DNA of 64,000 nucleotides from a virus. The first letter of the stretch is position 1, and each line of letters opens with the position of its first letter. Positions 1-64,000 of the stretch are shown here, piece by piece. Location: IMG/VR virus record IMGVR_UViG_3300030329_002114, positions 24,987 to 88,986 of that record; one strand, 5' to 3'. The position numbers were made by a program, and so were the translations under genes. The notes under the pieces were generated by a model. That model worked only from the letters and a program-made list of their open reading frames with translations. It did no database searches and had not been told where the DNA came from.

Positions 1-991
1 TTATCATAAGTTCACATAAAGAACCAGCTTGTTTCACATTATCATTCCAGCCATATTCTAAATCTGGAACTTGTTTAACTTCTGTTAACTTTTTGTATAA
101 GTCAGCCATTGTTTCATCAGAAGTATTTACTAAGGCATACTTAACAAATCCTATAGTACCATCATAATCATCTGTAAACTCCTCAAATAACTGCATTGAT
201 TTTTGTCGTTTAGTTTGATAAGTAGACTGCAAATCTTTAAACTCATCTTCTCCACCACAAAGTTCAATTAAAGTATCCTTATCTTCTTTGATTCCAACCA
301 AGTTTTCAAAACGGAGAAAACTATGATTCCAAGCAACGCTATCTTCTTCAAAGTGACTTTTTACATATTTTGCAATAGTTTTTGATTTAGAGTTTTTAAC
401 TGCCCAAGTCAATGCTTCTTTTTGCACTTGCTGAGTGTTACTAGCAAAATCTTTCATTGCTTTTTTATCAAATGAATCAGAATTAAACACAAAGGGCTTC
501 AAAAGATCAGGCACTAAATTAGAGTATCGTAATCTTTCTTTTACATAATTAGGCGAATGTCCAAACTTTTCAGAAATGCTCTTAATAGTACTATCTTTAT
601 CAATCATACCTTTAAAAGCTAAAACTTCTTCTAAGAAAGATAAATCCTCTCTTAATAGGTTTTCTTCTAACTGAAGAGTAGACAAGTCACCATTAGGGAC
701 TGGTGAAACAATTACTGGAACTTCTGAAGTAATATTGTACTCATTTTCTAATTCCTGAATTGCTTTCAGCCTTCTGTGTCCTGCAATAAGATAATATTTG
801 CCATCTGTAGGGTCTTTATACACATTTAAAGCACTTCTTAAACCATTATTATTAATACTGGTTTTTAAGTTTTTAAATGATTCTGATTTAGTATCAACGC
901 CTTTACGAACATTTGATACAATTTTTATATTTTTACTTAATAAGAGTAAAGACTCTTCTGTTTTAGTTACTGTTTTAGTTATGTTTTTCAA
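1..991 (-). CDS. ParB-like partition/nuclease-fold protein (C-terminus cut by window edge)
   Basis: The open frame runs off the left edge, so the protein is partial (about 330 codons seen). It starts at TTG (989-991) after an AAAGGAG ribosome binding site. Seen: GHRRLKA at residues 71-77 and LQLEENLLREDL at about 107-117, the two hallmark ParB N-terminal motifs, then a predicted helix-turn-helix near 135-155. ParB proteins bind parS DNA, hydrolyse CTP and help segregate replicons; phage ParB-like proteins can also act as transcription factors or nucleases. No ParA is visible, so the role is open. The start overlaps the end of the upstream gene by 17 nt. Confidence 0.85.
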   Translation of the reverse strand, partial: MKNITKTVTKTEESLLLLSKNIKIVSNVRKGVDTKSESFKNLKTSINNNGLRSALNVYKDPTDGKYYLIAGHRRLKAIQELENEYNITSEVPVIVSPVPNGDLSTLQLEENLLREDLSFLEEVLAFKGMIDKDSTIKSISEKFGHSPNYVKERLRYSNLVPDLLKPFVFNSDSFDKKAMKDFASNTQQVQKEALTWAVKNSKSKTIAKYVKSHFEEDSVAWNHSFLRFENLVGIKEDKDTLIELCGGEDEFKDLQSTYQTKRQKSMQLFEEFTDDYDGTIGFVKYALVNTSDETMADLYKKLTEVKQVPDLEYGWNDNVKQAGSLCELMI

Positions 992-1229
992 CTACAACTC
1001 CTTTTGTTATGGGTTTACAATACCAACATTCACAATTAACTTCGTAGAGATGTCCATTTTCATCTGCAATGACATCGTATCCTAGACAAGGTGTATAATT
1101 GTGCAGTTGTTTAATTCGTTTTTTAATTAATTCATCATCAGTTACAACAATACCGTATCCGTCAAAATATTCGATTAGATTTTCTATTGTAAGATCAGAC
1201 AAAGTAATGTTTAGCTCATTTATTGTCAT
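975..1229 (-). CDS. Small Cys-containing hypothetical protein, 84 aa
   Basis: Unrecognised. An AAGGA site precedes the ATG. The C-terminal part has a compact cysteine cluster (NCECWYCKP), which could bind a metal. The gene overlaps the ParB-like gene by 17 nt, implying translational coupling. The folded RNA at 1262-1410 lies just upstream. Confidence 0.7.
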   Translation of the reverse strand: MTINELNITLSDLTIENLIEYFDGYGIVVTDDELIKKRIKQLHNYTPCLGYDVIADENGHLYEVNCECWYCKPITKGVVVEKHN

Positions 1230-1261
1230 AAGCTGTTCCTTTTTAATTATACAAAAATTTA

Positions 1262-1410
1262 TTAACTATGCGTACACGATTAGTGCTTTTCAGCCTAATC
1301 CACCACAACCTAAATAAAGAAGTGTGCTTCCCAAAACTTCAGCAATTCGGACACTCAGTCACTTTATTTATCCACTAATCTGGTTTACCCAGCTCCCTCC
1401 GCATAGTTAA
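1262..1410 (-). ncRNA. Candidate structured RNA, about 149 nt, nested long-range stems
   Basis: Three perfect nested helices are visible: 1262-1272 with 1400-1410 (11 bp), 1278-1285 with 1373-1380 (8 bp) and 1311-1319 with 1362-1370 (9 bp), plus an inner 5-bp helix 1321-1325/1351-1355. Strand 1278-1283 can instead pair locally with 1295-1300, extended by GCT/AGC around a four-base loop, so two exclusive folds are possible. The segment lies between minus-strand genes in a stretch with no credible ORF. It could be a leader switch or an independent RNA; the function is unknown. Confidence 0.6.
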
Positions 1411-1517
1411 TTAATATTTGAAGTGTTTGAATTGTAGCGATATATGGGGTGTTTTAAGACCTTAATCGCTTTAATATGGAGATGTTTAGGGGCAACTGAT
1501 ACATTACCCCTAGTTTG

Positions 1518-1688
1518 TTATTTAACGCTTGTTAACGCCTTTTTTACAATCTGTTTTATATTAAGCAAACTGCATCCTAGATTCTGTTCAATCTTACTGT
1601 AATAAGCTTCAATATTTCCCATATACCTATAAGTAATAGGATGGTCAGCTCGGTAATAAGTTTTACCTTTATATTTTAATTTATACAT
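1518..1688 (-). CDS. Small hypothetical protein, 56 aa
   Basis: Read directly from the sequence. The ATG at 1686-1688 overlaps the stop of the upstream 177-aa gene (TAATG), so it is probably translated by reinitiation. The protein is basic and tyrosine-rich (MYKLKYKGKTYYRADHP at the start). Unrecognised; nothing specific about its role. Confidence 0.6.
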   Translation of the reverse strand: MYKLKYKGKTYYRADHPITYRYMGNIEAYYSKIEQNLGCSLLNIKQIVKKALTSVK

Positions 1689-2221
1689 TAATATTCTTCT
1701 GAATTATAATCAAGCTCAGGCATTTCTCCACTTTTTATACCTTTATGTTTTTTTACTATTGATTTTATTACAACAGAAGGAACATAATGATAAACTTGTT
1801 CGTGTGTCCACTTGTCACTACTTCTTCTTGCTAACTCAGGTTCAATCATAGGGCTATCTGCATAAGGTATAAGTAATTCTTCTTTTTCATTTGGAAAACC
1901 TACTTCAACATATCTATACTTGGTAAATAAGCCATTTATTTTTGGATCACACGAGTGGCTAGCAGATGCTTGAACTGACACAGAAAAACCGTCATTAAAA
2001 ACAACCTTTTTTCTTAAATCCTGTATTGGCGCTTTTAACCACCGATACTTTTTAATTACCTCATCTCTACTCATATACTCACTATTTCTTGAGTGAGGCA
2101 TAAGAAAACCTTCATCATTATACACTTTACCTATGTACCAGCCAGCATTTGATTCAATAGGAGTTAATTCCGATACGTTGTTAACAAATTTAATATCTTT
2201 AATGTCTTTTAATGTTTTCAT
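1688..2221 (-). CDS. Hypothetical early protein, 177 aa
   Basis: A well-formed AAGGAG ribosome binding site precedes the ATG. The protein is soluble-looking, with no membrane segment and no motif I recognise. It sits in a tight minus-strand operon between the 54-aa gene and the 56-aa gene, whose start overlaps its stop. Confidence 0.75.
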   Translation of the reverse strand: MKTLKDIKDIKFVNNVSELTPIESNAGWYIGKVYNDEGFLMPHSRNSEYMSRDEVIKKYRWLKAPIQDLRKKVVFNDGFSVSVQASASHSCDPKINGLFTKYRYVEVGFPNEKEELLIPYADSPMIEPELARRSSDKWTHEQVYHYVPSVVIKSIVKKHKGIKSGEMPELDYNSEEY

Positions 2222-2230
2222 TTACTCTCC

Positions 2231-2395
2231 TTAATAAGTTTTTATGTTGTATTTTAAATAATACCACATTCTTTTTAATTGATACCCTAGATAAGTTTCC
2301 TTATTCCTTAATGAATGCCATTTATCTATTATTATAAATTCTTCTAGGTCTTTACCTTTAAGCTGAATTGTTGTAGTACTTTTGTTATCGTCCAT
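2231..2395 (-). CDS. Small hypothetical protein, 54 aa
   Basis: The ATG at 2393-2395 follows an AAGGA site, and the stop lies 9 nt before the next gene's start. The protein is charged with an aromatic basic C-terminus (KRMWYYLKYNIK). Unrecognised. The 102-bp repeat lies directly upstream, with a GGCA-N4-TGCC dyad about 47 nt from the start. Confidence 0.6.
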   Translation of the reverse strand: MDDNKSTTTIQLKGKDLEEFIIIDKWHSLRNKETYLGYQLKRMWYYLKYNIKTY

Positions 2396-2433
2396 TTTTT
2401 ATCCTTTTTTTTGTTAATTATTGTAAATTTTTA

Positions 2434-2535
2434 GGGGCAAAGGCATAACTGCCAACCAACAACACAAAGATATTGTGTTAACTTTTATTTAGTGTCGTTG
2501 TTTTTTTCCTATTGATTTTTATTTTTATGCCCCAA
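2434..2535. repeat. 102-bp repeat element, copy 1
   Basis: Nearly identical to 34985-35086 (3 differences in 102 positions). The ends are inverted: GGGGCA at the left and TGCCCC at the right. Inside are the dyad GGCATAACTGCC (2442-2453) and the hairpin CACAA-N5-TTGTG. This copy is intergenic; the second copy codes for the end of a protein. Possible readings are a miniature mobile element, a conserved structured RNA or leader, or a recombination remnant. No clear target-site duplication is visible. Confidence 0.85.
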
Positions 2536-2604
2536 GTGTAAAATAGGGAGAGTGTAACTGAGATAACAGTCACAACTCCCCCTAGGCAATGGAAAGTGCA
2601 GGTT

Positions 2605-2754
2605 TCACTTCCCAAAAACACGTTTCCTAGCCTCTGCCAAGGCTCTAAGAACATTCGGAAAGTTTTTCTTTGGTATTGAAACCACAGTTACATTTCCTGT
2701 TGGTAAAAAGTGATGAAAAAGACTATTCTTCGATTGGTTTATTAAATAACGCAT
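2605..2754 (-). CDS. Small basic hypothetical protein, 49 aa
   Basis: The frame stays open upstream to an ATG at 2817, but only the ATG at 2752-2754 has a ribosome binding site (AAAGGA, about 10 nt upstream), so the short form is preferred. It has a basic C-terminus (EARKRVFGK). Unrecognised. It lies between the 102-bp repeat and the RNA candidate at 2807-2926. Confidence 0.6.
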   Translation of the reverse strand: MRYLINQSKNSLFHHFLPTGNVTVVSIPKKNFPNVLRALAEARKRVFGK

Positions 2755-2806
2755 TGTATGTGTTCCTTTTTGTTTTAAAAATTTTAAGTATTGTGCCATA
2801 AAATAA

Positions 2807-2926
2807 TGAGGGAGCAAGGATAGGAATCCAATTACAGGGTGTTTTCCCAGTTTATTGGAGCATCCCTATACATAGACAAGAGCTTACAGCTGTGTCTAGG
2901 CGGGCAGATGCGCACCTACTCCCTCA
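2807..2926 (-). ncRNA. Candidate structured RNA, about 120 nt, three-way junction
   Basis: The closing helix is 2807-2814 with 2919-2926 (8 bp, perfect). Arm one is 2873-2878 with 2893-2898, capped by AGCT/AGCT. Arm two stacks 2820-2824/2865-2869, 2827-2832/2854-2859 and an inner GGG/CCC helix. Together these make a compact three-way junction with no ORF in it. On the minus strand the closing stem is followed by an AT-rich tail and then the 49-aa gene. It could be a leader RNA, an attenuator or an independent small RNA. Confidence 0.6.
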
Positions 2927-2936
2927 AATTACTCGA

Positions 2937-3299
2937 TTAAGAATTTCTTTTATTTTCATCTATCATTTTAAGGGTATCACTCATCTTTTGTTCAATTTCG
3001 TCTATTACTCTATTTATCCGTTGTTGTGGATGTAAATGCTCAGTACCTGCATTTATATGTCTTTGACTCAATTTTAAAAGATGAAACATTTCAGGTGCAA
3101 AAGATATTAAAATAGCATTTGCCATACCTTCTTTTGCAACTTCAGAAAATTCATCTTTATCGTGAGGGGTATGAACAAGAGCAACTGTTTTTTCTCCTGT
3201 CCTTGTTCTGTTAGCTTTATTTATTTTTATATAACCAGCGTCAATAATATTGTTATAAAATTCTAAATCTATATACCAAGGCTCTTGATAATATTCCAT
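2937..3299 (-). CDS. Hypothetical early protein, 120 aa
   Basis: A strong AAGGAG site precedes the ATG. The sequence is acidic and helical towards the C-terminus (about residues 85-118). No recognised domain. It is the second gene of early cluster 1, transcribed away from the divergent control region. Confidence 0.7.
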   Translation of the reverse strand: MEYYQEPWYIDLEFYNNIIDAGYIKINKANRTRTGEKTVALVHTPHDKDEFSEVAKEGMANAILISFAPEMFHLLKLSQRHINAGTEHLHPQQRINRVIDEIEQKMSDTLKMIDENKRNS

Positions 3300-3363
3300 T
3301 CTTTACTCCTTATATCCTTTTTTTATTGCTTTTTATTTAAAGCGATTTTTATTTGCAGGGATT

Positions 3364-3395
3364 AAAAAAGGGACAGTACAATGACTGCCCCTTTT
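3364..3395 (-). terminator. Rho-independent terminator after the 126-aa gene
   Basis: On the minus strand AAAAGGGGCAGT pairs with ACTGTCCCTTTTTT around a six-base loop and ends in a T run. It lies 15-46 nt past the stop codon of the 126-aa gene. Confidence 0.8.
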
Positions 3396-3409
3396 CTGGG
3401 TTATGGAAC

Positions 3410-3790
3410 CTATCGTACCAGCTTAGCGATACGCTTGCTGAAAGCACCCAAAGACGGGTTACGAGGGGGTTCTTTGGTAAACCCGATTCTATAGCCAACG
3501 ACCTCCTCACCAGAACGCTTATCAACATAAGCTGACGGACTATCTTTGACCTCACCACGCCACTTAAGATTATCACGCAAGGTTTGCATCTGGGCAACGA
3601 TAGCTGGAATCTCAGCTTTATCCTCATCACCGATGAATACTGAGATAGACCCAGCATTGTTAACGATGTTGGTAAGCTCCTCATCAGATAAATCCTCAAT
3701 AGGCTTATCAGGAATTACCTTTACCCAAGGTTCACTTTGGAGAGCATCATAGCGTGTAAAACGCATTGTTAGGTTAGTTACTAGACTCAT
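3410..3790 (-). CDS. Hypothetical protein, 126 aa; first gene of early cluster 1
   Basis: An AAAAGGATG site precedes the ATG. No domain recognised. The N-terminal half is mixed and the C-terminal half basic. It is promoter-proximal in the minus-strand cluster and has its own terminator, so it is probably one of the first proteins made and may be highly expressed. A different family from the first genes of early cluster 2. Confidence 0.75.
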   Translation of the reverse strand: MSLVTNLTMRFTRYDALQSEPWVKVIPDKPIEDLSDEELTNIVNNAGSISVFIGDEDKAEIPAIVAQMQTLRDNLKWRGEVKDSPSAYVDKRSGEEVVGYRIGFTKEPPRNPSLGAFSKRIAKLVR

Positions 3791-4016
3791 TGTACATCCT
3801 TTTTGTTATGTTAAAGAAAATATTTCCTAGAAGAACTAGGGGACGCTCAACAAGGGCTGAGGTACAGGCTAGACACCTTTTCTCAACGAAAAGTATAGGG
3901 TATAGCCCTGTACCGAAGGGGGGTCGGGGTACTGTATATCTCCCACACACATTCTACACTAAATTTTTGAGATTGGGGCGTAGAGAATCCCCCATAGTCA
4001 TCTATACTTTCAGTCT
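3791..4016. promoter_or_regulatory. Divergent control region A with hairpins
   Basis: Separates the minus-strand early cluster from plus-strand late module A. Visible structure: hairpin CCTAG-AAGAA-CTAGG (3826-3840), and a long stem 3861-3868 with 3907-3914 containing an inner CTTTTC/GAAAAG hairpin (3877-3893). A plus-strand frame covering 3790-4020 is low-complexity and lacks a ribosome binding site, so it is not called as a gene. Position and structure parallel 48138-48543. Promoters must lie here but I cannot assign them. Confidence 0.55.
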
Positions 4017-4214
4017 ATGAAAACTGATAAAATGGCTCCATTAGAGAAAATGAACCCTCAAACGGGTAAATTTGAGAAAGTATACGAATTAACAGAAGAT
4101 GCCATACGGATATTGAACATATTTGATGCTGAACAGAGGATAATGGAGCGTATATTTCAGATACAGGATTGGAGATACGGACTTAAAGGAGTACAGCATA
4201 TAGAATACGACTGA
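4017..4214 (+). CDS. Small protein before terminase, 65 aa
   Basis: First plus-strand gene of module A. No Shine-Dalgarno sequence precedes the ATG, and an internal ATG at codon 6 has none either. A helical, charged protein. The gene at 48544 in module B occupies the same place and shares a loose pattern (N-x-x-T-x-K-x-E-K near the N-terminus, helical C-terminus), so the pair is probably orthologous. Role unknown; possibly a late regulator or packaging accessory. Confidence 0.6.
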   Translation: MKTDKMAPLEKMNPQTGKFEKVYELTEDAIRILNIFDAEQRIMERIFQIQDWRYGLKGVQHIEYD

Positions 4215-4225
4215 ATGCAGGGATT

Positions 4226-4300
4226 ACTATACTGTATAATATTATGCTGTATAATAGTCTGTATAGTTACTATACAGTAAAATATACTATTACAGTACAG
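4226..4300. repeat. Iteron/operator cluster, CTGTATA(A/G)T boxes
   Basis: CTGTATAAT occurs at 4232-4240 and 4247-4255, CTGTATAGT at 4259-4267, and its inverse ACTATACAG at 4269-4277. The last two form a 19-bp perfect dyad centred on one base. It lies just upstream of the terminase small subunit gene, where pac/cos sites, late operators or origins are often found. Module B has a different repeat array in the same place. Confidence 0.7.
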
Positions 4301-4330
4301 TTGTCAAGTCAGTATATATATTTATACTAG

Positions 4331-5107
4331 ATGGATTTTATAACTAGAAAATTTAAAAAGAATGAATACAGAAATGTCACTTACCCTGTGTACTCTAAAG
4401 AAGAAGCAAGTAATAGAGAAATAGAGTATAAGTCTTGGAAGGAGTGCAAGGAGGGTGACTATGGTATTAGTGATGATGGATATATTGCTGAATGTATCTA
4501 TCGAAAGCAGTATAAGGACGTAGATCAAGTTACATTTCCTTACGGGAGACAATGGGTGAATAAGTCCAGATTGGAGTATCTGCCTCATAGAAGTGCGGGG
4601 CAGTACTCTCAGGTAGGTGTTAGACCTTGGCACGAGCAAGAAGCTAAGAAAACTCGTACTAAGAATGTTGTAAAAGCTTATGCTGCAATGATGTTGGGTG
4701 GGAATAAGATAGATTGGAACTTACTTGGTAAAATATACAGAAAAGATCAAGAAAGACCCGATTTAACTGCTCGCAGATTATTTAAAACAGAGAGGATTCA
4801 GAAAATGCTGGATGATGAGATACAAAAAGCCTTAAAAGATAGAGATATTGCTCAAGGGGATGTCCTAGATATGCTATTAGGGGCTATAGAAATAGCTAAA
4901 GAGAACAAAGACCCTTCAAATATGTTAAGAGGTGCTGAACAATTTGTTAAAATACTTGATATGCTACCTAAAAAGAGTATGACTACGGATACAGTACAAA
5001 TAGATATGTCCAATACCATACTGGATCAGATTGCAACAGAAGAAAAAAAGAGCCTAAAAATGTCTCAAAAGAAGGAACTTCCCTATGAAAAGCCACAAGA
5101 AGCTTAA
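4331..5107 (+). CDS. Terminase small subunit-like protein (module A), 258 aa
   Basis: Called from position directly before TerL and from homology to the 257-aa protein at 48822. Residues 1-95 form an N-terminal domain rich in aromatics and charge. Residues about 107-155 look like a helix-turn-helix-bearing segment (KTRTKNVVKAYAAMML onward), and the C-terminus is helical and charged. Small subunits recognise the packaging site and stimulate the large-subunit ATPase. No ribosome binding site is visible; the ATG follows TATACTAG. Confidence 0.65.
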   Translation: MDFITRKFKKNEYRNVTYPVYSKEEASNREIEYKSWKECKEGDYGISDDGYIAECIYRKQYKDVDQVTFPYGRQWVNKSRLEYLPHRSAGQYSQVGVRPWHEQEAKKTRTKNVVKAYAAMMLGGNKIDWNLLGKIYRKDQERPDLTARRLFKTERIQKMLDDEIQKALKDRDIAQGDVLDMLLGAIEIAKENKDPSNMLRGAEQFVKILDMLPKKSMTTDTVQIDMSNTILDQIATEEKKSLKMSQKKELPYEKPQEA

Positions 5108-5249
5108 AAAGACTGTAATCATTAAGGCGAGTGACAAAAATAAAGAGAAATTATCTTCATTTATGAATGTGCTAAAGGCAGTAGCTGAAGATATGGGCTT
5201 AGAAGTCGCTGACGCTGATGTAAATACCCTAGTTGGCTCCGATTATTAG
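5085..5249 (+). CDS. Small hypothetical protein between TerS and TerL, 54 aa
   Basis: The ATG at 5085 is preceded by GAAGGAA. It overlaps the end of the TerS-like gene by 23 nt, and its TAG overlaps the GTG start of TerL (TAGTG). Lysine-rich N-terminus (MKSHKKLKKTVIIKASDK), acidic C-terminus. Module B has unrelated small genes at this place. Confidence 0.65.
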   Translation: MKSHKKLKKTVIIKASDKNKEKLSSFMNVLKAVAEDMGLEVADADVNTLVGSDY

Positions 5250-6739
5250 TGTCTGATAAGAAAAGAATAGAAATAGCCTCTAAATTGAGGCACGATATGG
5301 TCTTATTTGGCAAAATATGTATGTCAAATATGTTTGCGGTCAATTCTCCCAAGTTTCATTATGAGATTGCTGAACAGCTACTCAATCCCGATAAAAAACA
5401 AATCAATATTGTAGCACCCAGAGGACACGCTAAGTCTTCTATAGTAGGTGGTATATTCCCCTTACACCATTTAATGTATGGAGAAGGACAGAAATTGGTT
5501 GTATTGGTGTCTAGGACTCAAGATCATGCAGTTAAGCTCTTAGGTCTTCTAAAGGATACAATGGATTACTCTGAAGCGTTTCGCTCCATATTTGGCTACT
5601 GGGGGCAACATAGTGCTAGAAGCTGGTCTAAGTCCGAAATTGAATTAAAAGACGGTTCTATGGTTATCTGTAAGGGTACAGGGCAACAATTGAGAGGTAT
5701 TAAGGTTGGGAATCAAAGACCTACACTAATTATAGTAGATGATCCTGAAGATGAAAATAATACCAAAACAGCTGAAGCTATGGAAAATAACCTGAGATGG
5801 CTTCTTCAAAGCGCAGTTCCCTCATTAGACCCTATGAAGGGTAGAATTGTCATAATTGGTACACCTCAGCATCAAAGATGTATGGTAGAAACCTTAAAAG
5901 GGATGCACGGATGGAAAAACTTAACCTTTAAGCCCGATTTCGATAAAAATATTGCTCTTTGGGAAGACTGGTGGAGCATTGAAAAGCTTCTTGAAAAGAA
6001 AAAAGAATTAGAATCTATTAATAGGCTATCTGTATTCTATAGAGAATATGCTTGTGAAATTGTAGGGGATGAGGACCAACTTTTTAAAGCAGATGACTTT
6101 AGGTATTACGATGGTGACTTTATTCGTAAAAAAGGCAAGAGTTATTTAAGGATTACCTCGTTAGATGGTGAAAAATGCGATAAAATGGTTCCTGTAAATG
6201 TATTTACGGGGGTCGATCCCGCTTCAAGTGTAAAAAGAGGAGCAGATTATTCCGTTATTTACAATTTAGCAGTTGATGACGAAGATAATCGGTATTCCTT
6301 ACCTTATTACAGAAAACACGCTACTCCACTTACTTTAGCAGAAGCAATTGTAAACAATTTTAGACGATACCGCTCTGAGAAAACAAGGATAGAGTCTGTA
6401 GGGTATCAGGAAATGTTAAGAGAATATGTCTTAAAAAGATCTAGAGATGAAAATTTATTCATACCTGGGCTGAATATTAAAGAAAACCCTAGAACCTCTA
6501 AAAGCAACCGCCTAGAGTCTCTTCAGCCCATATTTGCTAACCATAAGATGTTTTTAAAGGAAGATCAGCAAGATTTGATCAATGAGTTGTTACTTTTCCC
6601 TAGAGGTAAGCACGATGACCTTCTAGATGGTTTATTTTATGCTAATAAAGGTTCTTACATACCTCATCATAAGTATGAAGATGCTCCACTTGTAACCAAA
6701 GGCATACGAAATATATTTAGTGATTGGCAATTAGTTTAA
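5249..6739 (+). CDS. Terminase large subunit (module A), 496 aa
   Basis: The packaging motor ATPase/nuclease. Seen: Walker A APRGHAKSS at residues 56-64, Walker B TLIIVDDPED near 158-167, a C-terminal RNase H-like nuclease with GVDPASS (Asp about 323) and KHDDLLDG (455-462). The length is normal. Translation starts at GTG coupled to the preceding stop. It drives DNA into the prohead through the portal encoded next, and is clearly homologous to the protein at 49943. Confidence 0.95.
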   Translation: MSDKKRIEIASKLRHDMVLFGKICMSNMFAVNSPKFHYEIAEQLLNPDKKQINIVAPRGHAKSSIVGGIFPLHHLMYGEGQKLVVLVSRTQDHAVKLLGLLKDTMDYSEAFRSIFGYWGQHSARSWSKSEIELKDGSMVICKGTGQQLRGIKVGNQRPTLIIVDDPEDENNTKTAEAMENNLRWLLQSAVPSLDPMKGRIVIIGTPQHQRCMVETLKGMHGWKNLTFKPDFDKNIALWEDWWSIEKLLEKKKELESINRLSVFYREYACEIVGDEDQLFKADDFRYYDGDFIRKKGKSYLRITSLDGEKCDKMVPVNVFTGVDPASSVKRGADYSVIYNLAVDDEDNRYSLPYYRKHATPLTLAEAIVNNFRRYRSEKTRIESVGYQEMLREYVLKRSRDENLFIPGLNIKENPRTSKSNRLESLQPIFANHKMFLKEDQQDLINELLLFPRGKHDDLLDGLFYANKGSYIPHHKYEDAPLVTKGIRNIFSDWQLV

Positions 6740-6803
6740 AATAGGGCGTTGAGGATCGGAAATTATTCTCGATAATATTACCGCCGTAATTACTTAGTAA
6801 TAT

Positions 6804-8978
6804 ATGGCACACGAGAGACACCCCGAAGTAACCAAGTCAGAAAAGTTGCTTGACAACTATCACGAAGGCAGAGCCATGTGGGCAACTCAAGCAATGGAAG
6901 ATGATGAATTCCGTAATAATCAGCAATGGAAGAGTGAACATAAGAGAGTTTTAGCTGATCGTTCACAAGTCCCTATTGTTGATAATATAATATATCCCGC
7001 AGTAGAACAAGCCAAAGCACTTCTTACAGCTAATAAACCAAAATTTCAGTCTGCAGGCAGAGATGATTCCGACAATAAAGTTGGTCGTCTGTTTTCAGAT
7101 ATTATGGCATATATATGGGATATTTCTAATGGGAATGTTGAGTTAAAACAAGTTGTTGATGATTACTATGTAAAAGGTATGGGGGTCATGCAGACCTATG
7201 TAGATGGGATGGCTGATTTTGGTCGGGGTGAGATCAAGATAAAAAGCATCGATCCCCTTGACCTATATCTAGACCCAAATGCAAAAGACCCATTTGCTAG
7301 GGACTCAGCTTGTATGATTGTTTCAAAGCGCATCACAGATGAGCAAATAAAAACAATGTATCCATCTATGGCAGATCAGTTGGATGATATGATGACATCA
7401 TCTTCTAATAATAGATACCCAAGCACAACAAGAGAAGGGTCAGAAGATCAAAAGATAGGACCAACTGAGGACGATGATGGATACTATCGCCATTATGAAG
7501 TCATAGATCGCTATGAAAAAGTTAAACTTCCTTATTTCCACTTGTTAGATACTTTAACAGGTGAAGAGAATATAATGAATGAAGAAGGCTTTAGTGAATT
7601 TGCTCAAGAACCTGCAGTCTTTATGGAAAATGCTCAAGGGGTTCAACCCGTAACTGAGCAAAAAGCAGTTTCAGAATTGTTACAAATTTATGAGGCTACA
7701 GGTGGTGTTTATCATATGATGCCTGATCCAGTTACAGGTCAGCCTTCTATAATGCCGGGCGAAGAACACGAGGGAGCTATACCGAATTCAACGACAAGAA
7801 TTACCCCTGTAACAAAAAAAGAAATGATTGAAGAAGGTGTAATTGTTCTTAATCAGGTAATGACAGACAGAATTGAAAGGGTTCTTTCTGTTGGGGGAAT
7901 CTTATTAGATCATAGCATTATGGATATTAACGAATATCCAATTGTGCCACTTATGAATAGGCACAACAGAAACCCATATCCAATGAGCGATGTGAGGTTT
8001 GTAAAGCCTATTCAAGAGTACATAAACAAATTAACATCTTTAATTATTGCTCACGCATCCAGTTCTACAAATACAAAGCTTCTGATTCCTAGAGGGTCAA
8101 TGGACAGAAAGCAATTAGAGCAAGAATGGTCAAGAGCGGGTACAGGGGTCATTGAATACGACCCTGAATTAGGACAGCCTATAGTAGCGGGTCCTATACC
8201 TCTCCCTAATGAGCTTTATAAAAATAAAGAAGATGCAAAGTCAAGCATTTATCATATTCTAGGGATTCATCCTTTATCACAAGGTGATCCAAGCGCTGCT
8301 CCACAAACATATAAAGGAACAGTAGCTATTGATGAGTATGCCCAACGCAGAATCAAGTCTAAGTTAGATGATATTGATGAGATGTTAAATCAGATCGGTA
8401 AAGTGGTGGTACAGATGGTACAGCAGACATATACAGACGAAAAAATCGTTAGACTAATGAAGCCAGATGGTAGAACAAGTGTGGCAGTTCTAAATAGACC
8501 AGTATACGATGATTTTACTGGTGAGATTGTAGGTCGTGTCAATGATGTCACTATAGGTAAGTACGATCTAATTGTGGTAAGTGGTTCTACGCTACCATCT
8601 AATCGTTGGGCAAGATTTGATTACTATATGCAACTATATCAAGCAGGTATTATAGACCAAGTTGAAATATTAGAACAAACTGAAGTTGCAGACACGGAAG
8701 GCGTACTTGAAAGAACATCTATTATCCAGCAACAGCAGTCAATGATTCAGCAACTTCAAGAAGAATTAAAGAAGATTAAAGGCGATCTTCAAACGACAGA
8801 ACGTGAAAGTGTTCACGACAAGAAACGTGTCGAAATAGAAAAATTTAAACGTCAGTTAGGTAGAGCTAGTGACAAAACAGCTAAAGCAGTTGAATTGTAT
8901 GAGGCTCGATTGAATGACCTACTGAAAACGGAACGGGAAGAAGAAGCAGAAACTCAAACCCCGGTTGCTGTCGGATAG
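6804..8978 (+). CDS. Portal protein (module A), 724 aa
   Basis: Follows TerL and precedes scaffold and capsid. The order and the lengths (portal about 725, scaffold about 305, coat about 435) resemble P22-type head modules; this is a context inference. The C-terminus (about residues 640-715) is glutamine/glutamate-rich and strongly coiled-coil, as expected for a portal barrel or tail-side helix. Homologous along its length to the protein at 51473. The 64-nt leader has no obvious ribosome binding site. Confidence 0.85.
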   Translation: MAHERHPEVTKSEKLLDNYHEGRAMWATQAMEDDEFRNNQQWKSEHKRVLADRSQVPIVDNIIYPAVEQAKALLTANKPKFQSAGRDDSDNKVGRLFSDIMAYIWDISNGNVELKQVVDDYYVKGMGVMQTYVDGMADFGRGEIKIKSIDPLDLYLDPNAKDPFARDSACMIVSKRITDEQIKTMYPSMADQLDDMMTSSSNNRYPSTTREGSEDQKIGPTEDDDGYYRHYEVIDRYEKVKLPYFHLLDTLTGEENIMNEEGFSEFAQEPAVFMENAQGVQPVTEQKAVSELLQIYEATGGVYHMMPDPVTGQPSIMPGEEHEGAIPNSTTRITPVTKKEMIEEGVIVLNQVMTDRIERVLSVGGILLDHSIMDINEYPIVPLMNRHNRNPYPMSDVRFVKPIQEYINKLTSLIIAHASSSTNTKLLIPRGSMDRKQLEQEWSRAGTGVIEYDPELGQPIVAGPIPLPNELYKNKEDAKSSIYHILGIHPLSQGDPSAAPQTYKGTVAIDEYAQRRIKSKLDDIDEMLNQIGKVVVQMVQQTYTDEKIVRLMKPDGRTSVAVLNRPVYDDFTGEIVGRVNDVTIGKYDLIVVSGSTLPSNRWARFDYYMQLYQAGIIDQVEILEQTEVADTEGVLERTSIIQQQQSMIQQLQEELKKIKGDLQTTERESVHDKKRVEIEKFKRQLGRASDKTAKAVELYEARLNDLLKTEREEEAETQTPVAVG

Positions 8979-8996
8979 ACAAATCGGAAGGAGAAG

Positions 8997-9914
8997 ATGA
9001 TAATGGAAGATCAAGTACAAGATGTCGTTGCTGAGGAAACTACAAACGACAACGCAGGTAACGAGAACGTAACTGACGTTCTAGAACCGTTTAGCCCAGA
9101 TTTCAATCCTGAAACGGGGCGATATACGGGAGAGCAAAAGGTTGAAACTGAGCAACCTGTAGCAGAGCAAGAGGCTGAACCTCAAGAGCAACGCTACGAA
9201 TATTGGCAAAGTAAATATGATCAGAAGGCGAGTGAGTACAACAGAATGGAAGAAAGGATAAAAGAACTTGAAACTGTGGAGCCTATAGCAAAGCACATCA
9301 AGGACAATCCTTGGATTCTTGATAATGTTGCATCATCACTCTCTGGTAATTCCCCTAAGGTTGCCGGGCAACCCGAATCTCAGGGCTTACCAAAGAAACC
9401 CGAAAGACCTAGTAAGCCAAGCAATTATGATCCATCAGAAGCATATATGGATCCTGAATCAGCCAGCTTTAAATATCGTGATGCACTCGATAATTACCGT
9501 GAAGACTTGGTTAGCTACCAAGAGAATATGGAAATACATCGAAATCAAGAAGCTGAAAAGCAATATCAATTGCAACAACAACAGCAACAACAAGCTATGG
9601 CAGTTCAGCAACGAGAAGCTATGCAGAGAAACTTAATGGAGAACTATAATTACACCCCCGAAAGAGCGGGTGAGTTTATTAAATATTATTCTTCTCCCGA
9701 TAGTATATCTCTAGAGAATCTAGTTGCTTTAGACAGAATCAGGAATGCTCCAAGTACCGCTGAGGTGGATACGAGACAGAAGGCTGAGATGATGAAGAAT
9801 CGTCAAAATCGGGTAAATATTCCTCCCCCTCCAAGTGTTGGTGGTGGAGAGAATCAACCTCAATACACAGACGAAGACTTATTTAATCTTAGCTTGATGC
9901 AAAAAAAAAGATAG
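8997..9914 (+). CDS. Scaffold protein (module A), 305 aa
   Basis: Acidic, low-complexity and helical, lying between portal and capsid genes: the usual signature of a head scaffold. A glutamine-rich stretch lies near residues 185-210 and a disordered acidic N-terminus comes first. GGAAGGAG precedes two in-frame ATGs (8997 and 9003); either may be used. The counterpart at 55664 shares the layout RYEYWQS, then a region ending in DPESxSFKYR. Confidence 0.8.
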   Translation: MIMEDQVQDVVAEETTNDNAGNENVTDVLEPFSPDFNPETGRYTGEQKVETEQPVAEQEAEPQEQRYEYWQSKYDQKASEYNRMEERIKELETVEPIAKHIKDNPWILDNVASSLSGNSPKVAGQPESQGLPKKPERPSKPSNYDPSEAYMDPESASFKYRDALDNYREDLVSYQENMEIHRNQEAEKQYQLQQQQQQQAMAVQQREAMQRNLMENYNYTPERAGEFIKYYSSPDSISLENLVALDRIRNAPSTAEVDTRQKAEMMKNRQNRVNIPPPPSVGGGENQPQYTDEDLFNLSLMQKKR

Positions 9915-9991
9915 ATGGTTTAACGAAATAATCTAGAGCAACTCGATACAATTGAATTTGAGTTCTTCTAGGTTTAGGAGGATATAATAAT

Positions 9992-11299
9992 ATGGCAAGT
10001 AATGCCAAAGTAATGACTCATACGGGTGTCTTATATAGTGATCGTAGAGATTTTTATATACGCCCTAATGTAGTTAAGGAACTGTGGACCGATGTTGCGC
10101 CTTTCACAACTGTGATTGCAAATCAAAACACTATGACTGGAATGGCTGATCCGCAGTTTAAAATGTTTGAACACCGCAACCCCTGGGCAAAGCAATACGC
10201 TCAAGTTCATTCAGATGCAAATAATCAAGCGTTTGATGCAGATAATGCTGAAGATGATCTAGAAATAAAGGCTGGTTCTATTGTAGGGATGGAAGGTGAA
10301 GGTACTAGAACTTCTTATGACAGTCATATAGGCTTAATGCTTGAAGTGTGGGATTCAACCAAGACAACCAAAAGAGGAGTTCTTCTTATCACCGATAAAG
10401 GCACAAACAAGTGGGTTTGTAAAAATATGGGTGATGCAACAGTTACTACTTCAACAGATGATTATTTATTTGTAGTTGGAAACGCTTATGGTGAAGGAAC
10501 TAATGCTGGAACTGCATGGAGCGATGAGCTAGCTGTAGTTTATAATCAATGTCAGATATTTAAAACACCACTGCAAATCACAGGTACTCTTTTAGAGGCT
10601 TCTTTGCGTGGAGAATCATCTGAATTGGCTAGACTTCGTGAGCAAAAATCACAAGAGCATAAGGTTCAAAAAGAAAGAGCTTTCTTATTTGGTCGCTCAC
10701 CAATTAATACAAGCGGCGGGTTTAATGATAACTCTTTAAGTGACACAAATGGTAATGTTGTTCGATCAACAATGGGTATTATCCCAGCAATTGAGAAGCA
10801 CGGTGCTTCTTCAGGTGACGATCAGAATATATTCGAAATTTCTGAGGCTAGTTATAGCTATGGAAGTTTTGTAGATGATATGGAAAAAGTTTTCCAATAT
10901 GTTCCTGAAGCTGGTATAAAACGTGCTTTCTGCGGAATGGGTGCTATGAGTTACTGGTCAAAAATGGCGGGTAGTTCAGGTTTGGCTGGAAACTCTGGTT
11001 GGACAGTAAATCTTGCAGATATGAAACGCGATTCATTGGGATTTAATTACAGAACCTTAGAGACACCTCACGGGGCGTTGCAGTTGATTCCAACTCCAGT
11101 CCTTAGAGATGCTTACAACAAAACAATGCTTGTTGTTTCTGATGATAATCTCTTTCACGCTCAATACAGAGCGCCAAAGTTCCAAGCGAATATCTTAACG
11201 GATGATGCTTACGATGGCGTAAAAGATCAATATTTTTCTGATGAAGGTATTGGTGTAAGTCTGATTGAAAGTCATAAGAAATTTTCCATCGTAGCATAA
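9992..11299 (+). CDS. Major capsid protein (module A), 435 aa
   Basis: Strong AGGAGG ribosome binding site, consistent with high expression. The N-terminus contains GVLYSDRRDFY and KELWTDVAPF; a conserved central segment reads LRGESSELARLREQK. The module B protein at 56580 matches it over its whole length. Position after scaffold and before a small decoration-like gene fits the major coat protein. I believe it is HK97-fold, but the family cannot be assigned without a search. Confidence 0.85.
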   Translation: MASNAKVMTHTGVLYSDRRDFYIRPNVVKELWTDVAPFTTVIANQNTMTGMADPQFKMFEHRNPWAKQYAQVHSDANNQAFDADNAEDDLEIKAGSIVGMEGEGTRTSYDSHIGLMLEVWDSTKTTKRGVLLITDKGTNKWVCKNMGDATVTTSTDDYLFVVGNAYGEGTNAGTAWSDELAVVYNQCQIFKTPLQITGTLLEASLRGESSELARLREQKSQEHKVQKERAFLFGRSPINTSGGFNDNSLSDTNGNVVRSTMGIIPAIEKHGASSGDDQNIFEISEASYSYGSFVDDMEKVFQYVPEAGIKRAFCGMGAMSYWSKMAGSSGLAGNSGWTVNLADMKRDSLGFNYRTLETPHGALQLIPTPVLRDAYNKTMLVVSDDNLFHAQYRAPKFQANILTDDAYDGVKDQYFSDEGIGVSLIESHKKFSIVA

Positions 11300-11311
11300 G
11301 GGAGGTTATTT

Positions 11312-11722
11312 ATGGCTAGACCTTATTTAGGTGGTTCGAATGCAGGTATAAAAGCGGTAAGTGCTGATGTGACATTACAACCTGCAGATTCTGGTAAAAA
11401 AATAGTTGTTGATGCAAGCGCAGCAGCAAACTTTACAATTACTTTACCAGCAACTGCATCCAGCAAAGGTTTTGAGTACGATATAGTTCTTGGAGTGGCA
11501 AGCAATGCTGCTGCAGAAGTGTTGGTTACTTCAGATACAAATATTGTTGGAGGGGTAATACTAAATGGCACGGGGGCAGTTACTGCAATAACATCTGGTG
11601 CAAGCAGAGGATTTGGAGATGCTTCAGACGCTGGTTCGCGTATGCACATAGTTTGCGATGGTTCACAATGGATTATCTTAAATGCAAATAGCGATGTAGC
11701 ATTTGTTACTGCATTCTCTTAA
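11312..11722 (+). CDS. Capsid decoration/head-associated protein (module A), 136 aa
   Basis: Starts MARPYLGGSNAGIK after GGGAGG. It is Ala/Ser/Thr/Val-rich and beta-strand-like, typical of head decoration or fibre proteins. Immediately follows the capsid gene with only 12 nt between. Its module B counterpart (57926) shares the first ten residues and overall length. Function inferred from position and composition. Confidence 0.65.
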   Translation: MARPYLGGSNAGIKAVSADVTLQPADSGKKIVVDASAAANFTITLPATASSKGFEYDIVLGVASNAAAEVLVTSDTNIVGGVILNGTGAVTAITSGASRGFGDASDAGSRMHIVCDGSQWIILNANSDVAFVTAFS

Positions 11723-11745
11723 TCGAGATAACTAAACAAAACGTG

Positions 11746-11770
11746 TTGGGGGGGCTTAATGCCCCTCCAA
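11746..11770 (+). terminator. Conserved hairpin after the capsid/decoration operon (A)
   Basis: TTGG-GGGGC pairs with GCCCC-TCCAA around TTAAT. The preceding AAACAAAACGTGTTGGGG is also present before the hairpin at 58341 in module B, although the stems differ. There is no T run, so it may be a processing or attenuation site rather than a full terminator. Confidence 0.6.
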
Positions 11771-11783
11771 TATCGGAGATAAT

Positions 11784-12125
11784 ATGACACAAAAACAGAT
11801 GATAGAATTGGTTCAGCAACATCATCCCGATATGGGGCAAACTGAAGCACGGATTCATTTAGGTCACGCATTAAGAGATTTTTGTGCAAAATCTAGAATA
11901 TTGAAAAAAACATACAGATTAACAGTAGCAACTAATAGTACAACGGGAAATGCTAATACTTATTATCCTTTTACAGGTTTAGCTGATCTTGCGGATACGT
12001 CTACTACAGACGGAGAAAGAATTTTAGAAATTGAAAGAGTAGATTATGATGGATATGAAATACCAAGGATTATTGATGGTCATGAAAAATTTATTCCAGA
12101 TGGTGAGGCTGTAGGTAATTTCTAA
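11784..12125 (+). CDS. Head-tail connector-like protein (module A), 113 aa
   Basis: The helical N-terminus starts MTQKQMIELVQQHHP. The C-terminal half carries ERVDYDGYEIPRI, which is nearly the same in the 87-aa module B protein. Position behind the capsid operon suggests an adaptor or completion protein; this is inference. Its TAA overlaps the next ATG (TAATG). Confidence 0.6.
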   Translation: MTQKQMIELVQQHHPDMGQTEARIHLGHALRDFCAKSRILKKTYRLTVATNSTTGNANTYYPFTGLADLADTSTTDGERILEIERVDYDGYEIPRIIDGHEKFIPDGEAVGNF

Positions 12126-12538
12126 TGAGTGATAAAAAAAATGCAGAAAAAAAAGTATGGTGGATTCATAACAATAAAAGTATAGGACTCGCTCAAAGAA
12201 CTGAAAATACTGATGGTTCAAAGTATTCTGCTATAGCATCATCTGACGTTGGTAAGTATGCGTACATCCAAGCGATTGTAATGGATGAGGGATTTGGAAA
12301 AGTAGATACACCTGATGGTTCAATAGGTATGTTAGAATCTCCAAATATACCCGAGGAATTCCACGAAGCTTTAACCTATTATGTTATTGCCAAGGGGTAT
12401 GAAAAAACACCTGAAGGAAAGGGCTTAAATCAAGCTATGTACTTTAGAAGGCTTTATAAAGAATTGGTTAACGAAGCTAAGAAAAATTCAAACAGAGAAA
12501 AATCGGGTGTTTACTCGGTGAAAGGGTATGATTTTTAA
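12125..12538 (+). CDS. Head-tail junction hypothetical protein (module A), 137 aa
   Basis: Coupled to both neighbours by TAATG overlaps. It shares KKVWW near the N-terminus and ESPxIPxEFHxAL in the middle with the 131-aa protein at 58629. The C-terminus is helical and basic. Probably part of the connector/neck set; exact role unknown. Confidence 0.6.
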   Translation: MSDKKNAEKKVWWIHNNKSIGLAQRTENTDGSKYSAIASSDVGKYAYIQAIVMDEGFGKVDTPDGSIGMLESPNIPEEFHEALTYYVIAKGYEKTPEGKGLNQAMYFRRLYKELVNEAKKNSNREKSGVYSVKGYDF

Positions 12539-13263
12539 TGTCGTATTCACTTTCAATAAGTTTTAAAACTGGAATAGAAGATTTAATAGGAGCTGTTGGT
12601 GATGATGATTTAATAACTCAAGCTATTAGACAAGCTGGTGCTGATGTAATTAATGCTATGCCACATCAGTCATTAGCTAGATACACTAGAACAGCAGCAA
12701 TTACTACAGGGTCAGATGGAATTAGTATTAGAGATTACCACGTAATTTCTGTTGATAAAGACAATCATCAAGCAAAACAAATTCCCGTATCTGATAAAGC
12801 AAAATACAACGATGTAAATTCTATATACGGGGCAGTTAACACTGATCCTGTGTACTACATAAAAAATGAAACTTTGTATGTTATAGGAAATGCGGGGTCA
12901 AGTGAAACAACTGCAAATGTAAACTACATACCTATTATGCCAGTATCGGATGTTAGTATGAATACATCTTTAGAACACGGTTCTACTCAAGATTTCAATT
13001 TTCCGCAAGAATGCGATCATTTATTAATAATAGGTGGTGCTATGTACTGTTTAAATAGGTTGATTTCAGATGCAGTTACTCAAATGAAAACTTATGTCAA
13101 TACAGATGAAGATGTTGAACTGGCAAATGCTCAACAAGGAATTATTGACAGATATACTGCTTTAAAGCAGTCTTTAACTCAAGATTATAATTTAAAATTA
13201 CAAATATTTTTAAACCAAGACACCCATGAGAGGAGTCAAGCTCGGGAAGGTGTCGTAGCTTAG
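12538..13263 (+). CDS. Tail/neck structural protein (module A), 241 aa
   Basis: The N-terminus (FKTGIEDLIGAVGDDDLI) matches the 354-aa module B protein at 59290, and both contain TDPVYYI and STxEDVELA-type segments. The A form lacks the Pro-rich linker and the long Gln/Asn/Ala coiled coil found in B. Its last codons overlap the covarying hairpin at 13219-13254. Confidence 0.65.
   Translation: MSYSLSISFKTGIEDLIGAVGDDDLITQAIRQAGADVINAMPHQSLARYTRTAAITTGSDGISIRDYHVISVDKDNHQAKQIPVSDKAKYNDVNSIYGAVNTDPVYYIKNETLYVIGNAGSSETTANVNYIPIMPVSDVSMNTSLEHGSTQDFNFPQECDHLLIIGGAMYCLNRLISDAVTQMKTYVNTDEDVELANAQQGIIDRYTALKQSLTQDYNLKLQIFLNQDTHERSQAREGVVA
13219..13254 (+). ncRNA. Conserved RNA hairpin with compensatory changes (A)
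   Basis: Stem GACACC/GGTGTC (13219-13224, 13249-13254) encloses a 24-nt loop of nearly fixed sequence with an inner GAG/CTC helix. The counterpart at 60855-60888 keeps loop length and sequence but changes the stem to ATGCC/GGCAT. Here the element lies inside coding sequence; in B it is intergenic. Both sit just before AGGAGAAACAAGATGG, the start of the next gene, so translational control or RNA processing is plausible. Confidence 0.75.
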
Positions 13264-13273
13264 GAGAAACAAG

Positions 13274-13549
13274 ATGGCTGAATTACAAAAATATTCCGTA
13301 AAGGAATCACTAAATCAATTATTATACGATAGCGCAGTAGCAGTCTCCCCTGATAATGACAATGATGTAACTGGAGCTCCATACAAAGCATTATATGTAG
13401 GTGTCGGAGGAGATGTTGCGTTAGACTTAAATAATAGCGGTGAGGCTATTGTATTTAAAAATCTAGCAAGTGGTCAGGTATTACCCGTTGTTTTTGATAG
13501 GGTAGACGCTACAGGAACAACTGCAACCAATTTAATAGCGTTGAAATAA
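13274..13549 (+). CDS. Small tail-associated hypothetical protein (module A), 91 aa
   Basis: Starts MAELQKYSVKES after an AGGAG site; the 122-aa protein at 60905 begins similarly (KQKYSVVE) and both contain a beta-rich body. Probably a small structural protein. The stop overlaps the next ATG (TAATG). Confidence 0.6.
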   Translation: MAELQKYSVKESLNQLLYDSAVAVSPDNDNDVTGAPYKALYVGVGGDVALDLNNSGEAIVFKNLASGQVLPVVFDRVDATGTTATNLIALK

Positions 13550-13680
13550 TGCTAGGGGCAATCAGACAAGTAGCTGTGAACTTTGTTCAGACAATATTAG
13601 ATGCTGGATGGGGTGGGGCAGAAGCAATTATGCTTAAATGGGAGGAAACAAAAACCAATTGGGAAGATTTAACGGGATAA
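13549..13680 (+). CDS. Tiny conserved protein, 43 aa (module A)
   Basis: Starts at the TAATG overlap with the previous gene. It ends in NWEDLTG; the 45-aa protein at 61276 in module B ends in KWEDII and is also helical with Trp residues. Conservation of place and ending supports a real gene. Function unknown; probably a small accessory to the tail fibre encoded next. Confidence 0.65.
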   Translation: MLGAIRQVAVNFVQTILDAGWGGAEAIMLKWEETKTNWEDLTG

Positions 13681-13684
13681 TATT

Positions 13685-15442
13685 ATGGCAACTTTAACAG
13701 GTAAAAAAGTAAGCGAGAGTTACAAAGACTTACTACAAGTTTCAAATTCAAATAGTGGTGTAGATGCTACACTCAGAACAGTAGAAGATGGCGAAGGAAC
13801 TTCTGCTGGTGTCCAGTTATCAACAACGGATACAAGTTTTAATGGTAATCATATTTTAAACGAGCAAGGCAGACAAAATCATGTAGTAAGTACAATGCCC
13901 TCTCCATATTATCATTTTGATGGCACAAATGATTATATAAGTCTAGCAGATGATGACAGACTTTCCTTCAGTCCAAAATTAAGCATTTCTATCTGGTTTA
14001 AATGCAAAGAAAGTACAATTAGTGGTGGTGAGGTTTTAATTAATAAATATAACGGAACTGGTAGTAATCGAGAATATACATTATATTTTGGTACAGACGA
14101 AAAATTAAATATTGGTATTAGTCCAACTGGTGGAGATGATGCTGTTGGAAGAGCAACTCCAGTACTTTCTAATTTAGACAAATGGAATCACGCTGTAGTT
14201 GTTTGGGATAGCGATTATTCAACTGGAACAATAAAGATATACATAAATGGTATTGACCAAGGAACATTAACTGGTTCAGGCACTATTCCTACAGTTATGG
14301 CTAATAAAACTTCTATTCTTACTATTGGGGCTAATGCTTCTGGTGCTGATAACTTTACTGGTGATATTGGACAAGTACAATTATGGAATATAGCACTTAG
14401 TGCATCTCAAGTTAAAGATTTGTATTCTGGAAAAAGCGTAGAGTACAAATATCAAGGTTCGCCCAATACAGAACTTATTACAAATGGCACAATGGAAGCC
14501 GACAGTAACTGGGCAGATAGAGGCTCTGTTACAACTAGTCGTTCATCAGAACAAGCAAAAACTGGAACATACTCTCGAAAAGTCGTTGCATCTGGCAGTG
14601 CTAGTGGTTGGGGGATAGACTCAGATACTTTTACTACAGTTGCTGGTAAGCAATATAGATTATCTCTTTGGGTTTATCCAGACGATTCTACTCATATGAG
14701 GATTTTATTACACGATGGTGGTGGTGGTGTTATTTACAGTAATGATGGCACAGGAATACTTGATAATTTAACACAAGACGCTTGGAATCATATTGAATAT
14801 GACTTTGTTTCGGTAACTGGTGGCTCATCAGCACAGGTTAAATTAATGTATAAAGATGGCGAGGATGGCACTATATACTTTGATGATGTTTCTGTAAAGC
14901 AACTAGGCTGTACTCTAGAATTAGATGGTTCAGGTGTTGCATCTGATAAATGGTTAGATAAATCAGGAAACGATTTACATGGAACTCTTGGAGATGGAAG
15001 TGATGCTACAAAAAATCCAGCTTTAGCTAATGCCCCTTCAGGTGATGATGGTTTAGTTTATGAAGAAGGCGATTTTACTCCTGCAATAAAATTTGGCAGT
15101 GGCACAACTGGGATTACATACCATGCAAATACAGTTGGTAAATACTACAGAATTGGAAATACAGTTTTTATTACTGCAAATATTAAACTAACCAGCAAAG
15201 GTTCTTCTAGTGGTAATGCAAGAGTAACTGGGTTGCCTTATTCAGTCAATAGTGGGGCTGAACTCTCTGGGTTTGTTATGCCATATTGGACATTTACAAG
15301 TGGAAGTCATACAGGATTACAGGGGTCTGGTACTGAAATCGCTCTTTATGATAAAGCAGATGCTGGGTCAGTTGATTATATCACTGATGGAGATTTTGCA
15401 GATACTACAGAGTTTGGATTTTCAGGAACTTTCAATATATAA
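13685..15442 (+). CDS. Tail fibre/receptor-binding protein with LamG-like domain (module A), 585 aa
   Basis: The N-terminal 50 residues resemble the N-terminus of the 431-aa module B fibre at 61424, so this is probably the virion attachment end. Residues about 75-255 match a concanavalin/LamG-like jelly roll (YHFDGTNDYISL to the WNIALS segment). Residues about 265-405 look like a carbohydrate-binding beta sandwich, and the C-terminus (about 455-585) is a fibre tip domain. Expected to bind host surface glycans. Confidence 0.75.
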   Translation: MATLTGKKVSESYKDLLQVSNSNSGVDATLRTVEDGEGTSAGVQLSTTDTSFNGNHILNEQGRQNHVVSTMPSPYYHFDGTNDYISLADDDRLSFSPKLSISIWFKCKESTISGGEVLINKYNGTGSNREYTLYFGTDEKLNIGISPTGGDDAVGRATPVLSNLDKWNHAVVVWDSDYSTGTIKIYINGIDQGTLTGSGTIPTVMANKTSILTIGANASGADNFTGDIGQVQLWNIALSASQVKDLYSGKSVEYKYQGSPNTELITNGTMEADSNWADRGSVTTSRSSEQAKTGTYSRKVVASGSASGWGIDSDTFTTVAGKQYRLSLWVYPDDSTHMRILLHDGGGGVIYSNDGTGILDNLTQDAWNHIEYDFVSVTGGSSAQVKLMYKDGEDGTIYFDDVSVKQLGCTLELDGSGVASDKWLDKSGNDLHGTLGDGSDATKNPALANAPSGDDGLVYEEGDFTPAIKFGSGTTGITYHANTVGKYYRIGNTVFITANIKLTSKGSSSGNARVTGLPYSVNSGAELSGFVMPYWTFTSGSHTGLQGSGTEIALYDKADAGSVDYITDGDFADTTEFGFSGTFNI

Positions 15443-15475
15443 ATTTTTTAATTGGATAATTAAAAGGAGTCAGTA

Positions 15476-15853
15476 ATGGCATTAGAAAAAGTGGTCGAAG
15501 TAGACCAAGTTGAAGTAAAAGGTGATTACTCAATACAAGTAAGAACTGCGACAAAAGTAATGGATGGTGGCAGTCAGATTGGTAGCACAAGTTATCATCG
15601 TCATGTGGTTCATCCAGATTCTGTACTTACATCAGAAGATGCAAAGGTAAAAAAGATTGCTGAAGCATTATGGGGCGATACAGAAAAAGAAGAATACTTT
15701 GTTTCTCAAAATGGACACCCAAGTGGTGAACCAGCAAATAGTTGGACAGCAGTTCAGCTTAAAACTTATTTAAAAAACAATGGAATTTCTTATACAGAAT
15801 CAGAAGCAAAATCTAGCTTACTTACAAAGGCAAAAGATAAGTATAACGAATAA
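15476..15853 (+). CDS. Tail-associated protein with C-terminal HeH/LEM-like motif (module A), 125 aa
   Basis: AAGGAG precedes the ATG. Residues 1-75 match the 82-aa module B protein at 62730 (VHPDSVLTSEDAKVKKIAEALW). Residues about 87-122 form an extra helix-extension-helix-like domain (WTAVQLKTYLKNNGISY), which is absent from B. Such motifs occur in phage proteins that contact nucleic acid or other virion proteins. The stop overlaps the next ATG. Confidence 0.6.
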   Translation: MALEKVVEVDQVEVKGDYSIQVRTATKVMDGGSQIGSTSYHRHVVHPDSVLTSEDAKVKKIAEALWGDTEKEEYFVSQNGHPSGEPANSWTAVQLKTYLKNNGISYTESEAKSSLLTKAKDKYNE

Positions 15854-16146
15854 TGACTAATAAGTCCTTGAATAATAAGAGCCTAATTAAGAAAGTTCAA
15901 ATAAGTTTAGGTATTTATATCTCTTCAATCCTCGTGCTTTTAATAATTGCATATGGAATGGGTTGCAGGGATACTTATATAGCTGGATATTCTTTAAACC
16001 CAGATACGACAACACATAATTCAACTATCTTTAATGAAATTGTTGATGCTGATAGCTCTGTTCATTGGTATGTGAAGTTGTACGATGGTGAGTTATGGTG
16101 CTACTTCCACAATCGCTATGAAATGGTAAAACGTGTCAGAAGATAG
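15853..16146 (+). CDS. Membrane-anchored hypothetical protein (module A), 97 aa
   Basis: One N-terminal hydrophobic segment (about residues 16-36) ends at a cysteine (AYGMGC), an imperfect lipobox. The soluble remainder contains DGELWCYFHNRYEMV. The module B protein at 63225 is strongly similar, especially beyond the Cys. Possibly a lipoprotein of the lysis or superinfection-exclusion type; not assignable. Confidence 0.6.
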   Translation: MTNKSLNNKSLIKKVQISLGIYISSILVLLIIAYGMGCRDTYIAGYSLNPDTTTHNSTIFNEIVDADSSVHWYVKLYDGELWCYFHNRYEMVKRVRR

Positions 16147-16225
16147 CGAAATACATTTTTGGATAGGCGTAACTGGATTTATTTGGGTCTTTATATTGAT
16201 TGTTAGATGGCTAATAGGTCTGTAG
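16133..16225 (+). CDS. Tiny transmembrane peptide, 30 aa (module A)
   Basis: GTG start inside the end of the previous gene, stop inside the next gene. One membrane helix (FWIGVTGFIWVFILIVRWL). The B copy at 63490-63582 has the same length, the same GTG start and a very similar sequence, which argues for a real gene. Possibly a holin-like or regulatory peptide. Confidence 0.6.
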   Translation: MSEDSEIHFWIGVTGFIWVFILIVRWLIGL

Positions 16226-16545
16226 ATGGAAAACCTAAAACCGCTAGAAGTATACGAGGCGATGTCATTGATGACAATCTCGCCCTCAATATTAATATTA
16301 AGTGGTTGGGTCAGCTTTTGGTGCTTGTTGGCGGACTTTTTTATGGAGCTTGGCGTATTGAAAATCGTATCACAGTACTGGAACAAAGGATGGCTGAAGC
16401 TAATGAACAAATATCCGAGCTTGTTTCAAAACATATATCTGAAGAACGTATTAGATATGAAAAGATGGAGGAAGAACTTCAATGGTATCAAAAAGAGCTC
16501 AACCTAAATCCCCTAAGTTGGCGAAAAAAGAAAAAAAGAAAGTAA
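16207..16545 (+). CDS. Membrane protein with cytoplasmic/periplasmic coiled coil (module A), 112 aa
   Basis: A membrane helix near residues 32-50 is followed by a coiled coil (about 52-98) and a very basic tail (RKKKKRK). The sequence is almost the same as the B copy at 63564 (conserved KTARSIRGDVIDDNLAL). The architecture would suit a holin or spanin-like lysis component. It overlaps the 30-aa peptide upstream and the 41-aa gene downstream. Confidence 0.65.
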   Translation: MANRSVDGKPKTARSIRGDVIDDNLALNINIKWLGQLLVLVGGLFYGAWRIENRITVLEQRMAEANEQISELVSKHISEERIRYEKMEEELQWYQKELNLNPLSWRKKKKRK

Positions 16546-16607
16546 TTGGGTTTATGGAAGTTTGTGCAAAGGTAGAGTCTATAATAAGAGGCAATGGAAA
16601 TAATTAA
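16482..16607 (+). CDS. Small basic protein, 41 aa, nested overlap (module A)
   Basis: The ATG at 16482 follows GGAGGAAG and lies inside the 112-aa gene in another frame; the stop overlaps the next ATG (TAATG). The C-terminal 22 residues (FMEVCAKVESIIRGNGNN) are identical in the B copy at 63839. Function unknown. Confidence 0.6.
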   Translation: MVSKRAQPKSPKLAKKEKKKVIGFMEVCAKVESIIRGNGNN

Positions 16608-16927
16608 TGGAAGAATTTTTAGCATTATACTCCGAAGCAGGAATGATCGGTGTTGTAGGGGCAATGTTTGTCTTTATGGTATATCAAAATGCTAAAAGAG
16701 CAGAACAGCAAGGTGAAGCTATACAAGAATTAAAAATAGAAAATAAAGGTCAGTCTGAGACTTTAGAAAACTTAGAAAGCATTGTATTAAAAATGTTAGA
16801 TAGGTGGAACAAGTCTGATGAAACATCTTTAAGGCATCGAGAAGATATAACTAAAGAATTAAATGAGCTGTCAGATAAAGTTTCTTATATGTCTGGTAGA
16901 ATTAATGGAGGCAATAGCAATAGATAA
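16607..16927 (+). CDS. Holin-like membrane protein (module A), 106 aa
   Basis: One membrane helix near residues 11-28 (GMIGVVGAMFVFMVYQ), then a long coiled coil to the C-terminus. Small one-helix proteins with this plan next to lytic enzymes are often holins of the BhlA/UviB type; the assignment here is by architecture and context. The same start is seen at 63973 in module B. Confidence 0.55.
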   Translation: MEEFLALYSEAGMIGVVGAMFVFMVYQNAKRAEQQGEAIQELKIENKGQSETLENLESIVLKMLDRWNKSDETSLRHREDITKELNELSDKVSYMSGRINGGNSNR

Positions 16928-17142
16928 TGGACTATGAACCTATAGACGTTTATCGTAATGATGTTAAAGAACGCCTTACGAGAATTGAAACAATTCTTAA
17001 TAGAGAGCTGCCAGATATTAAAGATCAATTAAAAGCTTTAAATGGCAGAACTAGCTCTTTAGAAAATTGGCGTAGTTATATGCTAGGTGGCATAGCTATA
17101 TTAACAGTAATAATAACTTGGAGTAATAAATGGATTGGATGA
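16927..17142 (+). CDS. XhlA-like protein, 71 aa
   Basis: Coiled coil (about residues 8-45), then a C-terminal membrane helix (YMLGGIAILTVIITW). This is the layout of the XhlA family of phage lysis/haemolysin-like proteins. TAATG overlap with the preceding gene, 13-nt overlap with the next. Probably helps the holin deliver the lytic enzyme. Confidence 0.55.
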   Translation: MDYEPIDVYRNDVKERLTRIETILNRELPDIKDQLKALNGRTSSLENWRSYMLGGIAILTVIITWSNKWIG

Positions 17143-17363
17143 ACTGGACTAATTTTGCATATGCTATGGTTTTGGTATTTACGATTATGGGCACGATGGT
17201 TGCTCAAAAGTACCGTATCGTAGTAAAGGAGTTAAAGGATGTGGCTCAGAAGTACAAAGAAGCGTCTAAGGATGGTAAAATTTCAGAAAAAGAAAAAGAA
17301 CAACTGGCTAAAGAGTGTATGGATGTTATCATGGCTCTTGTTAAGCTCGTGTGGAGATTCTAA
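17130..17363 (+). CDS. Small one-helix membrane protein, 77 aa
   Basis: N-terminal membrane helix (about residues 9-26) followed by a charged helical tail. The following lysozyme-like frame begins inside it, so up to 92 nt are read in two frames. The embedded arrangement recalls Rz/Rz1, but the partner here is an enzyme. Role in lysis inferred from context. Confidence 0.55.
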   Translation: MDWMNWTNFAYAMVLVFTIMGTMVAQKYRIVVKELKDVAQKYKEASKDGKISEKEKEQLAKECMDVIMALVKLVWRF

Positions 17364-17841
17364 TTTGTTAAATTCTAAACAAATAAAAGAAATTATCTCT
17401 GATACTTTAAAGGATATAGATTTACATAGCGATGAAGCTGTCAGTCTTATCTATAATACTGGATTAGTTGAAAGCAGATATGAATACCTTAAACAAATCA
17501 AAGGGCCAGCGAAAGGTCTCTGGCAGTGTGAAAGTTGGGTGGCTGTAGATATATGTAAGAATTATTTAAAGTATAGAGAGCCTTTGATGAAAAAAGTAGC
17601 GAAGGCTTGTAAGTTAGAATGGAAGTATTTTTTAGACCCAAAAGAATCAGAGTGGGAAAATATACTTACTACTAATATATCAGCTCAAATAGCTATGTGT
17701 AGATTGCATTATAGGAGAGTCCCAAAACCTCTACCTAAAACAATTGAAGAGCAAGCGTCACAATGGAAAGTCTATTATAATACATCAAAGGGTAAAGGTA
17801 CTGTAGAAAAGTTTCTACAAATAGTTAAACAATACGGATGA
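17272..17841 (+). CDS. Lysozyme/transglycosylase-like lipoprotein, 189 aa
   Basis: The start is uncertain: the frame opens earlier and ATGs exist at 17239, 17272 and 17323. The 17272 start gives a lysine-rich n-region, hydrophobic core and LLSSC lipobox, a convincing lipoprotein signal. The body has GLVESRYEYLKQIKGPAKGL plus WQ, resembling the catalytic Glu and GxxGLWQ region of SLT/lysozyme-fold enzymes. Probably the phage endolysin or a cell-wall-penetrating enzyme. Its end overlaps the next gene by 4 nt. Confidence 0.6.
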   Translation: MVKFQKKKKNNWLKSVWMLSWLLLSSCGDSNLLNSKQIKEIISDTLKDIDLHSDEAVSLIYNTGLVESRYEYLKQIKGPAKGLWQCESWVAVDICKNYLKYREPLMKKVAKACKLEWKYFLDPKESEWENILTTNISAQIAMCRLHYRRVPKPLPKTIEEQASQWKVYYNTSKGKGTVEKFLQIVKQYG

Positions 17842-18599
17842 AAATAAAAGAGACAGTAGTTGTGTTCCCAGATATACATTTTCCAAATCATGACGAAAAA
17901 GCATTTAATTGTGCTTTAAACATTATTAAGAAAGTCAAGCCTACTGGTTTTCTATGTTTAGGAGATTTTGCAGATGGTGAGTCTGTAAGCCATTGGCAAT
18001 GGAGAAAAAAGAAAAGACCACCTACAGAATATCAATTACCTATGATATATAAAGAAATAGATGAAGTTAATGAAGGGTTGGATCAAATTGATTCTGCGTT
18101 AAAATCCGTAAAGTGTAAAAAGAAAATTATGGTACAAGGTAATCATGAACTTTGGTTCGATAACTTTGTTGAAGAAAATCCATACTTAGATCACTTAGGT
18201 TCTAGAAAGGCTTTTAAGATAGACTCTAGAGGCTATAAATGGTACCCATATGGAAAGATCTTTAAAGTTTTAGGGTCTAAGCTATATGCTTATCATGGCG
18301 GCCATTACGGAGGTATTGCACATGCAAGAACCCATGCTTTGCAATTTGGTTGTAACATTATTTATGGACACACACATGACAGTCAAAAGGCAACTGTTCA
18401 ACATATTGATGGAGCACACATGGCTCATTCTTTAGGGTGCCTTACAGACATGACAAAAGATTATTTAAAAGGCAGACCTACTAACTGGAGCCATAATGTA
18501 GGAGTTGTGGATATATTTACAAACGGCAATTTTAATTTAGTTGTACTGGAGATAGTCAATGGATATACGAGTTATTGTGGAGAAATAATAAGTGCCTAA
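17838..18599 (+). CDS. Calcineurin-like metallophosphoesterase, 253 aa
   Basis: All core motifs are visible: D12-x-H14, G42-D43, G101-N102-H103-E104 and G177-H-T-H180, which bind two metal ions. The family cleaves phosphomonoesters or phosphodiesters; substrates vary and cannot be read here. It lies in the late operon between lysis and tail genes, starts by ATGA overlap, and its own end overlaps the next gene. Confidence 0.9.
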   Translation: MKIKETVVVFPDIHFPNHDEKAFNCALNIIKKVKPTGFLCLGDFADGESVSHWQWRKKKRPPTEYQLPMIYKEIDEVNEGLDQIDSALKSVKCKKKIMVQGNHELWFDNFVEENPYLDHLGSRKAFKIDSRGYKWYPYGKIFKVLGSKLYAYHGGHYGGIAHARTHALQFGCNIIYGHTHDSQKATVQHIDGAHMAHSLGCLTDMTKDYLKGRPTNWSHNVGVVDIFTNGNFNLVVLEIVNGYTSYCGEIISA

Positions 18600-21066
18600 A
18601 CAGATATATCAATTAAAAGATTTTAGTGGCGGTATAAATACATTGCAAGATCCAGCTGACATTCAAGATAATCAATTTGAATCATCTAGAGGCTTTATGT
18701 TCAATACTCAGGGTTCTATTTCTCCCTCTTATGTAATGAATGTTGCAGCTAATAAAGTTACAGCTTTTGCTAATACAAATATCACTACAGTGGAATCAGG
18801 CTTTGGTCTGGGTTATTTTGAAACAGATAGAAATAGAGACGCTGTAACGGTTGCAGTGACAAGCTCTATTACAGGCGATGATGACAATGAAGGATCTGCA
18901 ACTGGTTTTATAGCTAGGCTAAATGGCGGTATTAGGCGAGAGTTAGAACGTAAAAGTGGAGGAACTCAACAAAACTTAGCTGCTTCTTTTCCAGTTGGGA
19001 CTAGAATACTTATAACATCTAGTGATTTTAGTGCTGATGGGTTTGATCCAAAAGGACAGGGCATTTATGATGTTGTTGAGCATAATGGAAACAATATTGT
19101 TTTAGATAGAGCAATACCTATTATTATTGAAACTCCGCCTCAAGATTTTTGGGGAGCTACAATAACAGGAGTTACAGGAACAGATTTCTTGCTTCTTATA
19201 GCAAACCCAGCTACACACAAAATAGATGTTTACTCAACTAATACAGCTGGAACTAATTGGGAAAGTAACGCTATTACATTAAGGTCTTCTGCTAGCGGTG
19301 TAGCATCTCAAGTTTTATATTATAGCATTAATGAAGCTATAAGGTGTTGTGATACAGCAATTGGATCTAGCTCTAAAATTCAATGGTATGGCTTCATACA
19401 AAGAAGACATTTTGATGAAGCAAATTCTAGTACAGATGCTAATGCTTATTTAGATTTTTATGCGAAAGATAATACACTATCTCCTCCTTCTGAAAATGGT
19501 CTAACATCAGCATCTACAGCTTCCCCTGCAAATTTTACAACTTATCCAGCTGTAGCTGGAACTGGTTTTGAAGTTAATATAATTACAGATCAAGATGAAA
19601 ATGGTGCAATACCTGCTGCAACATATGAATTAGCTTCTACCTTTATATATGATGGCAATCAAGAGTCCCTTCCATTCGCTTATTCTAATACACATACTGT
19701 TGCAGATGCTTATGATTTGAAGTCTTTATCTTTAAATGTAACTGCTTTAGGCCCATATGATCCTAGAATATCTGGTGGTAGAATCTACATAAGAGAACAA
19801 GGCATAGACGCAGAATATACTATGTTAATTGACATTGACTTAACCAAAGGTTGTAGAACTAAATTTTCAGATGATTTTACAGAATGGCACGATGCAGGTA
19901 GCAGTCAATATAATTGTCCAACTGCAACAGCTTCTGCTAATTTTGTTGTTAAAGAATTTGGATTAGTCACATATGAAGTTATTAATGGTTTTTCTTCTAG
20001 TATATTTAGCAATGCAATAGGAGATGATGGTGAGAACTGGAAAGATTCTGTTGTTGCAAATAATAGAGCTTTTGTTTGTAATTTAAATATTAAAGATGAT
20101 ATGACTGGCAAGTCTAAAGCATTAGCTAGTGTTGGAAATTTTGGTGATAGAATTATGTATTCAATGCCTAATCGTTTTGATACATTTCCATATCATAATT
20201 ACATAGAAGCAGCTAAAGGTGATAATGATGAGTATGTTGCTATAGATTCTTTTGCTGATAGATTATTAGCTTTTAAAAGATTTAGTTTAGATATAATCAA
20301 CATAGCATCCCCTGATGACGCTGGTTGGTTTTTAGAAGATAGTAAACGCTATATGGGTATAAGAAACACTCAGCTTGTTAAAAAAACTCAATATGGTTTA
20401 GTGTTTGCTAACCCTAATGGATTATTTTTATATAATGGAAATAATATTGTTAATCTTTCAGAGAATTTAATAAGTGATTCAGATTGGTCTTCTCATATAA
20501 CTACAGATAGTTGCATTATATATGATGAACAAGAGTCCCAAGTTTATGTGATAAAGCAAATGGATGGCGATGGTCAGGCATATATGTGCGATTTAAAGAA
20601 AAATGTTTTTACTAGAATTAAAGATTTTACCCCAGATGGCAATGATGGAATTACCAATTCAGTAGATACAGATCAAAATGTATATGTAGGTTATGATGCA
20701 GGTTCTCAAATTGATGTTCATCAGCTTGTTAGAACTTCAACAAAACAAACTGGAGGTAGGCTGTATTTTAAAGATTTGGATTTTGGCGATCCTTCTGCAA
20801 TTAAAAAAATATATGCAGTATATGTTACATATAAATCAGATGAAGCCTTAACTGGTCTATTTCATATTAGAAGAGATGGAAGTAATATTGATTTAGATGG
20901 AACTATTCCTATTTCATCAGGTTGGAATACTGTAAAGATTGCACCCAGTTCTCCTATTACATGTACAAAAGCTCAGTTTAGATTAGATCTTGATACAGCT
21001 GATCCTAATGTATATATTAATGATGTTAGTATAGAGTATAGAATAATTAAAAAGAAAGCATCGTGA
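18592..21066 (+). CDS. Large tail structural protein, 824 aa
   Basis: GTG start overlapping the previous gene. The N-terminus (YQLKDFSGGINTLQDPADI) follows a pattern common in phage tail or tail-tube-associated proteins that begin with a 'sGGi' loop. The body is beta-rich with many aromatic/Gly-Asn turns, like a propeller or beta-sandwich virion protein. Function inferred; no enzyme motif seen. Confidence 0.6.
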   Translation: MPKQIYQLKDFSGGINTLQDPADIQDNQFESSRGFMFNTQGSISPSYVMNVAANKVTAFANTNITTVESGFGLGYFETDRNRDAVTVAVTSSITGDDDNEGSATGFIARLNGGIRRELERKSGGTQQNLAASFPVGTRILITSSDFSADGFDPKGQGIYDVVEHNGNNIVLDRAIPIIIETPPQDFWGATITGVTGTDFLLLIANPATHKIDVYSTNTAGTNWESNAITLRSSASGVASQVLYYSINEAIRCCDTAIGSSSKIQWYGFIQRRHFDEANSSTDANAYLDFYAKDNTLSPPSENGLTSASTASPANFTTYPAVAGTGFEVNIITDQDENGAIPAATYELASTFIYDGNQESLPFAYSNTHTVADAYDLKSLSLNVTALGPYDPRISGGRIYIREQGIDAEYTMLIDIDLTKGCRTKFSDDFTEWHDAGSSQYNCPTATASANFVVKEFGLVTYEVINGFSSSIFSNAIGDDGENWKDSVVANNRAFVCNLNIKDDMTGKSKALASVGNFGDRIMYSMPNRFDTFPYHNYIEAAKGDNDEYVAIDSFADRLLAFKRFSLDIINIASPDDAGWFLEDSKRYMGIRNTQLVKKTQYGLVFANPNGLFLYNGNNIVNLSENLISDSDWSSHITTDSCIIYDEQESQVYVIKQMDGDGQAYMCDLKKNVFTRIKDFTPDGNDGITNSVDTDQNVYVGYDAGSQIDVHQLVRTSTKQTGGRLYFKDLDFGDPSAIKKIYAVYVTYKSDEALTGLFHIRRDGSNIDLDGTIPISSGWNTVKIAPSSPITCTKAQFRLDLDTADPNVYINDVSIEYRIIKKKAS

Positions 21067-21491
21067 TGGATAGAATTTCTAGGTATATTAATAACAGAAA
21101 GCAAGACAAAATTCGCATGTCTAATAGCAGACCCTCATTACAAAGCTTACGTGAGGGTGAAGAGGTTCTCTATATTAATAAAGATAATAAGCTTTGTAGA
21201 TATAGAAAAGAAAAAGGCATTCTATGGAAGTCTGAAATGAGTCACGATGGAAATCATATTGTAGAAAAAGATTTAAAGATTAGAAAGAATTTATCAGTCT
21301 CAAAAGATATTCATCTTGATGGAACTATAAAATTTGATAATGGAGTTGATATTACCACTAAAGCAACAAGTGGTAATGAAACATTAAGCATAACAACGGA
21401 AGAAACTGTTGGGAGTTCTGTAACTCCTGACGGTAGTTTAAAAGTATATATAAATGGTACTTTGTACCAAATCCCAGTAAAAGAGGTTTAA
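21063..21491 (+). CDS. Tail-associated hypothetical protein, 142 aa
   Basis: Overlaps the 824-aa gene by 4 nt. Basic N-terminus, beta-rich C-terminal half (LKIRKNLSVSKDIHLDGTI) as in fibre shaft or attachment modules. Unassigned virion protein. Confidence 0.55.
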   Translation: MMDRISRYINNRKQDKIRMSNSRPSLQSLREGEEVLYINKDNKLCRYRKEKGILWKSEMSHDGNHIVEKDLKIRKNLSVSKDIHLDGTIKFDNGVDITTKATSGNETLSITTEETVGSSVTPDGSLKVYINGTLYQIPVKEV

Positions 21492-21492
21492 T

Positions 21493-22422
21493 ATGTCATT
21501 AAGTAGTTTATTATTGCAACAACAAATGAGCGAGACTGAAGCAAATCTGCAAGATGTGTATGACGCAGAAGACAGAAGGCGTCAAAAATCTGGAAAATGG
21601 GCAGGGCTTGGAAATTTTGGTGGGGGTCTTCTTGGCTTGGGTGCTGCTGCAGCTCTTGGCGTTACTGCTCCTTGGGCTGTTGGTTTAATAGCAGGTGCAG
21701 GTTCGCTTGGTGGTGGTAAGCTAGCAGAACAATGGGCTGGGGGTAGTACAGATCAAAGAACTTCTTTAGGTCAAAATGTTGATACAATAACTGGAGGCAA
21801 AAAAGAATTTTCACAAAAAGTTAAAGATAGGTATAAAAAGAATGTTGATAGATTTCAGAAAGAGCAAAATTCAAGAATATTTAATAAAGCAGTGAGTACT
21901 GGAATTAAAGCTGGTATGTTTGCTTGGCAAGATCCTTCTAATCAATTTACAAGAGGATCTAACTATTTGCGTAGTAAGCTTGGATTATCTCAAGCTGGAG
22001 GGCCAGTTATCCCTGATACCACTGACGCTATTAATACGATGCAAGCTTATGATCCATTTGGTAGTCCACCAAGTCAATTTGGTGCAACTCCAAATCCTAC
22101 TGGTGTAATGTCTGGGCCTATGGCTGCTCAAGTAGCTGCTGACCCTACAATTGGACAAGGAGTGCTTTCTTATGATAATTGGATGGATCAACAAACGGCT
22201 CCAGTTACACAAAATATTATGGGAGGTTGGTCTGATATTTCTAATTGGAATCCATTGGAACAAGCAATGAATAGAGGTTCTGCTATGAAATCAATTGGAT
22301 TACCCACACCACCTATGAACATGGGGATCCCTAGGCGAATTGGGTATGATCAGTATCCAAGTGGTTTTATTGGAGCTCCTAATCCGTATTTACAAGGTAA
22401 TACTTATACAAACAAACCTTAG
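21493..22422 (+). CDS. Glycine/alanine-rich virion protein, 309 aa
   Basis: Residues about 40-75 form a Gly/Ala-rich hydrophobic segment able to enter membranes. The C-terminal half is Pro/Gly/Asn/Met-rich and probably disordered. It is the first of several internal-virion-like genes leading to the giant protein; an ejected protein is a reasonable guess. Confidence 0.5.
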   Translation: MSLSSLLLQQQMSETEANLQDVYDAEDRRRQKSGKWAGLGNFGGGLLGLGAAAALGVTAPWAVGLIAGAGSLGGGKLAEQWAGGSTDQRTSLGQNVDTITGGKKEFSQKVKDRYKKNVDRFQKEQNSRIFNKAVSTGIKAGMFAWQDPSNQFTRGSNYLRSKLGLSQAGGPVIPDTTDAINTMQAYDPFGSPPSQFGATPNPTGVMSGPMAAQVAADPTIGQGVLSYDNWMDQQTAPVTQNIMGGWSDISNWNPLEQAMNRGSAMKSIGLPTPPMNMGIPRRIGYDQYPSGFIGAPNPYLQGNTYTNKP

Positions 22423-22434
22423 GGAGTAAGATTT

Positions 22435-23691
22435 ATGCACATACCAAATCATATAGACACAGACCCTTCATCAATGACATTTAGTGGCTCTGGTGGAGGA
22501 ACAAACCCAGCTCATTCTAATCCATTACCAGCTGCGTCCTCTGCTCCATATAGTGCTGCTTATGGCCAGACTTTAGGTGCTAATTGGGGAGGAAACATGT
22601 CGGGACTTCAGAGTGCTTGGAATAATCAATTTGGCAATACAGCTGGTACCAATCCAACAAATCCTAATCCATATGATTTTAATTGGTCTTCCAGTACAAT
22701 AAATCCATATTTACAAGGAGCAAATGTTAATAACCCAACTGGAATGGATCAACTTCAATGGCTCAGTGGTCAAGGTATAGATGTTACTGGGCTATCAGAT
22801 GAGGAGCTTGCTTTCTTACCATCTATGGATAAGTTAAATACAGCTTGGAATAGAATGAATACTAATGTGGGAATGGCAAGAACAGGTCTTGGTTTTGGAA
22901 TGGATGCGTCTCAACTAGCTGGTACACAAAATTTATTAGGAATGAGTGGAGGTCAAGGTCTTTCTAGCATTGGAGGTGGGTTTGGCAAAACAGCTGCAAA
23001 TATGTTTAGCAATTTAAGATCACAAGGTCAACAATATAGAACAGATTTAAATCAACAACTTGCAGGTTTTCAATCCGATGTACTTGGAATGCGTTATGAC
23101 TTTGAAGATGCAGAAAGCAATTATCAAGATAGTTTAACAACAGCATTAGGAAATATTATGGCTTCTGGCGAAACAGATTTAGCTGTATCTGCAACAGCTG
23201 GGCCTTTTAATCCCCCTCAAGGTGCTTCAATTGGAACTAATTACCAATGGGGATCGAATACATATACATTAGCAGCTGATGGTCAATGGAAAAGACTAGG
23301 AGGCGAAGGTGGGGTTGCAGGTGCTCAAGAAGACGCATTTGGAGCAAATAATTATGTAGATGCTGGTTTTAATGCTGCATCAGGTATAGACCCAAGTAAT
23401 CCATTACAGGGAGTACTTACTCCAAATACAACTACGGATGAACAAGGTAATCAAACTACTACAACATATAGTTTCTTATCAGACAATAGACTTAAAAAAG
23501 ATATTAACTATTTATTTACTATGAATAATAAAGTTCCTATTTATTCATTTAAGTATAAAGGGTACAATGAAACTCATATAGGTACTATGGCTCAAGACAT
23601 AGAAGATATGATACCAGATGCTGTATCTGAAGTCAATGGATATAAAATGGTTGATTATGAGAAAGTATTTAACTTTAAAGGAGGTCAGTAA
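22435..23691 (+). CDS. Tail spike/virion protein with C-terminal S74 chaperone-like domain, 418 aa
   Basis: Residues about 1-340 are Asn/Gly/Gln-rich. The C-terminus begins SDNRLKKDINYLF at Ser349 and contains GTMAQDIEDMIPDAV, matching the peptidase S74 intramolecular chaperone of fibres, which assists trimer folding and then self-cleaves before the Ser. It is unusual for it to sit near internal protein genes rather than next to the LamG fibre. Confidence 0.75.
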   Translation: MHIPNHIDTDPSSMTFSGSGGGTNPAHSNPLPAASSAPYSAAYGQTLGANWGGNMSGLQSAWNNQFGNTAGTNPTNPNPYDFNWSSSTINPYLQGANVNNPTGMDQLQWLSGQGIDVTGLSDEELAFLPSMDKLNTAWNRMNTNVGMARTGLGFGMDASQLAGTQNLLGMSGGQGLSSIGGGFGKTAANMFSNLRSQGQQYRTDLNQQLAGFQSDVLGMRYDFEDAESNYQDSLTTALGNIMASGETDLAVSATAGPFNPPQGASIGTNYQWGSNTYTLAADGQWKRLGGEGGVAGAQEDAFGANNYVDAGFNAASGIDPSNPLQGVLTPNTTTDEQGNQTTTTYSFLSDNRLKKDINYLFTMNNKVPIYSFKYKGYNETHIGTMAQDIEDMIPDAVSEVNGYKMVDYEKVFNFKGGQ

Positions 23692-23692
23692 T

Positions 23693-24214
23693 ATGGCAAT
23701 GGATAGATATACATCAGGCTTTGATATAGCCGATACCTTAGAAGATACCTTATTAAATTGGGTTATGTCTAATAGGAAATTACAAGAAAACGCTAGGCAG
23801 TTTAATAGAGACCTAGAAGAAAGAAAAAGGCAGTATGATGCAACTTTTGGAGAAGGCAAAAGGAGATATGATATAACTGATCAGCTTGGTAGAGATATGC
23901 GTTTAGGTGATAAAAAAATGGCTCAACAAATATTAGGTAGGGAAAGCGTAAAAGAACAAATAGAAAAATGGGATAGAGCTAGGAAAGCCTATACAAATGC
24001 TCAAGAAAAAAAGTTTTTTGGTATTGGTTTTGATGAACAACGTTCTATAGAGAAATTTGAAAAAGAAGTTGGCCCTCGACCTGAATTAAGACCAATGACT
24101 TTACCAGATTATCCTTTTATGCCTAGTTATGGAATGGATCAAAGTATTATTAGTCAAGCTCCTTCTCAAAGAAGAACAAATTTTTTAAATGAACTTATGC
24201 TAGGAGGTATGTAG
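23693..24214 (+). CDS. Helical virion/internal hypothetical protein, 173 aa
   Basis: The start was chosen at ATG 23693 behind AAAGGAGG, although the frame is open from 23618. Charged and helical, with repeated R/K-rich heptads (about residues 25-100), Pro-rich C-terminus. Likely an internal virion protein by position. Confidence 0.55.
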   Translation: MAMDRYTSGFDIADTLEDTLLNWVMSNRKLQENARQFNRDLEERKRQYDATFGEGKRRYDITDQLGRDMRLGDKKMAQQILGRESVKEQIEKWDRARKAYTNAQEKKFFGIGFDEQRSIEKFEKEVGPRPELRPMTLPDYPFMPSYGMDQSIISQAPSQRRTNFLNELMLGGM

Positions 24215-24945
24215 TGAATGGCATAGATCCTTATCAGGTAAGAGAACTGATAGAAGATTATAATAGTAACCCACAGAGATACTCAGATGGGGAGGCAGAA
24301 ACTATAGCTGTATTAGCGCAAGCTATAGGTGCTCGTTTTCAAAGAGATGGTAAGCCTTTTCAAAAGGGTTTATTTGATGTATTAGATACTGCTACCTTTG
24401 ATCTGCTTCCAAATGAATTGAGACCAACTTCACGTGGAGAATCTGTCTTTGGAGAAACTGATGCAGAACAATTAGCTAGTGCTTTGGGTATTGGAGCTGG
24501 TGTTGTAGGTGGTATTGGTGGGGCTTATAAAGGCGGCAGGGGTCTTTTTAATTATTTTAAAAAGAAAAAAGGTCGCAAAGGTGGTAGTGATCCAATATCA
24601 AATGTAAGAGAACAAACTAAATCAAATGTAAGAGAACAAACTAAACTTCTTGGAGAACCTCAACGTTTATTGTCTGGGCAAACTTCTAGACAAACTAGAC
24701 GCAATAGGTTTCCATTAGATTCTAGAAGTGGAAATCCTATTCCTATGACAAGTAGAGCTGGAGATCCAATTCCTATGGGAGGAGATACTCTTAGTAAAAT
24801 ACGTGAGTTTGAATATAATATGGGAATTGGCGATAGTTATTTTGATACGCAAAAATTAATAAACTATGCTGGTTTAAATATTAAACCAAATCAATTAACT
24901 AGAAGTCAAAGAAATGAAATTATTCAAAGACTTATGGATAGTTAA
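24214..24945 (+). CDS. Short paralogue of the giant protein's N-terminus, 243 aa
   Basis: GTG start at a TAGTG overlap. Residues 1-85 resemble residues 1-90 of the 3030-aa protein encoded next: an N-P-x-x-x-x-D helix region followed by FDLLPNELRPTSRGESVF versus FDLIPKEPRNTGEAIF. Residues about 90-110 are a Gly-rich hydrophobic segment. A shared virion-loading or ejection leader is possible. Confidence 0.6.
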   Translation: MNGIDPYQVRELIEDYNSNPQRYSDGEAETIAVLAQAIGARFQRDGKPFQKGLFDVLDTATFDLLPNELRPTSRGESVFGETDAEQLASALGIGAGVVGGIGGAYKGGRGLFNYFKKKKGRKGGSDPISNVREQTKSNVREQTKLLGEPQRLLSGQTSRQTRRNRFPLDSRSGNPIPMTSRAGDPIPMGGDTLSKIREFEYNMGIGDSYFDTQKLINYAGLNIKPNQLTRSQRNEIIQRLMDS

Positions 24946-27900
24946 TGGCATCACCTTATGAGGCGATAAAAGTTCAAAATTTAATAAGGACTTACAAGAC
25001 CAATCCAACTATGTTTAATGACGACCAGCTTGATGAGCTGGAACGTCTTGCTGAAAACAATGAAATAGAATTTAAGAGAAGACAAAGCGAATTTTCTTTA
25101 AGGCGTGGTCTTCAACAGGCACAGGCTGGTTTCATTGAAGGGCTTACTACCTTTGATCTTATTCCTAAGGAACCTCGTAATACAGGTGAAGCTATATTTA
25201 GACAACTCGGTCACCTTGCTGGTTTTGCTCCTGCAATATTAAAAGCTCCAGTGATGGGAGTTGTTCAGGTTGCTTCTAAAGTTACTGGAAAAGAAGTTGC
25301 AGATATAGCTAAGCAACCTTTTACAAGTGCTGTTTTAGATGGCATTAACGCATTAGATGCGATTGCTGTTCCTATGATAGGATCTAGATTAACTAAAAAA
25401 GGATTCGATGCTGCTCTTACTAAAACTGGAGCAGAATCCCTAGAGTTTTTAAAACGAGGTTCACGAACTAGAGCAATCACAGAAGAAGCCTTAGGGCTTG
25501 CATCAGCTAGTGCTATTAGCAATATATGGAAGGGTAAAGATGCTATTGTTGATTCTTATATTGGAGGTGCCATCGCAGGTGGAGCCTTTGGTGGTATTGG
25601 TAATTTTGTTTCTTTAGGTAATTTATATAAAGGCACACCTCAACAAGTAGAACAAGCCAATAAGCTTTTGCGTGCAGGTGTAGCCAGTATGTTTATGGGT
25701 CTTCCTTCTACCCTTAGAAACGATCCAACTGAAATGCAGATATATGAATATCTATTAGGTGGTTTCTTTGGATACAATACAAGACCAGCTAAAGAGGTTG
25801 AGGCTGGTAAATGGATAAATGAAAATAGGGCTAGAGAAGAAATATTTAGACCAGAAACATCTAAAGATTGGAATAAAGTAAATAAGAATGCTCAAGAATT
25901 TATTATTCGAGAGCATCCTATGACTAAAGAATTAAACTCAGAAGGTCACGGTGGCAGTACTGGTGCTGCTTTGGGTTATTTAGAAAGAAGATTTCCAAAT
26001 GCTAAATGGAGAGAAGGAGCATTAAATAATCTTAAGAAAAATAATAAAGAAGCAACAGAATCCAACATACAAGATTTTTACAGAAAGAAAGCTTATGAAG
26101 CTTACAGAATAGAAAAGAAAGTTTTTGAGAATGCTGTATTAGCAAACTCATCTATTATTAATGATGAGAGACTCGATGCTATGGATCAGGCTCAACGTGA
26201 CCAATTTAAGATTGAAGATATATCAGACTCTATAAGTAAATCTTCAGATAAATATGGCGACAGAAAAAGCGTTGGAGAAACTATTATTGAAGTAGCTGAA
26301 AATTCTTCAGTAAATAACGTTCCTAATCGTGAATTGTTTATAAGAGAACTTAGTAATAGGTTTGATTCTAAGACTATAAAAAAATTAGATTCTAAACTTA
26401 GGGGTTGGTTTAATAACTATAGTCAAAGATTTGTAGAACAAGATATTGTCAATATAGATGGACAGGAATACAGAATTATTACTAAGGAGAAAATAGGCGA
26501 AGTAGATGTAGGTGAAAAGGTAGATGTATTGCCAGCAACATATTTAGTTCCTGAAGGTGAGTTTCGTTTAATGACTCATTTTATAAGGGAAGTCCCAAGT
26601 GAAAATGGTCAAGTAAAGCAAGAAGCAATTAAGATAATGAAGACGGATCTTGTATTTGATTATGGCGTTCCCACTGTTAAAAATAGATTAGATGGCAATG
26701 CATATATTAGATTGCAAAATTTATTAGAAGAGAATGGCAGATACATAGTTAGTGGCATTAAAGATAAAGACTATGTAATGACTGGTCGATTTAGAGATGA
26801 GAACTTAACTCTTGATAATGTGTTTGATATTTTATCTAATAAACAAGCTGGTATTATAACAAGAAAACAAGTAGAAGACGCTTATAATAGATCGTTAGAA
26901 AAAGAAAGAGAATTATCTGAGTTTGTGCGTGCAGGTGAATATGAAGCATTAGAAAAACTTCATGAGCGTAAATGGATTTCCAATTTCGTTAACTTAGCCG
27001 AAATGAACAATTTAAAGCTAGAAGATGCTTGGGCTATTATAGACCCAGCTCAAAATTTTGGTAAGAGTGTGGCTGACTTAAATAAGCGTATGTCACTTGT
27101 TACTAATAGAATGACTCCAATGGTTAAAGAAAGCTTTGAGAATGTAGCAGGGATGAATAAAGGTGAAAAGTTTAATGTAATTCAAATAGAAGATAATTTA
27201 GGAATTGGAACTGGAGTATCAGATACAGATGGATACATGGCTTTTAGACATGATATATTTGATGCAACTACTAAATCATTTGGAAGAGATGTTAAAAACA
27301 CTGGCCAGAATAAACCTGTTATTGCTGCTAAAACACCATATGGATTTTTTGCAACTAAGAGTAATGGTCAAAGGGCTCATGAATCTCTTAATGAATGGAT
27401 GATGAAGAACGATGTTCATGCTGTTATATATACAAGTGGATCTAAATTAAAGGGTAATAATCCTATTTCTACTTTAAAGTATGAAAAAGGTAATTATGTT
27501 TCTGATAATATTAATCGAATAGAAATACCCATAGATAAATTACAAGTAAGCTCTGGTACTTATGAGAATACTAAAAAAGATGTTAGAGGCGCTAGTACGC
27601 CTATGCAAAAATTTGGTCAGGCAAACGAAGAACAAGCATTCGGCTTTGCTGACAAATGGATTGATACTGTAGTAAAACCATCTCTTGAGGGATCTGAAAG
27701 AGGTCGGAAAATTTTAGAGAATTATCAAAAGACTAATGATTTAACAGAAATGTCTAAGGCTTTTGAAAATAAAGATATTAAATTGGAAGAACTTCCTTTT
27801 AGATTTGTTATTGATACTCTTTTAAAAAATCCTGATTCTAAATTAGGAAGATTTCTTTCTGATAGGTTAATGCGTTTAGAAGTTGAGGGTGAATTAGATA

Positions 27901-30900
27901 AGACAGTATTTGAAGATTCATTTTCACCTGATTCGGACACTGCATTTAGAGAGTATCATAGAACTAATGACTTGTTAGCTGAAGCGTTAAGGGGTTCTTT
28001 TGTAGCTAAACACGCAATGCCTTTTAATAAAAAGAATTATTTCAATGCCTTAAGAAAGTTTGTATTAAAACGATTTGCTAATCCACATATAGAAACTGCA
28101 GGTAAGTCTTGGTTAAAAGGCTATACTCCTGAGATGCTTAATTTTTTTGACATAGATCCTTATTCTACTACTCAAGCTACTATAGTAAAGCCTGATTCAG
28201 CAAATTCTATAAATATAATGAGGGGCTCTAAGTATGGAAACCCTTTTATCATGCCTTCTGTTTACGATAAGAGTCCATCCTATTATAAAAATAAAGGATT
28301 TATAAGAGCTGGGAGCACGAAAGAAGCTACAGAAAGATACGAAAGCTGGTTAAGGGGTAAAACTGACAAAGGATATATGCCAGATAAAAGAGATGGAATA
28401 TTAAACGATATTAGATCTGGAAAATTATCTGGTAAATCCCTAGGTTATTTTAAACCTGAAGCAAAAGATAGCCATGCAGTTCGATTAGTTAAGCTTATTA
28501 ATGAATGGTCTCCAAGAACTTTGAAAGAAGGAGAAATATACCTTGATAACGGTTTTCAACAAATGCCTGTGGTATTGCTCGGTAAACAATACACTCTTGG
28601 CGAAGTTTGGGATATGTATACTGGGCGAAAAACCATGCCTGATGGTGTTAAAAAACCAACTAAAGAGGAGTGGAATGATGCTTTTACTTTTCTTGCTATA
28701 CGTACCCCTGCTGATTCAATGTCTGGTACACGTAAGCTACGATTTAGAGGCTTTACTGGGCAAAGAGGAGCAGGTTCCATTACGCACCATAAAGACAACA
28801 AGTATCTTGGTGGTGCAGATAAAGACGGAGACAGTATTAAAATCTTTCAAAACATGAACAAAGATTTAATTAAATACTTTGAAAATGTAAAAGACGAAAG
28901 AGGGCATTGGGCTGATTTTCTCAATGTTAAAAAAGATTTTATAGTAGATCTTGAAGGTGCTGAAGTTGAGTATTATAAAAATATAGTATCAACTAATTAC
29001 AAGCAACTTGATTCAGAAATTAATTGGGTTCGAGGTGGTAAAAGTGGTAAGCGCCCTATTTTTACTCAATATTATGGAGATAAAAATACGGAATATTCTT
29101 ATACTGAATCAGGGAAGCGTGGCGACTGGACTCCCCTAGAATGGACTCCAGAGTTGATTAAATTAAAACGTGAAGTAGAAAGAATAACTGGTTATAAATT
29201 CAATAGTGCTGTTGTAAATAAGTATAAGGATGGTAAAGATAGTATAGGTTTCCATAGAGACAATGAACCAGAGTTAATGAGGTCTGACAATAGAGGGCCT
29301 GTTATAGCTTCTATTAGTTTTGGAAGTAAAAGAAATTTTATATTAAAAGATAATACTGGTAAAAAAACTTCATTTGCCTTGGAGAATGGTGATTTGTTTT
29401 TAATGAAAGGCGATACTCAAAAAAATTATACTCATGGAATAGCTAAAGAAAATACAACATCCCCTAGAATAAATATTACATTTAGAAGAACTAATTATGG
29501 AAGAAGGGATCCAAGAAAAAATCCTCAACCATTCAGAACAAAAACAAAAACATACGAAGAAGCATTAGACGAATTGTTTAAGGGTGATGTATCTCAACAA
29601 GTTGTAGATGATTTTAATAAAAATAAAATTATGATGTTTTCCCCATCTTTTAGATTTGAAGTTGCAAGAAATGCTAGTATGGGCAAGGGTGGTTTAGGTT
29701 TTGGTTTAACTGCTAAGATTGATCTTCAGAATATGTATGATTATGTTAAAGCAAAAGGTGGGTCTATTAAACTTAAAAACCCCAAGGGTGAAGTTTTTAC
29801 ATTGGAAATAAAACATAATTCACCGTATGAAGGAGTTAGTGCTCATAGATTTTTCTTAGACTTAGGAACTAAGGTAGTAAATGTATCAGCAGATGCAAGC
29901 AACGATCCTAACTTAAGACCTTATAGTGAGTATAGAGATATGCTTTCTTCTTCTATATTTAAAATAAACAATAAAGATGCAAAATTTGGTCAGATTAAAA
30001 ATCTTGTTAAAGGTACGCCATTAGAAGGTATTATGATGTCCAATAGAAATATTAAACCACATCAAAAATATCTAAATGAAAAAACTAATGAGCGTGAAGC
30101 TCCAGATGTTTTTCAAGTGCTTGATAATATTAATAAAGCTAATGAGTTAATGTTTTCAGATCTTGATGATAGTTTTTTTGTACGCACAGTAAATCCTAAA
30201 TTAAATCAATTACTACAAGAATCTGGATTTAAGGTTGGTAATTATTTATTTCCAGAGTTACAAAGGGCTCATAAAATTTTATATGATTCTTTTATAACAA
30301 GTGAAGTTGAAGGTATCCCAAAAAACCCAGATGCATTATACAAGTGGGAGGTTGTAGATAAAAAAGTTACAGGTAGGTTGATAATAAACAATAATAAAAC
30401 TTCAAAGCAGTTAGAAGGATTCTATAAAATACTTGCAAAGGAGTTATCTTTTACAAGTCCTAATCGTATGAAAAATCTTTTATCAGAAAAAAGTCGAAAT
30501 TTTAACCCAGATCAAGCCTTAGATTTTTTAGGTAAGGATATGGGTCAGTATGCTTTAATGGAACTATTAACTGGGCAATACGTAGCTGTGCAGAATGCAT
30601 TTGCAAAACAAGGTAGGAATGTGAATACAGTTATTGAACTCCTTCCTGAAATAAAAAAGAATGCATATGAAATAAAAAGACTAGCTGACACAATCTCCAG
30701 AAGAAGAGACGGTGGTGACAATGTTAGGAATGTTGATTTAGATGCATTGATATACAAACATAAGACTAGACTAGCTAACCTTGAAAGAGCTCAAGGACTA
30801 GAAGAGGGTATGTTACAAAACTATTTACATTATTGGCTATTAAGTCCTATAAGAGCGCTTGTAAAAGGTCAAAATAAACCTCAGTATTATAAAGCAATAC

Positions 30901-33900
30901 ATGGGTCTCAAATGATACCAATGTCTGTTAAAAGAAATTTTTACAATCGCATGGATAAAATATATAAACGTGCTCAAAGCTCTGATATGTTAAGTATAAA
31001 ACAAGCAGATTTTAAGACAGCTTTAAATAAATTAGAGTCTACTCAAAAATTATCTACTACAATAAATGAAGCTATTAAAAGTAAATCATTAGAGAACCTT
31101 GCTTTATTTGAATCTGATTTAAAAGAAGTTAGAAAGTTTCAAGAGTCTGTAAAGAATAACTCATTAATGGATAGAGACTTTAATGAGTGGTATACAGCTT
31201 TTACAAAGAACATGGTAGATGGCCCCACTAAAGATGCTACAACTATAACAATGCAAGATATTAAACTTGTCAATAGGTATCTAGATAGTTTAAATACAAG
31301 TAAAAACATGGAGTTAAAATTAGCTCAGTTTTATCAACATCCCTTAACTGTAGATGAGATAATGCAGTCAAAGGGCTTATTTGGTGGATATACAAAGACT
31401 ATTAATGAACCAGTCTTAACAAGTAAGGGTTTAACAAAACGTAATGTTAAAGTTATTATGTCTCCTGTTGGTAATATAGCTAATTATTTTAAAAAATCAG
31501 AAGCTGGTATTAATTTATATGAAGGTCGCATGAAATTAGAAACTACTGCTATAGATAAAATATTAAATAAGTTAACTCCCAATCAAAGAAGGCAATACGC
31601 AGAAGCTCTATTTGCTTATCGTGAAGGTATTGATAAGGATGGAAAACCATATTCATTAAAAAATGTTCCTAAAGAAATCAATATGACAAAGTTTAAAAAA
31701 CTTGATACGGAGCTTACTAAATTTTGGAAGCAAATGGAAAACAGTTGGATAACTACGAAAGATATTAACGGCAAGCGTTTTAATTGGTCTAGGGTAGATA
31801 AAGAAAAAAGATATGGTAAGGTCAATGAATATATTGAATACGATTCTAATGGTAAGTTTAACTTTAAAAAGTTTCATGATAAAGTTATAAACGCTAGAAA
31901 TCAATCTAAAGATATTATTAGAAATGTTGGCATTGAGGGTGTCTTAAGATATAGAATGGAAGAATCTATTGAAAAAGAAATCTTATCAGATAAGTCAATT
32001 AAGAATAAGAAAGCTTATAGAGAGATGAGAAGATCTGAATTATCAAGACCTTATCAAAATAGATCTTATGAAAATTATGTTCATCATTCTTTTAATAATG
32101 CATCAGAAGGTTTATTAAAAGAGCAAGCTGAATACGTTGCATCTATTAAAGACCCTGCAGAAAGATCAAGGATTGCGAGACTGCTACAAACAGAAAATCC
32201 TTTTATTAACGTAAACGATATTTTAGAAATATCTATAGAAGGTAAGACAAAAGATTTTAATAAGTACGCAGTCTACAGTGAAGTTCTTGAAAAGCAAGGA
32301 GACATTCCCTATAAACGATCCTTTGATTCTCTTCAAGATTATCAAAATAAGGCTATAAATGGATATTTTAGAAATCTAATGAAGCTAAAAGCTCAAAATG
32401 AATTAGATCTTATGGTTAAAAACACTAAAGATTATAAGCCCTCTAAGCATGAGCAAAAAGAATTTGAAAAATTATACAGAGGTAGTAAACTACCAAAAGA
32501 ACTTCGTTATAATAGCCATGTAGATGTTTGGGCTGATTATGTCAGGCTTTATGCTAGAGATTCTTTAGGCAACCAATCGTTCTTAAGTGACAGAATGGTA
32601 ACTCCTCAAGGTAAAAAATTATTACATTTAAACAAGAAAAATTTATGGTATGGAACTTCAGATGAAGCAATTATCAATAAGATGGAAAAGCTATACAAAA
32701 GTAAGCTAGGTAAGGAAAGAAATATTCCATTTTTTAATAAAGATGCGATACCAAAAGATCCTGTTGCAAGAAAAGAATACTTTAGTCGTGTGATTCATAA
32801 CTTAGGTAGAATGGAAGCTCAGTATGAGTTATTAACATTATTAGCTAATACTGGTACATGGACAACCAATATATTTGGTGGAGCTACTATGACCATTGGT
32901 AGTGCTGGTGCAAAGAACTATGCAAATTCATTTAACAACAAAAGAGTTTATGATACATTGTTAAGTGATGCCAATGGTAATCCTGTATTAAAACTACTAG
33001 ATGGAACAAGCGTTAGAAATAGAAAACAATTACTAACATTTTTAGAAGAGCGTGGTGTTATAGATAACTTTATTAAAAATGAATTTGAATATAATGATAG
33101 GCTTAAGATAGGTTTAAAGAAAGCTGGTGTTAGCATAAAAGACTTTCAACGGGATTTAATTAAAGCTGCAAAGAGTAAAAAAGGCAATCGTGATGAGAGT
33201 GTTATGGAGGTTGTTAAAAGATATGGCGTTACAGATTTAATGCTTGAGGCTGGTGGTTTCTTAATGAAACAATCTGAACGTGTTAATCGACTTAATGCTT
33301 TTATAGCTCATGGTTTGCAGGCTGTTGAAGGCTTTAAAGAAGCTGGTAAAGAATTATCTTTAGCTGATCAATATGTTTTTGAAAAAGCAGAGCGTGGAAT
33401 TGAAATGACTCAATTCTTATATCAAAATGCTCATAGACCAGCGTTTATGAGAACTTCAATGGGTAAAGTTCTCGGTAGATTTAAGCTATTTGTTTTTAAT
33501 AGTGTTCGTATGCGTAAAGAATTTTATAAACAAGCTAAACTTAATGGCTTTAAACAAGGATCTGAATCTTATGAAAGATTTAAAGATACCTTTGCTATTG
33601 ACATGATGATGTATGCATTAGGCAGTGCATTCATGTTCAGCTTGTTTGATACTACATTGCCACCGCCTTGGGACTGGGTGCAAGCTTTGGCTGATTACAC
33701 TTTTGGTGATAAACGTGAACGTGAAATGGCATTTTTCGGTTCAAAGCTTGGCCCTCTTAATGTATTAAAACCTCCTATAGCTAGAGTTCCTGAAGCCTTT
33801 GGAGAGCTATTAACTGGGCAATACGAGGATTTTACTAATTATACTGTCTATACCATGTTTCCATTTGGAAGAGGAATCAGGCAGATAAAACAGCTAACAG

Positions 33901-34037
33901 ATGATAGACCGTTTCGTGGAATAGAGAGAGCACCTGAAATACTTTTTAGGATACCAAGAACTCAAGTTATGAGTAGAATAAAAAGAATGCAATCAGAGAA
34001 TGAAAAAAGACGTGCCATTGAAGAGCTGTTAAATTAA
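24945..34037 (+). CDS. Giant polyvalent virion/ejection protein, 3030 aa, with DUF4326-, RNAP-like and AlkB-type regions
   Basis: The last late gene of module A; 9.1 kb without interruption. Regions: leader shared with the preceding gene (1-90); hydrophobic segments (about 75-230); DUF4326-like segment near 1088-1185 (RGSKYGNPFIMP, YESWLRGK); GGADKDGDS near 1290-1298, resembling the DxDGD of polymerase double-psi barrels; AlkB-type 2-oxoglutarate/iron oxygenase with H1437-x-D1439, H1497 and R1508/R1514; then GKGGLGFGL and SADASNDPN segments. The rest is long helical sequence with C-terminal hydrophobic helices. Polyvalent phage proteins of this kind are packaged and injected with the genome; enzyme activity here is inferred from motifs. 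Confidence 0.8.
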   Translation: MASPYEAIKVQNLIRTYKTNPTMFNDDQLDELERLAENNEIEFKRRQSEFSLRRGLQQAQAGFIEGLTTFDLIPKEPRNTGEAIFRQLGHLAGFAPAILKAPVMGVVQVASKVTGKEVADIAKQPFTSAVLDGINALDAIAVPMIGSRLTKKGFDAALTKTGAESLEFLKRGSRTRAITEEALGLASASAISNIWKGKDAIVDSYIGGAIAGGAFGGIGNFVSLGNLYKGTPQQVEQANKLLRAGVASMFMGLPSTLRNDPTEMQIYEYLLGGFFGYNTRPAKEVEAGKWINENRAREEIFRPETSKDWNKVNKNAQEFIIREHPMTKELNSEGHGGSTGAALGYLERRFPNAKWREGALNNLKKNNKEATESNIQDFYRKKAYEAYRIEKKVFENAVLANSSIINDERLDAMDQAQRDQFKIEDISDSISKSSDKYGDRKSVGETIIEVAENSSVNNVPNRELFIRELSNRFDSKTIKKLDSKLRGWFNNYSQRFVEQDIVNIDGQEYRIITKEKIGEVDVGEKVDVLPATYLVPEGEFRLMTHFIREVPSENGQVKQEAIKIMKTDLVFDYGVPTVKNRLDGNAYIRLQNLLEENGRYIVSGIKDKDYVMTGRFRDENLTLDNVFDILSNKQAGIITRKQVEDAYNRSLEKERELSEFVRAGEYEALEKLHERKWISNFVNLAEMNNLKLEDAWAIIDPAQNFGKSVADLNKRMSLVTNRMTPMVKESFENVAGMNKGEKFNVIQIEDNLGIGTGVSDTDGYMAFRHDIFDATTKSFGRDVKNTGQNKPVIAAKTPYGFFATKSNGQRAHESLNEWMMKNDVHAVIYTSGSKLKGNNPISTLKYEKGNYVSDNINRIEIPIDKLQVSSGTYENTKKDVRGASTPMQKFGQANEEQAFGFADKWIDTVVKPSLEGSERGRKILENYQKTNDLTEMSKAFENKDIKLEELPFRFVIDTLLKNPDSKLGRFLSDRLMRLEVEGELDKTVFEDSFSPDSDTAFREYHRTNDLLAEALRGSFVAKHAMPFNKKNYFNALRKFVLKRFANPHIETAGKSWLKGYTPEMLNFFDIDPYSTTQATIVKPDSANSINIMRGSKYGNPFIMPSVYDKSPSYYKNKGFIRAGSTKEATERYESWLRGKTDKGYMPDKRDGILNDIRSGKLSGKSLGYFKPEAKDSHAVRLVKLINEWSPRTLKEGEIYLDNGFQQMPVVLLGKQYTLGEVWDMYTGRKTMPDGVKKPTKEEWNDAFTFLAIRTPADSMSGTRKLRFRGFTGQRGAGSITHHKDNKYLGGADKDGDSIKIFQNMNKDLIKYFENVKDERGHWADFLNVKKDFIVDLEGAEVEYYKNIVSTNYKQLDSEINWVRGGKSGKRPIFTQYYGDKNTEYSYTESGKRGDWTPLEWTPELIKLKREVERITGYKFNSAVVNKYKDGKDSIGFHRDNEPELMRSDNRGPVIASISFGSKRNFILKDNTGKKTSFALENGDLFLMKGDTQKNYTHGIAKENTTSPRINITFRRTNYGRRDPRKNPQPFRTKTKTYEEALDELFKGDVSQQVVDDFNKNKIMMFSPSFRFEVARNASMGKGGLGFGLTAKIDLQNMYDYVKAKGGSIKLKNPKGEVFTLEIKHNSPYEGVSAHRFFLDLGTKVVNVSADASNDPNLRPYSEYRDMLSSSIFKINNKDAKFGQIKNLVKGTPLEGIMMSNRNIKPHQKYLNEKTNEREAPDVFQVLDNINKANELMFSDLDDSFFVRTVNPKLNQLLQESGFKVGNYLFPELQRAHKILYDSFITSEVEGIPKNPDALYKWEVVDKKVTGRLIINNNKTSKQLEGFYKILAKELSFTSPNRMKNLLSEKSRNFNPDQALDFLGKDMGQYALMELLTGQYVAVQNAFAKQGRNVNTVIELLPEIKKNAYEIKRLADTISRRRDGGDNVRNVDLDALIYKHKTRLANLERAQGLEEGMLQNYLHYWLLSPIRALVKGQNKPQYYKAIHGSQMIPMSVKRNFYNRMDKIYKRAQSSDMLSIKQADFKTALNKLESTQKLSTTINEAIKSKSLENLALFESDLKEVRKFQESVKNNSLMDRDFNEWYTAFTKNMVDGPTKDATTITMQDIKLVNRYLDSLNTSKNMELKLAQFYQHPLTVDEIMQSKGLFGGYTKTINEPVLTSKGLTKRNVKVIMSPVGNIANYFKKSEAGINLYEGRMKLETTAIDKILNKLTPNQRRQYAEALFAYREGIDKDGKPYSLKNVPKEINMTKFKKLDTELTKFWKQMENSWITTKDINGKRFNWSRVDKEKRYGKVNEYIEYDSNGKFNFKKFHDKVINARNQSKDIIRNVGIEGVLRYRMEESIEKEILSDKSIKNKKAYREMRRSELSRPYQNRSYENYVHHSFNNASEGLLKEQAEYVASIKDPAERSRIARLLQTENPFINVNDILEISIEGKTKDFNKYAVYSEVLEKQGDIPYKRSFDSLQDYQNKAINGYFRNLMKLKAQNELDLMVKNTKDYKPSKHEQKEFEKLYRGSKLPKELRYNSHVDVWADYVRLYARDSLGNQSFLSDRMVTPQGKKLLHLNKKNLWYGTSDEAIINKMEKLYKSKLGKERNIPFFNKDAIPKDPVARKEYFSRVIHNLGRMEAQYELLTLLANTGTWTTNIFGGATMTIGSAGAKNYANSFNNKRVYDTLLSDANGNPVLKLLDGTSVRNRKQLLTFLEERGVIDNFIKNEFEYNDRLKIGLKKAGVSIKDFQRDLIKAAKSKKGNRDESVMEVVKRYGVTDLMLEAGGFLMKQSERVNRLNAFIAHGLQAVEGFKEAGKELSLADQYVFEKAERGIEMTQFLYQNAHRPAFMRTSMGKVLGRFKLFVFNSVRMRKEFYKQAKLNGFKQGSESYERFKDTFAIDMMMYALGSAFMFSLFDTTLPPPWDWVQALADYTFGDKREREMAFFGSKLGPLNVLKPPIARVPEAFGELLTGQYEDFTNYTVYTMFPFGRGIRQIKQLTDDRPFRGIERAPEILFRIPRTQVMSRIKRMQSENEKRRAIEELLN

Positions 34038-34068
34038 ATAGGGGACACGAAAAGCTCGCATCCCCTAT
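34038..34068. terminator. Bidirectional terminator between late A and early cluster 2
   Basis: ATAGGGGA (34038-34045) pairs with TCCCCTAT (34061-34068) in the 36-nt gap between convergent genes. AT-rich on both flanks, so it can end both the late plus-strand and early minus-strand transcripts. Confidence 0.75.
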
Positions 34069-34073
34069 ATTAA

Positions 34074-34265
34074 TTATTCTTCATACTTCCTATAACCAAC
34101 TCTTTCCATTTCTTCCTTATGTACTTTCTCAGCCTTTTCTATTCTAGTTAGAATTTCATTAGAGCTTGCATCATTAACTATATTAAGATATTTTTTACAA
34201 GCACTTAATAATTTTACAAGACTTGATGAAGTTTTGGTTCTTATTATTGTAGGATCTAATTGCAT
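34074..34265 (-). CDS. Small hypothetical protein, 63 aa
   Basis: Last gene of the early cluster 2 operon. AAGGGAT precedes the ATG. Helical, charged C-terminus; no domain recognised. Confidence 0.6.
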   Translation of the reverse strand: MQLDPTIIRTKTSSSLVKLLSACKKYLNIVNDASSNEILTRIEKAEKVHKEEMERVGYRKYEE

Positions 34266-34275
34266 ATAATATCCC

Positions 34276-34443
34276 TTAAAGTTTATTTAATTTAGACTCT
34301 ATTCTATCCATTTGATCCCTATCTTTTTTTGTAGTCCATGTTCTGGCTATTGCATAAATAGCAAATATCCACATAGTAAGATAAGACATGTTATTTTCAA
34401 CGAACATATGATAAGCTATTGTTATCCAGCTTGGTTCATTCAT
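34276..34443 (-). CDS. Small membrane protein, 55 aa
   Basis: AAGGGG lies before the ATG at 34441-34443. One hydrophobic helix (about residues 20-34, LTMWIFAIYAIA) followed by a charged helix. Ten nt before the next gene. Too short for a family call. Confidence 0.6.
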   Translation of the reverse strand: MNEPSWITIAYHMFVENNMSYLTMWIFAIYAIARTWTTKKDRDQMDRIESKLNKL

Positions 34444-34454
34444 ATTAACCCCTT

Positions 34455-34637
34455 CTATTTAGTTTGTATTTTAGACTTAAAATTTATCATTCTATGGTAA
34501 GCAGCACCATTTTTTTCAATACTATCACTTTCGTATAATTTTTTATATATTTTATACAATGATTTAAAAGTTAGTCTTTTTGGAAGTACATTTTTGTACA
34601 TACTTTTATCTTTTTCTTCTTTAACATTCGATGTCAT
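34455..34637 (-). CDS. Small basic hypothetical protein, 60 aa
   Basis: AAAGGGAT site inside the end of the previous gene, which it overlaps by 17 nt. Lys/Tyr-rich. Unrecognised. Confidence 0.6.
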   Translation of the reverse strand: MTSNVKEEKDKSMYKNVLPKRLTFKSLYKIYKKLYESDSIEKNGAAYHRMINFKSKIQTK

Positions 34638-34962
34638 GTTGTATCCCTTTCTTTTTGTATTTATGTAGCATTGCTACCATTAATAATAAATAGTTAATAA
34701 TATCGCTTATACGGCCTTCAATTGGCTCTGAGTATACCTTACCACTCTTTAGGTAATTCATGAGGCTAGAGATGTGTTTATGGAGGTATATTGACAATAC
34801 CTGCATTGGTTTTAAATCAATAGACTCTGCAATGTTTTCAAAATTCCAAAGTACGTTTTCTTTATGGTTTCCTTCGGTGTATTCGATTCTTTTAGCGTCT
34901 GATAACGCAAGTGTTTCTTTTAAGAACTTATCTCTTAGTTCTTTGTACTCTTCTGATGTCAT
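34621..34962 (-). CDS. Hypothetical protein, 113 aa
   Basis: Good TAGGAG site. Acidic N-terminus, helical body, basic end (HKYKKKG). The 102-bp repeat lies just upstream, its GGCA-N4-TGCC dyad about 30 nt from the ATG, so this gene may be under the same control as the gene at 2231. Confidence 0.65.
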   Translation of the reverse strand: MTSEEYKELRDKFLKETLALSDAKRIEYTEGNHKENVLWNFENIAESIDLKPMQVLSIYLHKHISSLMNYLKSGKVYSEPIEGRISDIINYLLLMVAMLHKYKKKGIQHDIEC

Positions 34963-34984
34963 TATATTCTCCTATTATAATATT

Positions 34985-35086
34985 GGGGCAATGGCATAAC
35001 TGCCAATCAACAACACAAAGATATTGTGCTAACTTTTATTTAGTGTCGTTGTTTTTTTCCTATTGATTTTTATTTTTATGCCCCAA
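34985..35086. repeat. 102-bp repeat element, copy 2
   Basis: Partner of 2434-2535 (97% identical, same length and same GGGGCA/TGCCCC ends; dyad at 34993-35004). Here the minus-strand frame of the coiled-coil gene at 35029 reads into it and takes its last residues (INRKKTTTLNKS) from the element. Confidence 0.85.
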
Positions 35087-35412
35087 ATTATTTTATTAAA
35101 TGGTTTTAAATACCACTTTGATTTAACGTCTTTTATTTGCTTTCTTAATTTTTTAGTTACTGACGTTTGATAATACCAGCTACTCCTAGTTGCTTTTAAA
35201 GTCTTTTCTAAATTTTCGTTTTTTTCTTCAAGTTTTAGTATAAGTAGTTTATTTTCTTCTAACAACTTTAAACTTTTATTTAGCATTTCTAGTGTATCTT
35301 GATATTTTTCATGAGGTAGCCTAGGAACTCCGTAATGATCAAATACGTATTGAAAACCTTTTCTGTACATAGGGTTTTCCATATTTTTTTCATGTTCAAA
35401 AAAATCTTTCAT
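35029..35412 (-). CDS. Coiled-coil hypothetical protein, 127 aa
   Basis: ATG at 35410-35412 chosen because AAGGGGAT lies 11 nt upstream; a TTG three codons earlier is too close to that site. Residues about 40-80 form a coiled coil (LLEENKLLILKLEEKNENLEK). The basic C-terminus comes from the 102-bp repeat. The ribosome binding site can pair with an upstream CCCCTT (see the pseudoknot-like region). Confidence 0.65.
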   Translation of the reverse strand: MKDFFEHEKNMENPMYRKGFQYVFDHYGVPRLPHEKYQDTLEMLNKSLKLLEENKLLILKLEEKNENLEKTLKATRSSWYYQTSVTKKLRKQIKDVKSKWYLKPFNKIIWGIKIKINRKKTTTLNKS

Positions 35413-35423
35413 TATATTCAAAT

Positions 35424-35482
35424 CCCCTTAAACGTCAGCAGAAGAGGTCAAGGGGGTTAACGTGCCCTTTACTGTCTTCTGC
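35424..35482 (-). promoter_or_regulatory. Pseudoknot-like leader that can mask a ribosome binding site
   Basis: On the minus-strand RNA, GCAGAAGA (35475-35482) pairs with TCTTCTGC (35438-35445), and CCCCTT within that loop (35450-35455) can pair with AAGGGG outside it (35424-35429). The latter is the Shine-Dalgarno of the 127-aa gene. The topology is an H-type pseudoknot. Confidence 0.55.
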
Positions 35483-35500
35483 GTCAGTCTACTTAAGTTA

Positions 35501-35695
35501 TTATAAATTATAGTTTCCAAGAGCACACCACATTAAATCAGGTGTAAGTCTTTTAACTTTATTTTCCTTGCACCTTTGTGCCATTTTTGAAATACTTGTT
35601 AATATTTCTCTATTAATACTTTCCATTGTATCTGCACTTAGCTGCACTCCATTAGCATTAAATATTTTCTTTACTTTTGTTTTTTGTATTATCAT
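35501..35695 (-). CDS. Histone-fold-like small protein, 64 aa
   Basis: The predicted pattern is a short helix (VKKIF), a loop ending in LSADT, a long helix (about residues 21-45), a second loop with KRLTPD and a final helix ending WCAL. Length and pattern match the histone fold (compare NF-YC- and archaeal-histone-like segments with L-S-A, K-R-x-T-x-x-D, A-L). It may compact DNA or dimerise with a transcription factor. It starts at a TAATG overlap with the AbrB-like gene. Confidence 0.5.
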   Translation of the reverse strand: MIIQKTKVKKIFNANGVQLSADTMESINREILTSISKMAQRCKENKVKRLTPDLMWCALGNYNL

Positions 35696-35868
35696 TATTT
35701 ATCGCTTTCATTTTTATGATAAAAACTAATTTTTAAAGTATTGTCGCTGCCTTGCATTACATTAACAACAGCATAGCTGTTTTCTGGAGTTATGTTGTTA
35801 GCTTTAAGTAATGAAAGTGGGAATGTTATTCTTCCTCTTTTATCTAATTTTAATTTGGCTATATTCAT
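35695..35868 (-). CDS. AbrB/SpoVT-like DNA-binding protein, 57 aa
   Basis: GGAAAGGA precedes the ATG at 35866-35868. The N-terminus LKLDKRGRITFPLSLLKA is the swapped-hairpin AbrB pattern (L-D-x-R-G-R-I-x-x-P). Such proteins are dimeric transcription regulators or antitoxins; no toxin is visible beside it. Coupled by TAATG to the histone-fold-like gene, so the pair probably act together on DNA. Confidence 0.65.
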   Translation of the reverse strand: MNIAKLKLDKRGRITFPLSLLKANNITPENSYAVVNVMQGSDNTLKISFYHKNESDK

Positions 35869-35870
35869 AA

Positions 35871-36068
35871 TTAATAGTCCTTTCCGTAAATGTTAATTTG
35901 TTTAAACTCTTTTTTTATATCGATTAAAAGATTCATTATTTCCTTGATATAATCCTGATACAATTTATTTATAGATTTTTCTCCAGTATGATTACTGTGT
36001 TGTATTGTTGTAGAATGTATATTATTTAATATATCTTTTATTTTTGAAATCTTTTTATCTATGTTCAT
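35871..36068 (-). CDS. Small helical hypothetical protein, 65 aa
   Basis: Starts MNIDKKISKIKDIL. Two predicted helices separated by a His/Thr/Ser loop. Its last codons contain the ribosome binding site of the AbrB-like gene. The start is less than 20 nt from the terminator at 36082. Confidence 0.6.
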   Translation of the reverse strand: MNIDKKISKIKDILNNIHSTTIQHSNHTGEKSINKLYQDYIKEIMNLLIDIKKEFKQINIYGKDY

Positions 36069-36081
36069 TTAAAATCCTTTT

Positions 36082-36116
36082 AATAGGGGACTAACGCCAA
36101 CCAGTCCCCTATTTTT
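36082..36116. terminator. Strong hairpin terminator
   Basis: AATAGGGGACT (36082-36092) pairs perfectly with AGTCCCCTATT (36103-36113), 11 bp with a 10-nt loop; TTT follows on the plus strand and AT-rich sequence on the minus strand. Ends the operon that includes the resolvase gene. Confidence 0.75.
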
Positions 36117-36173
36117 CACTTATTACTAATTTTATCCCAATGTTTTACCAAACATTAGTTTAAGTTATTAGTA

Positions 36174-36500
36174 TTATCCTGTTAAACTCTTTAAGAGTTC
36201 TAACAAGTCTTTGTATCGTATAGTTACCAATGGTTCTTTACGATCTTCTTTGAGAATTTGTCCATAAACTTCTTCACAAGGTTTAAGATAATCAGCTATA
36301 GACTTCCTACCTTTTACTTGAAACTTAAATAGTTTTTTTATTTTAGGTATGTCTATAGTCATATCTACTTCTTCGTGCCAGCCTAGGGATCTACCATCAG
36401 ATCCCCAAGCTCTACGGGACTCAAACCCATACCCTTTGGCAAGGTTGACGCACTCTCGTTCAATTCTATTTCCTTTTTGTTTAGGGGCTTTACCACTCAT
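36174..36500 (-). CDS. Hjc-like Holliday junction resolvase / PD-(D/E)XK nuclease, 108 aa
   Basis: The N-terminus has KQKGNRIERE (Glu14), then EEVDMTI (Asp46) and FQVKGRKS (Gln61-x-Lys63), the order and spacing of archaeal-Hjc-like resolvases. Expected to cut four-way junctions made during recombination-dependent replication, clearing DNA before packaging. The neighbouring Sak-like and SSB-like genes support this. ATGA overlap with the gene upstream. Confidence 0.7.
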   Translation of the reverse strand: MSGKAPKQKGNRIERECVNLAKGYGFESRRAWGSDGRSLGWHEEVDMTIDIPKIKKLFKFQVKGRKSIADYLKPCEEVYGQILKEDRKEPLVTIRYKDLLELLKSLTG

Positions 36501-36733
36501 ATAAGCTCCTTGTGCGTATTATGTGCATTAGGATTACCTCTATGTTCTGAATGGTATGGTGAATCAGCCCTAAATAAAGCTTCGTAATCTTCTTCTATAT
36601 TTAAATCACATTCATCTTTTGGATCTTCATATACTTGTTCAAGCAGATGTTTTATTTCTTCAAAACGATCTTTTTCAGTTGTTTCGTAAGTTAAATGATC
36701 TGCTACTATTTCTATTTTTTCATGTAGTTTCAT
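36497..36733 (-). CDS. Acidic hypothetical protein, 78 aa
   Basis: Starts MKLHEKIEIVADHL; strongly acidic with a His-rich end (HSEHRGNPNAHNTH). Overlaps both neighbours by 4 nt. Unrecognised. Confidence 0.65.
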   Translation of the reverse strand: MKLHEKIEIVADHLTYETTEKDRFEEIKHLLEQVYEDPKDECDLNIEEDYEALFRADSPYHSEHRGNPNAHNTHKELI

Positions 36734-36927
36734 TTATTAATTCCATTTTTGTTTTTCATTTTTTTTAATTCAGCATTAGTTGGCTGACCTAATAATTTCC
36801 ATATTTTATCAAATTGTTTCTTACCTGCGTTACTCATTTTATCATACTCTGCATTTTCTAATTGTTGCAGTAAGTGAATTAATTTTTGAGTCATAGCTGT
36901 AGCTATGTTTGATACTGGTTTTTTCAT
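36730..36927 (-). CDS. Small basic hypothetical protein, 65 aa
   Basis: The ATG at 36925-36927 is used because AAAAGGATGG is well placed for it; an ATG nine nt upstream is too close. Helical, lysine-rich C-terminus (KKMKNKNGINK). Unrecognised. Confidence 0.6.
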   Translation of the reverse strand: MKKPVSNIATAMTQKLIHLLQQLENAEYDKMSNAGKKQFDKIWKLLGQPTNAELKKMKNKNGINK

Positions 36928-37067
36928 ATAAACCATCCTTTTCTTATTGTAAATGATGTGAATAATTCCAGTCTAGTTATTCCAAGCACAACTTGAATAC
37001 TATCTCCAGCAAGTGTTGAGTATCCTATGCCTACCATAAATGTTTTAAATATTATCACTCTGCTCAT
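36924..37067 (-). CDS. Small hydrophobic protein, 47 aa
   Basis: Starts MSRVIIFKTFMVGIGYS with an AGGAAA site. Hydrophobic over about residues 4-32, so membrane-associated. Its frame is open upstream to 37145, but there it overlaps the 77-aa gene. ATGA overlap with the next gene. Confidence 0.5.
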   Translation of the reverse strand: MSRVIIFKTFMVGIGYSTLAGDSIQVVLGITRLELFTSFTIRKGWFI

Positions 37068-37278
37068 CACCATTTCCTGATACTTCGTCTTCGTTATTGT
37101 GATTATAGGAAGACCCAGAAGTGTCAGTGATTGTCCATGTTTCATATATATCCGCCTTTGTTTTAAATATCATTGTTGTTGTTTTATTAATATCATGATC
37201 ATATATATACACATATGCATCATGCCCTTCAATTTTTTCTATTTCATTATTTTTAATATGTATTTCTATAGAAGCCAT
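37045..37278 (-). CDS. Hypothetical protein, 77 aa
   Basis: AAAGGAG precedes the ATG. N-terminal beta-like half (MASIEIHIKNNEIEK), acidic low-complexity C-terminus (NNEDEVSGNGDEQSD), which resembles acidic tails of DNA-mimic or SSB-interacting proteins, but this is weak. Directly downstream of the primase-helicase. Confidence 0.6.
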   Translation of the reverse strand: MASIEIHIKNNEIEKIEGHDAYVYIYDHDINKTTTMIFKTKADIYETWTITDTSGSSYNHNNEDEVSGNGDEQSDNI

Positions 37279-37301
37279 ATTGTCTCCTTTGTATGTGGAT
37301 A

Positions 37302-37327
37302 GGGCACAAATAAAGGAATCTGTGCCC
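37302..37327. terminator. Hairpin after the primase-helicase gene
   Basis: GGGCACA (37302-37308) pairs with TGTGCCC (37321-37327). The loop contains the AATAAAGGAA box that recurs in early cluster 2. Probably an attenuator between the primase-helicase and the 77-aa gene. Confidence 0.6.
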
Positions 37328-37334
37328 CATTTTA

Positions 37335-39158
37335 TTAATTACGCTTGTCAAAAGTAAACGTTTCCCAGTTGTAGTCCAAGATAATTTCAAAGGTTGATTC
37401 GTCTCTTGCTTTAAGAGACCTTACTAATCTTTTCTTTGTCATTGCCCTTCCCTCAAATGATATATATTGGTCTGATTTTTGTTCTATGGCACTATTGCCT
37501 TTACCACTATGTACATTTAAAGAATTTGTCTCTTGATAGCTATAAGATGCTGATTTAGAAATATGATGTACTGCTAATACCATTACATCTTCATTCATTG
37601 CCAAGTCTTTTAATCCATTAGCAATTATTTCCTGTCTAGCAAAATCATCTTTTCCAGCATACTTTGCCTTTACTCTATCAATAGTGTCTACAACAACTAT
37701 TTTTGCACCTGATTCAGAAACTACACTTGGTAAATCTTCAATGTCTGGTGACATTGTCATCAATTTAATATGTTTAATTGATTCCATCCCCAAATCTATT
37801 ATTTCTGAGTTCTTATTTGCAAACGCACTTAAAACCTCATGTTTCTTCATTAGCAATGTAGCTTGAAGAAATCTTCTTATCATTGTTATATCATCTACCT
37901 CTAAAGATAAGAATAAAGTATTAATATTCTTTAGTTTTGTGATTATATATTGATAGAAAGCTGTTTTTCCAAGTCCAGTATCGCCTATTAAGGTAATTAA
38001 TTGTCCTGTGGTAAACAGGTGAGGTTTTGATATAAATGGAAATATATCCTTTAAGTCAAAAGACTTATCTGTAAAATCAGTAGTTAAATAATCAACAAGA
38101 CGAGATGTCATGTCTTCAGCATTTAACATTTCAGATTCTTCATCTAGATTTTTCCATTTATATAACATGCATTTAGTATCGCAATAAGGCTGTAATACAG
38201 GATGATTACAACCATAGTTATAGTCATTTTTAAAAGCATCACTAACAATCTTACTTGTTTCAACAGCTGGTAATGGATTATCCATTTTTTCCATATATGC
38301 TCTTGCTAAATGGTCACATGCTATTTTATCAAAAGCATATTTTTTACGCCATATACTAACAAGTGCTAATAGATGTTTATGTCTATTATTAGGAACATAT
38401 CCAGCATTATAAATATGTTGAACGCATGTAATGTATCTAGTGCTTAACCCACCAGCATTATCAAATACTTTACGAACCTCGGCTATGTTTTTTCTGCTCA
38501 TATCCATAGGCTCTAGTCCTTCAACTACTTCTTTTATTATATGGCTTGGTTTATAATCTGATCTTATTTCTTTAGCCATATCTAAAATATCGTAATATTC
38601 TAGATTTTCAAGTTCATCATAACTAATTGGTATTTTAAATAGTCCAGAACCTTTATGGTAAGAGAAACCAGCTCGTATTAATCTTCGACTGTCATAGATA
38701 ATGTCTATTAAGTTTCCAAAATCACGTTGCATTGTTGCTCTTACTTGTTTGGCTATCTGATTAGAGTCTTTAAATCCGTATACATTTCCAACATGTATAT
38801 GGAATCCTTTTCCAGAAAACCAAATATTATAATGCTCTGGTTTAATTGATAGCTGTGACATTTTATTTATAACATCTATAACTTTTGCTTTTGTTTGATT
38901 GCCTTCATTATTATCATTTTTAATATAGTCAATATCTATAACAAGTTTATCAACGCTCTGGATTCCATTAAATCCAGTAACTGTATTATTTTCTGCTACA
39001 AAATCAACTATATCAGAATGATATAAAAACATACTTCTATATATTTCAGCATTTTGATTTTTAGATGCTATTTTAGGAAAGTCCTCTAATTTGCATAGAT
39101 TGTTTCTATTGCTTATACTTCTTACAGCGTATTCTAACCACCAGTCACTAGCAGCCAT
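37335..39158 (-). CDS. Primase-helicase (AEP-like primase plus DnaB/RecA-type helicase), 607 aa
   Basis: The N-terminal half has IDID (Asp75, Asp77) and SGKGFHIH (115-122), the metal and nucleotide motifs of archaeo-eukaryotic primases. A Cys cluster follows at about 315-330 (C-x8-C-x3-C). The C-terminal half has Walker A GDTGLGKT (about 387) and Walker B VVVDT (about 485). It would prime and unwind at the phage fork. No DNA polymerase is visible in the window. Overlaps the 90-aa gene upstream by 25 nt. Confidence 0.85.
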   Translation of the reverse strand: MAASDWWLEYAVRSISNRNNLCKLEDFPKIASKNQNAEIYRSMFLYHSDIVDFVAENNTVTGFNGIQSVDKLVIDIDYIKNDNNEGNQTKAKVIDVINKMSQLSIKPEHYNIWFSGKGFHIHVGNVYGFKDSNQIAKQVRATMQRDFGNLIDIIYDSRRLIRAGFSYHKGSGLFKIPISYDELENLEYYDILDMAKEIRSDYKPSHIIKEVVEGLEPMDMSRKNIAEVRKVFDNAGGLSTRYITCVQHIYNAGYVPNNRHKHLLALVSIWRKKYAFDKIACDHLARAYMEKMDNPLPAVETSKIVSDAFKNDYNYGCNHPVLQPYCDTKCMLYKWKNLDEESEMLNAEDMTSRLVDYLTTDFTDKSFDLKDIFPFISKPHLFTTGQLITLIGDTGLGKTAFYQYIITKLKNINTLFLSLEVDDITMIRRFLQATLLMKKHEVLSAFANKNSEIIDLGMESIKHIKLMTMSPDIEDLPSVVSESGAKIVVVDTIDRVKAKYAGKDDFARQEIIANGLKDLAMNEDVMVLAVHHISKSASYSYQETNSLNVHSGKGNSAIEQKSDQYISFEGRAMTKKRLVRSLKARDESTFEIILDYNWETFTFDKRN

Positions 39159-39406
39159 GTTGTCTCCGCACTTTTATTTTTAACTTCTTCTACCTTAGAA
39201 ACATCAATATCGTCTAGTTCCTGTCCACTCTTGAGGTCTCTCCAAGCTCGTGAGTATGTACTGGGGGTGTGTAATTTCCCCCAGTACTCTTTACCATACT
39301 CAACCAACTTCGTTTCAATTTCATGGGATGCTACTGTATCTATATTATTGTCCAATCTTCTTCTTAACCATGCTTTTATTATGAATTTTATAGTTGGTAC
39401 TTTCAT
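39134..39406 (-). CDS. Hypothetical protein in replication operon, 90 aa
   Basis: Starts MKVPTIKFIIKAWLRRR. Helical and charged, with a segment resembling a small winged-helix (YSRAWRDLKSGQELDD). It lies two nt from the SSB-like gene and overlaps the primase-helicase gene, so probably a replication accessory such as a helicase loader; unproven. Confidence 0.6.
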   Translation of the reverse strand: MKVPTIKFIIKAWLRRRLDNNIDTVASHEIETKLVEYGKEYWGKLHTPSTYSRAWRDLKSGQELDDIDVSKVEEVKNKSAETTWLLVTGG

Positions 39407-39408
39407 TT

Positions 39409-39975
39409 TTAAATGTCCAAGCTAAAATCAACATCAGCATTTTCTTTTTTGCTTTCTGTTGGTTTGTTGTTTACATCTAAATCATTGGACATATCATCAG
39501 TAAAGTAGTTTTTAATCCATCCGTCTTTTACTTGTTGAAGAACTTTCTTCTTAAGTGTTCCTTCTGGAGCATTTGCAGATGCTACAATATCAAAAGTATC
39601 CCAGAAATGCTTTCCGCTTTTCTTTAGTTTTGTTGTTTTATAACTACATACTTTAAATTGTCTTCCAACTGATACATCTAACCATTTTTCTGGTATTGAC
39701 CAATCATCATTCATAAATAGCTCTTTTTCATTGAATAATACTTGAAAGAAATTCTTTACCTTAAAAGCTGATCCCCAAGATTTTGGATTGTCTGCTCCTA
39801 ATTCTCGTTTAAGATTTCCTTTTATTTCAAGTTCTTTATCCCAATCCTGACCATCATTGTAAGTAACTGTCATAAATATATCGAATGTTGGGTTCCAAGA
39901 TCCCCATTGTTTTGTAACATCGTATTCTACTTTGATAGATTTTACAGTTGCTATTGTTTCATAACCTCCAGCCAT
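39409..39975 (-). CDS. SSB-like single-stranded DNA-binding protein, 188 aa
   Basis: Beta-rich N-terminal 150 residues with many aromatics (WGSWNPTFDIFMTVTY), then a flexible charged tail ending in DVDFSLDI, like the acidic tip of SSBs that binds partner enzymes. It overlaps the Sak-like annealing gene by 1 nt. Called from architecture and context; an OB fold is not directly provable here. Confidence 0.55.
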   Translation of the reverse strand: MAGGYETIATVKSIKVEYDVTKQWGSWNPTFDIFMTVTYNDGQDWDKELEIKGNLKRELGADNPKSWGSAFKVKNFFQVLFNEKELFMNDDWSIPEKWLDVSVGRQFKVCSYKTTKLKKSGKHFWDTFDIVASANAPEGTLKKKVLQQVKDGWIKNYFTDDMSNDLDVNNKPTESKKENADVDFSLDI

Positions 39976-40649
39976 TATTTATTCTCCTTTGCTTTAGTTC
40001 TGAGTTCTTTAACTTTAATTTCCAACTTATCAATAGCATTTTGTGCTGCTTTTTCAGTTGGATTTTTATTAATTAGATCTTTGATTTTTTTCTGTGTTTC
40101 AGTACCATTAAATACAGGGTCTCTACTTAGTCTATCTAGTTTTACATTTTGATCTACTGTAATGTGCCCATTAGTTGGTCTTTTACCATTTATTAATGTT
40201 TCTGGTCTATAATCTAAATCTTTAATATCTTCACCGAACCAAAGTTCTACTCCAAATCCTGTTAGCATACTACCAGCTTTTGCTATACAGCGTCTAATCG
40301 TATTTTCTATTTGTGCTGAATCTGGTTTACTTGCTGCGTTCATTTTAAAATCACGCACAGCTAAACATTCTTCATGGGAGTGAGAATCTCCATCGTTATC
40401 AGTAACAGTAAGTGTTACTTTAACCATTGCAGATCCATCAGGCATATACATATAAGGCACTGTAAAATTTGTGCCTTCTTTTGTTATTGTATATTCATGT
40501 ACTTTGTATTCTACATATTGAAATGATTTTTTAATTGTATCGTGCATAACTGCCCAAGATACATAATCAGCTGAGAATTTTCCACCGCCTTTTGTTTCTA
40601 CAAATGGCTTATAGTCTTTATTTCTCAACGTATTATAAAATTGACTCAT
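39975..40649 (-). CDS. Sak/DUF1071-like single-strand annealing protein, 224 aa
   Basis: Contains SADYVSWAVMHDTIKK near residue 27 and IENTIRRCIAKAGSMLTGFG followed by GEDI near 140, the two signature regions of the DUF1071/Sak group of phage annealases. These promote annealing of complementary strands during recombination-dependent replication. The C-terminal 40 residues are Lys/Glu-rich. Lies in an operon with SSB-like and primase-helicase genes. Confidence 0.75.
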   Translation of the reverse strand: MSQFYNTLRNKDYKPFVETKGGGKFSADYVSWAVMHDTIKKSFQYVEYKVHEYTITKEGTNFTVPYMYMPDGSAMVKVTLTVTDNDGDSHSHEECLAVRDFKMNAASKPDSAQIENTIRRCIAKAGSMLTGFGVELWFGEDIKDLDYRPETLINGKRPTNGHITVDQNVKLDRLSRDPVFNGTETQKKIKDLINKNPTEKAAQNAIDKLEIKVKELRTKAKENK

Positions 40650-40690
40650 ATATTCTCCTATTTATTATTAATAATATTATACTATAAATA

Positions 40691-40779
40691 AAGGAAGCAG
40701 TACATTGTGTGCTAGGATGCGGAGCCCAGCTTATACCAAAAAGGAATATGGCATGTGTGTTAATTAGTACTGCTCCCTT
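40691..40779 (-). ncRNA. Candidate structured RNA, about 89 nt, three-way junction
   Basis: The 13-bp closing stem 40691-40703/40767-40779 has one position that is A-C on the plus strand but a U-G pair on the minus strand, so it is complete only in the early transcript. Inside, the minus-strand RNA has AUGCCA/UGGUAU and GCUGG/CUAGC arms. The stem ends in UUCCUUUAUUU, 42 nt before the start of the Sak-like gene. Could also act as a terminator for the gene at 40785. Confidence 0.65.
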
Positions 40780-40784
40780 ATTTT

Positions 40785-41750
40785 TTAAGTTAAGACAATT
40801 GGCTTTACATAATCTGTTTCACCGTCTCTCCATTTTAAGGCATCTATTACAGTATTTTCTGTATTAGGTATACCTTCAAAATGTATTTCTGATGTACTTG
40901 GATTTACCATTCTTAAATAATTACACCATCTATATCTATCTGGAAATGTAGCATCTTCTACTTTAACTTCAACTACTTCATAGGGTCTATTATCTACAGA
41001 ATGTTTATCAAGTACTCTGCTTTCACAATTGGCTAGAATTGTATCCATACCAAAAGCAGCTATTACTTCTCTTCTTTCTGATACATTAAATAATCTAAAT
41101 GCGTCTTTCATATCTAAATCATTTATACATCCAGTATTCCGAAACTTATTTAATCTAGTTAATGCATTATTATTTTGTGCACGAGCTCTAGCTCTTGCGT
41201 TTCTTTGTAGTTTATAAGCATTTATCCAGTTGTCTACATTATTCTTTATCTCCTTAGGTGGTTTATTAAGTACTTTATAAGTATTTAAATCAATTTTCAT
41301 TCCAAGGAAAACATATTTATCTTCTGGATTTTGTTTATTAACAAGTTCATTACAAGATTTTGTAGATTTTATTTCATGTTTTGTTCCTTCATACATTGCT
41401 CTTGTTCCCCAATGATATTTTATGTTTATATTATCATGAAATTCATTTCCAAACGCTTGTGCTCCTCTTTGTAATAGCTCTGCATCATATATAGTCATTA
41501 TATTTTTCTGAAGATCTATTACTATTCCTTTTGGCACTTGTGCTTCAGTTGCTATATACCAGTCTTGTACAGCATTTATTATTTTATTATTTCCATAAAA
41601 TAATATATATCGTGAACCATTTATCCACTTTTTACATAAATGCATTTTATTTGATGCTAAGTGTCTAAATTTATCCATAATTGTTTTTATTTTTACATTG
41701 CCACTTTTTCCTACTCTGTAGGTGTTTGGATTATAATTTGCAAATGCCAT
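40785..41750 (-). CDS. Hypothetical protein with DUF6745-like C-terminus, 321 aa
   Basis: The C-terminal part (about residues 275-312) reads YLRMVNPSTSEIHFEGIPN followed by TVIDALKWRDG, a pattern I associate with DUF6745-type proteins; this is a recollection, not a search. The middle is Arg/Ala/Asn-rich. TAATG overlap with the preceding gene implies a joint function with the GHHH protein. Confidence 0.6.
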   Translation of the reverse strand: MAFANYNPNTYRVGKSGNVKIKTIMDKFRHLASNKMHLCKKWINGSRYILFYGNNKIINAVQDWYIATEAQVPKGIVIDLQKNIMTIYDAELLQRGAQAFGNEFHDNINIKYHWGTRAMYEGTKHEIKSTKSCNELVNKQNPEDKYVFLGMKIDLNTYKVLNKPPKEIKNNVDNWINAYKLQRNARARARAQNNNALTRLNKFRNTGCINDLDMKDAFRLFNVSERREVIAAFGMDTILANCESRVLDKHSVDNRPYEVVEVKVEDATFPDRYRWCNYLRMVNPSTSEIHFEGIPNTENTVIDALKWRDGETDYVKPIVLT

Positions 41751-42232
41751 TAGTCTATTACGCTCCTTGTTAGTTGTGAAAAGTGATCAAACTCTTTTAC
41801 AATGTCTATTTTATAACATCCAGACGGAACGTGAATTGGATTATGCTCTTCATGTGTTAAAGTGCCTACCGCATCTTTTCCTTCTATTAATACAAAATTG
41901 CATTGAGCTGGATCATCACTTGATCTCCAGCCAGAGTTTGAATAAGCTGTGATTGTCGCTCCTTCTGTAGCTGTTTCAAAACGATGATGATGTCCTGTAG
42001 CTTCTCCTAAAGCTACTGTACATTTGTTATTGCTTAATGAATGATCAATTGTTTCACCATCTGATCTTTTATTCTTTATTTCAATATTTTTATCATACAC
42101 ATCACCAGAGTTTAAACCAGATGTAATTTTAAAATTACTATAATGTTTTTTCTCTTCTTCTGCTTTTAATTTTAGAAATTCTGTTTTATCTATTTCCTTA
42201 AAAAGAACATCTCCTTGTTGAAATTTCTTCAT
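41750..42232 (-). CDS. Hypothetical beta-rich protein with GHHH motif, 160 aa
   Basis: ATG at 42230-42232, AAAGGAAA upstream. Conserved-looking features: FQQGDVLF at the start, GEATGHHHR (about residue 80) and HNPIHVPSG (about 130), which together look like a small beta-barrel with metal-binding histidines. Coupled to the next gene. No function known to me. Confidence 0.65.
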   Translation of the reverse strand: MKKFQQGDVLFKEIDKTEFLKLKAEEEKKHYSNFKITSGLNSGDVYDKNIEIKNKRSDGETIDHSLSNNKCTVALGEATGHHHRFETATEGATITAYSNSGWRSSDDPAQCNFVLIEGKDAVGTLTHEEHNPIHVPSGCYKIDIVKEFDHFSQLTRSVID

Positions 42233-42276
42233 TTGTTTTCCTTTTTTAATTATTGCACAAGACATTTACTTATCGA

Positions 42277-42360
42277 CTACCATTTCTAAAAGAAACAATA
42301 AACCATCTTTATTCTACTTTGATTTCGAATCAAGCTGTATAAGATATGGAAGATTGGTAG
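42277..42360 (-). ncRNA. Candidate structured intergenic RNA, about 84 nt
   Basis: CTACCA (42277-42282) pairs with TGGTAG (42355-42360), enclosing hairpin TTTCT-AAA-AGAAA and arm CTTTGATTTCGAATCAAG, with CCAT/ATGG (42303-42306/42346-42349) extending the second arm. No ORF. Lies between the DUF932-like gene and the GHHH protein gene. Confidence 0.45.
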
Positions 42361-42392
42361 GATTTGTTTCAATGCCTTGTGCATATTATTAT

Positions 42393-43109
42393 TTAAGCTG
42401 TTGCTAGATTATGCAACTTAATATGTTGTTGTATTATCCTGTTTGGTGGTGTGCTCTTCAGAGCTTCCGTACAGGCATTATACAATGACCACATATTCTT
42501 ATCTTTAAACTCTTCATATGGTGGTTTATTCCAACAATTTAAAGCTGTTGTAAGCTGTCTAGCTTTTAAAACTTTATTGCCGAATAAATACCCAAGAAAC
42601 TCATAAGCTTTTTTATTGCTCATATCTGTTTCTTGCATTTTGTTTTTATCTTCAATAATGTTTTGGAATTTCCCATCACTTTGAAAGTTATATACAGTTT
42701 TGATTAATTGATCCCTAAGGCTGTCAAATACATTCTTAGTATGTTTACGCATAATGACAAAGTCACCAGCGAATATCAAGTTATCACAAACTGTTATACT
42801 GCTACCAAAGCAATAACCATTTGACATAGATTTGTCGTGTGAAGAGCGAATGCCTAAAGCTACACTCATATCATCTGCTGATTCATGAGCATATTTTAAT
42901 ACTGCAAACATTCTTTGGTCTTTTGCAGCTAATGCATATTCTGAGCCTAGATATTCATAATCTTTTAATAAATCATCAGCTATTGTTTTTGCATTAGTAA
43001 CTAAATCAGAAAACGCTACTGGTGTGTACGTTTCTGTTTCTTCTGGTAGTTTGACATCAGCAAGCTCGCTAAAGCTTACTTGTCTTCCACCACAATGTAA
43101 TATCATCAT
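42393..43109 (-). CDS. DUF932-like (TIGR03299-type) phage/plasmid protein, 238 aa
   Basis: The central segment SSHDKSMSNGYCFGSSITVCDN and a following RKHT match the typical (N/S)-S-H-D-K-S...V-C-D-N...R-K-H-T run of DUF932 proteins, which are common on phages and plasmids with unknown function. AAAGGGAT precedes two tandem ATGs. Five nt separate it from the upstream 66-aa gene. Confidence 0.65.
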   Translation of the reverse strand: MMILHCGGRQVSFSELADVKLPEETETYTPVAFSDLVTNAKTIADDLLKDYEYLGSEYALAAKDQRMFAVLKYAHESADDMSVALGIRSSHDKSMSNGYCFGSSITVCDNLIFAGDFVIMRKHTKNVFDSLRDQLIKTVYNFQSDGKFQNIIEDKNKMQETDMSNKKAYEFLGYLFGNKVLKARQLTTALNCWNKPPYEEFKDKNMWSLYNACTEALKSTPPNRIIQQHIKLHNLATA

Positions 43110-43113
43110 ATGT

Positions 43114-43314
43114 TTATCCCTTTTTATTAAACATTTGTTCTACTTTTTCAATTTCATCACATAAACTCTTAAGTTCTTCTTCAAGATATGGATAGATATG
43201 TAAGTCAATGTGATGTATTCTATAGGCATTTAAAGCGTCAAGTATTAATCGTACCTCTTTACGGTTATCAAAAGCCAATGCAGGCCTTAGATCTTTTGTT
43301 TTCTTTCTTTTCAT
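43114..43314 (-). CDS. Small helical protein, 66 aa
   Basis: The stop codon of the preceding gene abuts the ATG (TAAATG). Basic N-terminus (MKRKKTKDLRPALAFD), helical remainder with HIDLHIYPYLEEELKSL. Unrecognised. Confidence 0.6.
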   Translation of the reverse strand: MKRKKTKDLRPALAFDNRKEVRLILDALNAYRIHHIDLHIYPYLEEELKSLCDEIEKVEQMFNKKG

Positions 43315-43473
43315 TTACTGCTTTAACCTTGTTACTTTTTTTTCTAGTATCTTGTTATCTTTAGTTAGCCTTTCTATTATTTTCATTAAATCTGCAATAT
43401 CTCTTTCACGATCTAGTAATTGCTCTCTATAATTGAATTGTTGTCTTTCTATTAGATTTTCAATTTTGCTCAT
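43315..43473 (-). CDS. Short coiled-coil protein, 52 aa
   Basis: AACGAGGAAAG precedes the ATG at 43471-43473. Almost entirely coiled coil (DLMKIIERLTKDNKILEKK). Overlaps the 46-aa membrane protein by 14 nt. The pair resembles a membrane anchor plus soluble coiled-coil partner. Confidence 0.6.
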   Translation of the reverse strand: MSKIENLIERQQFNYREQLLDRERDIADLMKIIERLTKDNKILEKKVTRLKQ

Positions 43474-43600
43474 TAGCTTTCCTCGTTTCAAGTTTGTTTA
43501 GAATACCTAGCCATAGTAAAGGTATTATTGCTATAGCTAGGTTTATTACTACAAACCATGTTACATAAATCATCCACTGGGGTATATCTATTATAATCAT
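43460..43600 (-). CDS. Small membrane protein, 46 aa
   Basis: ATGA overlap with the stop of the 90-aa gene. One strong hydrophobic helix (WFVVINLAIAIIPLLWLGIL), then a short charged tail. Could be a holin-like, inner-membrane anchor or exclusion peptide. Confidence 0.6.
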   Translation of the reverse strand: MIIIDIPQWMIYVTWFVVINLAIAIIPLLWLGILNKLETRKANEQN

Positions 43601-43869
43601 GATTTTTCTACACTTGTTATTATTGCTTGATCTACTCCAACTTCTCCCATTATTCTTACTATTCTACTTAGTTGAGAGCCAGATTGATTTTCTTTTGTTT
43701 CAATGATAGCACCTTGAACCATCAAATCAATATTGTATCTTTTTCTATCAGCAACTGCATCATATGCCCACCCTGCTCCTTTACCAGCTAGTTTTAGCAT
43801 TTGATTTAAAGCCAAGGCTAAATAACTTGCTCCTTTTGCTACTGTTGAAAATGTTGCAGCTTTGCTCAT
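43597..43869 (-). CDS. Hypothetical protein, 90 aa
   Basis: ATGA overlaps at both ends. N-terminal Ala/Leu/Lys amphipathic region (SYLALALNQMLKLAGKGAG), then a basic stretch and a beta-like C-terminus. Part of a five-gene coupled block (44150 to 43114) that probably acts together. Confidence 0.6.
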   Translation of the reverse strand: MSKAATFSTVAKGASYLALALNQMLKLAGKGAGWAYDAVADRKRYNIDLMVQGAIIETKENQSGSQLSRIVRIMGEVGVDQAIITSVEKS

Positions 43870-44150
43870 ATTAACTCCTCAAGATCATTTATATTTCTTT
43901 TTAACCAGCCTATTCTTTTTACAAATGATCCTTGCGTTTTTTCTAATTGATAATTTAAAGTGTCGAATTTTGTTTGTATTTCATCTATTTCTTGAGATAT
44001 TTCGTTCATGTCATTTATAGATTGTTTTACAGTTGCAATAGCTAATTCAAAATCTTCTTTTTCGTCTTCATTTTTTGAGCTAACTATTGGTCTTTTAGAA
44101 TCCATAATTTTCATTTTTACTTGATTATAACTCATATGTTCTCTTTCCAT
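43866..44150 (-). CDS. Coiled-coil hypothetical protein, 94 aa
   Basis: AAAAGGAAT lies upstream of ATG 44148-44150; a second ATG six codons in is possible. Residues about 35-85 are coiled coil (MNEISQEIDEIQTKFDTL). Overlaps the next gene by 4 nt. Confidence 0.6.
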   Translation of the reverse strand: MEREHMSYNQVKMKIMDSKRPIVSSKNEDEKEDFELAIATVKQSINDMNEISQEIDEIQTKFDTLNYQLEKTQGSFVKRIGWLKRNINDLEELI

Positions 44151-44163
44151 AATTGTATTCCTT

Positions 44164-44403
44164 TTATTTTGAATGTTCTGTATATCTAGAGATTTTATCG
44201 TTCAAATCTTCGTTTTTTCCAATTTCATTTGTCAACTCAAGATTATGAAACATAGGTTCTCCTTTTTCATGATTCTTAAAGCATTCAGGACAGTATTCTA
44301 CATCTAAGTGAATTTTTACTGGTTCTGTTTGCCAAGGAACGAATTTTTTCTCTACGGTTGTTGCTATTTCTAATTCAGTTTTTTGATGTTTTATGCATCT
44401 CAT
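44164..44403 (-). CDS. Small zinc-ribbon-like protein, 79 aa
   Basis: AAGGAG site. Cys/His pairs MRCIKH at the start and EYCPECFKNH in the middle could bind zinc, as in small transcription or anti-host phage proteins. The terminator at 44431 lies upstream and separates it from the gene at 44768. Confidence 0.6.
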   Translation of the reverse strand: MRCIKHQKTELEIATTVEKKFVPWQTEPVKIHLDVEYCPECFKNHEKGEPMFHNLELTNEIGKNEDLNDKISRYTEHSK

Positions 44404-44430
44404 AATTACTCCTTATTTTTAGCAGAAATA

Positions 44431-44468
44431 AAGGAAGCTGTACACTAAAGTACAGCCTCCTTTTTTTT
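44431..44468. terminator. Terminator with recurrent AATAAAGGAA box
   Basis: GGAAGCTGTAC (44433-44443) pairs with GTACAGCCTCC (44450-44460), followed by eight T on the plus strand and by TTTATTT on the minus strand. One position pairs (as U-G) only in minus-strand RNA. Confidence 0.8.
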
Positions 44469-44671
44469 ACTCAACCATAGGGTAAAATCTTGTTGAAAAT
44501 GTTGTTGAACTGCCCTTAAAAGTGGGTTTAATTTACTATTTTTGTTAAAAATAATCAATGTATTATTATTGTTTTAGTTGTCTTGTTGATTTATGTTCTT
44601 TTGTCCATTGTTTGCTTTATATATTGAGTGCGTAAGCACACCTTTTGAAAAATTTCCGAGCATAGCGAGGT

Positions 44672-44700
44672 AAAAAAAGCACATAGGAAGTCCTATGTGC
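44672..44700 (-). terminator. Perfect 10-bp terminator hairpin
   Basis: GCACATAGGA (44679-44688) pairs with TCCTATGTGC (44691-44700) around two bases; on the minus strand a run of seven T follows. About 70 nt past the stop of the 120-aa gene at 44768. The rest of 44469-44767 shows a GTGC-GTAA-GCAC hairpin near 44630 but no gene. Confidence 0.85.
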
Positions 44701-44767
44701 TAATTTACTCATCAAACTCTAAACGCTATCACCTGTATTATTGAGTTGATTGAGTTAGGTAAAAGGG

Positions 44768-45130
44768 CTATGAAGCTGAATCTAAGTTGGGTCTTGCTAC
44801 CATAAAGCGTATAGAACCCTTATCTTTCGATAAGAAGTGTACTGCTTTACCAGTATCTTTGTCCTTAAACAGAGACATACCATTTGGTATAAGTTCTGTT
44901 TCAACAAATTTATCCATATCAGACAGTCCCTCTTCTGTCGTTCTTGCCCAGAGGTTGTAGATAAAATCTCTTGATTTATCTTCTTTCATCTGCTCTACAT
45001 TAGTAGGCTGATTTATATAATCACCCTCACTATCTTTAGCTGAACGCTGTAACCAGATGTTTCCATACTGATCAGAGCTTTTGTTTGCGATTGAGAACAT
45101 TTTATTTAAGATGTCTTTTAATTGTGACAT
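44768..45130 (-). CDS. Hypothetical early protein, 120 aa
   Basis: Starts MSQLKDILNKMFSIANK at ATG 45128-45130, chosen for its TAGGAG site; the frame is open further upstream through the leader element. Mixed alpha/beta, no known domain. The composite leader element lies 26 nt upstream, and a strong terminator follows, so it is probably transcribed on its own. Confidence 0.65.
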   Translation of the reverse strand: MSQLKDILNKMFSIANKSSDQYGNIWLQRSAKDSEGDYINQPTNVEQMKEDKSRDFIYNLWARTTEEGLSDMDKFVETELIPNGMSLFKDKDTGKAVHFLSKDKGSIRFMVARPNLDSAS

Positions 45131-45155
45131 ATTAACTCCTATGTTTTGGTTGAGT

Positions 45156-45180
45156 GGCAATGTTGCCAGAAATAAAGGAA
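45156..45180 (-). promoter_or_regulatory. Composite 25-bp leader element (copy 1)
   Basis: Plus-strand GGCAATGTTGCC joined to AGAAATAAAGGAA. The dyad ends 26 nt before the ATG of the 120-aa gene. Same design at 46338, 46903, 47311 and 48170. Confidence 0.65.
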
Positions 45181-45218
45181 ACTGTTCTTAATAAGACTAC
45201 ACGGGATTAAGTCTTTAC

Positions 45219-45476
45219 TCAAAATATAAGAAAAAAGTTCCCTCTATGAGCGATCTTTTTACAATCTGATAAATTTGAGTCTTTACCCGTAACTGGGTTG
45301 CTTATAGTTTTATTTTTGTCCTTTCGGATCACGATAATCATATCTGTCTGTTTCACAACACATAATTCCTGAAGTACAATACTTACCCTCTTCTCTAAAG
45401 CTTTTATACCCTCACGAGTGTCAAAAGCATATGAATTATTCAGATATTTAGATTCAGTTGGATAACTACGAACCAA
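45219..45476 (-). CDS. Possible small early protein, 85 aa (start uncertain)
   Basis: Open frame from TTG 45474-45476, but the nearby GGAG touches that codon, so the start is doubtful. The body is helical (EGIKALEKRVSIVLQELCVV) and does not look random. Its 3' end overlaps a stem with 45175-45182. It might be real, or part of a structured RNA region. Confidence 0.4.
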   Translation of the reverse strand: MVRSYPTESKYLNNSYAFDTREGIKALEKRVSIVLQELCVVKQTDMIIVIRKDKNKTISNPVTGKDSNLSDCKKIAHRGNFFLIF

Positions 45477-45973
45477 CTCCTAGATTACCAAGCAACAAAG
45501 ACTAGACTTTGTTTAGTTACCAGCGTACAATTCAGTCTTTCGACACAATCTCAACAGTAGTCGTTGATTGTTTAGTACTTTAAGTACTAATTCATTGTCT
45601 TTAGAATTATCATCTTTGCCAAGTAAATAAATACTCTAAAGATGTAGTGCGAGAAAATAACCTAGATGATCTGTCTCTGTTCTTTTCTCTCCTATTAAGA
45701 ACTTATTGTTGGGGCTACTCCATACACCTACTAATTCTTAGGTGGCTAAAAGCAATGTAGCCCTCATAAATAAAGGAAGCTGTTTTTAAATTCTTTATAT
45801 AACGAGATACGAAGTATCACATTGTAAAAAGAAATAAAATAAATAAGGGGAATTGAGGAGCAATTCACGTCTTGTTGAAAGGCTTGTCCTGAAAGGATTC
45901 TTTTAAAAATAAAGAAAAGCTTTGAAAAGAAAAGGCTCCGATGAACAGAGCCTTATCTTATTGATGTTAAAGT
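45477..45973. other. 497-bp non-coding stretch rich in hairpins
   Basis: No convincing gene. Visible: ACAAAG/CTTTGT near 45498-45515; TAGTACTT/AAGTACTA (45573-45589); TCTTTAGA/TCTAAAGA (45598-45605/45635-45642); GGGCTAC/GTAGCCC (45712-45718/45757-45763) enclosing CACCTA/TAGGTG, immediately followed by the AAATAAAGGAAG box; GATAC-GAA-GTATC near 45806; GAATTG/CAATTC near 45858. May encode one or more small RNAs or processed leaders. Confidence 0.5.
45925..45954 (-). terminator. Terminator after the 112-aa gene
   Basis: AAGGCTC (45932-45938) pairs with GAGCCTT (45948-45954); the minus-strand side continues TTCTTTTC. About 20 nt past the stop codon. Confidence 0.75.
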
Positions 45974-46312
45974 TCACAGATTGACTTTAACAGTTCTTTT
46001 TATTCGTGCCACTTGCTTTTCAAGTTCATCAATGCAATTATCTAAATGAACCCAAGGGGAAATTACATACCCTTGGGTATTACAATTGTCACACGAAGGA
46101 CATCCGTCATGATGATTATGAAGTGGTTCATCATATGGACAAATTTCTTCCACTATTTTAATGATTTCGTTAATAGTGTCTTTCCTTTCTTGAAGTCCCT
46201 CTACTTTTCTCTTTACTAATATATATCTCTCATCATTTTTCATAAGATTGTCATAATCTTTTTCAGCTTTATTTTTTAGATCTATCAATTTTGTTAATAA
46301 TTGTTGTGTCAT
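45974..46312 (-). CDS. Coiled-coil zinc-binding-like protein, 112 aa
   Basis: ATG 46310-46312 with AAAGGAAT upstream; the longer frame reads through the leader element. Coiled coil (about residues 5-50), then CPYDEPLHNHHDGCPSCDNC, whose Cys/His could chelate zinc, then a helical tail. Leader element 26 nt upstream, terminator downstream. Confidence 0.65.
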   Translation of the reverse strand: MTQQLLTKLIDLKNKAEKDYDNLMKNDERYILVKRKVEGLQERKDTINEIIKIVEEICPYDEPLHNHHDGCPSCDNCNTQGYVISPWVHLDNCIDELEKQVARIKRTVKVNL

Positions 46313-46337
46313 TATTGATTCCTTTGTTAATTGTTCA

Positions 46338-46362
46338 GGCATTGTCGCCAGATATAAAGGAA
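46338..46362 (-). promoter_or_regulatory. Composite 25-bp leader element (copy 2)
   Basis: GGCATTGTCGCC joined to AGATATAAAGGAA, ending 26 nt from the start of the 112-aa gene. Directly adjoins the terminator of the upstream gene. Confidence 0.65.
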
Positions 46363-46388
46363 AAAAGGGAGAAAGAATCTCCCTTTTT
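46362..46388 (-). terminator. Terminator after the 161-aa gene
   Basis: AAAAGGGAGA pairs with TCTCCCTTTT around a five-to-six-base loop; on the minus strand TTTTTTCCTTTAT follows. Begins a few nt past the stop at 46392. Confidence 0.8.
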
Positions 46389-46391
46389 ATA

Positions 46392-46877
46392 TTAGATACA
46401 AAATTTATCTGAATAGATTTCTTTTGTTATCCTATCTGCACAACGAATAACACGACATTTATCTGTAATCATTCTGTGGTTTTTCATAGCCTGCAATACC
46501 ATATGAGGAACAAGAATAATATCAATATCATCATGATGCATCAATATATATAATGCCTCACGAACATGTCTTGGTATACTAATCTTCAATTCAACATCCA
46601 CCCATTCTATCCCAAATCCCTCAGGATCACTATGTTCTATTTCTTCAATATCAAGTTTCATCCTATTTGACCATTTATCTTCACAAGCTGGTAATATTTC
46701 ACCAGTAATAAAATTAAATGGATGAGGTGATGAAAAATTAGCAATATTTATTCCATTTTCTAGTGTAATGACTGGTGTATTAACTATCACCTTGTGCTTA
46801 TAAAATGTTGAATAAATATATTCTCCGCTTAAAAGATCAGAAAATGCTGATTCTGGTGTTACTTTAATATAACCCAT
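46392..46877 (-). CDS. Hypothetical early protein, 161 aa
   Basis: AAAGGAG site. Mixed alpha/beta protein with HDDIDIILVPHMVLQAMKNH near residues 113-132. No family recognised. Leader element 26 nt upstream of the ATG and its own terminator: another apparently single-gene unit. Confidence 0.65.
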   Translation of the reverse strand: MGYIKVTPESAFSDLLSGEYIYSTFYKHKVIVNTPVITLENGINIANFSSPHPFNFITGEILPACEDKWSNRMKLDIEEIEHSDPEGFGIEWVDVELKISIPRHVREALYILMHHDDIDIILVPHMVLQAMKNHRMITDKCRVIRCADRITKEIYSDKFCI

Positions 46878-46902
46878 ATAAAACTCCTTTTTTGATTATT
46901 TA

Positions 46903-46927
46903 GGCATTGTTGCCACACATAAAGGAA
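46903..46927 (-). promoter_or_regulatory. Composite 25-bp leader element (copy 3)
   Basis: GGCATTGTTGCC joined to ACACATAAAGGAA; the dyad ends 26 nt from the ATG of the 161-aa gene. Confidence 0.65.
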
Positions 46928-46951
46928 ATAGCCCCACATAAGTGAGGCTAT
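46928..46951 (-). terminator. Terminator after the 36-aa membrane peptide
   Basis: ATAGCC (46928-46933) pairs with GGCTAT (46946-46951); the minus-strand side runs into TTCCTTTATG. Nine nt past the stop of the small membrane gene. Confidence 0.65.
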
Positions 46952-46960
46952 ATTTTATTG

Positions 46961-47071
46961 TTAAGAAACTGCTCCAAAGAATATCCATATCATAGTTGCA
47001 AAGCCTAATATCATTGCAAAAGTGCAGAGTGCAAGCACAATGGCTGTACTTACACTCTGTATGATACTCAC
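46961..47071 (-). CDS. Small transmembrane peptide, 36 aa
   Basis: GTG start overlapping the stop of the 75-aa gene (GTGA). Nearly all hydrophobic (LALCTFAMILGFATMIWIFF). The overlap and the following terminator support a real gene. Possibly an exclusion or membrane-targeting peptide. Confidence 0.55.
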   Translation of the reverse strand: MSIIQSVSTAIVLALCTFAMILGFATMIWIFFGAVS

Positions 47072-47295
47072 GATGTAGAAAACCTATTCAAGAAACTATC
47101 AACTATATTTTCTTCTTTTTCAGCTTTGCTGAAAGCTTTCTTTGCCTTATGGCAATGATAGTGAACAAGTTTCTGAGGTCTACCTGATTTCACTTCGTTA
47201 TGGACATGTTTAACACCTTTAGAGGTTGTTTCTATAGCTATTGCTGTAACTCCAACAGTTAACCAACAAGCTGTTTTTAAGGTTTTTAGTAGCAT
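47068..47295 (-). CDS. Small protein with hydrophobic N-terminus, 75 aa
   Basis: GGAGG site before ATG. N-terminal hydrophobic segment (about residues 8-24), then a basic His-rich middle (KLVHYHCHKAKKAF) and an acidic end. Coupled to the 36-aa membrane peptide; the two may form one membrane complex. Confidence 0.6.
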   Translation of the reverse strand: MLLKTLKTACWLTVGVTAIAIETTSKGVKHVHNEVKSGRPQKLVHYHCHKAKKAFSKAEKEENIVDSFLNRFSTS

Positions 47296-47310
47296 AAAGC
47301 CTCCAATTTA

Positions 47311-47335
47311 GATTTAATTACCAGACATAAAGGAA
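47311..47335 (-). promoter_or_regulatory. Composite leader element (degenerate copy 4)
   Basis: The box part CCAGACATAAAGGAA is intact, while the dyad half is degenerate (GATTTAATTACC). Lies 16 nt from the start of the 75-aa gene and includes the descending strand of the hairpin after the gene at 47349. Confidence 0.55.
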
Positions 47336-47348
47336 AGTTTGCATATTT

Positions 47349-47594
47349 TCAATCTTCCTTTATTCTTATTTCTAAATCAACATGTGATATTATACTATAA
47401 TTTCTGCCAGTGTATACACACCATTTACGCAATTCTCTTAAGAATCTATTAAATTCTATTTCTGCATCTGGCTCTTTTTTGTCATACTTAACATATACAT
47501 CTCCACCATTAAAAGTTCGTATTTCCGTTGGTATTAGTTCGTTATGATCGCAAAAACTAAGTACATCATCTATTAAATGAAATATTGATTTCAT
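47349..47594 (-). CDS. Hypothetical early protein, 81 aa
   Basis: TAGGAG precedes the ATG. Starts MKSIFHLIDDVLSFCDHNEL. Mixed, soluble-looking. No leader element at its start; instead two folded RNAs (47630-47809) lie upstream. Confidence 0.6.
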   Translation of the reverse strand: MKSIFHLIDDVLSFCDHNELIPTEIRTFNGGDVYVKYDKKEPDAEIEFNRFLRELRKWCVYTGRNYSIISHVDLEIRIKED

Positions 47595-47629
47595 TTTAAC
47601 TCCTATTTGTTATTGTTTTATAAAAATTC

Positions 47630-47729
47630 GATTGTAGATGATGTTACCTCCTACCCCGTTGGATAGGGCGATAACACCATCACTAATATAGTTAATTAAG
47701 CTATATTATAGGTTGCGACCCTTACAATC
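47630..47729 (-). ncRNA. Candidate structured RNA, 100 nt, three-way junction
   Basis: Closing stem GATTGTA/TACAATC (47630-47636/47723-47729). Arm one GATGATGTTA/TAACACCATC (47637-47646/47672-47681), in which one mismatch becomes a G-U pair on the minus strand, topped by CCTA/TAGG. Arm two AATATAG/CTATATT (47685-47691/47701-47707). No ORF. Confidence 0.65.
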
Positions 47730-47731
47730 TA

Positions 47732-47809
47732 AAATTTTAGGCTGTTTTACAACACGACTTATCATCAACCTTGAAAAGAATGTGAACGTATGTAAAACTA
47801 GCCTAATTT
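47732..47809 (-). ncRNA. Candidate long hairpin RNA, 78 nt
   Basis: 47732-47751 pairs with 47791-47809 over about 18 bp with two small bulges (GTTTTACA/TGTAAAAC plus AGGCT/AGCCT plus AAATT/AATTT). Followed on the plus side by the CATACATAAAGGAA box. Adjacent to the three-way-junction RNA. Confidence 0.6.
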
Positions 47810-47820
47810 CATACATAAAG

Positions 47821-47850
47821 GAAAGAGCCAATCAAGTGACTGACTCTTTC
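47821..47850 (-). terminator. Terminator overlapping the end of the 101-aa gene
   Basis: GAAAGAG (47821-47827) pairs with CTCTTTC (47844-47850), extended by further pairs; the minus-strand side continues CTTTATG. It includes the stop codon at 47832-47834. Confidence 0.65.
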
Positions 47851-48137
47851 ATCATGGAGGTTACACTAACATCCAGAACCCTATCCATTTGACTAAGTGT
47901 CTCATGGCCAAGATAATCAAACTCAAGACAACCCTTTGAGCTTTCATTATCTAGGATTTTCTGAAAATTGTCAATGTATTCATCCCTATTGTCCATAAAG
48001 TGATCAAGATCAACTCTGACAATGAAATATTGACAGCCCTTAAGTTTCCAGATAGGGTTTTCTGTGTTCATGTTTCCATTTGGTAGAAAAGCATAGTTTT
48101 CTCTAATTTGTGCTTGAATGCGAATAAAAAATTCCAT
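47832..48137 (-). CDS. Hypothetical protein, 101 aa; first gene of early cluster 2
   Basis: TAGGAG precedes the ATG. Starts MEFFIRIQAQIREN; beta-rich with acidic C-terminus. Not recognised. It is promoter-proximal in early cluster 2, with a leader element 33 nt upstream. Confidence 0.65.
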   Translation of the reverse strand: MEFFIRIQAQIRENYAFLPNGNMNTENPIWKLKGCQYFIVRVDLDHFMDNRDEYIDNFQKILDNESSKGCLEFDYLGHETLSQMDRVLDVSVTSMMKESVT

Positions 48138-48169
48138 AAAACAATCTCCTATTGTTTGTGTATAATTGA

Positions 48170-48194
48170 GGCGTAATTGCCATACATAGAGGAA
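48170..48194 (-). promoter_or_regulatory. Composite leader element (copy 5)
   Basis: GGCGTAATTGCC joined to ATACATAGAGGAA, upstream of the 101-aa gene. Its distal part forms the 3' strand of the large RNA's closing stem on the minus strand. Confidence 0.6.
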
Positions 48195-48442
48195 ACATTT
48201 GAGCTGTAGTACTCCAAGGTATTGTATGGATTATATATGTATTGATACTCATCATAGCATGGGGAAGTGTAAGCGTATAGCGATACACTTGGGCATGCTG
48301 AAGAGTATCAGGGTGGGGAAATGTAGAGCTGGATCAGCGTAGCTGATACCGTTTTGTAGTGACAACTCAACTCAACCTTTCAACTCAACCTAAATAGATC
48401 CATACAACCCATCTTAATGGGGGGTACCTACTCAATGTTTCC
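48191..48442 (-). ncRNA. Large multi-helix RNA candidate, about 250 nt, in divergent region B
   Basis: Closing stem 48191-48203/48431-48442 (12 bp, one bulge). Second stem 48222-48231/48398-48407 (10 bp, perfect). Stacked arm 48243-48250/48303-48310, 48256-48261/48294-48299 and 48265-48271/48284-48290, all perfect. Hairpin ATCAGC-GTA-GCTGAT at 48333-48347. No ORF of note. Minus orientation is preferred because the early-type box follows the stem there, but either strand could fold. 48443-48543 holds no gene; late promoters presumably lie there. Confidence 0.7.
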
Positions 48443-48543
48443 CTCACTCCCATTCTTGTTGCAGTTTTGAAAGAGTACATGAAACAAAATCTAGAATAAG
48501 GCGTTGTATTATAAAGTCTATAAGTGTTAAGTTAAAGTAATTT

Positions 48544-48753
48544 ATGAAATTAAAACCTAAAAGAGAGTACGAAGTGTTTAATATGACCACTAATAAGTGG
48601 GAAAAGAAGACTATGAGCGAAGATCAATACCAGCAATTGGTCTCATTTCAGGAAAATAACGCTGATGTGTTAAGTGCTGAATATGAGATAGTTTCTAGGA
48701 TAGTTTCACAAAATTTAGGGCTACCTAAATCTAACAAAGAGAGTATGGATTAA
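48544..48753 (+). CDS. Small protein before terminase, 69 aa (module B)
   Basis: First plus-strand gene of module B; no Shine-Dalgarno. N-terminus MKLKPKREYEVFNMTTNKWEK shares a loose pattern with the 65-aa gene at 4017, then helical and acidic. Likely the same functional slot. Confidence 0.55.
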   Translation: MKLKPKREYEVFNMTTNKWEKKTMSEDQYQQLVSFQENNADVLSAEYEIVSRIVSQNLGLPKSNKESMD

Positions 48754-48775
48754 TAACATAGAGATATATATATAA

Positions 48776-48823
48776 ACATATAGCTACATGAACATATAGC
48801 TATATGTACATATAGCTACACGT
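48776..48823. repeat. Three 16-bp iterons upstream of TerS B
   Basis: ACATATAGCTA starts at 48776, 48792 and 48808, exactly 16 bp apart, each followed by a variable ACATGA/TATGT/CACGT tail. The last repeat runs into the GTG start of the TerS-like gene. Same location as the CTGTATA boxes in module A but unrelated sequence. Confidence 0.8.
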
Positions 48824-49595
48824 GCAAATAAAAAGAAGAATTAATGGAAAAACAAGCAAACATCCAGTCTACACAAAGGATGAAGCAGACAATAAAAAGC
48901 TGGATTATGTGTATTGGAGACAAGCAGAAATTGGAGACTGGGCTATTACGGATGATAACTTTGTATCTGAGTGTTATGCTAGAAAAGATTATACAGACAA
49001 GAATGGAAAAGTTAAAACATTTGTTAAGCTTACCTGTGGAGTTGGATGGGATAGTGGGTTCTCTAAGATACAATTCTTGGAAAACCACAAGTATGGCGTA
49101 TACAGCAAGACAAATCCCAAGAGGTCTTGGGTAGATGAAGAATCTGGCACATCAAGGGCTAAAAATACTGTTAATGCTTATGCAAATATGCTTTTGGACA
49201 GTAAGGCGGTGGACTTTGATGCTCTTGGACAAATTTATAGACCAGATCAATCCGTTCCTGCAGCAACCGTTAGAAGATTCCTCAAGCAAAAAACAGCTAA
49301 ACGTATGGTAGAAAAGAAAGTAAAAGAATTATTAAGCGATAAAGCTATCAATAAAGAGTTCGCTTTAGATAATATTATCAGGGCATTGCAGATGGCAGAG
49401 TCAAAAGGCGATGTAAATAATTTTTTAAAAGCAAATGACTATATTATGGACTTATTAGAGATGAAGCCCAATAAACAACTTATTACAGACACAGTACAAG
49501 TAGATATGACAAAGCAAATAGCAGATACTATTGCTAAAGAAGAAAAAAAATTAACATTACAGAGAAAATCAGAAGTAAATGAACCAGTTGAATGA
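48822..49595 (+). CDS. Terminase small subunit-like protein (module B), 257 aa
   Basis: GTG start without a clear ribosome binding site. Aligns with the 258-aa protein at 4331 over the full length: AKNTVNAYANMLL versus TKNVVKAYAAMML, and a shared end TDTVQVDM / TDTVQIDM. Predicted DNA-binding helices near residues 108-155. Packaging-site recognition is inferred from position before TerL. Confidence 0.65.
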   Translation: MQIKRRINGKTSKHPVYTKDEADNKKLDYVYWRQAEIGDWAITDDNFVSECYARKDYTDKNGKVKTFVKLTCGVGWDSGFSKIQFLENHKYGVYSKTNPKRSWVDEESGTSRAKNTVNAYANMLLDSKAVDFDALGQIYRPDQSVPAATVRRFLKQKTAKRMVEKKVKELLSDKAINKEFALDNIIRALQMAESKGDVNNFLKANDYIMDLLEMKPNKQLITDTVQVDMTKQIADTIAKEEKKLTLQRKSEVNEPVE

Positions 49596-49794
49596 AGCAG
49601 AACTTCAATATGAAGGATATACTGATAGTCGTAGAAAAGATCAGCAGCTAGAAGCAGCTGTCAAGGCGTTACACGCTATTGCGGTAATACTTGATGGAGA
49701 TTCTAGGCAATCTGCCCAAATAGCTATAGATGCATTAAATGAAATGGAAACATATGGCTATTACTATGAACAGTTTGTACAAGAATACGATTAA
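49579..49794 (+). CDS. Small helical protein, 71 aa (module B)
   Basis: Overlaps the TerS-like gene by 17 nt. Acidic, two-helix-like (LEAAVKALHAIAVILDG). Occupies the slot of the 54-aa protein at 5085 but is not similar to it. Confidence 0.6.
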   Translation: MNQLNEAELQYEGYTDSRRKDQQLEAAVKALHAIAVILDGDSRQSAQIAIDALNEMETYGYYYEQFVQEYD

Positions 49795-49956
49795 TTGTTT
49801 GAATTTTGTGCCTTAAAGAGCAAAACATGTCCATTTGCAGGTATAACCAAGGGTAACGTTCATTGCGGCATAAAAACAGGCAATTTGCTCGAAACTAGGA
49901 TTAGTAACATGACTAAGTGCCCATATAAGCCCAAAAAGAAACGTGGAAAAAGATAA
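49795..49956 (+). CDS. Small Cys-rich basic protein, 53 aa
   Basis: The frame begins with TTG immediately after, and in frame with, the TAA of the 71-aa gene and ends 14 nt inside TerL. Cys5, Cys12, Cys24 (with His23) and Cys42 could bind zinc; the end is very basic (KPKKKRGKR). The start is weak; stop-codon readthrough from the 71-aa gene is an alternative. Absent from module A. Confidence 0.45.
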   Translation: MFEFCALKSKTCPFAGITKGNVHCGIKTGNLLETRISNMTKCPYKPKKKRGKR

Positions 49957-51418
49957 AAAATATATACATAGTAAATTGAAGGATAGTATGATACTATTTG
50001 GAAAAGTTATTATGAGTAATATGTTTTCTGCTGCTTCTCCTTGGTTTCATTATGAAATAGCTAAAGTATTAACAAATAACGATAAAAAACAGGTAAATAT
50101 CATTGCCCCACGTGGTCATGCCAAATCCTCTATCGTTGGAGGTGTTTATCCCTTATATCACATCATGAACGACAGTGGGGCAAAACTTATTGTGTTGGTA
50201 TCCCGTACCCAAGATCACGCCATAAAGCTCCTTGGAACTATCAAGGACACTTTAGAGTACAGCGAATCCTTCAGGCAAATCTATGGGTATTGGGGCCAAC
50301 ATAGTGCGAAGCAATGGTCAAAGACTGAAGTAGAGCTTAAAGATGGCTCTATGATTATATGCAAAGGAACTGGTCAACAGTTGCGTGGTATTAAGGTAGG
50401 GAGTCAAAGACCTACTCTTATTATAGTTGACGACCCTGAAGATGAGAATAATACTAAAACAGCAGAAGCTATGGAAGCTAATCTTAGATGGCTCCTTCAA
50501 AGTGCTGTCCCGTCTTTAGATCCTCAGAAAGGCAAGATTATAGTTATTGGAACACCACAGCACCAGAGATGCTTAGTTGAAATACTAAAATCAATGGATG
50601 GCTGGGTTAATATGCATTTTGCACCAGATTTAAAAGAAAATGTTGCTCTATGGGAAGAGTGGCAACCCATAGCCAAGTTACTTCAAAAGAAAAAAGAATT
50701 AGAATCAATTGGTAGATCTTCTGTGTTTTATAGAGAGTATATGTGCCAGATTGTTGGTGACGAAGACCAATTGTTTCAAGAGAAATATATTCAATATCAT
50801 AATTATAAATTAAAGATTGATAACGATGGAAGGCATTTCTTGTATGATGACAAGAAAGAAATTCCAGTTAATGTATTTATGGGGGTTGACCCTGCTTCTT
50901 CGGTTCGCAAGACGGCAGACTACTCTGTAATCATGCCCATTGCGGTAGACGAAAACAACAATAGGTATATTCTCCAGTATTACCGCCAGAGGGCAACTCC
51001 CATGAAATTAGCTGAAAGCATTATTGAATACTTTAAGATATTTAAACCAGTTAAAGTTAGAGTAGAAAGCGTTGGTTATCAGGAAATGCTACGAGAGTAT
51101 TTAAAACAACGCTGTGATGAGGAAAAAATATTTATATCTGGACTGGAAATAAAAGAAAGCCCCAGAACAAGCAAATCTTCAAGACTGGAAACCATGCAGC
51201 CTTACTTTGCTCAAAAGAAAATGTTTATGTTAGAATCTATGGAAGAACTACGTGACGAGCTTTTGTTATATCCTCGTGGAAAACATGACGATCTTCTAGA
51301 TGGACTCTTTTACGCAATGAAAAAATGTTATACTCCTAATCATAAAGTAGTTGCAAAAGAAAATAAAAATACTTATAATCTGGACAATTTAGACAACATA
51401 AGTTGGAAAATAGCATAA
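49943..51418 (+). CDS. Terminase large subunit (module B), 491 aa
   Basis: Walker A APRGHAKSS, Walker B TLIIVDDPED and nuclease motifs GVDPASS (Asp316) and KHDDLLDG (448-455), as in the module A protein, with a high level of identity in the ATPase core. GTG start. Packages DNA through the portal encoded next. Confidence 0.95.
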   Translation: MEKDKKYIHSKLKDSMILFGKVIMSNMFSAASPWFHYEIAKVLTNNDKKQVNIIAPRGHAKSSIVGGVYPLYHIMNDSGAKLIVLVSRTQDHAIKLLGTIKDTLEYSESFRQIYGYWGQHSAKQWSKTEVELKDGSMIICKGTGQQLRGIKVGSQRPTLIIVDDPEDENNTKTAEAMEANLRWLLQSAVPSLDPQKGKIIVIGTPQHQRCLVEILKSMDGWVNMHFAPDLKENVALWEEWQPIAKLLQKKKELESIGRSSVFYREYMCQIVGDEDQLFQEKYIQYHNYKLKIDNDGRHFLYDDKKEIPVNVFMGVDPASSVRKTADYSVIMPIAVDENNNRYILQYYRQRATPMKLAESIIEYFKIFKPVKVRVESVGYQEMLREYLKQRCDEEKIFISGLEIKESPRTSKSSRLETMQPYFAQKKMFMLESMEELRDELLLYPRGKHDDLLDGLFYAMKKCYTPNHKVVAKENKNTYNLDNLDNISWKIA

Positions 51419-51472
51419 TTTGGGAACAAATAAGTCAAGTATTAGTTTAAGTAACTAAAATAGGAATCTACA

Positions 51473-53695
51473 TTGCATCAAGACTCCGCAAAGGATACAG
51501 ACGTACAATTAACACAAGATCTACTTACTGAGTACAGTTCAGCACGACAGAACTGGATAAAACAAGCCGTTGAGGATAATGAGTTCAGGAACGGCAAACA
51601 ATGGACAGATGATCAGGTAACAGCACTTCGCAATAGAGCTCAAGAGCCTTTAGTTGTCAATGTTGTTTATTCGGCTGTAGAGCAAGCAAAAGCTATGCTT
51701 ACAGCAAACAGTCCAAAATTTCAATCAACAGCTAGAGAAAATAGCGATGCTAAAGTCGGCAGGATGTTTTCTGATTTAATGGCTTACATCTGGGATCATT
51801 CTAATGGCAATGTAGAGTTAAAACAGGCAATAGACGATTACTATGTAAAAGGCATGGGCGTAATGATGTCCTATATAGATCCCAATGCCGACTTTGGTTC
51901 TGGTGAAGTCAAGTTAAAATCAATTGACCCATTAGAGCTATTTATTGATCCTAGCAGTAGTGATCCTTTTTGTAGGGATGCTGCTCATATTATAGTTGGT
52001 AAGATTGTGACACAGACTCAATTAATTTCTATGTATCCTGAATTTGAAGATATAATAAGAGATAGTGCTGAGACTAGCTACTTAAACACAGTTAGCGAGT
52101 CAAGATATGGATTAAACAGTGAAGATGTTACTTTAAAAAGAAGAAACGTTGGTGATTCAATTACAGATGAGCGTGAACTGGAGCTTTTTGAAAGATATAC
52201 AAAAATTAAACTTCCTTACTATAAGATATATGATCCGTTAAGTGAGGAAGAAAAAATATTAAATGAAGTTGATTTTGAAGAATATAAGAAAGAACCTATA
52301 GTATTAGTAACTAATGCTGGTGAGCAGACTATATATACAGACAAGGCTAACGTAGGTCAGTATATGAAGATAGCAGAAGAGATTGGCACTACTTATCATT
52401 TAATGCAGGATCCTATGACTGGACAACCAGTCCCTATGAAAGGGGAGGAGCATCAAGGTGCTATTCGAGGTACAACCACTACAATTGATATAATGACTAA
52501 GGCAGATCTTATTGAGGATGGTGGTATTATGGTTAATGAAGTAGAGATTACTCAGATATATCAATGCGTTAGTGTAGGTGATAATAAATTATTTATGGTT
52601 CATCTTCCTATTGAAGATTATCCCATTGTTCCCTTTATGAATGGATTTAACAGGAATCCTTTTCCTATGAGTGACGTAAGGCTTGTAAAAGGGCTACAAG
52701 AGTATATAAATAAGATTAGATCGCTTATAGTTGCTCATGCGTCAAGTTCTACCAATGTTAAGTTGCTTATACCTAGAGGCAGTATGGATAGAAAGCTTTT
52801 AGAGCAAGAGTGGGGAAAAGCTGGTACAGCTGTTATTGAATTTGATCCAGAACTAGGACAGCCTATCGTAGCTGGGCCTGTTCCTTTACCAAATGAGCTT
52901 TATAAAAACGAAGCAGACGCAAAAGCAGATATAGAAAGAATATTAGGCATATATGCTATGATGCAGGGAGACGTAGGTAGCTCTCCTCAGACTTTTAAAG
53001 GAACTGTTGCGTTAGATGAATTTGGACAAAGAAGAATTAAGTCAAAGAGAGACGATATTGAAGAATGCATTAATCAACTTGCAAAGGTTGTTGTGGGCAT
53101 GATTCAATATGTCTACACCGATCAAAAGGTATTTAGACTCATGCAACCAAATAACAGACCTTTAGAAATGGAAATTAACAGTCCTTTGTATGATGACATA
53201 GGCAATTTAATGGGCAAAGTAAATGATATTACTATTGGTAAGTATGATGTGGTTGTGCTATCAGGCTCAACTTTACCATCTAATCGCTGGGCGAGGTTTG
53301 AGTATTATATGCAATTATATCAAACTGGTCTTATTGATCAGATTGAGGTTCTTAAGCAGACTGACGTTGCAGATATGGAAGGTGTATTAGAAAGAGCTGG
53401 ACAGATGCAAAAGATGCAACAACAAATGCAGGCACAAGCTGAAGAAATTAAAAACCTTAAGGGCGATCTTCAGACCGCACAAAGAGAGTCCTTGCATGAT
53501 CGTAAGCGTGTAGAAGTAAAAGAATTTGAAAAGAAACTTGCTAAAGCAGAAGCTAAAGTAGAAATGGCAGCTAAACTATATCAAACTCGTTTAGCAGATG
53601 AGCTTAAATTAGCTAAAGAAGATTTAGCAGACTTTGATGAGCGTAGAAATACGTCTAGAGAAATGAATGAAGAAATGTTAAGGCTGGAGGAGTAA
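51473..53695 (+). CDS. Portal protein (module B), 740 aa
   Basis: TTG start with AGGAAT upstream. Similar to the module A portal throughout (VYSAVEQAKAMLTAN versus IYPAVEQAKALLTAN; shared SGSTLPSNRWARF). C-terminal coiled coil (about 645-735). The stop overlaps the ATG of the first inserted gene (TAATG). Confidence 0.85.
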   Translation: MHQDSAKDTDVQLTQDLLTEYSSARQNWIKQAVEDNEFRNGKQWTDDQVTALRNRAQEPLVVNVVYSAVEQAKAMLTANSPKFQSTARENSDAKVGRMFSDLMAYIWDHSNGNVELKQAIDDYYVKGMGVMMSYIDPNADFGSGEVKLKSIDPLELFIDPSSSDPFCRDAAHIIVGKIVTQTQLISMYPEFEDIIRDSAETSYLNTVSESRYGLNSEDVTLKRRNVGDSITDERELELFERYTKIKLPYYKIYDPLSEEEKILNEVDFEEYKKEPIVLVTNAGEQTIYTDKANVGQYMKIAEEIGTTYHLMQDPMTGQPVPMKGEEHQGAIRGTTTTIDIMTKADLIEDGGIMVNEVEITQIYQCVSVGDNKLFMVHLPIEDYPIVPFMNGFNRNPFPMSDVRLVKGLQEYINKIRSLIVAHASSSTNVKLLIPRGSMDRKLLEQEWGKAGTAVIEFDPELGQPIVAGPVPLPNELYKNEADAKADIERILGIYAMMQGDVGSSPQTFKGTVALDEFGQRRIKSKRDDIEECINQLAKVVVGMIQYVYTDQKVFRLMQPNNRPLEMEINSPLYDDIGNLMGKVNDITIGKYDVVVLSGSTLPSNRWARFEYYMQLYQTGLIDQIEVLKQTDVADMEGVLERAGQMQKMQQQMQAQAEEIKNLKGDLQTAQRESLHDRKRVEVKEFEKKLAKAEAKVEMAAKLYQTRLADELKLAKEDLADFDERRNTSREMNEEMLRLEE

Positions 53696-54087
53696 TGAGT
53701 GATAATATAACTTATGATGACCCTTGGGGTGATAATATACAATTAGCTTACAAAGATGGAAAATTAATTACTGGTAAGGAGGCTGATAAATATAGTCCTT
53801 TTGCTGATTTTGATTATGGTATTGAACATTTGCTTTTCAAAATACATACTCAACAAAAAATAGATATAAATAAATACTCAGATGATGTGATAAATGAAGC
53901 AATAAATTGGTATGCAGAAGCAGAACAAAAAGCAATTGAATACAAAATGGAGTATAAAGATAATGAAAAAGTTATGAATGCTCAAGATAGAAAGCTTCAA
54001 GAAATAGATTTTTTTAAAAAACAATTAAGTCCTTTTACAAAAGATTTACCACAGGGCGACACTATGGGCGCAGGAGATTTTAGATAA
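53695..54087 (+). CDS. Inserted hypothetical protein with C-terminal tag, 130 aa (module B only)
   Basis: Acidic and helical. It ends in PFTKDLPQGDTMGAGDFR, a run nearly repeated at the end of the next protein, while the bodies differ. Sits between portal and scaffold, where module A has nothing. Chained by TAATG at both ends. A virion cargo or assembly accessory is possible; unproven. Confidence 0.6.
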   Translation: MSDNITYDDPWGDNIQLAYKDGKLITGKEADKYSPFADFDYGIEHLLFKIHTQQKIDINKYSDDVINEAINWYAEAEQKAIEYKMEYKDNEKVMNAQDRKLQEIDFFKKQLSPFTKDLPQGDTMGAGDFR

Positions 54088-54533
54088 TGAGTATTTTAAA
54101 AGGTGCATTAGGCGGAATAGGAGCTAGTATGGGGGCAATGGCTCTTTTTAATGAAGGCGAAGGAGAGACATTTACCTCTTACCCTAAACAAAGTAGATAT
54201 AAACAATTTCAAGAAAATGCAGAAAGGGCAGAAAGATATGCAATTCATACACCCCTATTGAAAAAAGACTCAGATGGGGATATTATGAATTTTGCTCTTA
54301 AAAGATATGGAGAAGGGGATATTGGATACTCAATAGGCTCTTTAATGGTAGCTGCAGATAGAGATTTAATTAATTCTAATATGTCTGTTAATGAAGTTTA
54401 TCAAATAATGGAAAGAGAAGGTTTGTCTCCATATGGTTTTAAATTAAGTAAAGCATTGTTAAATGTAGCATTTAATCCTTATACAAAGGACTTGCCACAA
54501 GGCGATACAATAGGCGTAGGAGATTTTAGATAG
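54087..54533 (+). CDS. Inserted hypothetical protein with C-terminal tag, 148 aa (module B only)
   Basis: N-terminal Gly/Ala-rich hydrophobic segment (GALGGIGASMGAMALF), then charged helical body. Ends PYTKDLPQGDTIGVGDFR, matching the previous protein's tail. Overlaps the next GTG start (TAGTG). Confidence 0.6.
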   Translation: MSILKGALGGIGASMGAMALFNEGEGETFTSYPKQSRYKQFQENAERAERYAIHTPLLKKDSDGDIMNFALKRYGEGDIGYSIGSLMVAADRDLINSNMSVNEVYQIMEREGLSPYGFKLSKALLNVAFNPYTKDLPQGDTIGVGDFR

Positions 54534-54838
54534 TGAGTGATCAATTAGGAAGAATAAATCAAGACGAAGAATTAAAAAAATACATGAGAGATAGTGCTTA
54601 TGTTTGGCATAATATGATGGGTGGAGGCACAGCAGGTGCCTTTATGAAAATGCTTAGTGGTGGTTTAGTAGATCATTATGTAGAAAACGATGAAGGTTTT
54701 AGAGAATTTGTTAATTCTCAAGACCCATCAGATAAAATGCAAGTTATTAAAAAGTATAGAAAAGATGATGCTGGTTGGCAGTTTGCTGATACAGATGAAG
54801 ATATAATGGAAAAATTAAAAAGACATGGATTGGCATAA
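54533..54838 (+). CDS. Inserted hypothetical protein, 101 aa (module B only)
   Basis: GTG start. Gly-rich middle (WHNMMGGGTAGAFMKMLSGG), acidic helical end. Lacks the C-terminal tag, but a seven-codon frame (54843-54866) ending GFR with the same GGTTTTAGATAATG junction follows it. Confidence 0.55.
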   Translation: MSDQLGRINQDEELKKYMRDSAYVWHNMMGGGTAGAFMKMLSGGLVDHYVENDEGFREFVNSQDPSDKMQVIKKYRKDDAGWQFADTDEDIMEKLKRHGLA

Positions 54839-54865
54839 AAAAATGACACCAGAGGGTTTTAGATA

Positions 54866-55591
54866 ATGAACACTACATACCATCCAGAAGGCAATAGAGA
54901 CTTTAGAAGATATGTAGAGACTACTGTTCCGCATATGGGTTTATTAGGTGCGTCTGTAGCTTATGGAAGTCAAATGGGAAAAATAGGAGGCTTAAACCGA
55001 GGTATAGCAGAATCTTTAATGAAAGATTCAATGGCAAAAGACCCTAGGTTAAAAATTAATGTTCTTAATGTAGATAAAGCATATAGAAATATAGGATTTA
55101 AACCTCCTTTTGATATGAATCCTTTTTATGCAAGTTATGATCCTAAAAGTCATACTGTTAATACTCCTTCAAAAAATTATGGTCTGCTTGCACATGAACT
55201 TGGACACGCTGAACAGTATAAAAGTCCTTTATACAGAAAAACTATAGCTCCTCTTTCTGCAGTTGGAAGAGTGGCTCAAAAATTTGGAGTTTTGGCACCT
55301 ATATTTACAGATAACGAAGAAGAAGCTCGCAGAAATTCGCTTATAGCTGGCGGTTTGCAAGTCCCTACCTTAATTGAAGAATTTGATGCTTCTAGAAGAG
55401 GTTCAAAAATATTGAAAAAAAGTATGTCAAAACCTGCATTAACTAAAGCATCTTCTGGTGGAAAATTAGCTAGAATGTTAACTGCATTAAGGCCATTTGG
55501 AGGAATGCCAACATATGCCCTAGGCGCAGCGGCTCCCTATTTAATCTACAGGTACTTAAAAGGTAGGGGTTTATATGAAGGTGAATATTAA
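54866..55591 (+). CDS. HExxH zinc metallopeptidase-like membrane protein, 241 aa (module B only)
   Basis: LAHELGH at residues 108-114 gives the gluzincin/metzincin HExxH site (His110, Glu111, His114), and a downstream EEFDASRRG may supply the third ligand. Hydrophobic segments lie near 22-45 and at the C-terminus (about 215-232). It might process head proteins or act on host membrane proteins after infection. The position between portal and scaffold is where some phages keep the prohead protease, but this fold is not the usual one. Confidence 0.65.
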   Translation: MNTTYHPEGNRDFRRYVETTVPHMGLLGASVAYGSQMGKIGGLNRGIAESLMKDSMAKDPRLKINVLNVDKAYRNIGFKPPFDMNPFYASYDPKSHTVNTPSKNYGLLAHELGHAEQYKSPLYRKTIAPLSAVGRVAQKFGVLAPIFTDNEEEARRNSLIAGGLQVPTLIEEFDASRRGSKILKKSMSKPALTKASSGGKLARMLTALRPFGGMPTYALGAAAPYLIYRYLKGRGLYEGEY

Positions 55592-55664
55592 AAAAATAAT
55601 TTTGCTTAACAAAGAATTGAAGAAAGCGGTTGCTGGAAATAACCAAATCGCAAAGGAAAAGTAA
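55575..55664 (+). CDS. Tiny basic protein, 29 aa
   Basis: ATG at 55575 inside the end of the metallopeptidase gene; TAATG overlap with scaffold. Lysine-rich helix (MKVNIKKIILLNKELKK). May only serve to deliver ribosomes to the scaffold gene. Confidence 0.4.
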   Translation: MKVNIKKIILLNKELKKAVAGNNQIAKEK

Positions 55665-56542
55665 TGGAGAATATCTTAGAAACACGTAATGCTGATCAAC
55701 CACAGGTAGAGCAAGCTAGTCTGGCAACAGAACAGCCTACAATACCTACAGAGGAAGTGCCAGTAGAAAATGCTACTGGAGTGGAGCAATCAATTACGGA
55801 GCAATCAACAACAGAACCTTCCTCTAAAAACGACTCGACTCGTTTTGAATATTGGCAATCACAAGCTGACAAAGCCAAGGGTGAAATAAATACAATTCGA
55901 CAAGAATTGGATTACTATAAAAATTCATTAGCTCCAGTTGAGCAAATGATTCGTAATAATCCACAAGTTCTTGACCAGTTGCAACAGTCACCCTCCAACG
56001 GACAAGCTCAAGGACACCCTCAGGGACTTCAAGAGCCTTCGTTGAAGGAGCCATCAGCGCCTGACAGACCGCATTCATACAATGAGGTAGATGCTTATAA
56101 TGATCCAGAGAGTGATTCATTTAAGTATCGTTTAGCTAAAGAAGAGTATAGAGATAATTACTTGAACTTTTTACAAAAAAAAGATCAGGTGAGAGAACAG
56201 GAAATGCAAAAAGCATACCAACAGCAAATGCATCAACAGCAAAATCAAATGATTCAACGACAAGCGATGAGTCATGCTGTTAATAATTTTGGCTGGGATC
56301 AGCAGAAAGCTGCTGAATTTGTATCTTGGTCGCAGAGTCCTGATAATCTTACTCTTGACAATTTAGCAAAGTTGTTTGAATTGAGAACAAATACTAACCC
56401 AGTAGTGCAACAGAAAACTCAAGAAATGCAAAAACAAGCAGAGCGTTTATCTGTTCCTAGAACTGCAGCAGTGCAGACAGGAAAAGCAGAAGAGCCTCGT
56501 GATGAGCAACAGAAGTTTAATGATGCATTCTTTGGAAGGTAA
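55664..56542 (+). CDS. Scaffold protein (module B), 292 aa
   Basis: AAAGGAAAAG precedes the ATG. Acidic disordered N-terminus, RFEYWQSQADKAKGE, Gln/Met-rich coiled coil (about 165-205) and DPESDSFKYR shared with module A's scaffold. Expected to template capsid assembly and leave before DNA filling. Confidence 0.8.
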   Translation: MENILETRNADQPQVEQASLATEQPTIPTEEVPVENATGVEQSITEQSTTEPSSKNDSTRFEYWQSQADKAKGEINTIRQELDYYKNSLAPVEQMIRNNPQVLDQLQQSPSNGQAQGHPQGLQEPSLKEPSAPDRPHSYNEVDAYNDPESDSFKYRLAKEEYRDNYLNFLQKKDQVREQEMQKAYQQQMHQQQNQMIQRQAMSHAVNNFGWDQQKAAEFVSWSQSPDNLTLDNLAKLFELRTNTNPVVQQKTQEMQKQAERLSVPRTAAVQTGKAEEPRDEQQKFNDAFFGR

Positions 56543-56579
56543 TTGTTATAAAGTAAACTAATAACAAATAGGAGTTAAA

Positions 56580-57914
56580 ATGGCAGCTACAGAAAAGCTA
56601 CTAAAAGCTTCTGGTGTACTTTATACGGATAGACGGAATTTTTACGTAGATCCGCAGGTCACTAAGGAGCTATGGACAGACGTTGCACCTTTTACTACAA
56701 TGATTAGTAATCAGGAAATGCGAAATGTCCCAGACCCAATTTTTAAGATGTTTGAACATCGTAATCCTTGGGTAAAACAAGAGTTTCAAGCAGCAGAAGG
56801 AGCAACATTAGATAATGATAATAATGGAGATTCTTTGGAAGTCGATGGAGCAACAAATCTAGCATCTGCACCAGATTCTTCTTGGCTCGGTTTGATTTGT
56901 GAAATATGGAACTCAGACAAAGATACAAACAGAGGTACTGCAGTTATTACAGCTATACCAGAAGCAAATCATATTACTGTAAAAGCATTAACAGGGGCGG
57001 CTATTTCCGTTTCTAATAATGACTATTTTATAGTAGTAGGTAATGCACACGGTGAAGGTAGTTCAGCTCCAGAAGCATGGGCAGATGAACTAGACGTTGT
57101 TTACAATTCTTGTCAGATTTTTAAGACACCTTTACAGGTTACTGGTACTTTAGAAGCAGCAGTACTTCGTGGAGAGTCTTCAGAATTGGCTAGACTTCGT
57201 AGGCAAAAAGCTCAAGAACACAAAATGCAAAAAGAAAAAGCATTTTTGTTTGGTCAAAGATTAGGTGGAACTGGTCTTGGAGATGCAGCATATGATGCTG
57301 GTAATTTAGGATCGGATCCTAATGAAGGTACTTTAGCTGATGGTGGAAGAACTGATACAAATGAAAATTTAATTCGTTCAACATATGGAATTGTTTCAGC
57401 TTTAGAAAAGTATGGTAACTCTACGTCTACACATGATGCACAAAACGTATTTACTGTTGACAGTTCATATGGATACTCAAGCTTCGTAGATGATATGGAA
57501 AAAGTATTTCAGTACATTCCAGAAGCAGGTGTTAAGCGTGCATTCTGTGGTGCTGGTGCTTTGGGTTACTGGTCTAAAATGGCTGGTTCTTCAGGAATAG
57601 CTGGCAACTCAGGTTGGACAGTTTCTCTTGGAGACATGAAGCGTGATTCTCTTGGTTTTAACTACAGAGTACTTGAAACGCCTCACGGTATGTTGCAGTT
57701 GATTCCAACTCCAGCATTGCGTGGGCCTTACAACAAGTATATGGCTGTAGTATCTGATGAAAATCTGTTTCATGCAGTTTATCGCCCATCTATGTATCAG
57801 ACAAACATTAAGACTGATAATGCCTTTGACGGTGTTAAAGATCAGTATATGTCTGATGAAGGTGTTGGTATACAGCTAATTGAAAGTCATCATCTGTTTA
57901 AAATCACAGCGTAA
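56580..57914 (+). CDS. Major capsid protein (module B), 444 aa
   Basis: TAGGAG ribosome binding site. Homologous to the 435-aa protein at 9992 (GVLYTDRRNFY, LRGESSELARLRRQK, AGNSGWTVSLGDMKRDSLGF). The main difference is an extra loop near residues 230-260 rich in Gly/Asp/Asn, a likely surface-exposed variable region. Confidence 0.85.
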   Translation: MAATEKLLKASGVLYTDRRNFYVDPQVTKELWTDVAPFTTMISNQEMRNVPDPIFKMFEHRNPWVKQEFQAAEGATLDNDNNGDSLEVDGATNLASAPDSSWLGLICEIWNSDKDTNRGTAVITAIPEANHITVKALTGAAISVSNNDYFIVVGNAHGEGSSAPEAWADELDVVYNSCQIFKTPLQVTGTLEAAVLRGESSELARLRRQKAQEHKMQKEKAFLFGQRLGGTGLGDAAYDAGNLGSDPNEGTLADGGRTDTNENLIRSTYGIVSALEKYGNSTSTHDAQNVFTVDSSYGYSSFVDDMEKVFQYIPEAGVKRAFCGAGALGYWSKMAGSSGIAGNSGWTVSLGDMKRDSLGFNYRVLETPHGMLQLIPTPALRGPYNKYMAVVSDENLFHAVYRPSMYQTNIKTDNAFDGVKDQYMSDEGVGIQLIESHHLFKITA

Positions 57915-57925
57915 GGAGGCTTAAT

Positions 57926-58324
57926 ATGGCTAGACCTTATTTAGGTGGTTCAAGTGGTGGAATAAAAACGCTTGCATCCGATCAAACTTTAAGCCCTGCA
58001 GATAGCGGTAAAACATTTATATGCTCACAAGCTGGTGCATATGATATTACTTTACCTGCTGTTGGAGACGCTAAAGGTTGGGAAGGCAAATTTATACTTG
58101 GGACTGCAGGTTCAAACGATTTTGATATAATCGGTGGTACTACAGATGTCATGTATGGCGTTGAATGTGGCGATACTAATGTTGTAATAGACGCAGCTGA
58201 TAAAGTTACTTTTGTAGCTAGCAATGCAGTTGTAGGTGAAAGAGCAGACATTGTTTGTGACGGCACCAACTATTATGTTACTATGTATGCAGTTGCAGAT
58301 AACGCAGCAAGCAGCGCAGGTTAA
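57926..58324 (+). CDS. Capsid decoration/head-associated protein (module B), 132 aa
   Basis: Starts MARPYLGGSSGGIKTLASD after AAGGAGG; same length class and beta-rich composition as the protein at 11312. The bodies have diverged much more than the capsid proteins, as expected for an exposed decoration protein. Confidence 0.65.
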   Translation: MARPYLGGSSGGIKTLASDQTLSPADSGKTFICSQAGAYDITLPAVGDAKGWEGKFILGTAGSNDFDIIGGTTDVMYGVECGDTNVVIDAADKVTFVASNAVVGERADIVCDGTNYYVTMYAVADNAASSAG

Positions 58325-58340
58325 TAAACAAAACGTGTTG

Positions 58341-58359
58341 GGGGAGTGTAATGCTCCCC
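58341..58359 (+). terminator. Conserved hairpin after the capsid/decoration operon (B)
   Basis: GGGGAG pairs with CTCCCC around seven bases. Preceded by AAACAAAACGTGTTG as in module A, with a different stem sequence: position and fold conserved, bases changed. Confidence 0.6.
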
Positions 58360-58375
58360 TGACATTGAGAATACT

Positions 58376-58639
58376 ATGACACAAAAACAATTAATAGAAA
58401 CAGTAAAGCAACATCATCCTAATTTAGGAGAGACTCAAATACGTATATTTTTAAATAAAGCATATGATGAGTTTTGTCGTAAAACAAAGATGTTAAAAAC
58501 TATGTATACTTTTACATCAGTTGCTAATCAAAGATTTTATGAATTAAGTGATGATATTATTGAGATAAAAAGAGTAGACTATGACGGCTATGAGATACCT
58601 CGTTTAGTTGGAGGGATAGAGAAAACAGATGTCAGTTGA
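58376..58639 (+). CDS. Head-tail connector-like protein (module B), 87 aa
   Basis: Starts MTQKQLIETVKQHHPNLGE and contains KRVDYDGYEIPRL, matching the 113-aa protein at 11784, but lacks about 20 residues in the middle. Overlaps the next gene by 11 nt. Confidence 0.6.
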   Translation: MTQKQLIETVKQHHPNLGETQIRIFLNKAYDEFCRKTKMLKTMYTFTSVANQRFYELSDDIIEIKRVDYDGYEIPRLVGGIEKTDVS

Positions 58640-59024
58640 TCAAAGAACAGCAGCTTTAAAAAAAGTATGGTGGACAGAAAGAGACTCTATTGGTCTCGCA
58701 ATGAAATCAGATACTGATGCTAGTGCTGATTATATATCAATAGATGAGGCAAAGACAGTAACAGTTCATGTAGTTAAGCATGATGAAAATTTTGTTGCTT
58801 CTGGAACAGGGATTGCTTTAGCTGAGTCTCCTGCAATACCAGATGAATTTCACGATGCTTTAGCTAATTATGCTATAGCAAGAGGATATGAGTTGAATCC
58901 TCAAACTTTACAATCAGCTCAATACTTTGAACAGAAATGGAAAGAAGCCATTAGAGAAGGAAAAAAATATGCCAATCAAGATAGAGATGGTTCTCCATAT
59001 CATATAAGGCAATACGACTATTAA
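58629..59024 (+). CDS. Head-tail junction hypothetical protein (module B), 131 aa
   Basis: KKVWWTERDSIGLA and ESPAIPDEFHDAL align with the 137-aa protein at 12125. The C-terminus ends HIRQYDY versus VKGYDF. TAATG overlap with the following gene. Confidence 0.6.
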   Translation: MSVDQRTAALKKVWWTERDSIGLAMKSDTDASADYISIDEAKTVTVHVVKHDENFVASGTGIALAESPAIPDEFHDALANYAIARGYELNPQTLQSAQYFEQKWKEAIREGKKYANQDRDGSPYHIRQYDY

Positions 59025-59290
59025 TGAAAGAAACATTTACAGGAACGTCTTACTGGGAAGATATAACTGACACATGGGATTCTATGACATCTTCATCGTA
59101 TCCTCCTACTTGGGATGGCTTAACTTCTTTAACTGAAGCTTCAAGTTTATCAAGAACTTGGACAGAACCTTCTGGTTATTCTCCTAGTTATTCTGATGTT
59201 AGAGCTGCTGCTTTAGGAAAAATGAGAGCTGTTTATGTTGACTTTTTACGTTTAGCTGATGCACCCTCAGTAACATATACGGAATTATAA
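59024..59290 (+). CDS. Hypothetical protein, 88 aa (module B only)
   Basis: Low-complexity Thr/Ser/Trp/Tyr-rich N-terminal half (SYWEDITDTWDSMTSSS), then a helical end. No counterpart between the matching genes of module A. Linked by TAATG at both ends. Confidence 0.55.
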   Translation: MKETFTGTSYWEDITDTWDSMTSSSYPPTWDGLTSLTEASSLSRTWTEPSGYSPSYSDVRAAALGKMRAVYVDFLRLADAPSVTYTEL

Positions 59291-60354
59291 TGAGTTTTAA
59301 AACACAAATAGAAGATTTAATAGGAAGCGTAGGTGATGATGATCTTATTTCAACATCAATACAAGATATAGGTGCTGAGATAATTACAGCCTTGCCAGCG
59401 TCTAAACTTTTACAAGTTGCAAAAACTGCAGCTATTTCATCTGGTGGATTAACTACAGCTGGCAAAAGAGTGCTTGGTGTTGATAAAAGCGATTTACCAG
59501 CTAGGCAAATATCTAGTGCTCAAAAAGCTAAGTTTAATGACACTGCTTCAATTCATGCTGCAAGCGATACAGATCCAGTATACTATATAGAAGATGAAAC
59601 TGTTTTTGTAAATGGAGCTGCAGGGAGTGGAGCTACATCTGGACATCTTCATTATGTACCAAAGATTCCTACTACAGATGGAAGTACAGCGATAGTACAT
59701 GGAAGTTCAGCAGCTGTTAATTTTCCTCAAGAAGCAGAACGGTTACTTGTGCTTGGAGGTGCTGTTAGATGTTTACAAAGATTAATGTCTGATAAAACAT
59801 CCAGTCTTCCTTCTGATATTAATGATGCGGTTTTACCAGTAGCACCATCAGCGCCAACTCTTAGTTCTAATTCAGTTACTTTTACTGCTACAGCTCCAGT
59901 GTATACTGGGCCAGTAGTGGCACCAGATTTTGGATCAGTAACTACATTTATATCCACAGATGAAGATGTTGAATTGGCTTCTGCTAAAATACAGCAAATC
60001 AATTCACAGCTTGGTGAGTATCAAGCTAATATACAAAATGAATTAAATAAATTTAATGATGCAAACGCAGAGTATCAGGCTAGTTTGCAAGTAGCTATTC
60101 AAAATGCACAGCTGTCTTCAGCTGATGATGCTCAATTACTACAGAATTATTCTGCTGATATTCAAAAATATCAAGGAGAGGTATCATCTGTTATTCAAAA
60201 ATTTAATGCAGATTTACAAAATTATTCAGCAAAGATTCAAAAGCATTCTACTGACTATCAATGGAAGCAGGGTCAGTATCAACAATTAAAAGCTGAGTAT
60301 AATCAAGGTTTACAACTATTAGCTGGTGGAGCACCACCACAAAGAGGAGCTTAA
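59290..60354 (+). CDS. Tail/neck structural protein with long coiled coil (module B), 354 aa
   Basis: Residues 1-180 match the 241-aa protein at 12538. Then a Pro/Val/Thr linker (about 180-215) and a regular Gln/Asn/Ala/Ser coiled coil (about 225-345, e.g. NELNKFNDANAEYQASLQ) absent from A. The repeats suggest a fibrous extension or ruler-like element. Confidence 0.65.
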   Translation: MSFKTQIEDLIGSVGDDDLISTSIQDIGAEIITALPASKLLQVAKTAAISSGGLTTAGKRVLGVDKSDLPARQISSAQKAKFNDTASIHAASDTDPVYYIEDETVFVNGAAGSGATSGHLHYVPKIPTTDGSTAIVHGSSAAVNFPQEAERLLVLGGAVRCLQRLMSDKTSSLPSDINDAVLPVAPSAPTLSSNSVTFTATAPVYTGPVVAPDFGSVTTFISTDEDVELASAKIQQINSQLGEYQANIQNELNKFNDANAEYQASLQVAIQNAQLSSADDAQLLQNYSADIQKYQGEVSSVIQKFNADLQNYSAKIQKHSTDYQWKQGQYQQLKAEYNQGLQLLAGGAPPQRGA

Positions 60355-60356
60355 TT

Positions 60357-60827
60357 ATGGCAGATAAAGCAACATCAAATCTAACAGCATCTATTTTTAT
60401 GGATGATATAAAATCATCTTTAAGGGGTTCTTCTAGTTACACACCAGTATCAGGAGACGATGATGCTTGGATGTTTGCAGAAGTTGCAGTGACTCATAGT
60501 GGAACTAATATACTTGATACATCTGATTCTTATTTAGGTTCAGCATCTGCAGTATCTCTTTCTGATAAAGTAAAATGGGTAGCAATAAAGAATATATCCA
60601 CTACATCAACAGAAGGAATAGGCATATCACTTACTGGTGATGCTGCTTATAATACAAATACCACCATGATACTTGGAAACGGTGAAATGTTAGTGATTAA
60701 AGCACCTAATCTTACAGTAGAAGGACTACATGGAAAATCTTGTACACTAGATGCCGATGGCAAACCTAGCGCTCAAGGCACAGCTACAGTAAGTATTCAG
60801 GTAGCAGCTATACTAGAAGATGTTTAA
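60357..60827 (+). CDS. Virion-like beta protein, 156 aa (module B only)
   Basis: Thr/Ser/Val/Gly-rich and beta-like (NISTTSTEGIGISLTGDA), typical of fibre or decoration proteins. It lies between the 354-aa gene and the conserved hairpin, a place where module A has no gene, so it was gained in B or lost from A. Confidence 0.55.
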   Translation: MADKATSNLTASIFMDDIKSSLRGSSSYTPVSGDDDAWMFAEVAVTHSGTNILDTSDSYLGSASAVSLSDKVKWVAIKNISTTSTEGIGISLTGDAAYNTNTTMILGNGEMLVIKAPNLTVEGLHGKSCTLDADGKPSAQGTATVSIQVAAILEDV

Positions 60828-60854
60828 TATAGATAAATAATTTAATTAACCAAG

Positions 60855-60888
60855 ATGCCCATGAGAATAGTCAAGCTCGGTAAGGCAT
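60855..60888 (+). ncRNA. Conserved RNA hairpin with compensatory changes (B)
   Basis: ATGCC/GGCAT stem around the same 24-nt loop as at 13219-13254. Lies in a 77-nt intergenic gap, followed by GGAGAAACAAGATGG. Because translation differs between the two places, the conservation points to RNA function. Confidence 0.75.
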
Positions 60889-60904
60889 AGAAAGGAGAAA
60901 CAAG

Positions 60905-61273
60905 ATGGCTGGAGGAAAACAAAAATATTCGGTAGTAGAAACAGGTAACATTGGCTTTGGTCAAGTAGGTTCTATTTTTATAAACAGTACAGAGGCAGCA
61001 CACCCACCTACAGATTCTGTATTTGTTGCTATAACATTTTTAGAAGACACTACTTTTGACAGTTCTGGTGGTTTAGTAGCAGAAGACTCAGATCTTTATT
61101 TTAATACTGAAGCTGCAGCACATGGATTATCTGATGGTTCAGAAACAACAACCAAAGGTGCTGGAGGTATTGAAGTAGCAAATACAGATACATTTCCACA
61201 AGGTGCTACTATTTTCGGTAGATGGACTGAAATAGATTTAGCATCAGGTGCAGTAGTAGCTTACATAGGCTAA
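60905..61273 (+). CDS. Small tail-associated hypothetical protein (module B), 122 aa
   Basis: Starts MAGGKQKYSVVETG, as in the 91-aa protein at 13274, but is longer and beta-rich, with Asp/Gly-rich loops (HGLSDGSETTTKGAGG). Probably a virion protein. Confidence 0.55.
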   Translation: MAGGKQKYSVVETGNIGFGQVGSIFINSTEAAHPPTDSVFVAITFLEDTTFDSSGGLVAEDSDLYFNTEAAAHGLSDGSETTTKGAGGIEVANTDTFPQGATIFGRWTEIDLASGAVVAYIG

Positions 61274-61275
61274 CA

Positions 61276-61413
61276 ATGAGATTAGGTATTTCAGCAAATA
61301 TAGCAAGTATTACAACAGCTATGTCATCTGTTTCTGCTAAAGTCAGAGACTTATGGAATAGCATATCAGATACTTGGCAAAACGAATCCCGTAAATGGGA
61401 AGATATAATTTAG
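61276..61413 (+). CDS. Tiny conserved protein, 45 aa (module B)
   Basis: Starts MRLGISANIASITTAMSS two nt after the previous stop; ends SRKWEDII, paralleling NWEDLTG in the 43-aa protein at 13549. Helical. Precedes the tail fibre gene in both modules. Confidence 0.6.
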   Translation: MRLGISANIASITTAMSSVSAKVRDLWNSISDTWQNESRKWEDII

Positions 61414-61423
61414 GAGAATTATT

Positions 61424-62719
61424 ATGGCAGCTTTAGGTTCACAAACAATTGCACAATCTTACGAGCAACTACTACACGTTGATCGAGATGGTGGAGGTGA
61501 TACAACAAATTTAGTAAATGTTAAAGATGGAGACAATGGCACTACCTTTGCTCTTCAGATGTCAACAGACAAAGTTTATGTAAATGGCTCAGTTGGAATC
61601 GGAGTAAATGACCCAGACTCAGAACTAGAAATTTATCACGCTAACGATCCTCAAATAAAACTTTCTATTAACACACATGGAGACGCTGGAATAATTCTTG
61701 CAGACGCTGATGGATTGAAGATATATGGAGAGGGAGCAAGTAACCAAATGAGGTTCCATACTGATAACACAGAAAGAATGAGAATAGATTCTAGTGGAAA
61801 TGTTGGAATAGGTACTACTGGAGCATTAGCAACTTTCCATGTAAAGCATACAACTGATGATACAGATGAAAATGGCAATATAGCTATGACAGTTGGTGGA
61901 GATTCGTCTGGGGAATTAAGACATTACTGGGGTGTAAATAATGCTAGTAATTACGGTTATTATGGAGTTGTAGAACATGGCACAGCATATAGACCTTTAG
62001 CTTTGCAACCAAATGGTTCTTATGTAGGGATTGGGGAAGTTGCTCCAGCAGTAACCTTAGATGTTCACGCTGATACAACTGAAACTGCTGCAGTATTTGG
62101 TCAGGCAGATGATGGAAATTGTTATATAGCTACAAGAGTTGGTGAGGTTCAAAATCGAGTATGTGGATATATATATCAAGTTGGAAGTGCTGCTGTTGCT
62201 GGATATGGTTCAGCAAATACATTAGCCACCATTCTATCTACTGTTAAAAATGATGGTGGAACTTTAGAAGGTGATTTAACTTTTAGCACAAATTCTGGAG
62301 ATAGTCTAACTCCTCATTTTAGAATCGCTGGTAATGGAGACTTAACTGGAACTGATACTGCAATAGGTTCAATATCAGATGAGAGATTTAAAAAGAATAT
62401 AAAAGATTATAATGGAGGACTTGACACAATCAATGCACTTAGACCAGTAACATTTGAACATAAAGTTTCAACAAAGCTAAGAGAAGGAACTCAGAGAGGT
62501 TTTATAGCTCAAGAGGTTGAAAAGGTTGATCCATTTTGGACTAGAAAATCAACTGCAACTGACGAAGATGATTTTTATAATTTAGTTAAAGATGATGGTG
62601 CTGAATATTATATTTCAAAAATTACTGAAAAGGACACTTTGTATGTGTCAGCGATTAAAGAATTATCTGCACAGATTGATGCTTTAACCGCTAGAGTAAA
62701 AGAATTAGAAACTAAATAG
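61424..62719 (+). CDS. Tail fibre with S74 peptidase chaperone (module B), 431 aa
   Basis: The N-terminal attachment segment resembles that of the module A fibre. The middle has repeats typical of fibre shafts (GNVGIGTTGALATFHV, YVGIGEVAPAVTLDV). The C-terminus from about Ser318 (SDERFKKNIKDY, then GFIAQEVEKV) is a peptidase S74 intramolecular chaperone that trimerises and self-cleaves, and a coiled coil ends the protein. Host range probably differs from module A. Confidence 0.8.
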   Translation: MAALGSQTIAQSYEQLLHVDRDGGGDTTNLVNVKDGDNGTTFALQMSTDKVYVNGSVGIGVNDPDSELEIYHANDPQIKLSINTHGDAGIILADADGLKIYGEGASNQMRFHTDNTERMRIDSSGNVGIGTTGALATFHVKHTTDDTDENGNIAMTVGGDSSGELRHYWGVNNASNYGYYGVVEHGTAYRPLALQPNGSYVGIGEVAPAVTLDVHADTTETAAVFGQADDGNCYIATRVGEVQNRVCGYIYQVGSAAVAGYGSANTLATILSTVKNDGGTLEGDLTFSTNSGDSLTPHFRIAGNGDLTGTDTAIGSISDERFKKNIKDYNGGLDTINALRPVTFEHKVSTKLREGTQRGFIAQEVEKVDPFWTRKSTATDEDDFYNLVKDDGAEYYISKITEKDTLYVSAIKELSAQIDALTARVKELETK

Positions 62720-62729
62720 AGGTATAAAT

Positions 62730-62978
62730 ATGGCTTTAAAAAGAAAAGAAAAAGTGTACTCCGTTGAAGTAGTTAATGCTCAACAAGGAAGCTACATAAT
62801 TGAAGTAAAAACTTCAACTACTGTATGGGATGGTGATAATCAAGTTGGTGGTGCAAGTTTTTCTACTCATTTTATTAATCCAGAAACAGATTTATCTTCA
62901 GAGGATGCAATAGTTAAAAAAATTGCAGAAGCATTATTTGATGAAGATGTAAAGAAATCTTATAAAGATAAAAAATAA
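62730..62978 (+). CDS. Tail-associated hypothetical protein (module B), 82 aa
   Basis: Matches residues 1-75 of the 125-aa protein at 15476 (FINPETDLSSEDAIVKKIAEAL) but ends before the helix-extension-helix domain, finishing in a lysine run. Confidence 0.6.
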   Translation: MALKRKEKVYSVEVVNAQQGSYIIEVKTSTTVWDGDNQVGGASFSTHFINPETDLSSEDAIVKKIAEALFDEDVKKSYKDKK

Positions 62979-63007
62979 ATACAACGAATAACAAATAGGA
63001 GTTAATA

Positions 63008-63235
63008 ATGGCTGAAAAACAAAAAGAAAAGCCTATAAAACTTTTTGATAAAGAATACAAAGAATCTGATTTAACTGATAATCAAAAAATGATGATTAAT
63101 CATATATCTGATTTGGATAGGAAAATAAGTAGTTCTGAATTTAATCTTACTCAATTGCGTTTTGGAAAACAAGCTTTTGTTGATGCTTTAAAATTAGATT
63201 TAGAAAAAGAAGAAGTTGAGATAGTTGAAGAATAA
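63008..63235 (+). CDS. Coiled-coil hypothetical protein, 75 aa (module B only)
   Basis: TAGGAG site. Lys/Glu-rich helical protein (DLDRKISSSEFNLTQLRFG). It sits where module A's neighbour carries the extra C-terminal domain. Overlaps the next gene by 11 nt. Confidence 0.6.
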   Translation: MAEKQKEKPIKLFDKEYKESDLTDNQKMMINHISDLDRKISSSEFNLTQLRFGKQAFVDALKLDLEKEEVEIVEE

Positions 63236-63503
63236 ATTTTTAGTTAAAAAAATAAAAATAAGTTTAAGCATATACATAGTTTCAATTTTAACTCTATGTG
63301 TATTTGCTTTTAGTATGGGATGTAGGGGTTCTTACATATCAGGCTATTCATTAGATCCTGATACTACAAATCATAATTCAACAATCTTTAATGAGATAAT
63401 AGATTCTGATAGTTCTCTACATTGGTATGTAAAATTATACGATGGTGAATTATGGTGCTATTATCACAATCGATATGAAATGGTAAGTCGTGTACGAAGA
63501 TAA
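63225..63503 (+). CDS. Membrane-anchored hypothetical protein (module B), 92 aa
   Basis: TTG start inside the end of the previous gene. Hydrophobic N-terminus ending at Cys (FAFSMGC), then GYSLDPDTTNHNSTIFNEI and DGELWCYYHNRYEMV, nearly the same as the 97-aa protein at 15853. Possibly a lipoprotein. Confidence 0.6.
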   Translation: MKNKFLVKKIKISLSIYIVSILTLCVFAFSMGCRGSYISGYSLDPDTTNHNSTIFNEIIDSDSSLHWYVKLYDGELWCYYHNRYEMVSRVRR

Positions 63504-63582
63504 AGAAATATATTTTTGGTTAGGTGTGACTGGATTCATTTGGATGTTTATATTGGTAGTTAGATGGCTAATGGGTCTATAG
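63490..63582 (+). CDS. Tiny transmembrane peptide, 30 aa (module B)
   Basis: GTG start. Same length as 16133-16225 and similar (FWLGVTGFIWMFILVVRWL). Overlaps genes on both sides. Confidence 0.6.
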   Translation: MYEDKEIYFWLGVTGFIWMFILVVRWLMGL

Positions 63583-63911
63583 ATGGAAAGCCTAAAACCG
63601 CTAGAAGCATACGAGGCGATGTCATTGATGACAATCTCGCCCTCTCTATTAATATTAAGTGGTTGGGTCAGCTTTTGGTACTTGTTGGTGGACTTGTATA
63701 CGCAGCTTGGCGTGTCGAAAATCGTATCACAGTACTGGAACAAAGGATGGCTGAAGCTAATGATCAAATATCCGAACTTGTTTCAAAACATATATCTGAA
63801 GAACGTGTTAGATATGAAAAAATGGAAGAGGAGTTACAATGGTATCAAAAGGAACTAGGCTTAAACCTAAATCCGTTAAGCTGGAAACGAAAAAAGAAAA
63901 AATCAAAGTAA
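63564..63911 (+). CDS. Membrane protein with coiled coil (module B), 115 aa
   Basis: Nearly identical to the 112-aa protein at 16207, with three extra residues before the basic tail. Membrane helix at about 32-50, coiled coil to about 98. Holin/spanin-like architecture. Confidence 0.65.
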   Translation: MANGSIDGKPKTARSIRGDVIDDNLALSINIKWLGQLLVLVGGLVYAAWRVENRITVLEQRMAEANDQISELVSKHISEERVRYEKMEEELQWYQKELGLNLNPLSWKRKKKKSK

Positions 63912-63973
63912 TTGGATTTATGGAAGTTTGTGCAAAGGTAGAGTCTATAATAAGAGGCAATGGAAATAATTAA
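63839..63973 (+). CDS. Small basic protein, 44 aa, nested overlap (module B)
   Basis: Starts inside the 115-aa gene in another frame. The C-terminal 22 residues are identical to those of the 41-aa protein at 16482, while the basic N-terminal half differs. Stop overlaps the next ATG. Confidence 0.6.
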   Translation: MVSKGTRLKPKSVKLETKKEKIKVIGFMEVCAKVESIIRGNGNN

Positions 63974-64000
63974 TGGAAGAATTTTTAGCATTATACTCCG
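63973..64000 (+). CDS. Holin-like membrane protein, N-terminal fragment (module B)
   Basis: The first nine codons (MEEFLALYS) are identical to the start of the 106-aa gene at 16607; the rest lies beyond the window. Confidence 0.6.

What the first reader, a model, noticed from the sequence alone, without database searches (positions are those of the whole stretch)
13219..13254. RNA hairpin supported by compensatory base changes (pairs with 60855-60888)
Loop sequence and length (24 nt) are nearly fixed, while the stem changes from ACACC/GGTGT to ATGCC/GGCAT: two positions changed on both sides with pairing kept. In A it lies inside the 3' end of a coding gene; in B it follows a stop codon and an inserted gene, so protein coding cannot explain the conservation. 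In both it sits just before the same ribosome binding site, hinting at a protein-bound operator, processing site or ribozyme-like element.
Basis: seen in the sequence. Interest (0 to 1): 0.8.

Follow-up and report, generated by a model that had tools for sequence, protein, structure and literature searches.

The report
Folded RNA before phage spike genes
In many uncultured marine viruses of bacteria, a small folded RNA that is absent from the RNA-family library sits just in front of the gene for a spike on the virus shell, its shape kept by matched mutations; it is most likely a control handle for making that protein, though what reads it is unknown.

Summary
Both window copies belong to an RNA element (here "M1") found in at least 67 IMG/VR contigs: outer stem P1 (5-6 bp), internal loop CA/GnAA, inner stem P2 (UGAG/CUCG), near-fixed 10-nt loop. 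In 49 distinct sequences P1 pairs in 100% of cells; four of its five pairs have double changes, and on protein trees the two sides change together 13 times at two pairs in one gene family alone. G-U pairs point to the + strand RNA. P2, invariant in M1, changes with compensation in a sister lineage and in a paralogue (M1b) before the next gene. M1 has no Rfam match, was not found in the cultured-phage collection, occurs once per phage, and abuts the Shine-Dalgarno of a small virion gene, one type of which is a head-spike base protein (RcGTA Rcc01079-like). It stays with that gene when its C-terminal domain or genome position changes. A second, unrelated hairpin class (M3; 107 contigs) fills the same slot. 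A mini-ORF and SD sequestration were tested and disfavoured. Best guess: a cis-acting mRNA element bound by a trans factor that controls spike expression. The structure is shown; the mechanism is inferred (about 0.45).

The parts
13213..13255 (+). RNA element M1, copy A (AACCAA lead + P1-internal loop-P2-loop)
   Evidence: R1 covariance-model hit, 59.6 bits, E 3.6e-15; the model was built from this family, so the score is partly by construction
13219..13224 (+). P1 5' strand, copy A (GACACC)
   Evidence: sequence; covariation
13249..13254 (+). P1 3' strand, copy A (GGTGTC)
   Evidence: sequence
13225..13226 (+). internal loop 5' side (CA), invariant core
13227..13230 (+). P2 5' strand (UGAG)
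13241..13244 (+). P2 3' strand (CUCG)
13245..13248 (+). internal loop 3' side (GnAA, here GGAA), invariant core
13262..13266 (+). Shine-Dalgarno AGGAG of the spike-base gene, 7 nt after the sixth P1 pair
   Evidence: sequence; spacing survey
13274..13549 (+). 91-aa head-spike base protein (type 1)
   Evidence: PHROG 12296 E 7.6e-15; PDB profile hit to RcGTA Rcc01079 E 4.6e-5 and Carin1 spike base E 1.3e-4; Foldseek E 2.2e-4 and 6.6e-4
12538..13263 (+). upstream 241-aa ORF whose 3' end reads through the element in copy A
   Evidence: sub-threshold Pfam ring-protein hit only
13685..15442 (+). likely spike/fibre gene (LamG lectin domain)
   Evidence: Pfam Laminin_G_3 E 6e-27; N-terminus like the genes behind M1b
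60848..60890 (+). RNA element M1, copy B
   Evidence: R1 hit, 71.0 bits, E 1.1e-18
60855..60859 (+). P1 5' strand, copy B (ATGCC)
   Evidence: sequence
60884..60888 (+). P1 3' strand, copy B (GGCAT)
   Evidence: sequence
60862..60865 (+). P2 5' strand, copy B (UGAG)
   Evidence: sequence
60876..60879 (+). P2 3' strand, copy B (CUCG)
   Evidence: sequence
60893..60897 (+). Shine-Dalgarno AGGAG, copy B
   Evidence: sequence
60905..61273 (+). 122-aa small structural protein (type 2), same N-terminal KYSVxE anchor; role as spike base inferred from position and N-terminus
   Evidence: no significant fold match
60357..60827 (+). 156-aa ORF inserted between the upstream gene and copy B
61424..62719 (+). 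likely spike/fibre gene of phage B
   Evidence: N-terminus MAALGSQTIAQSYEQLL as in the genes behind M1b

Best explanation
The sequence is a small structured cis-acting RNA in the leader of the small virion (head-spike base) gene of a group of uncultured, mostly marine tailed phages. SHOWN: an outer stem that covaries, an invariant CA/GnAA internal loop, an inner stem with compensatory changes between sub-lineages, + strand RNA, one copy per phage, fixed place just 5' of the Shine-Dalgarno, linkage to the gene's 5' end rather than to the rest of the protein. INFERRED: a trans-acting factor (phage- or host-encoded RNA-binding protein, or the ribosome itself) recognises the internal and apical loops and raises or represses translation of the spike-base gene at the step of 30S loading. 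The structure ends where the initiating ribosome sits, but does not hide the SD by base pairing. The same core (M1b) in front of the next gene in some phages would put two spike genes under the same factor.
For: Covariation: 392/392 cells paired, 25 double changes against 5.1 expected; on the type-2 protein tree pair 3 changes 7 times and pair 4 changes 6 times on both sides, all coupled. Unbiased samples: 60 of 61 loci found through the type-1 protein carry M1 and the exception carries M3; 30 of 40 capsid-protein relatives carry M1 and one more carries M3. P1 ends 0-9 nt before the SD and 12-20 nt before AUG in nearly all distinct loci. M1 precedes three different downstream domain families that share only about 12 N-terminal residues, and stays with the gene when it moves to beside the terminase (L276). 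Conserved bases exceed what pairing needs, as for a recognition surface. M1b, with the same core, was seen only with M1 in the same phage, before the next gene. A second RNA fold (M3) occupies the same slot and was not seen together with M1. SD mean unpaired probability 0.71.
Against: No regulator was identified: Pfam scans of 40 window proteins give no RNA-binding repressor, and many small ORFs are unannotated. No expression data exist. Regulation is not distinguished from mRNA stabilisation or processing. The spike base as its own repressor is hard to square with its swapped C-terminal domain and non-basic N-terminus. Nine of 40 capsid-protein relatives have neither element in the stretch held.
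Confidence: 0.45

Rival explanations
1. mRNA processing or stability element: the hairpin is a site for a host or phage endonuclease, or a 5' cap-like hairpin that protects a processed spike mRNA, so that spike proteins are made in a different amount from their operon neighbours.
For: Mid-operon position between late genes, hairpin directly before the SD; P1 predicted stable (mean pair probability 0.87); the slot can be filled by another hairpin (M3) or, in single cases, by a plain perfect hairpin (L349; L430), which suits a structural role.
Against: A protective hairpin does not need invariant internal and apical loops; the stem is too short for RNase III.
Confidence: 0.27
2. Small-molecule aptamer (riboswitch-like): the conserved loops bind a metabolite that signals the infection state.
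For: Compact, highly conserved core just upstream of the SD; a structurally unrelated class (M3) before the same gene type could be a second aptamer. Marine phages do carry riboswitch-like motifs (manA, wcaG: PMC2864571).
Against: The downstream genes are virion parts, not metabolic genes; no expression platform (no anti-SD pairing; no terminator).
Confidence: 0.08
3. Self-cleaving ribozyme that trims the spike mRNA.
For: Ribozymes are known in phages (theta ribozymes, PMC10879173, title and abstract only).
Against: No Rfam ribozyme match at gathering score, nor at E up to 5-10 on two instances; the apical loop varies in length and sequence, leaving only CA/GnAA and flanking pairs invariant.
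Confidence: 0.06
4. RNA element that acts on RNA polymerase (antitermination or termination control, put/nut-like).
For: Structured RNA inside a long late operon; position tied to one gene.
Against: Sits against the SD rather than at the operon start; no U-tract; only one copy in most phages.
Confidence: 0.06
5. Conserved DNA joint for recombination that swaps spike genes, with no RNA role.
For: The element plus the N-terminal coding part is constant while C-terminal domains swap.
Against: A DNA joint would not conserve pairing while changing sequence; G-U pairs support the + strand RNA.
Confidence: 0.03

Closest known systems
Phage translational operators (T4 gene 43 hairpin and gene 32 pseudoknot; PMC3014915)
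   Same: Structured RNA in the leader just upstream of the ribosome-binding site of a phage gene; conserved loop bases with a changeable stem.
   Different: No repressor known here; downstream product is a capsid spike protein with swapped domains; the core (P1, CA/GnAA, P2) is unrelated in sequence; a paralogue sits before a second gene.
Ribosomal-protein autoregulatory leaders (e.g. S15/rpsO operator)
   Same: Element next to the 30S binding site that need not hide the SD (own knowledge).
   Different: No Rfam match at gathering score; not before a ribosomal-protein gene; no rRNA mimicry identified.
Marine phage candidate riboswitches manA and wcaG (PMC2864571)
   Same: Structured RNA in leaders of marine phage genes found by comparative genomics.
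   Different: Those precede metabolic genes; no match to their Rfam models at gathering score.
M3 element found here (P1-AUUCAC-P2-UUA-P1)
   Same: Same slot, same gene type with an N-terminal [KH][YFL][ST]VxE-like arm, similar upstream AAC(C)AA, covarying stems.
   Different: Different internal loop, shorter apical loop, no detectable homology to M1; not seen together with M1 in the phages checked.

Membership tests
Structured RNA (any) | Base pairs kept through changes on both sides | tested here: met
   (P1); P2 changes between lineages: UGAG/CUCG, UGUG/CACG, UGUC/GGCG
Known Rfam family | Score at or above a gathering threshold | tested here: not met
   no match in the whole window; matches up to E 5-10 around copy A and L103 are none or chance; M3 none
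Leader peptide / attenuator | Conserved translated short ORF with synonymous drift | tested here: not met
   frame ATG-AGA-nnn-GTC-AAG-CTC-GGn-AAG broken by 4-nt spacers (L102, L103), 1-nt deletion (L137), stop at codon 3 (L013), no stop (L063, L118); wobble positions largely fixed
Intrinsic terminator | GC-rich stem followed by a U-tract | tested here: not met
   followed by A-rich spacer and SD in the loci printed
SD-sequestering switch | SD paired within the element or its alternative fold | tested here: not met
   SD unpaired 0.71 with the motif against 0.64 with the motif shuffled; ligand-dependent alternative folds not testable
Self-cleaving ribozyme | Similarity to a described class | tested here: not met
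Self-cleaving ribozyme | Self-cleavage in vitro | not testable with these tools
   needs an experiment
Phage translational operator | RNA structure at or just upstream of the RBS | tested here: met
   P1 end to SD 0-9 nt, to AUG 12-20 nt
Phage translational operator | Bound by a protein, usually the gene product, that blocks initiation | not testable with these tools
   no candidate found by Pfam
Downstream gene = RcGTA-type head-spike base | Sequence profile and fold match to a solved spike base (type-1 protein of phage A) | tested here: met
Downstream gene = RcGTA-type head-spike base | Same for the type-2 protein of phage B | tested here: not met
   no PDB sequence hit and no significant fold hit; grouped by N-terminus and position only

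The most novel reading that the evidence does not exclude
The element is an assembly sensor: free spike-base protein, through the conserved N-terminal arm ([KH][YFW][ST]VxE) that would otherwise dock on capsid vertices, binds M1 (or M3 in other phages) and stops its own translation. Spike synthesis would then be metered by empty capsid vertices, with two unrelated RNA folds evolved for one protein arm.
Probability: 0.1. Interest if true: 0.85.

Novelty: new variant of a known kind. Interest (0 to 1): 0.62.

Why it matters
Structured control RNAs in DNA-phage late genes are rarely described, and none in the library and papers searched here is tied to capsid spikes. M1 and M3 together cover well over a hundred uncultured phage contigs, so they look like a common, overlooked way for these viruses to set the amount of a variable host-contact protein. 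The linkage of one leader and one N-terminal arm to many interchangeable C-terminal domains also marks a natural swapping point for spike modules. The small, sharply defined core makes direct tests by reporter, pulldown and probing simple.

Tried and rejected
Mini-ORF (MRxVKLGK...): rejected by frame breaks and fixed wobble bases. SD sequestration: SD stays accessible. Pseudoknot between the upstream ACC and loop GGn: the variable n does not follow the partner (read from A4). K-turn, hammerhead and twister-sister resemblances considered from memory; no Rfam support. Chance: the patterned structural scan found the M1/M1b core plus one spurious hit in 2.95 Mb and none in 4 Mb of random sequence. 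The nine prokaryotic-genome hits of the exact pattern and four viral hits (L003, L005, L007, L012) are chance: no stem, wrong context. M1 and M3 were not found in the cultured-phage collection. Single-sequence folding energy is not informative (z about 0). Relatives of a virus record cannot be drawn. Caveat: patterns fixed most of the loop, so loop invariance there is partly by construction; the protein- and capsid-based samples are the unbiased ones and show loop variants CCCAAG, GACAAG, GTCACG, GCCAAG and spacers of 2-4 nt.

Full report
OBSERVATION. An exact scan of IMG/VR with the loop pattern alone (no stem required) gave 71 loci. In 67 of them the loop is flanked by a matching stem and followed by an SD and a start codon; the other 4, and the 9 hits in prokaryotic genomes, have no stem and a different context.

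STRUCTURE. Forty-nine distinct sequences (alignment A4) were counted on the stem: 392 of 392 cells pair, 25 cells carry double changes against 5.1 in shuffles, and slid controls drop to 14-34% paired. Stem versions include ATGCC/GGCAT, ATACC/GGTAT, ACACC/GGTGT, ATATC/GATAT, GTATC/GATAC, GTACC/GGTAC, ATGAC/GTCAT, ATAAC/GTTAT and GCACC/GGTGC. A sixth outer pair is present in about two thirds of the sequences. Four G-U cells would be A-C on the other strand, so the + strand RNA is the selected molecule. To separate events from inheritance I built trees of the downstream proteins. In the type-2 family pair 3 changes 7 times on each side, pair 4 changes 6 times and pair 1 twice, always coupled; type 1 adds a few more. 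Each sign test alone has too few supported pairs to reach 0.05 (best p 0.0625), but no independent pair goes the opposite way.

INNER PART. RNAalifold puts UGAG/CUCG inside the 24-nt loop, invariant in A4. Relatives found through the capsid protein include L451/L453 with UGUG/CACG, and a paralogous element M1b has UGUC/GGCG; both keep pairing and keep the CA/GnAA internal loop. M1b came up below the R1 threshold. It lies about 530-560 nt downstream of M1, before the next gene, and was seen only in phages that also carry M1 where that stretch is held. It folds to the same plan. A scan of 2.95 Mb for the core plan returned the M1/M1b/L451 set plus one spurious site, and none in 4 Mb of first-order random sequence.

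PLACE AND LINKAGE. In distinct loci the SD starts 0-9 nt and AUG 12-20 nt after P1. Sixty of 61 loci found through the type-1 protein carry M1; 30 of 40 capsid-protein relatives with enough downstream sequence carry it, and L404 carries M3. M1 precedes three downstream protein families that share only an N-terminal arm (K-Y-S-V-x-E). In L276 element and gene sit beside the terminase instead of the tail genes. So the element belongs to the 5' end of this gene.

THE GENE. The type-1 protein of phage A matches the RcGTA head-spike base Rcc01079 and the Carin1 spike base by profile (E 4.6e-5 and 1.3e-4) and by predicted fold. In RcGTA the base protein docks on the capsid by its N-terminus and carries one head fibre (PMC7296036); this would explain a constant N-terminal arm with interchangeable C-terminal domains (inference). 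The type-2 protein of phage B has no significant match, so its role rests on position and N-terminus. The phages have P22-type portal and SU10-type capsid proteins.

A SECOND CLASS, M3. The one exception in the type-1 sample (L110) and several type-2 relatives carry a different hairpin in the same slot: P1-AUUCAC-P2-UUA-P1. A scan found 107 contigs, with downstream genes again starting with a [KH][YFL][ST]VxE-like arm but with many unrelated C-terminal parts. P2 covaries strongly (GCAC/GUGC, GGAC/GUCC, GGAU/AUCC, GCAU/AUGC, GCUC/GAGC). M1 and M3 were not found together.

WHAT IT IS NOT. No Rfam match. Not a leader peptide: the frame is broken in several lineages. Not a terminator. Not an SD lock: mean SD openness 0.71. 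M1 and M3 were not found in the cultured-phage collection, so the host is unknown.

MECHANISM. Shown: a conserved RNA structure with fixed placement and gene linkage. Inferred: binding of a trans factor that controls translation or mRNA fate of the spike-base gene (0.45). Processing/stability (0.27) is the main rival. The identity of the factor is open.

Noticed in passing
L216, L323, L404, L110, L335 and 107 contigs: Second, unrelated structured RNA class M3 (P1-AUUCAC-P2-UUA-P1) in the same slot, with covarying stems and no Rfam match; downstream genes share only the N-terminal arm.
   Followed up: yes
L031 5932-5976, L002 11979-12023, L241, L246, L259, L283, L313, L314: Paralogous element M1b before the next (fibre-like) gene, same CA/GnAA core, 7-8 bp outer stem with covariation.
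   Followed up: yes
window 1-64000 (G000 record, 88,986 bases): The record holds two related but distinct phage genomes head to tail (capsid proteins 62% identical, helicases 29%); either an assembly chimera or a true joint molecule.
   Followed up: partly
window 15958-16634 and 63315-64000: This stretch is 87% identical between the two phages while the rest is about 75% or unalignable: recent exchange of a small membrane-protein-like gene (16207-16545 / 63564-63911).
   Followed up: partly
L349 and L430: Relatives of the spike gene family preceded by long perfect hairpins (GGCTAGGGAAGG...CTTTCCCTAGCC; GGGGGAGTTTCGGCTCCCCC) instead of M1 or M3.
   Followed up: no
upstream of P1 in M1 and M3: A short A-rich lead AAC(C)AA precedes P1 in most members of both classes although the sequence further upstream is unrelated.
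   Followed up: partly
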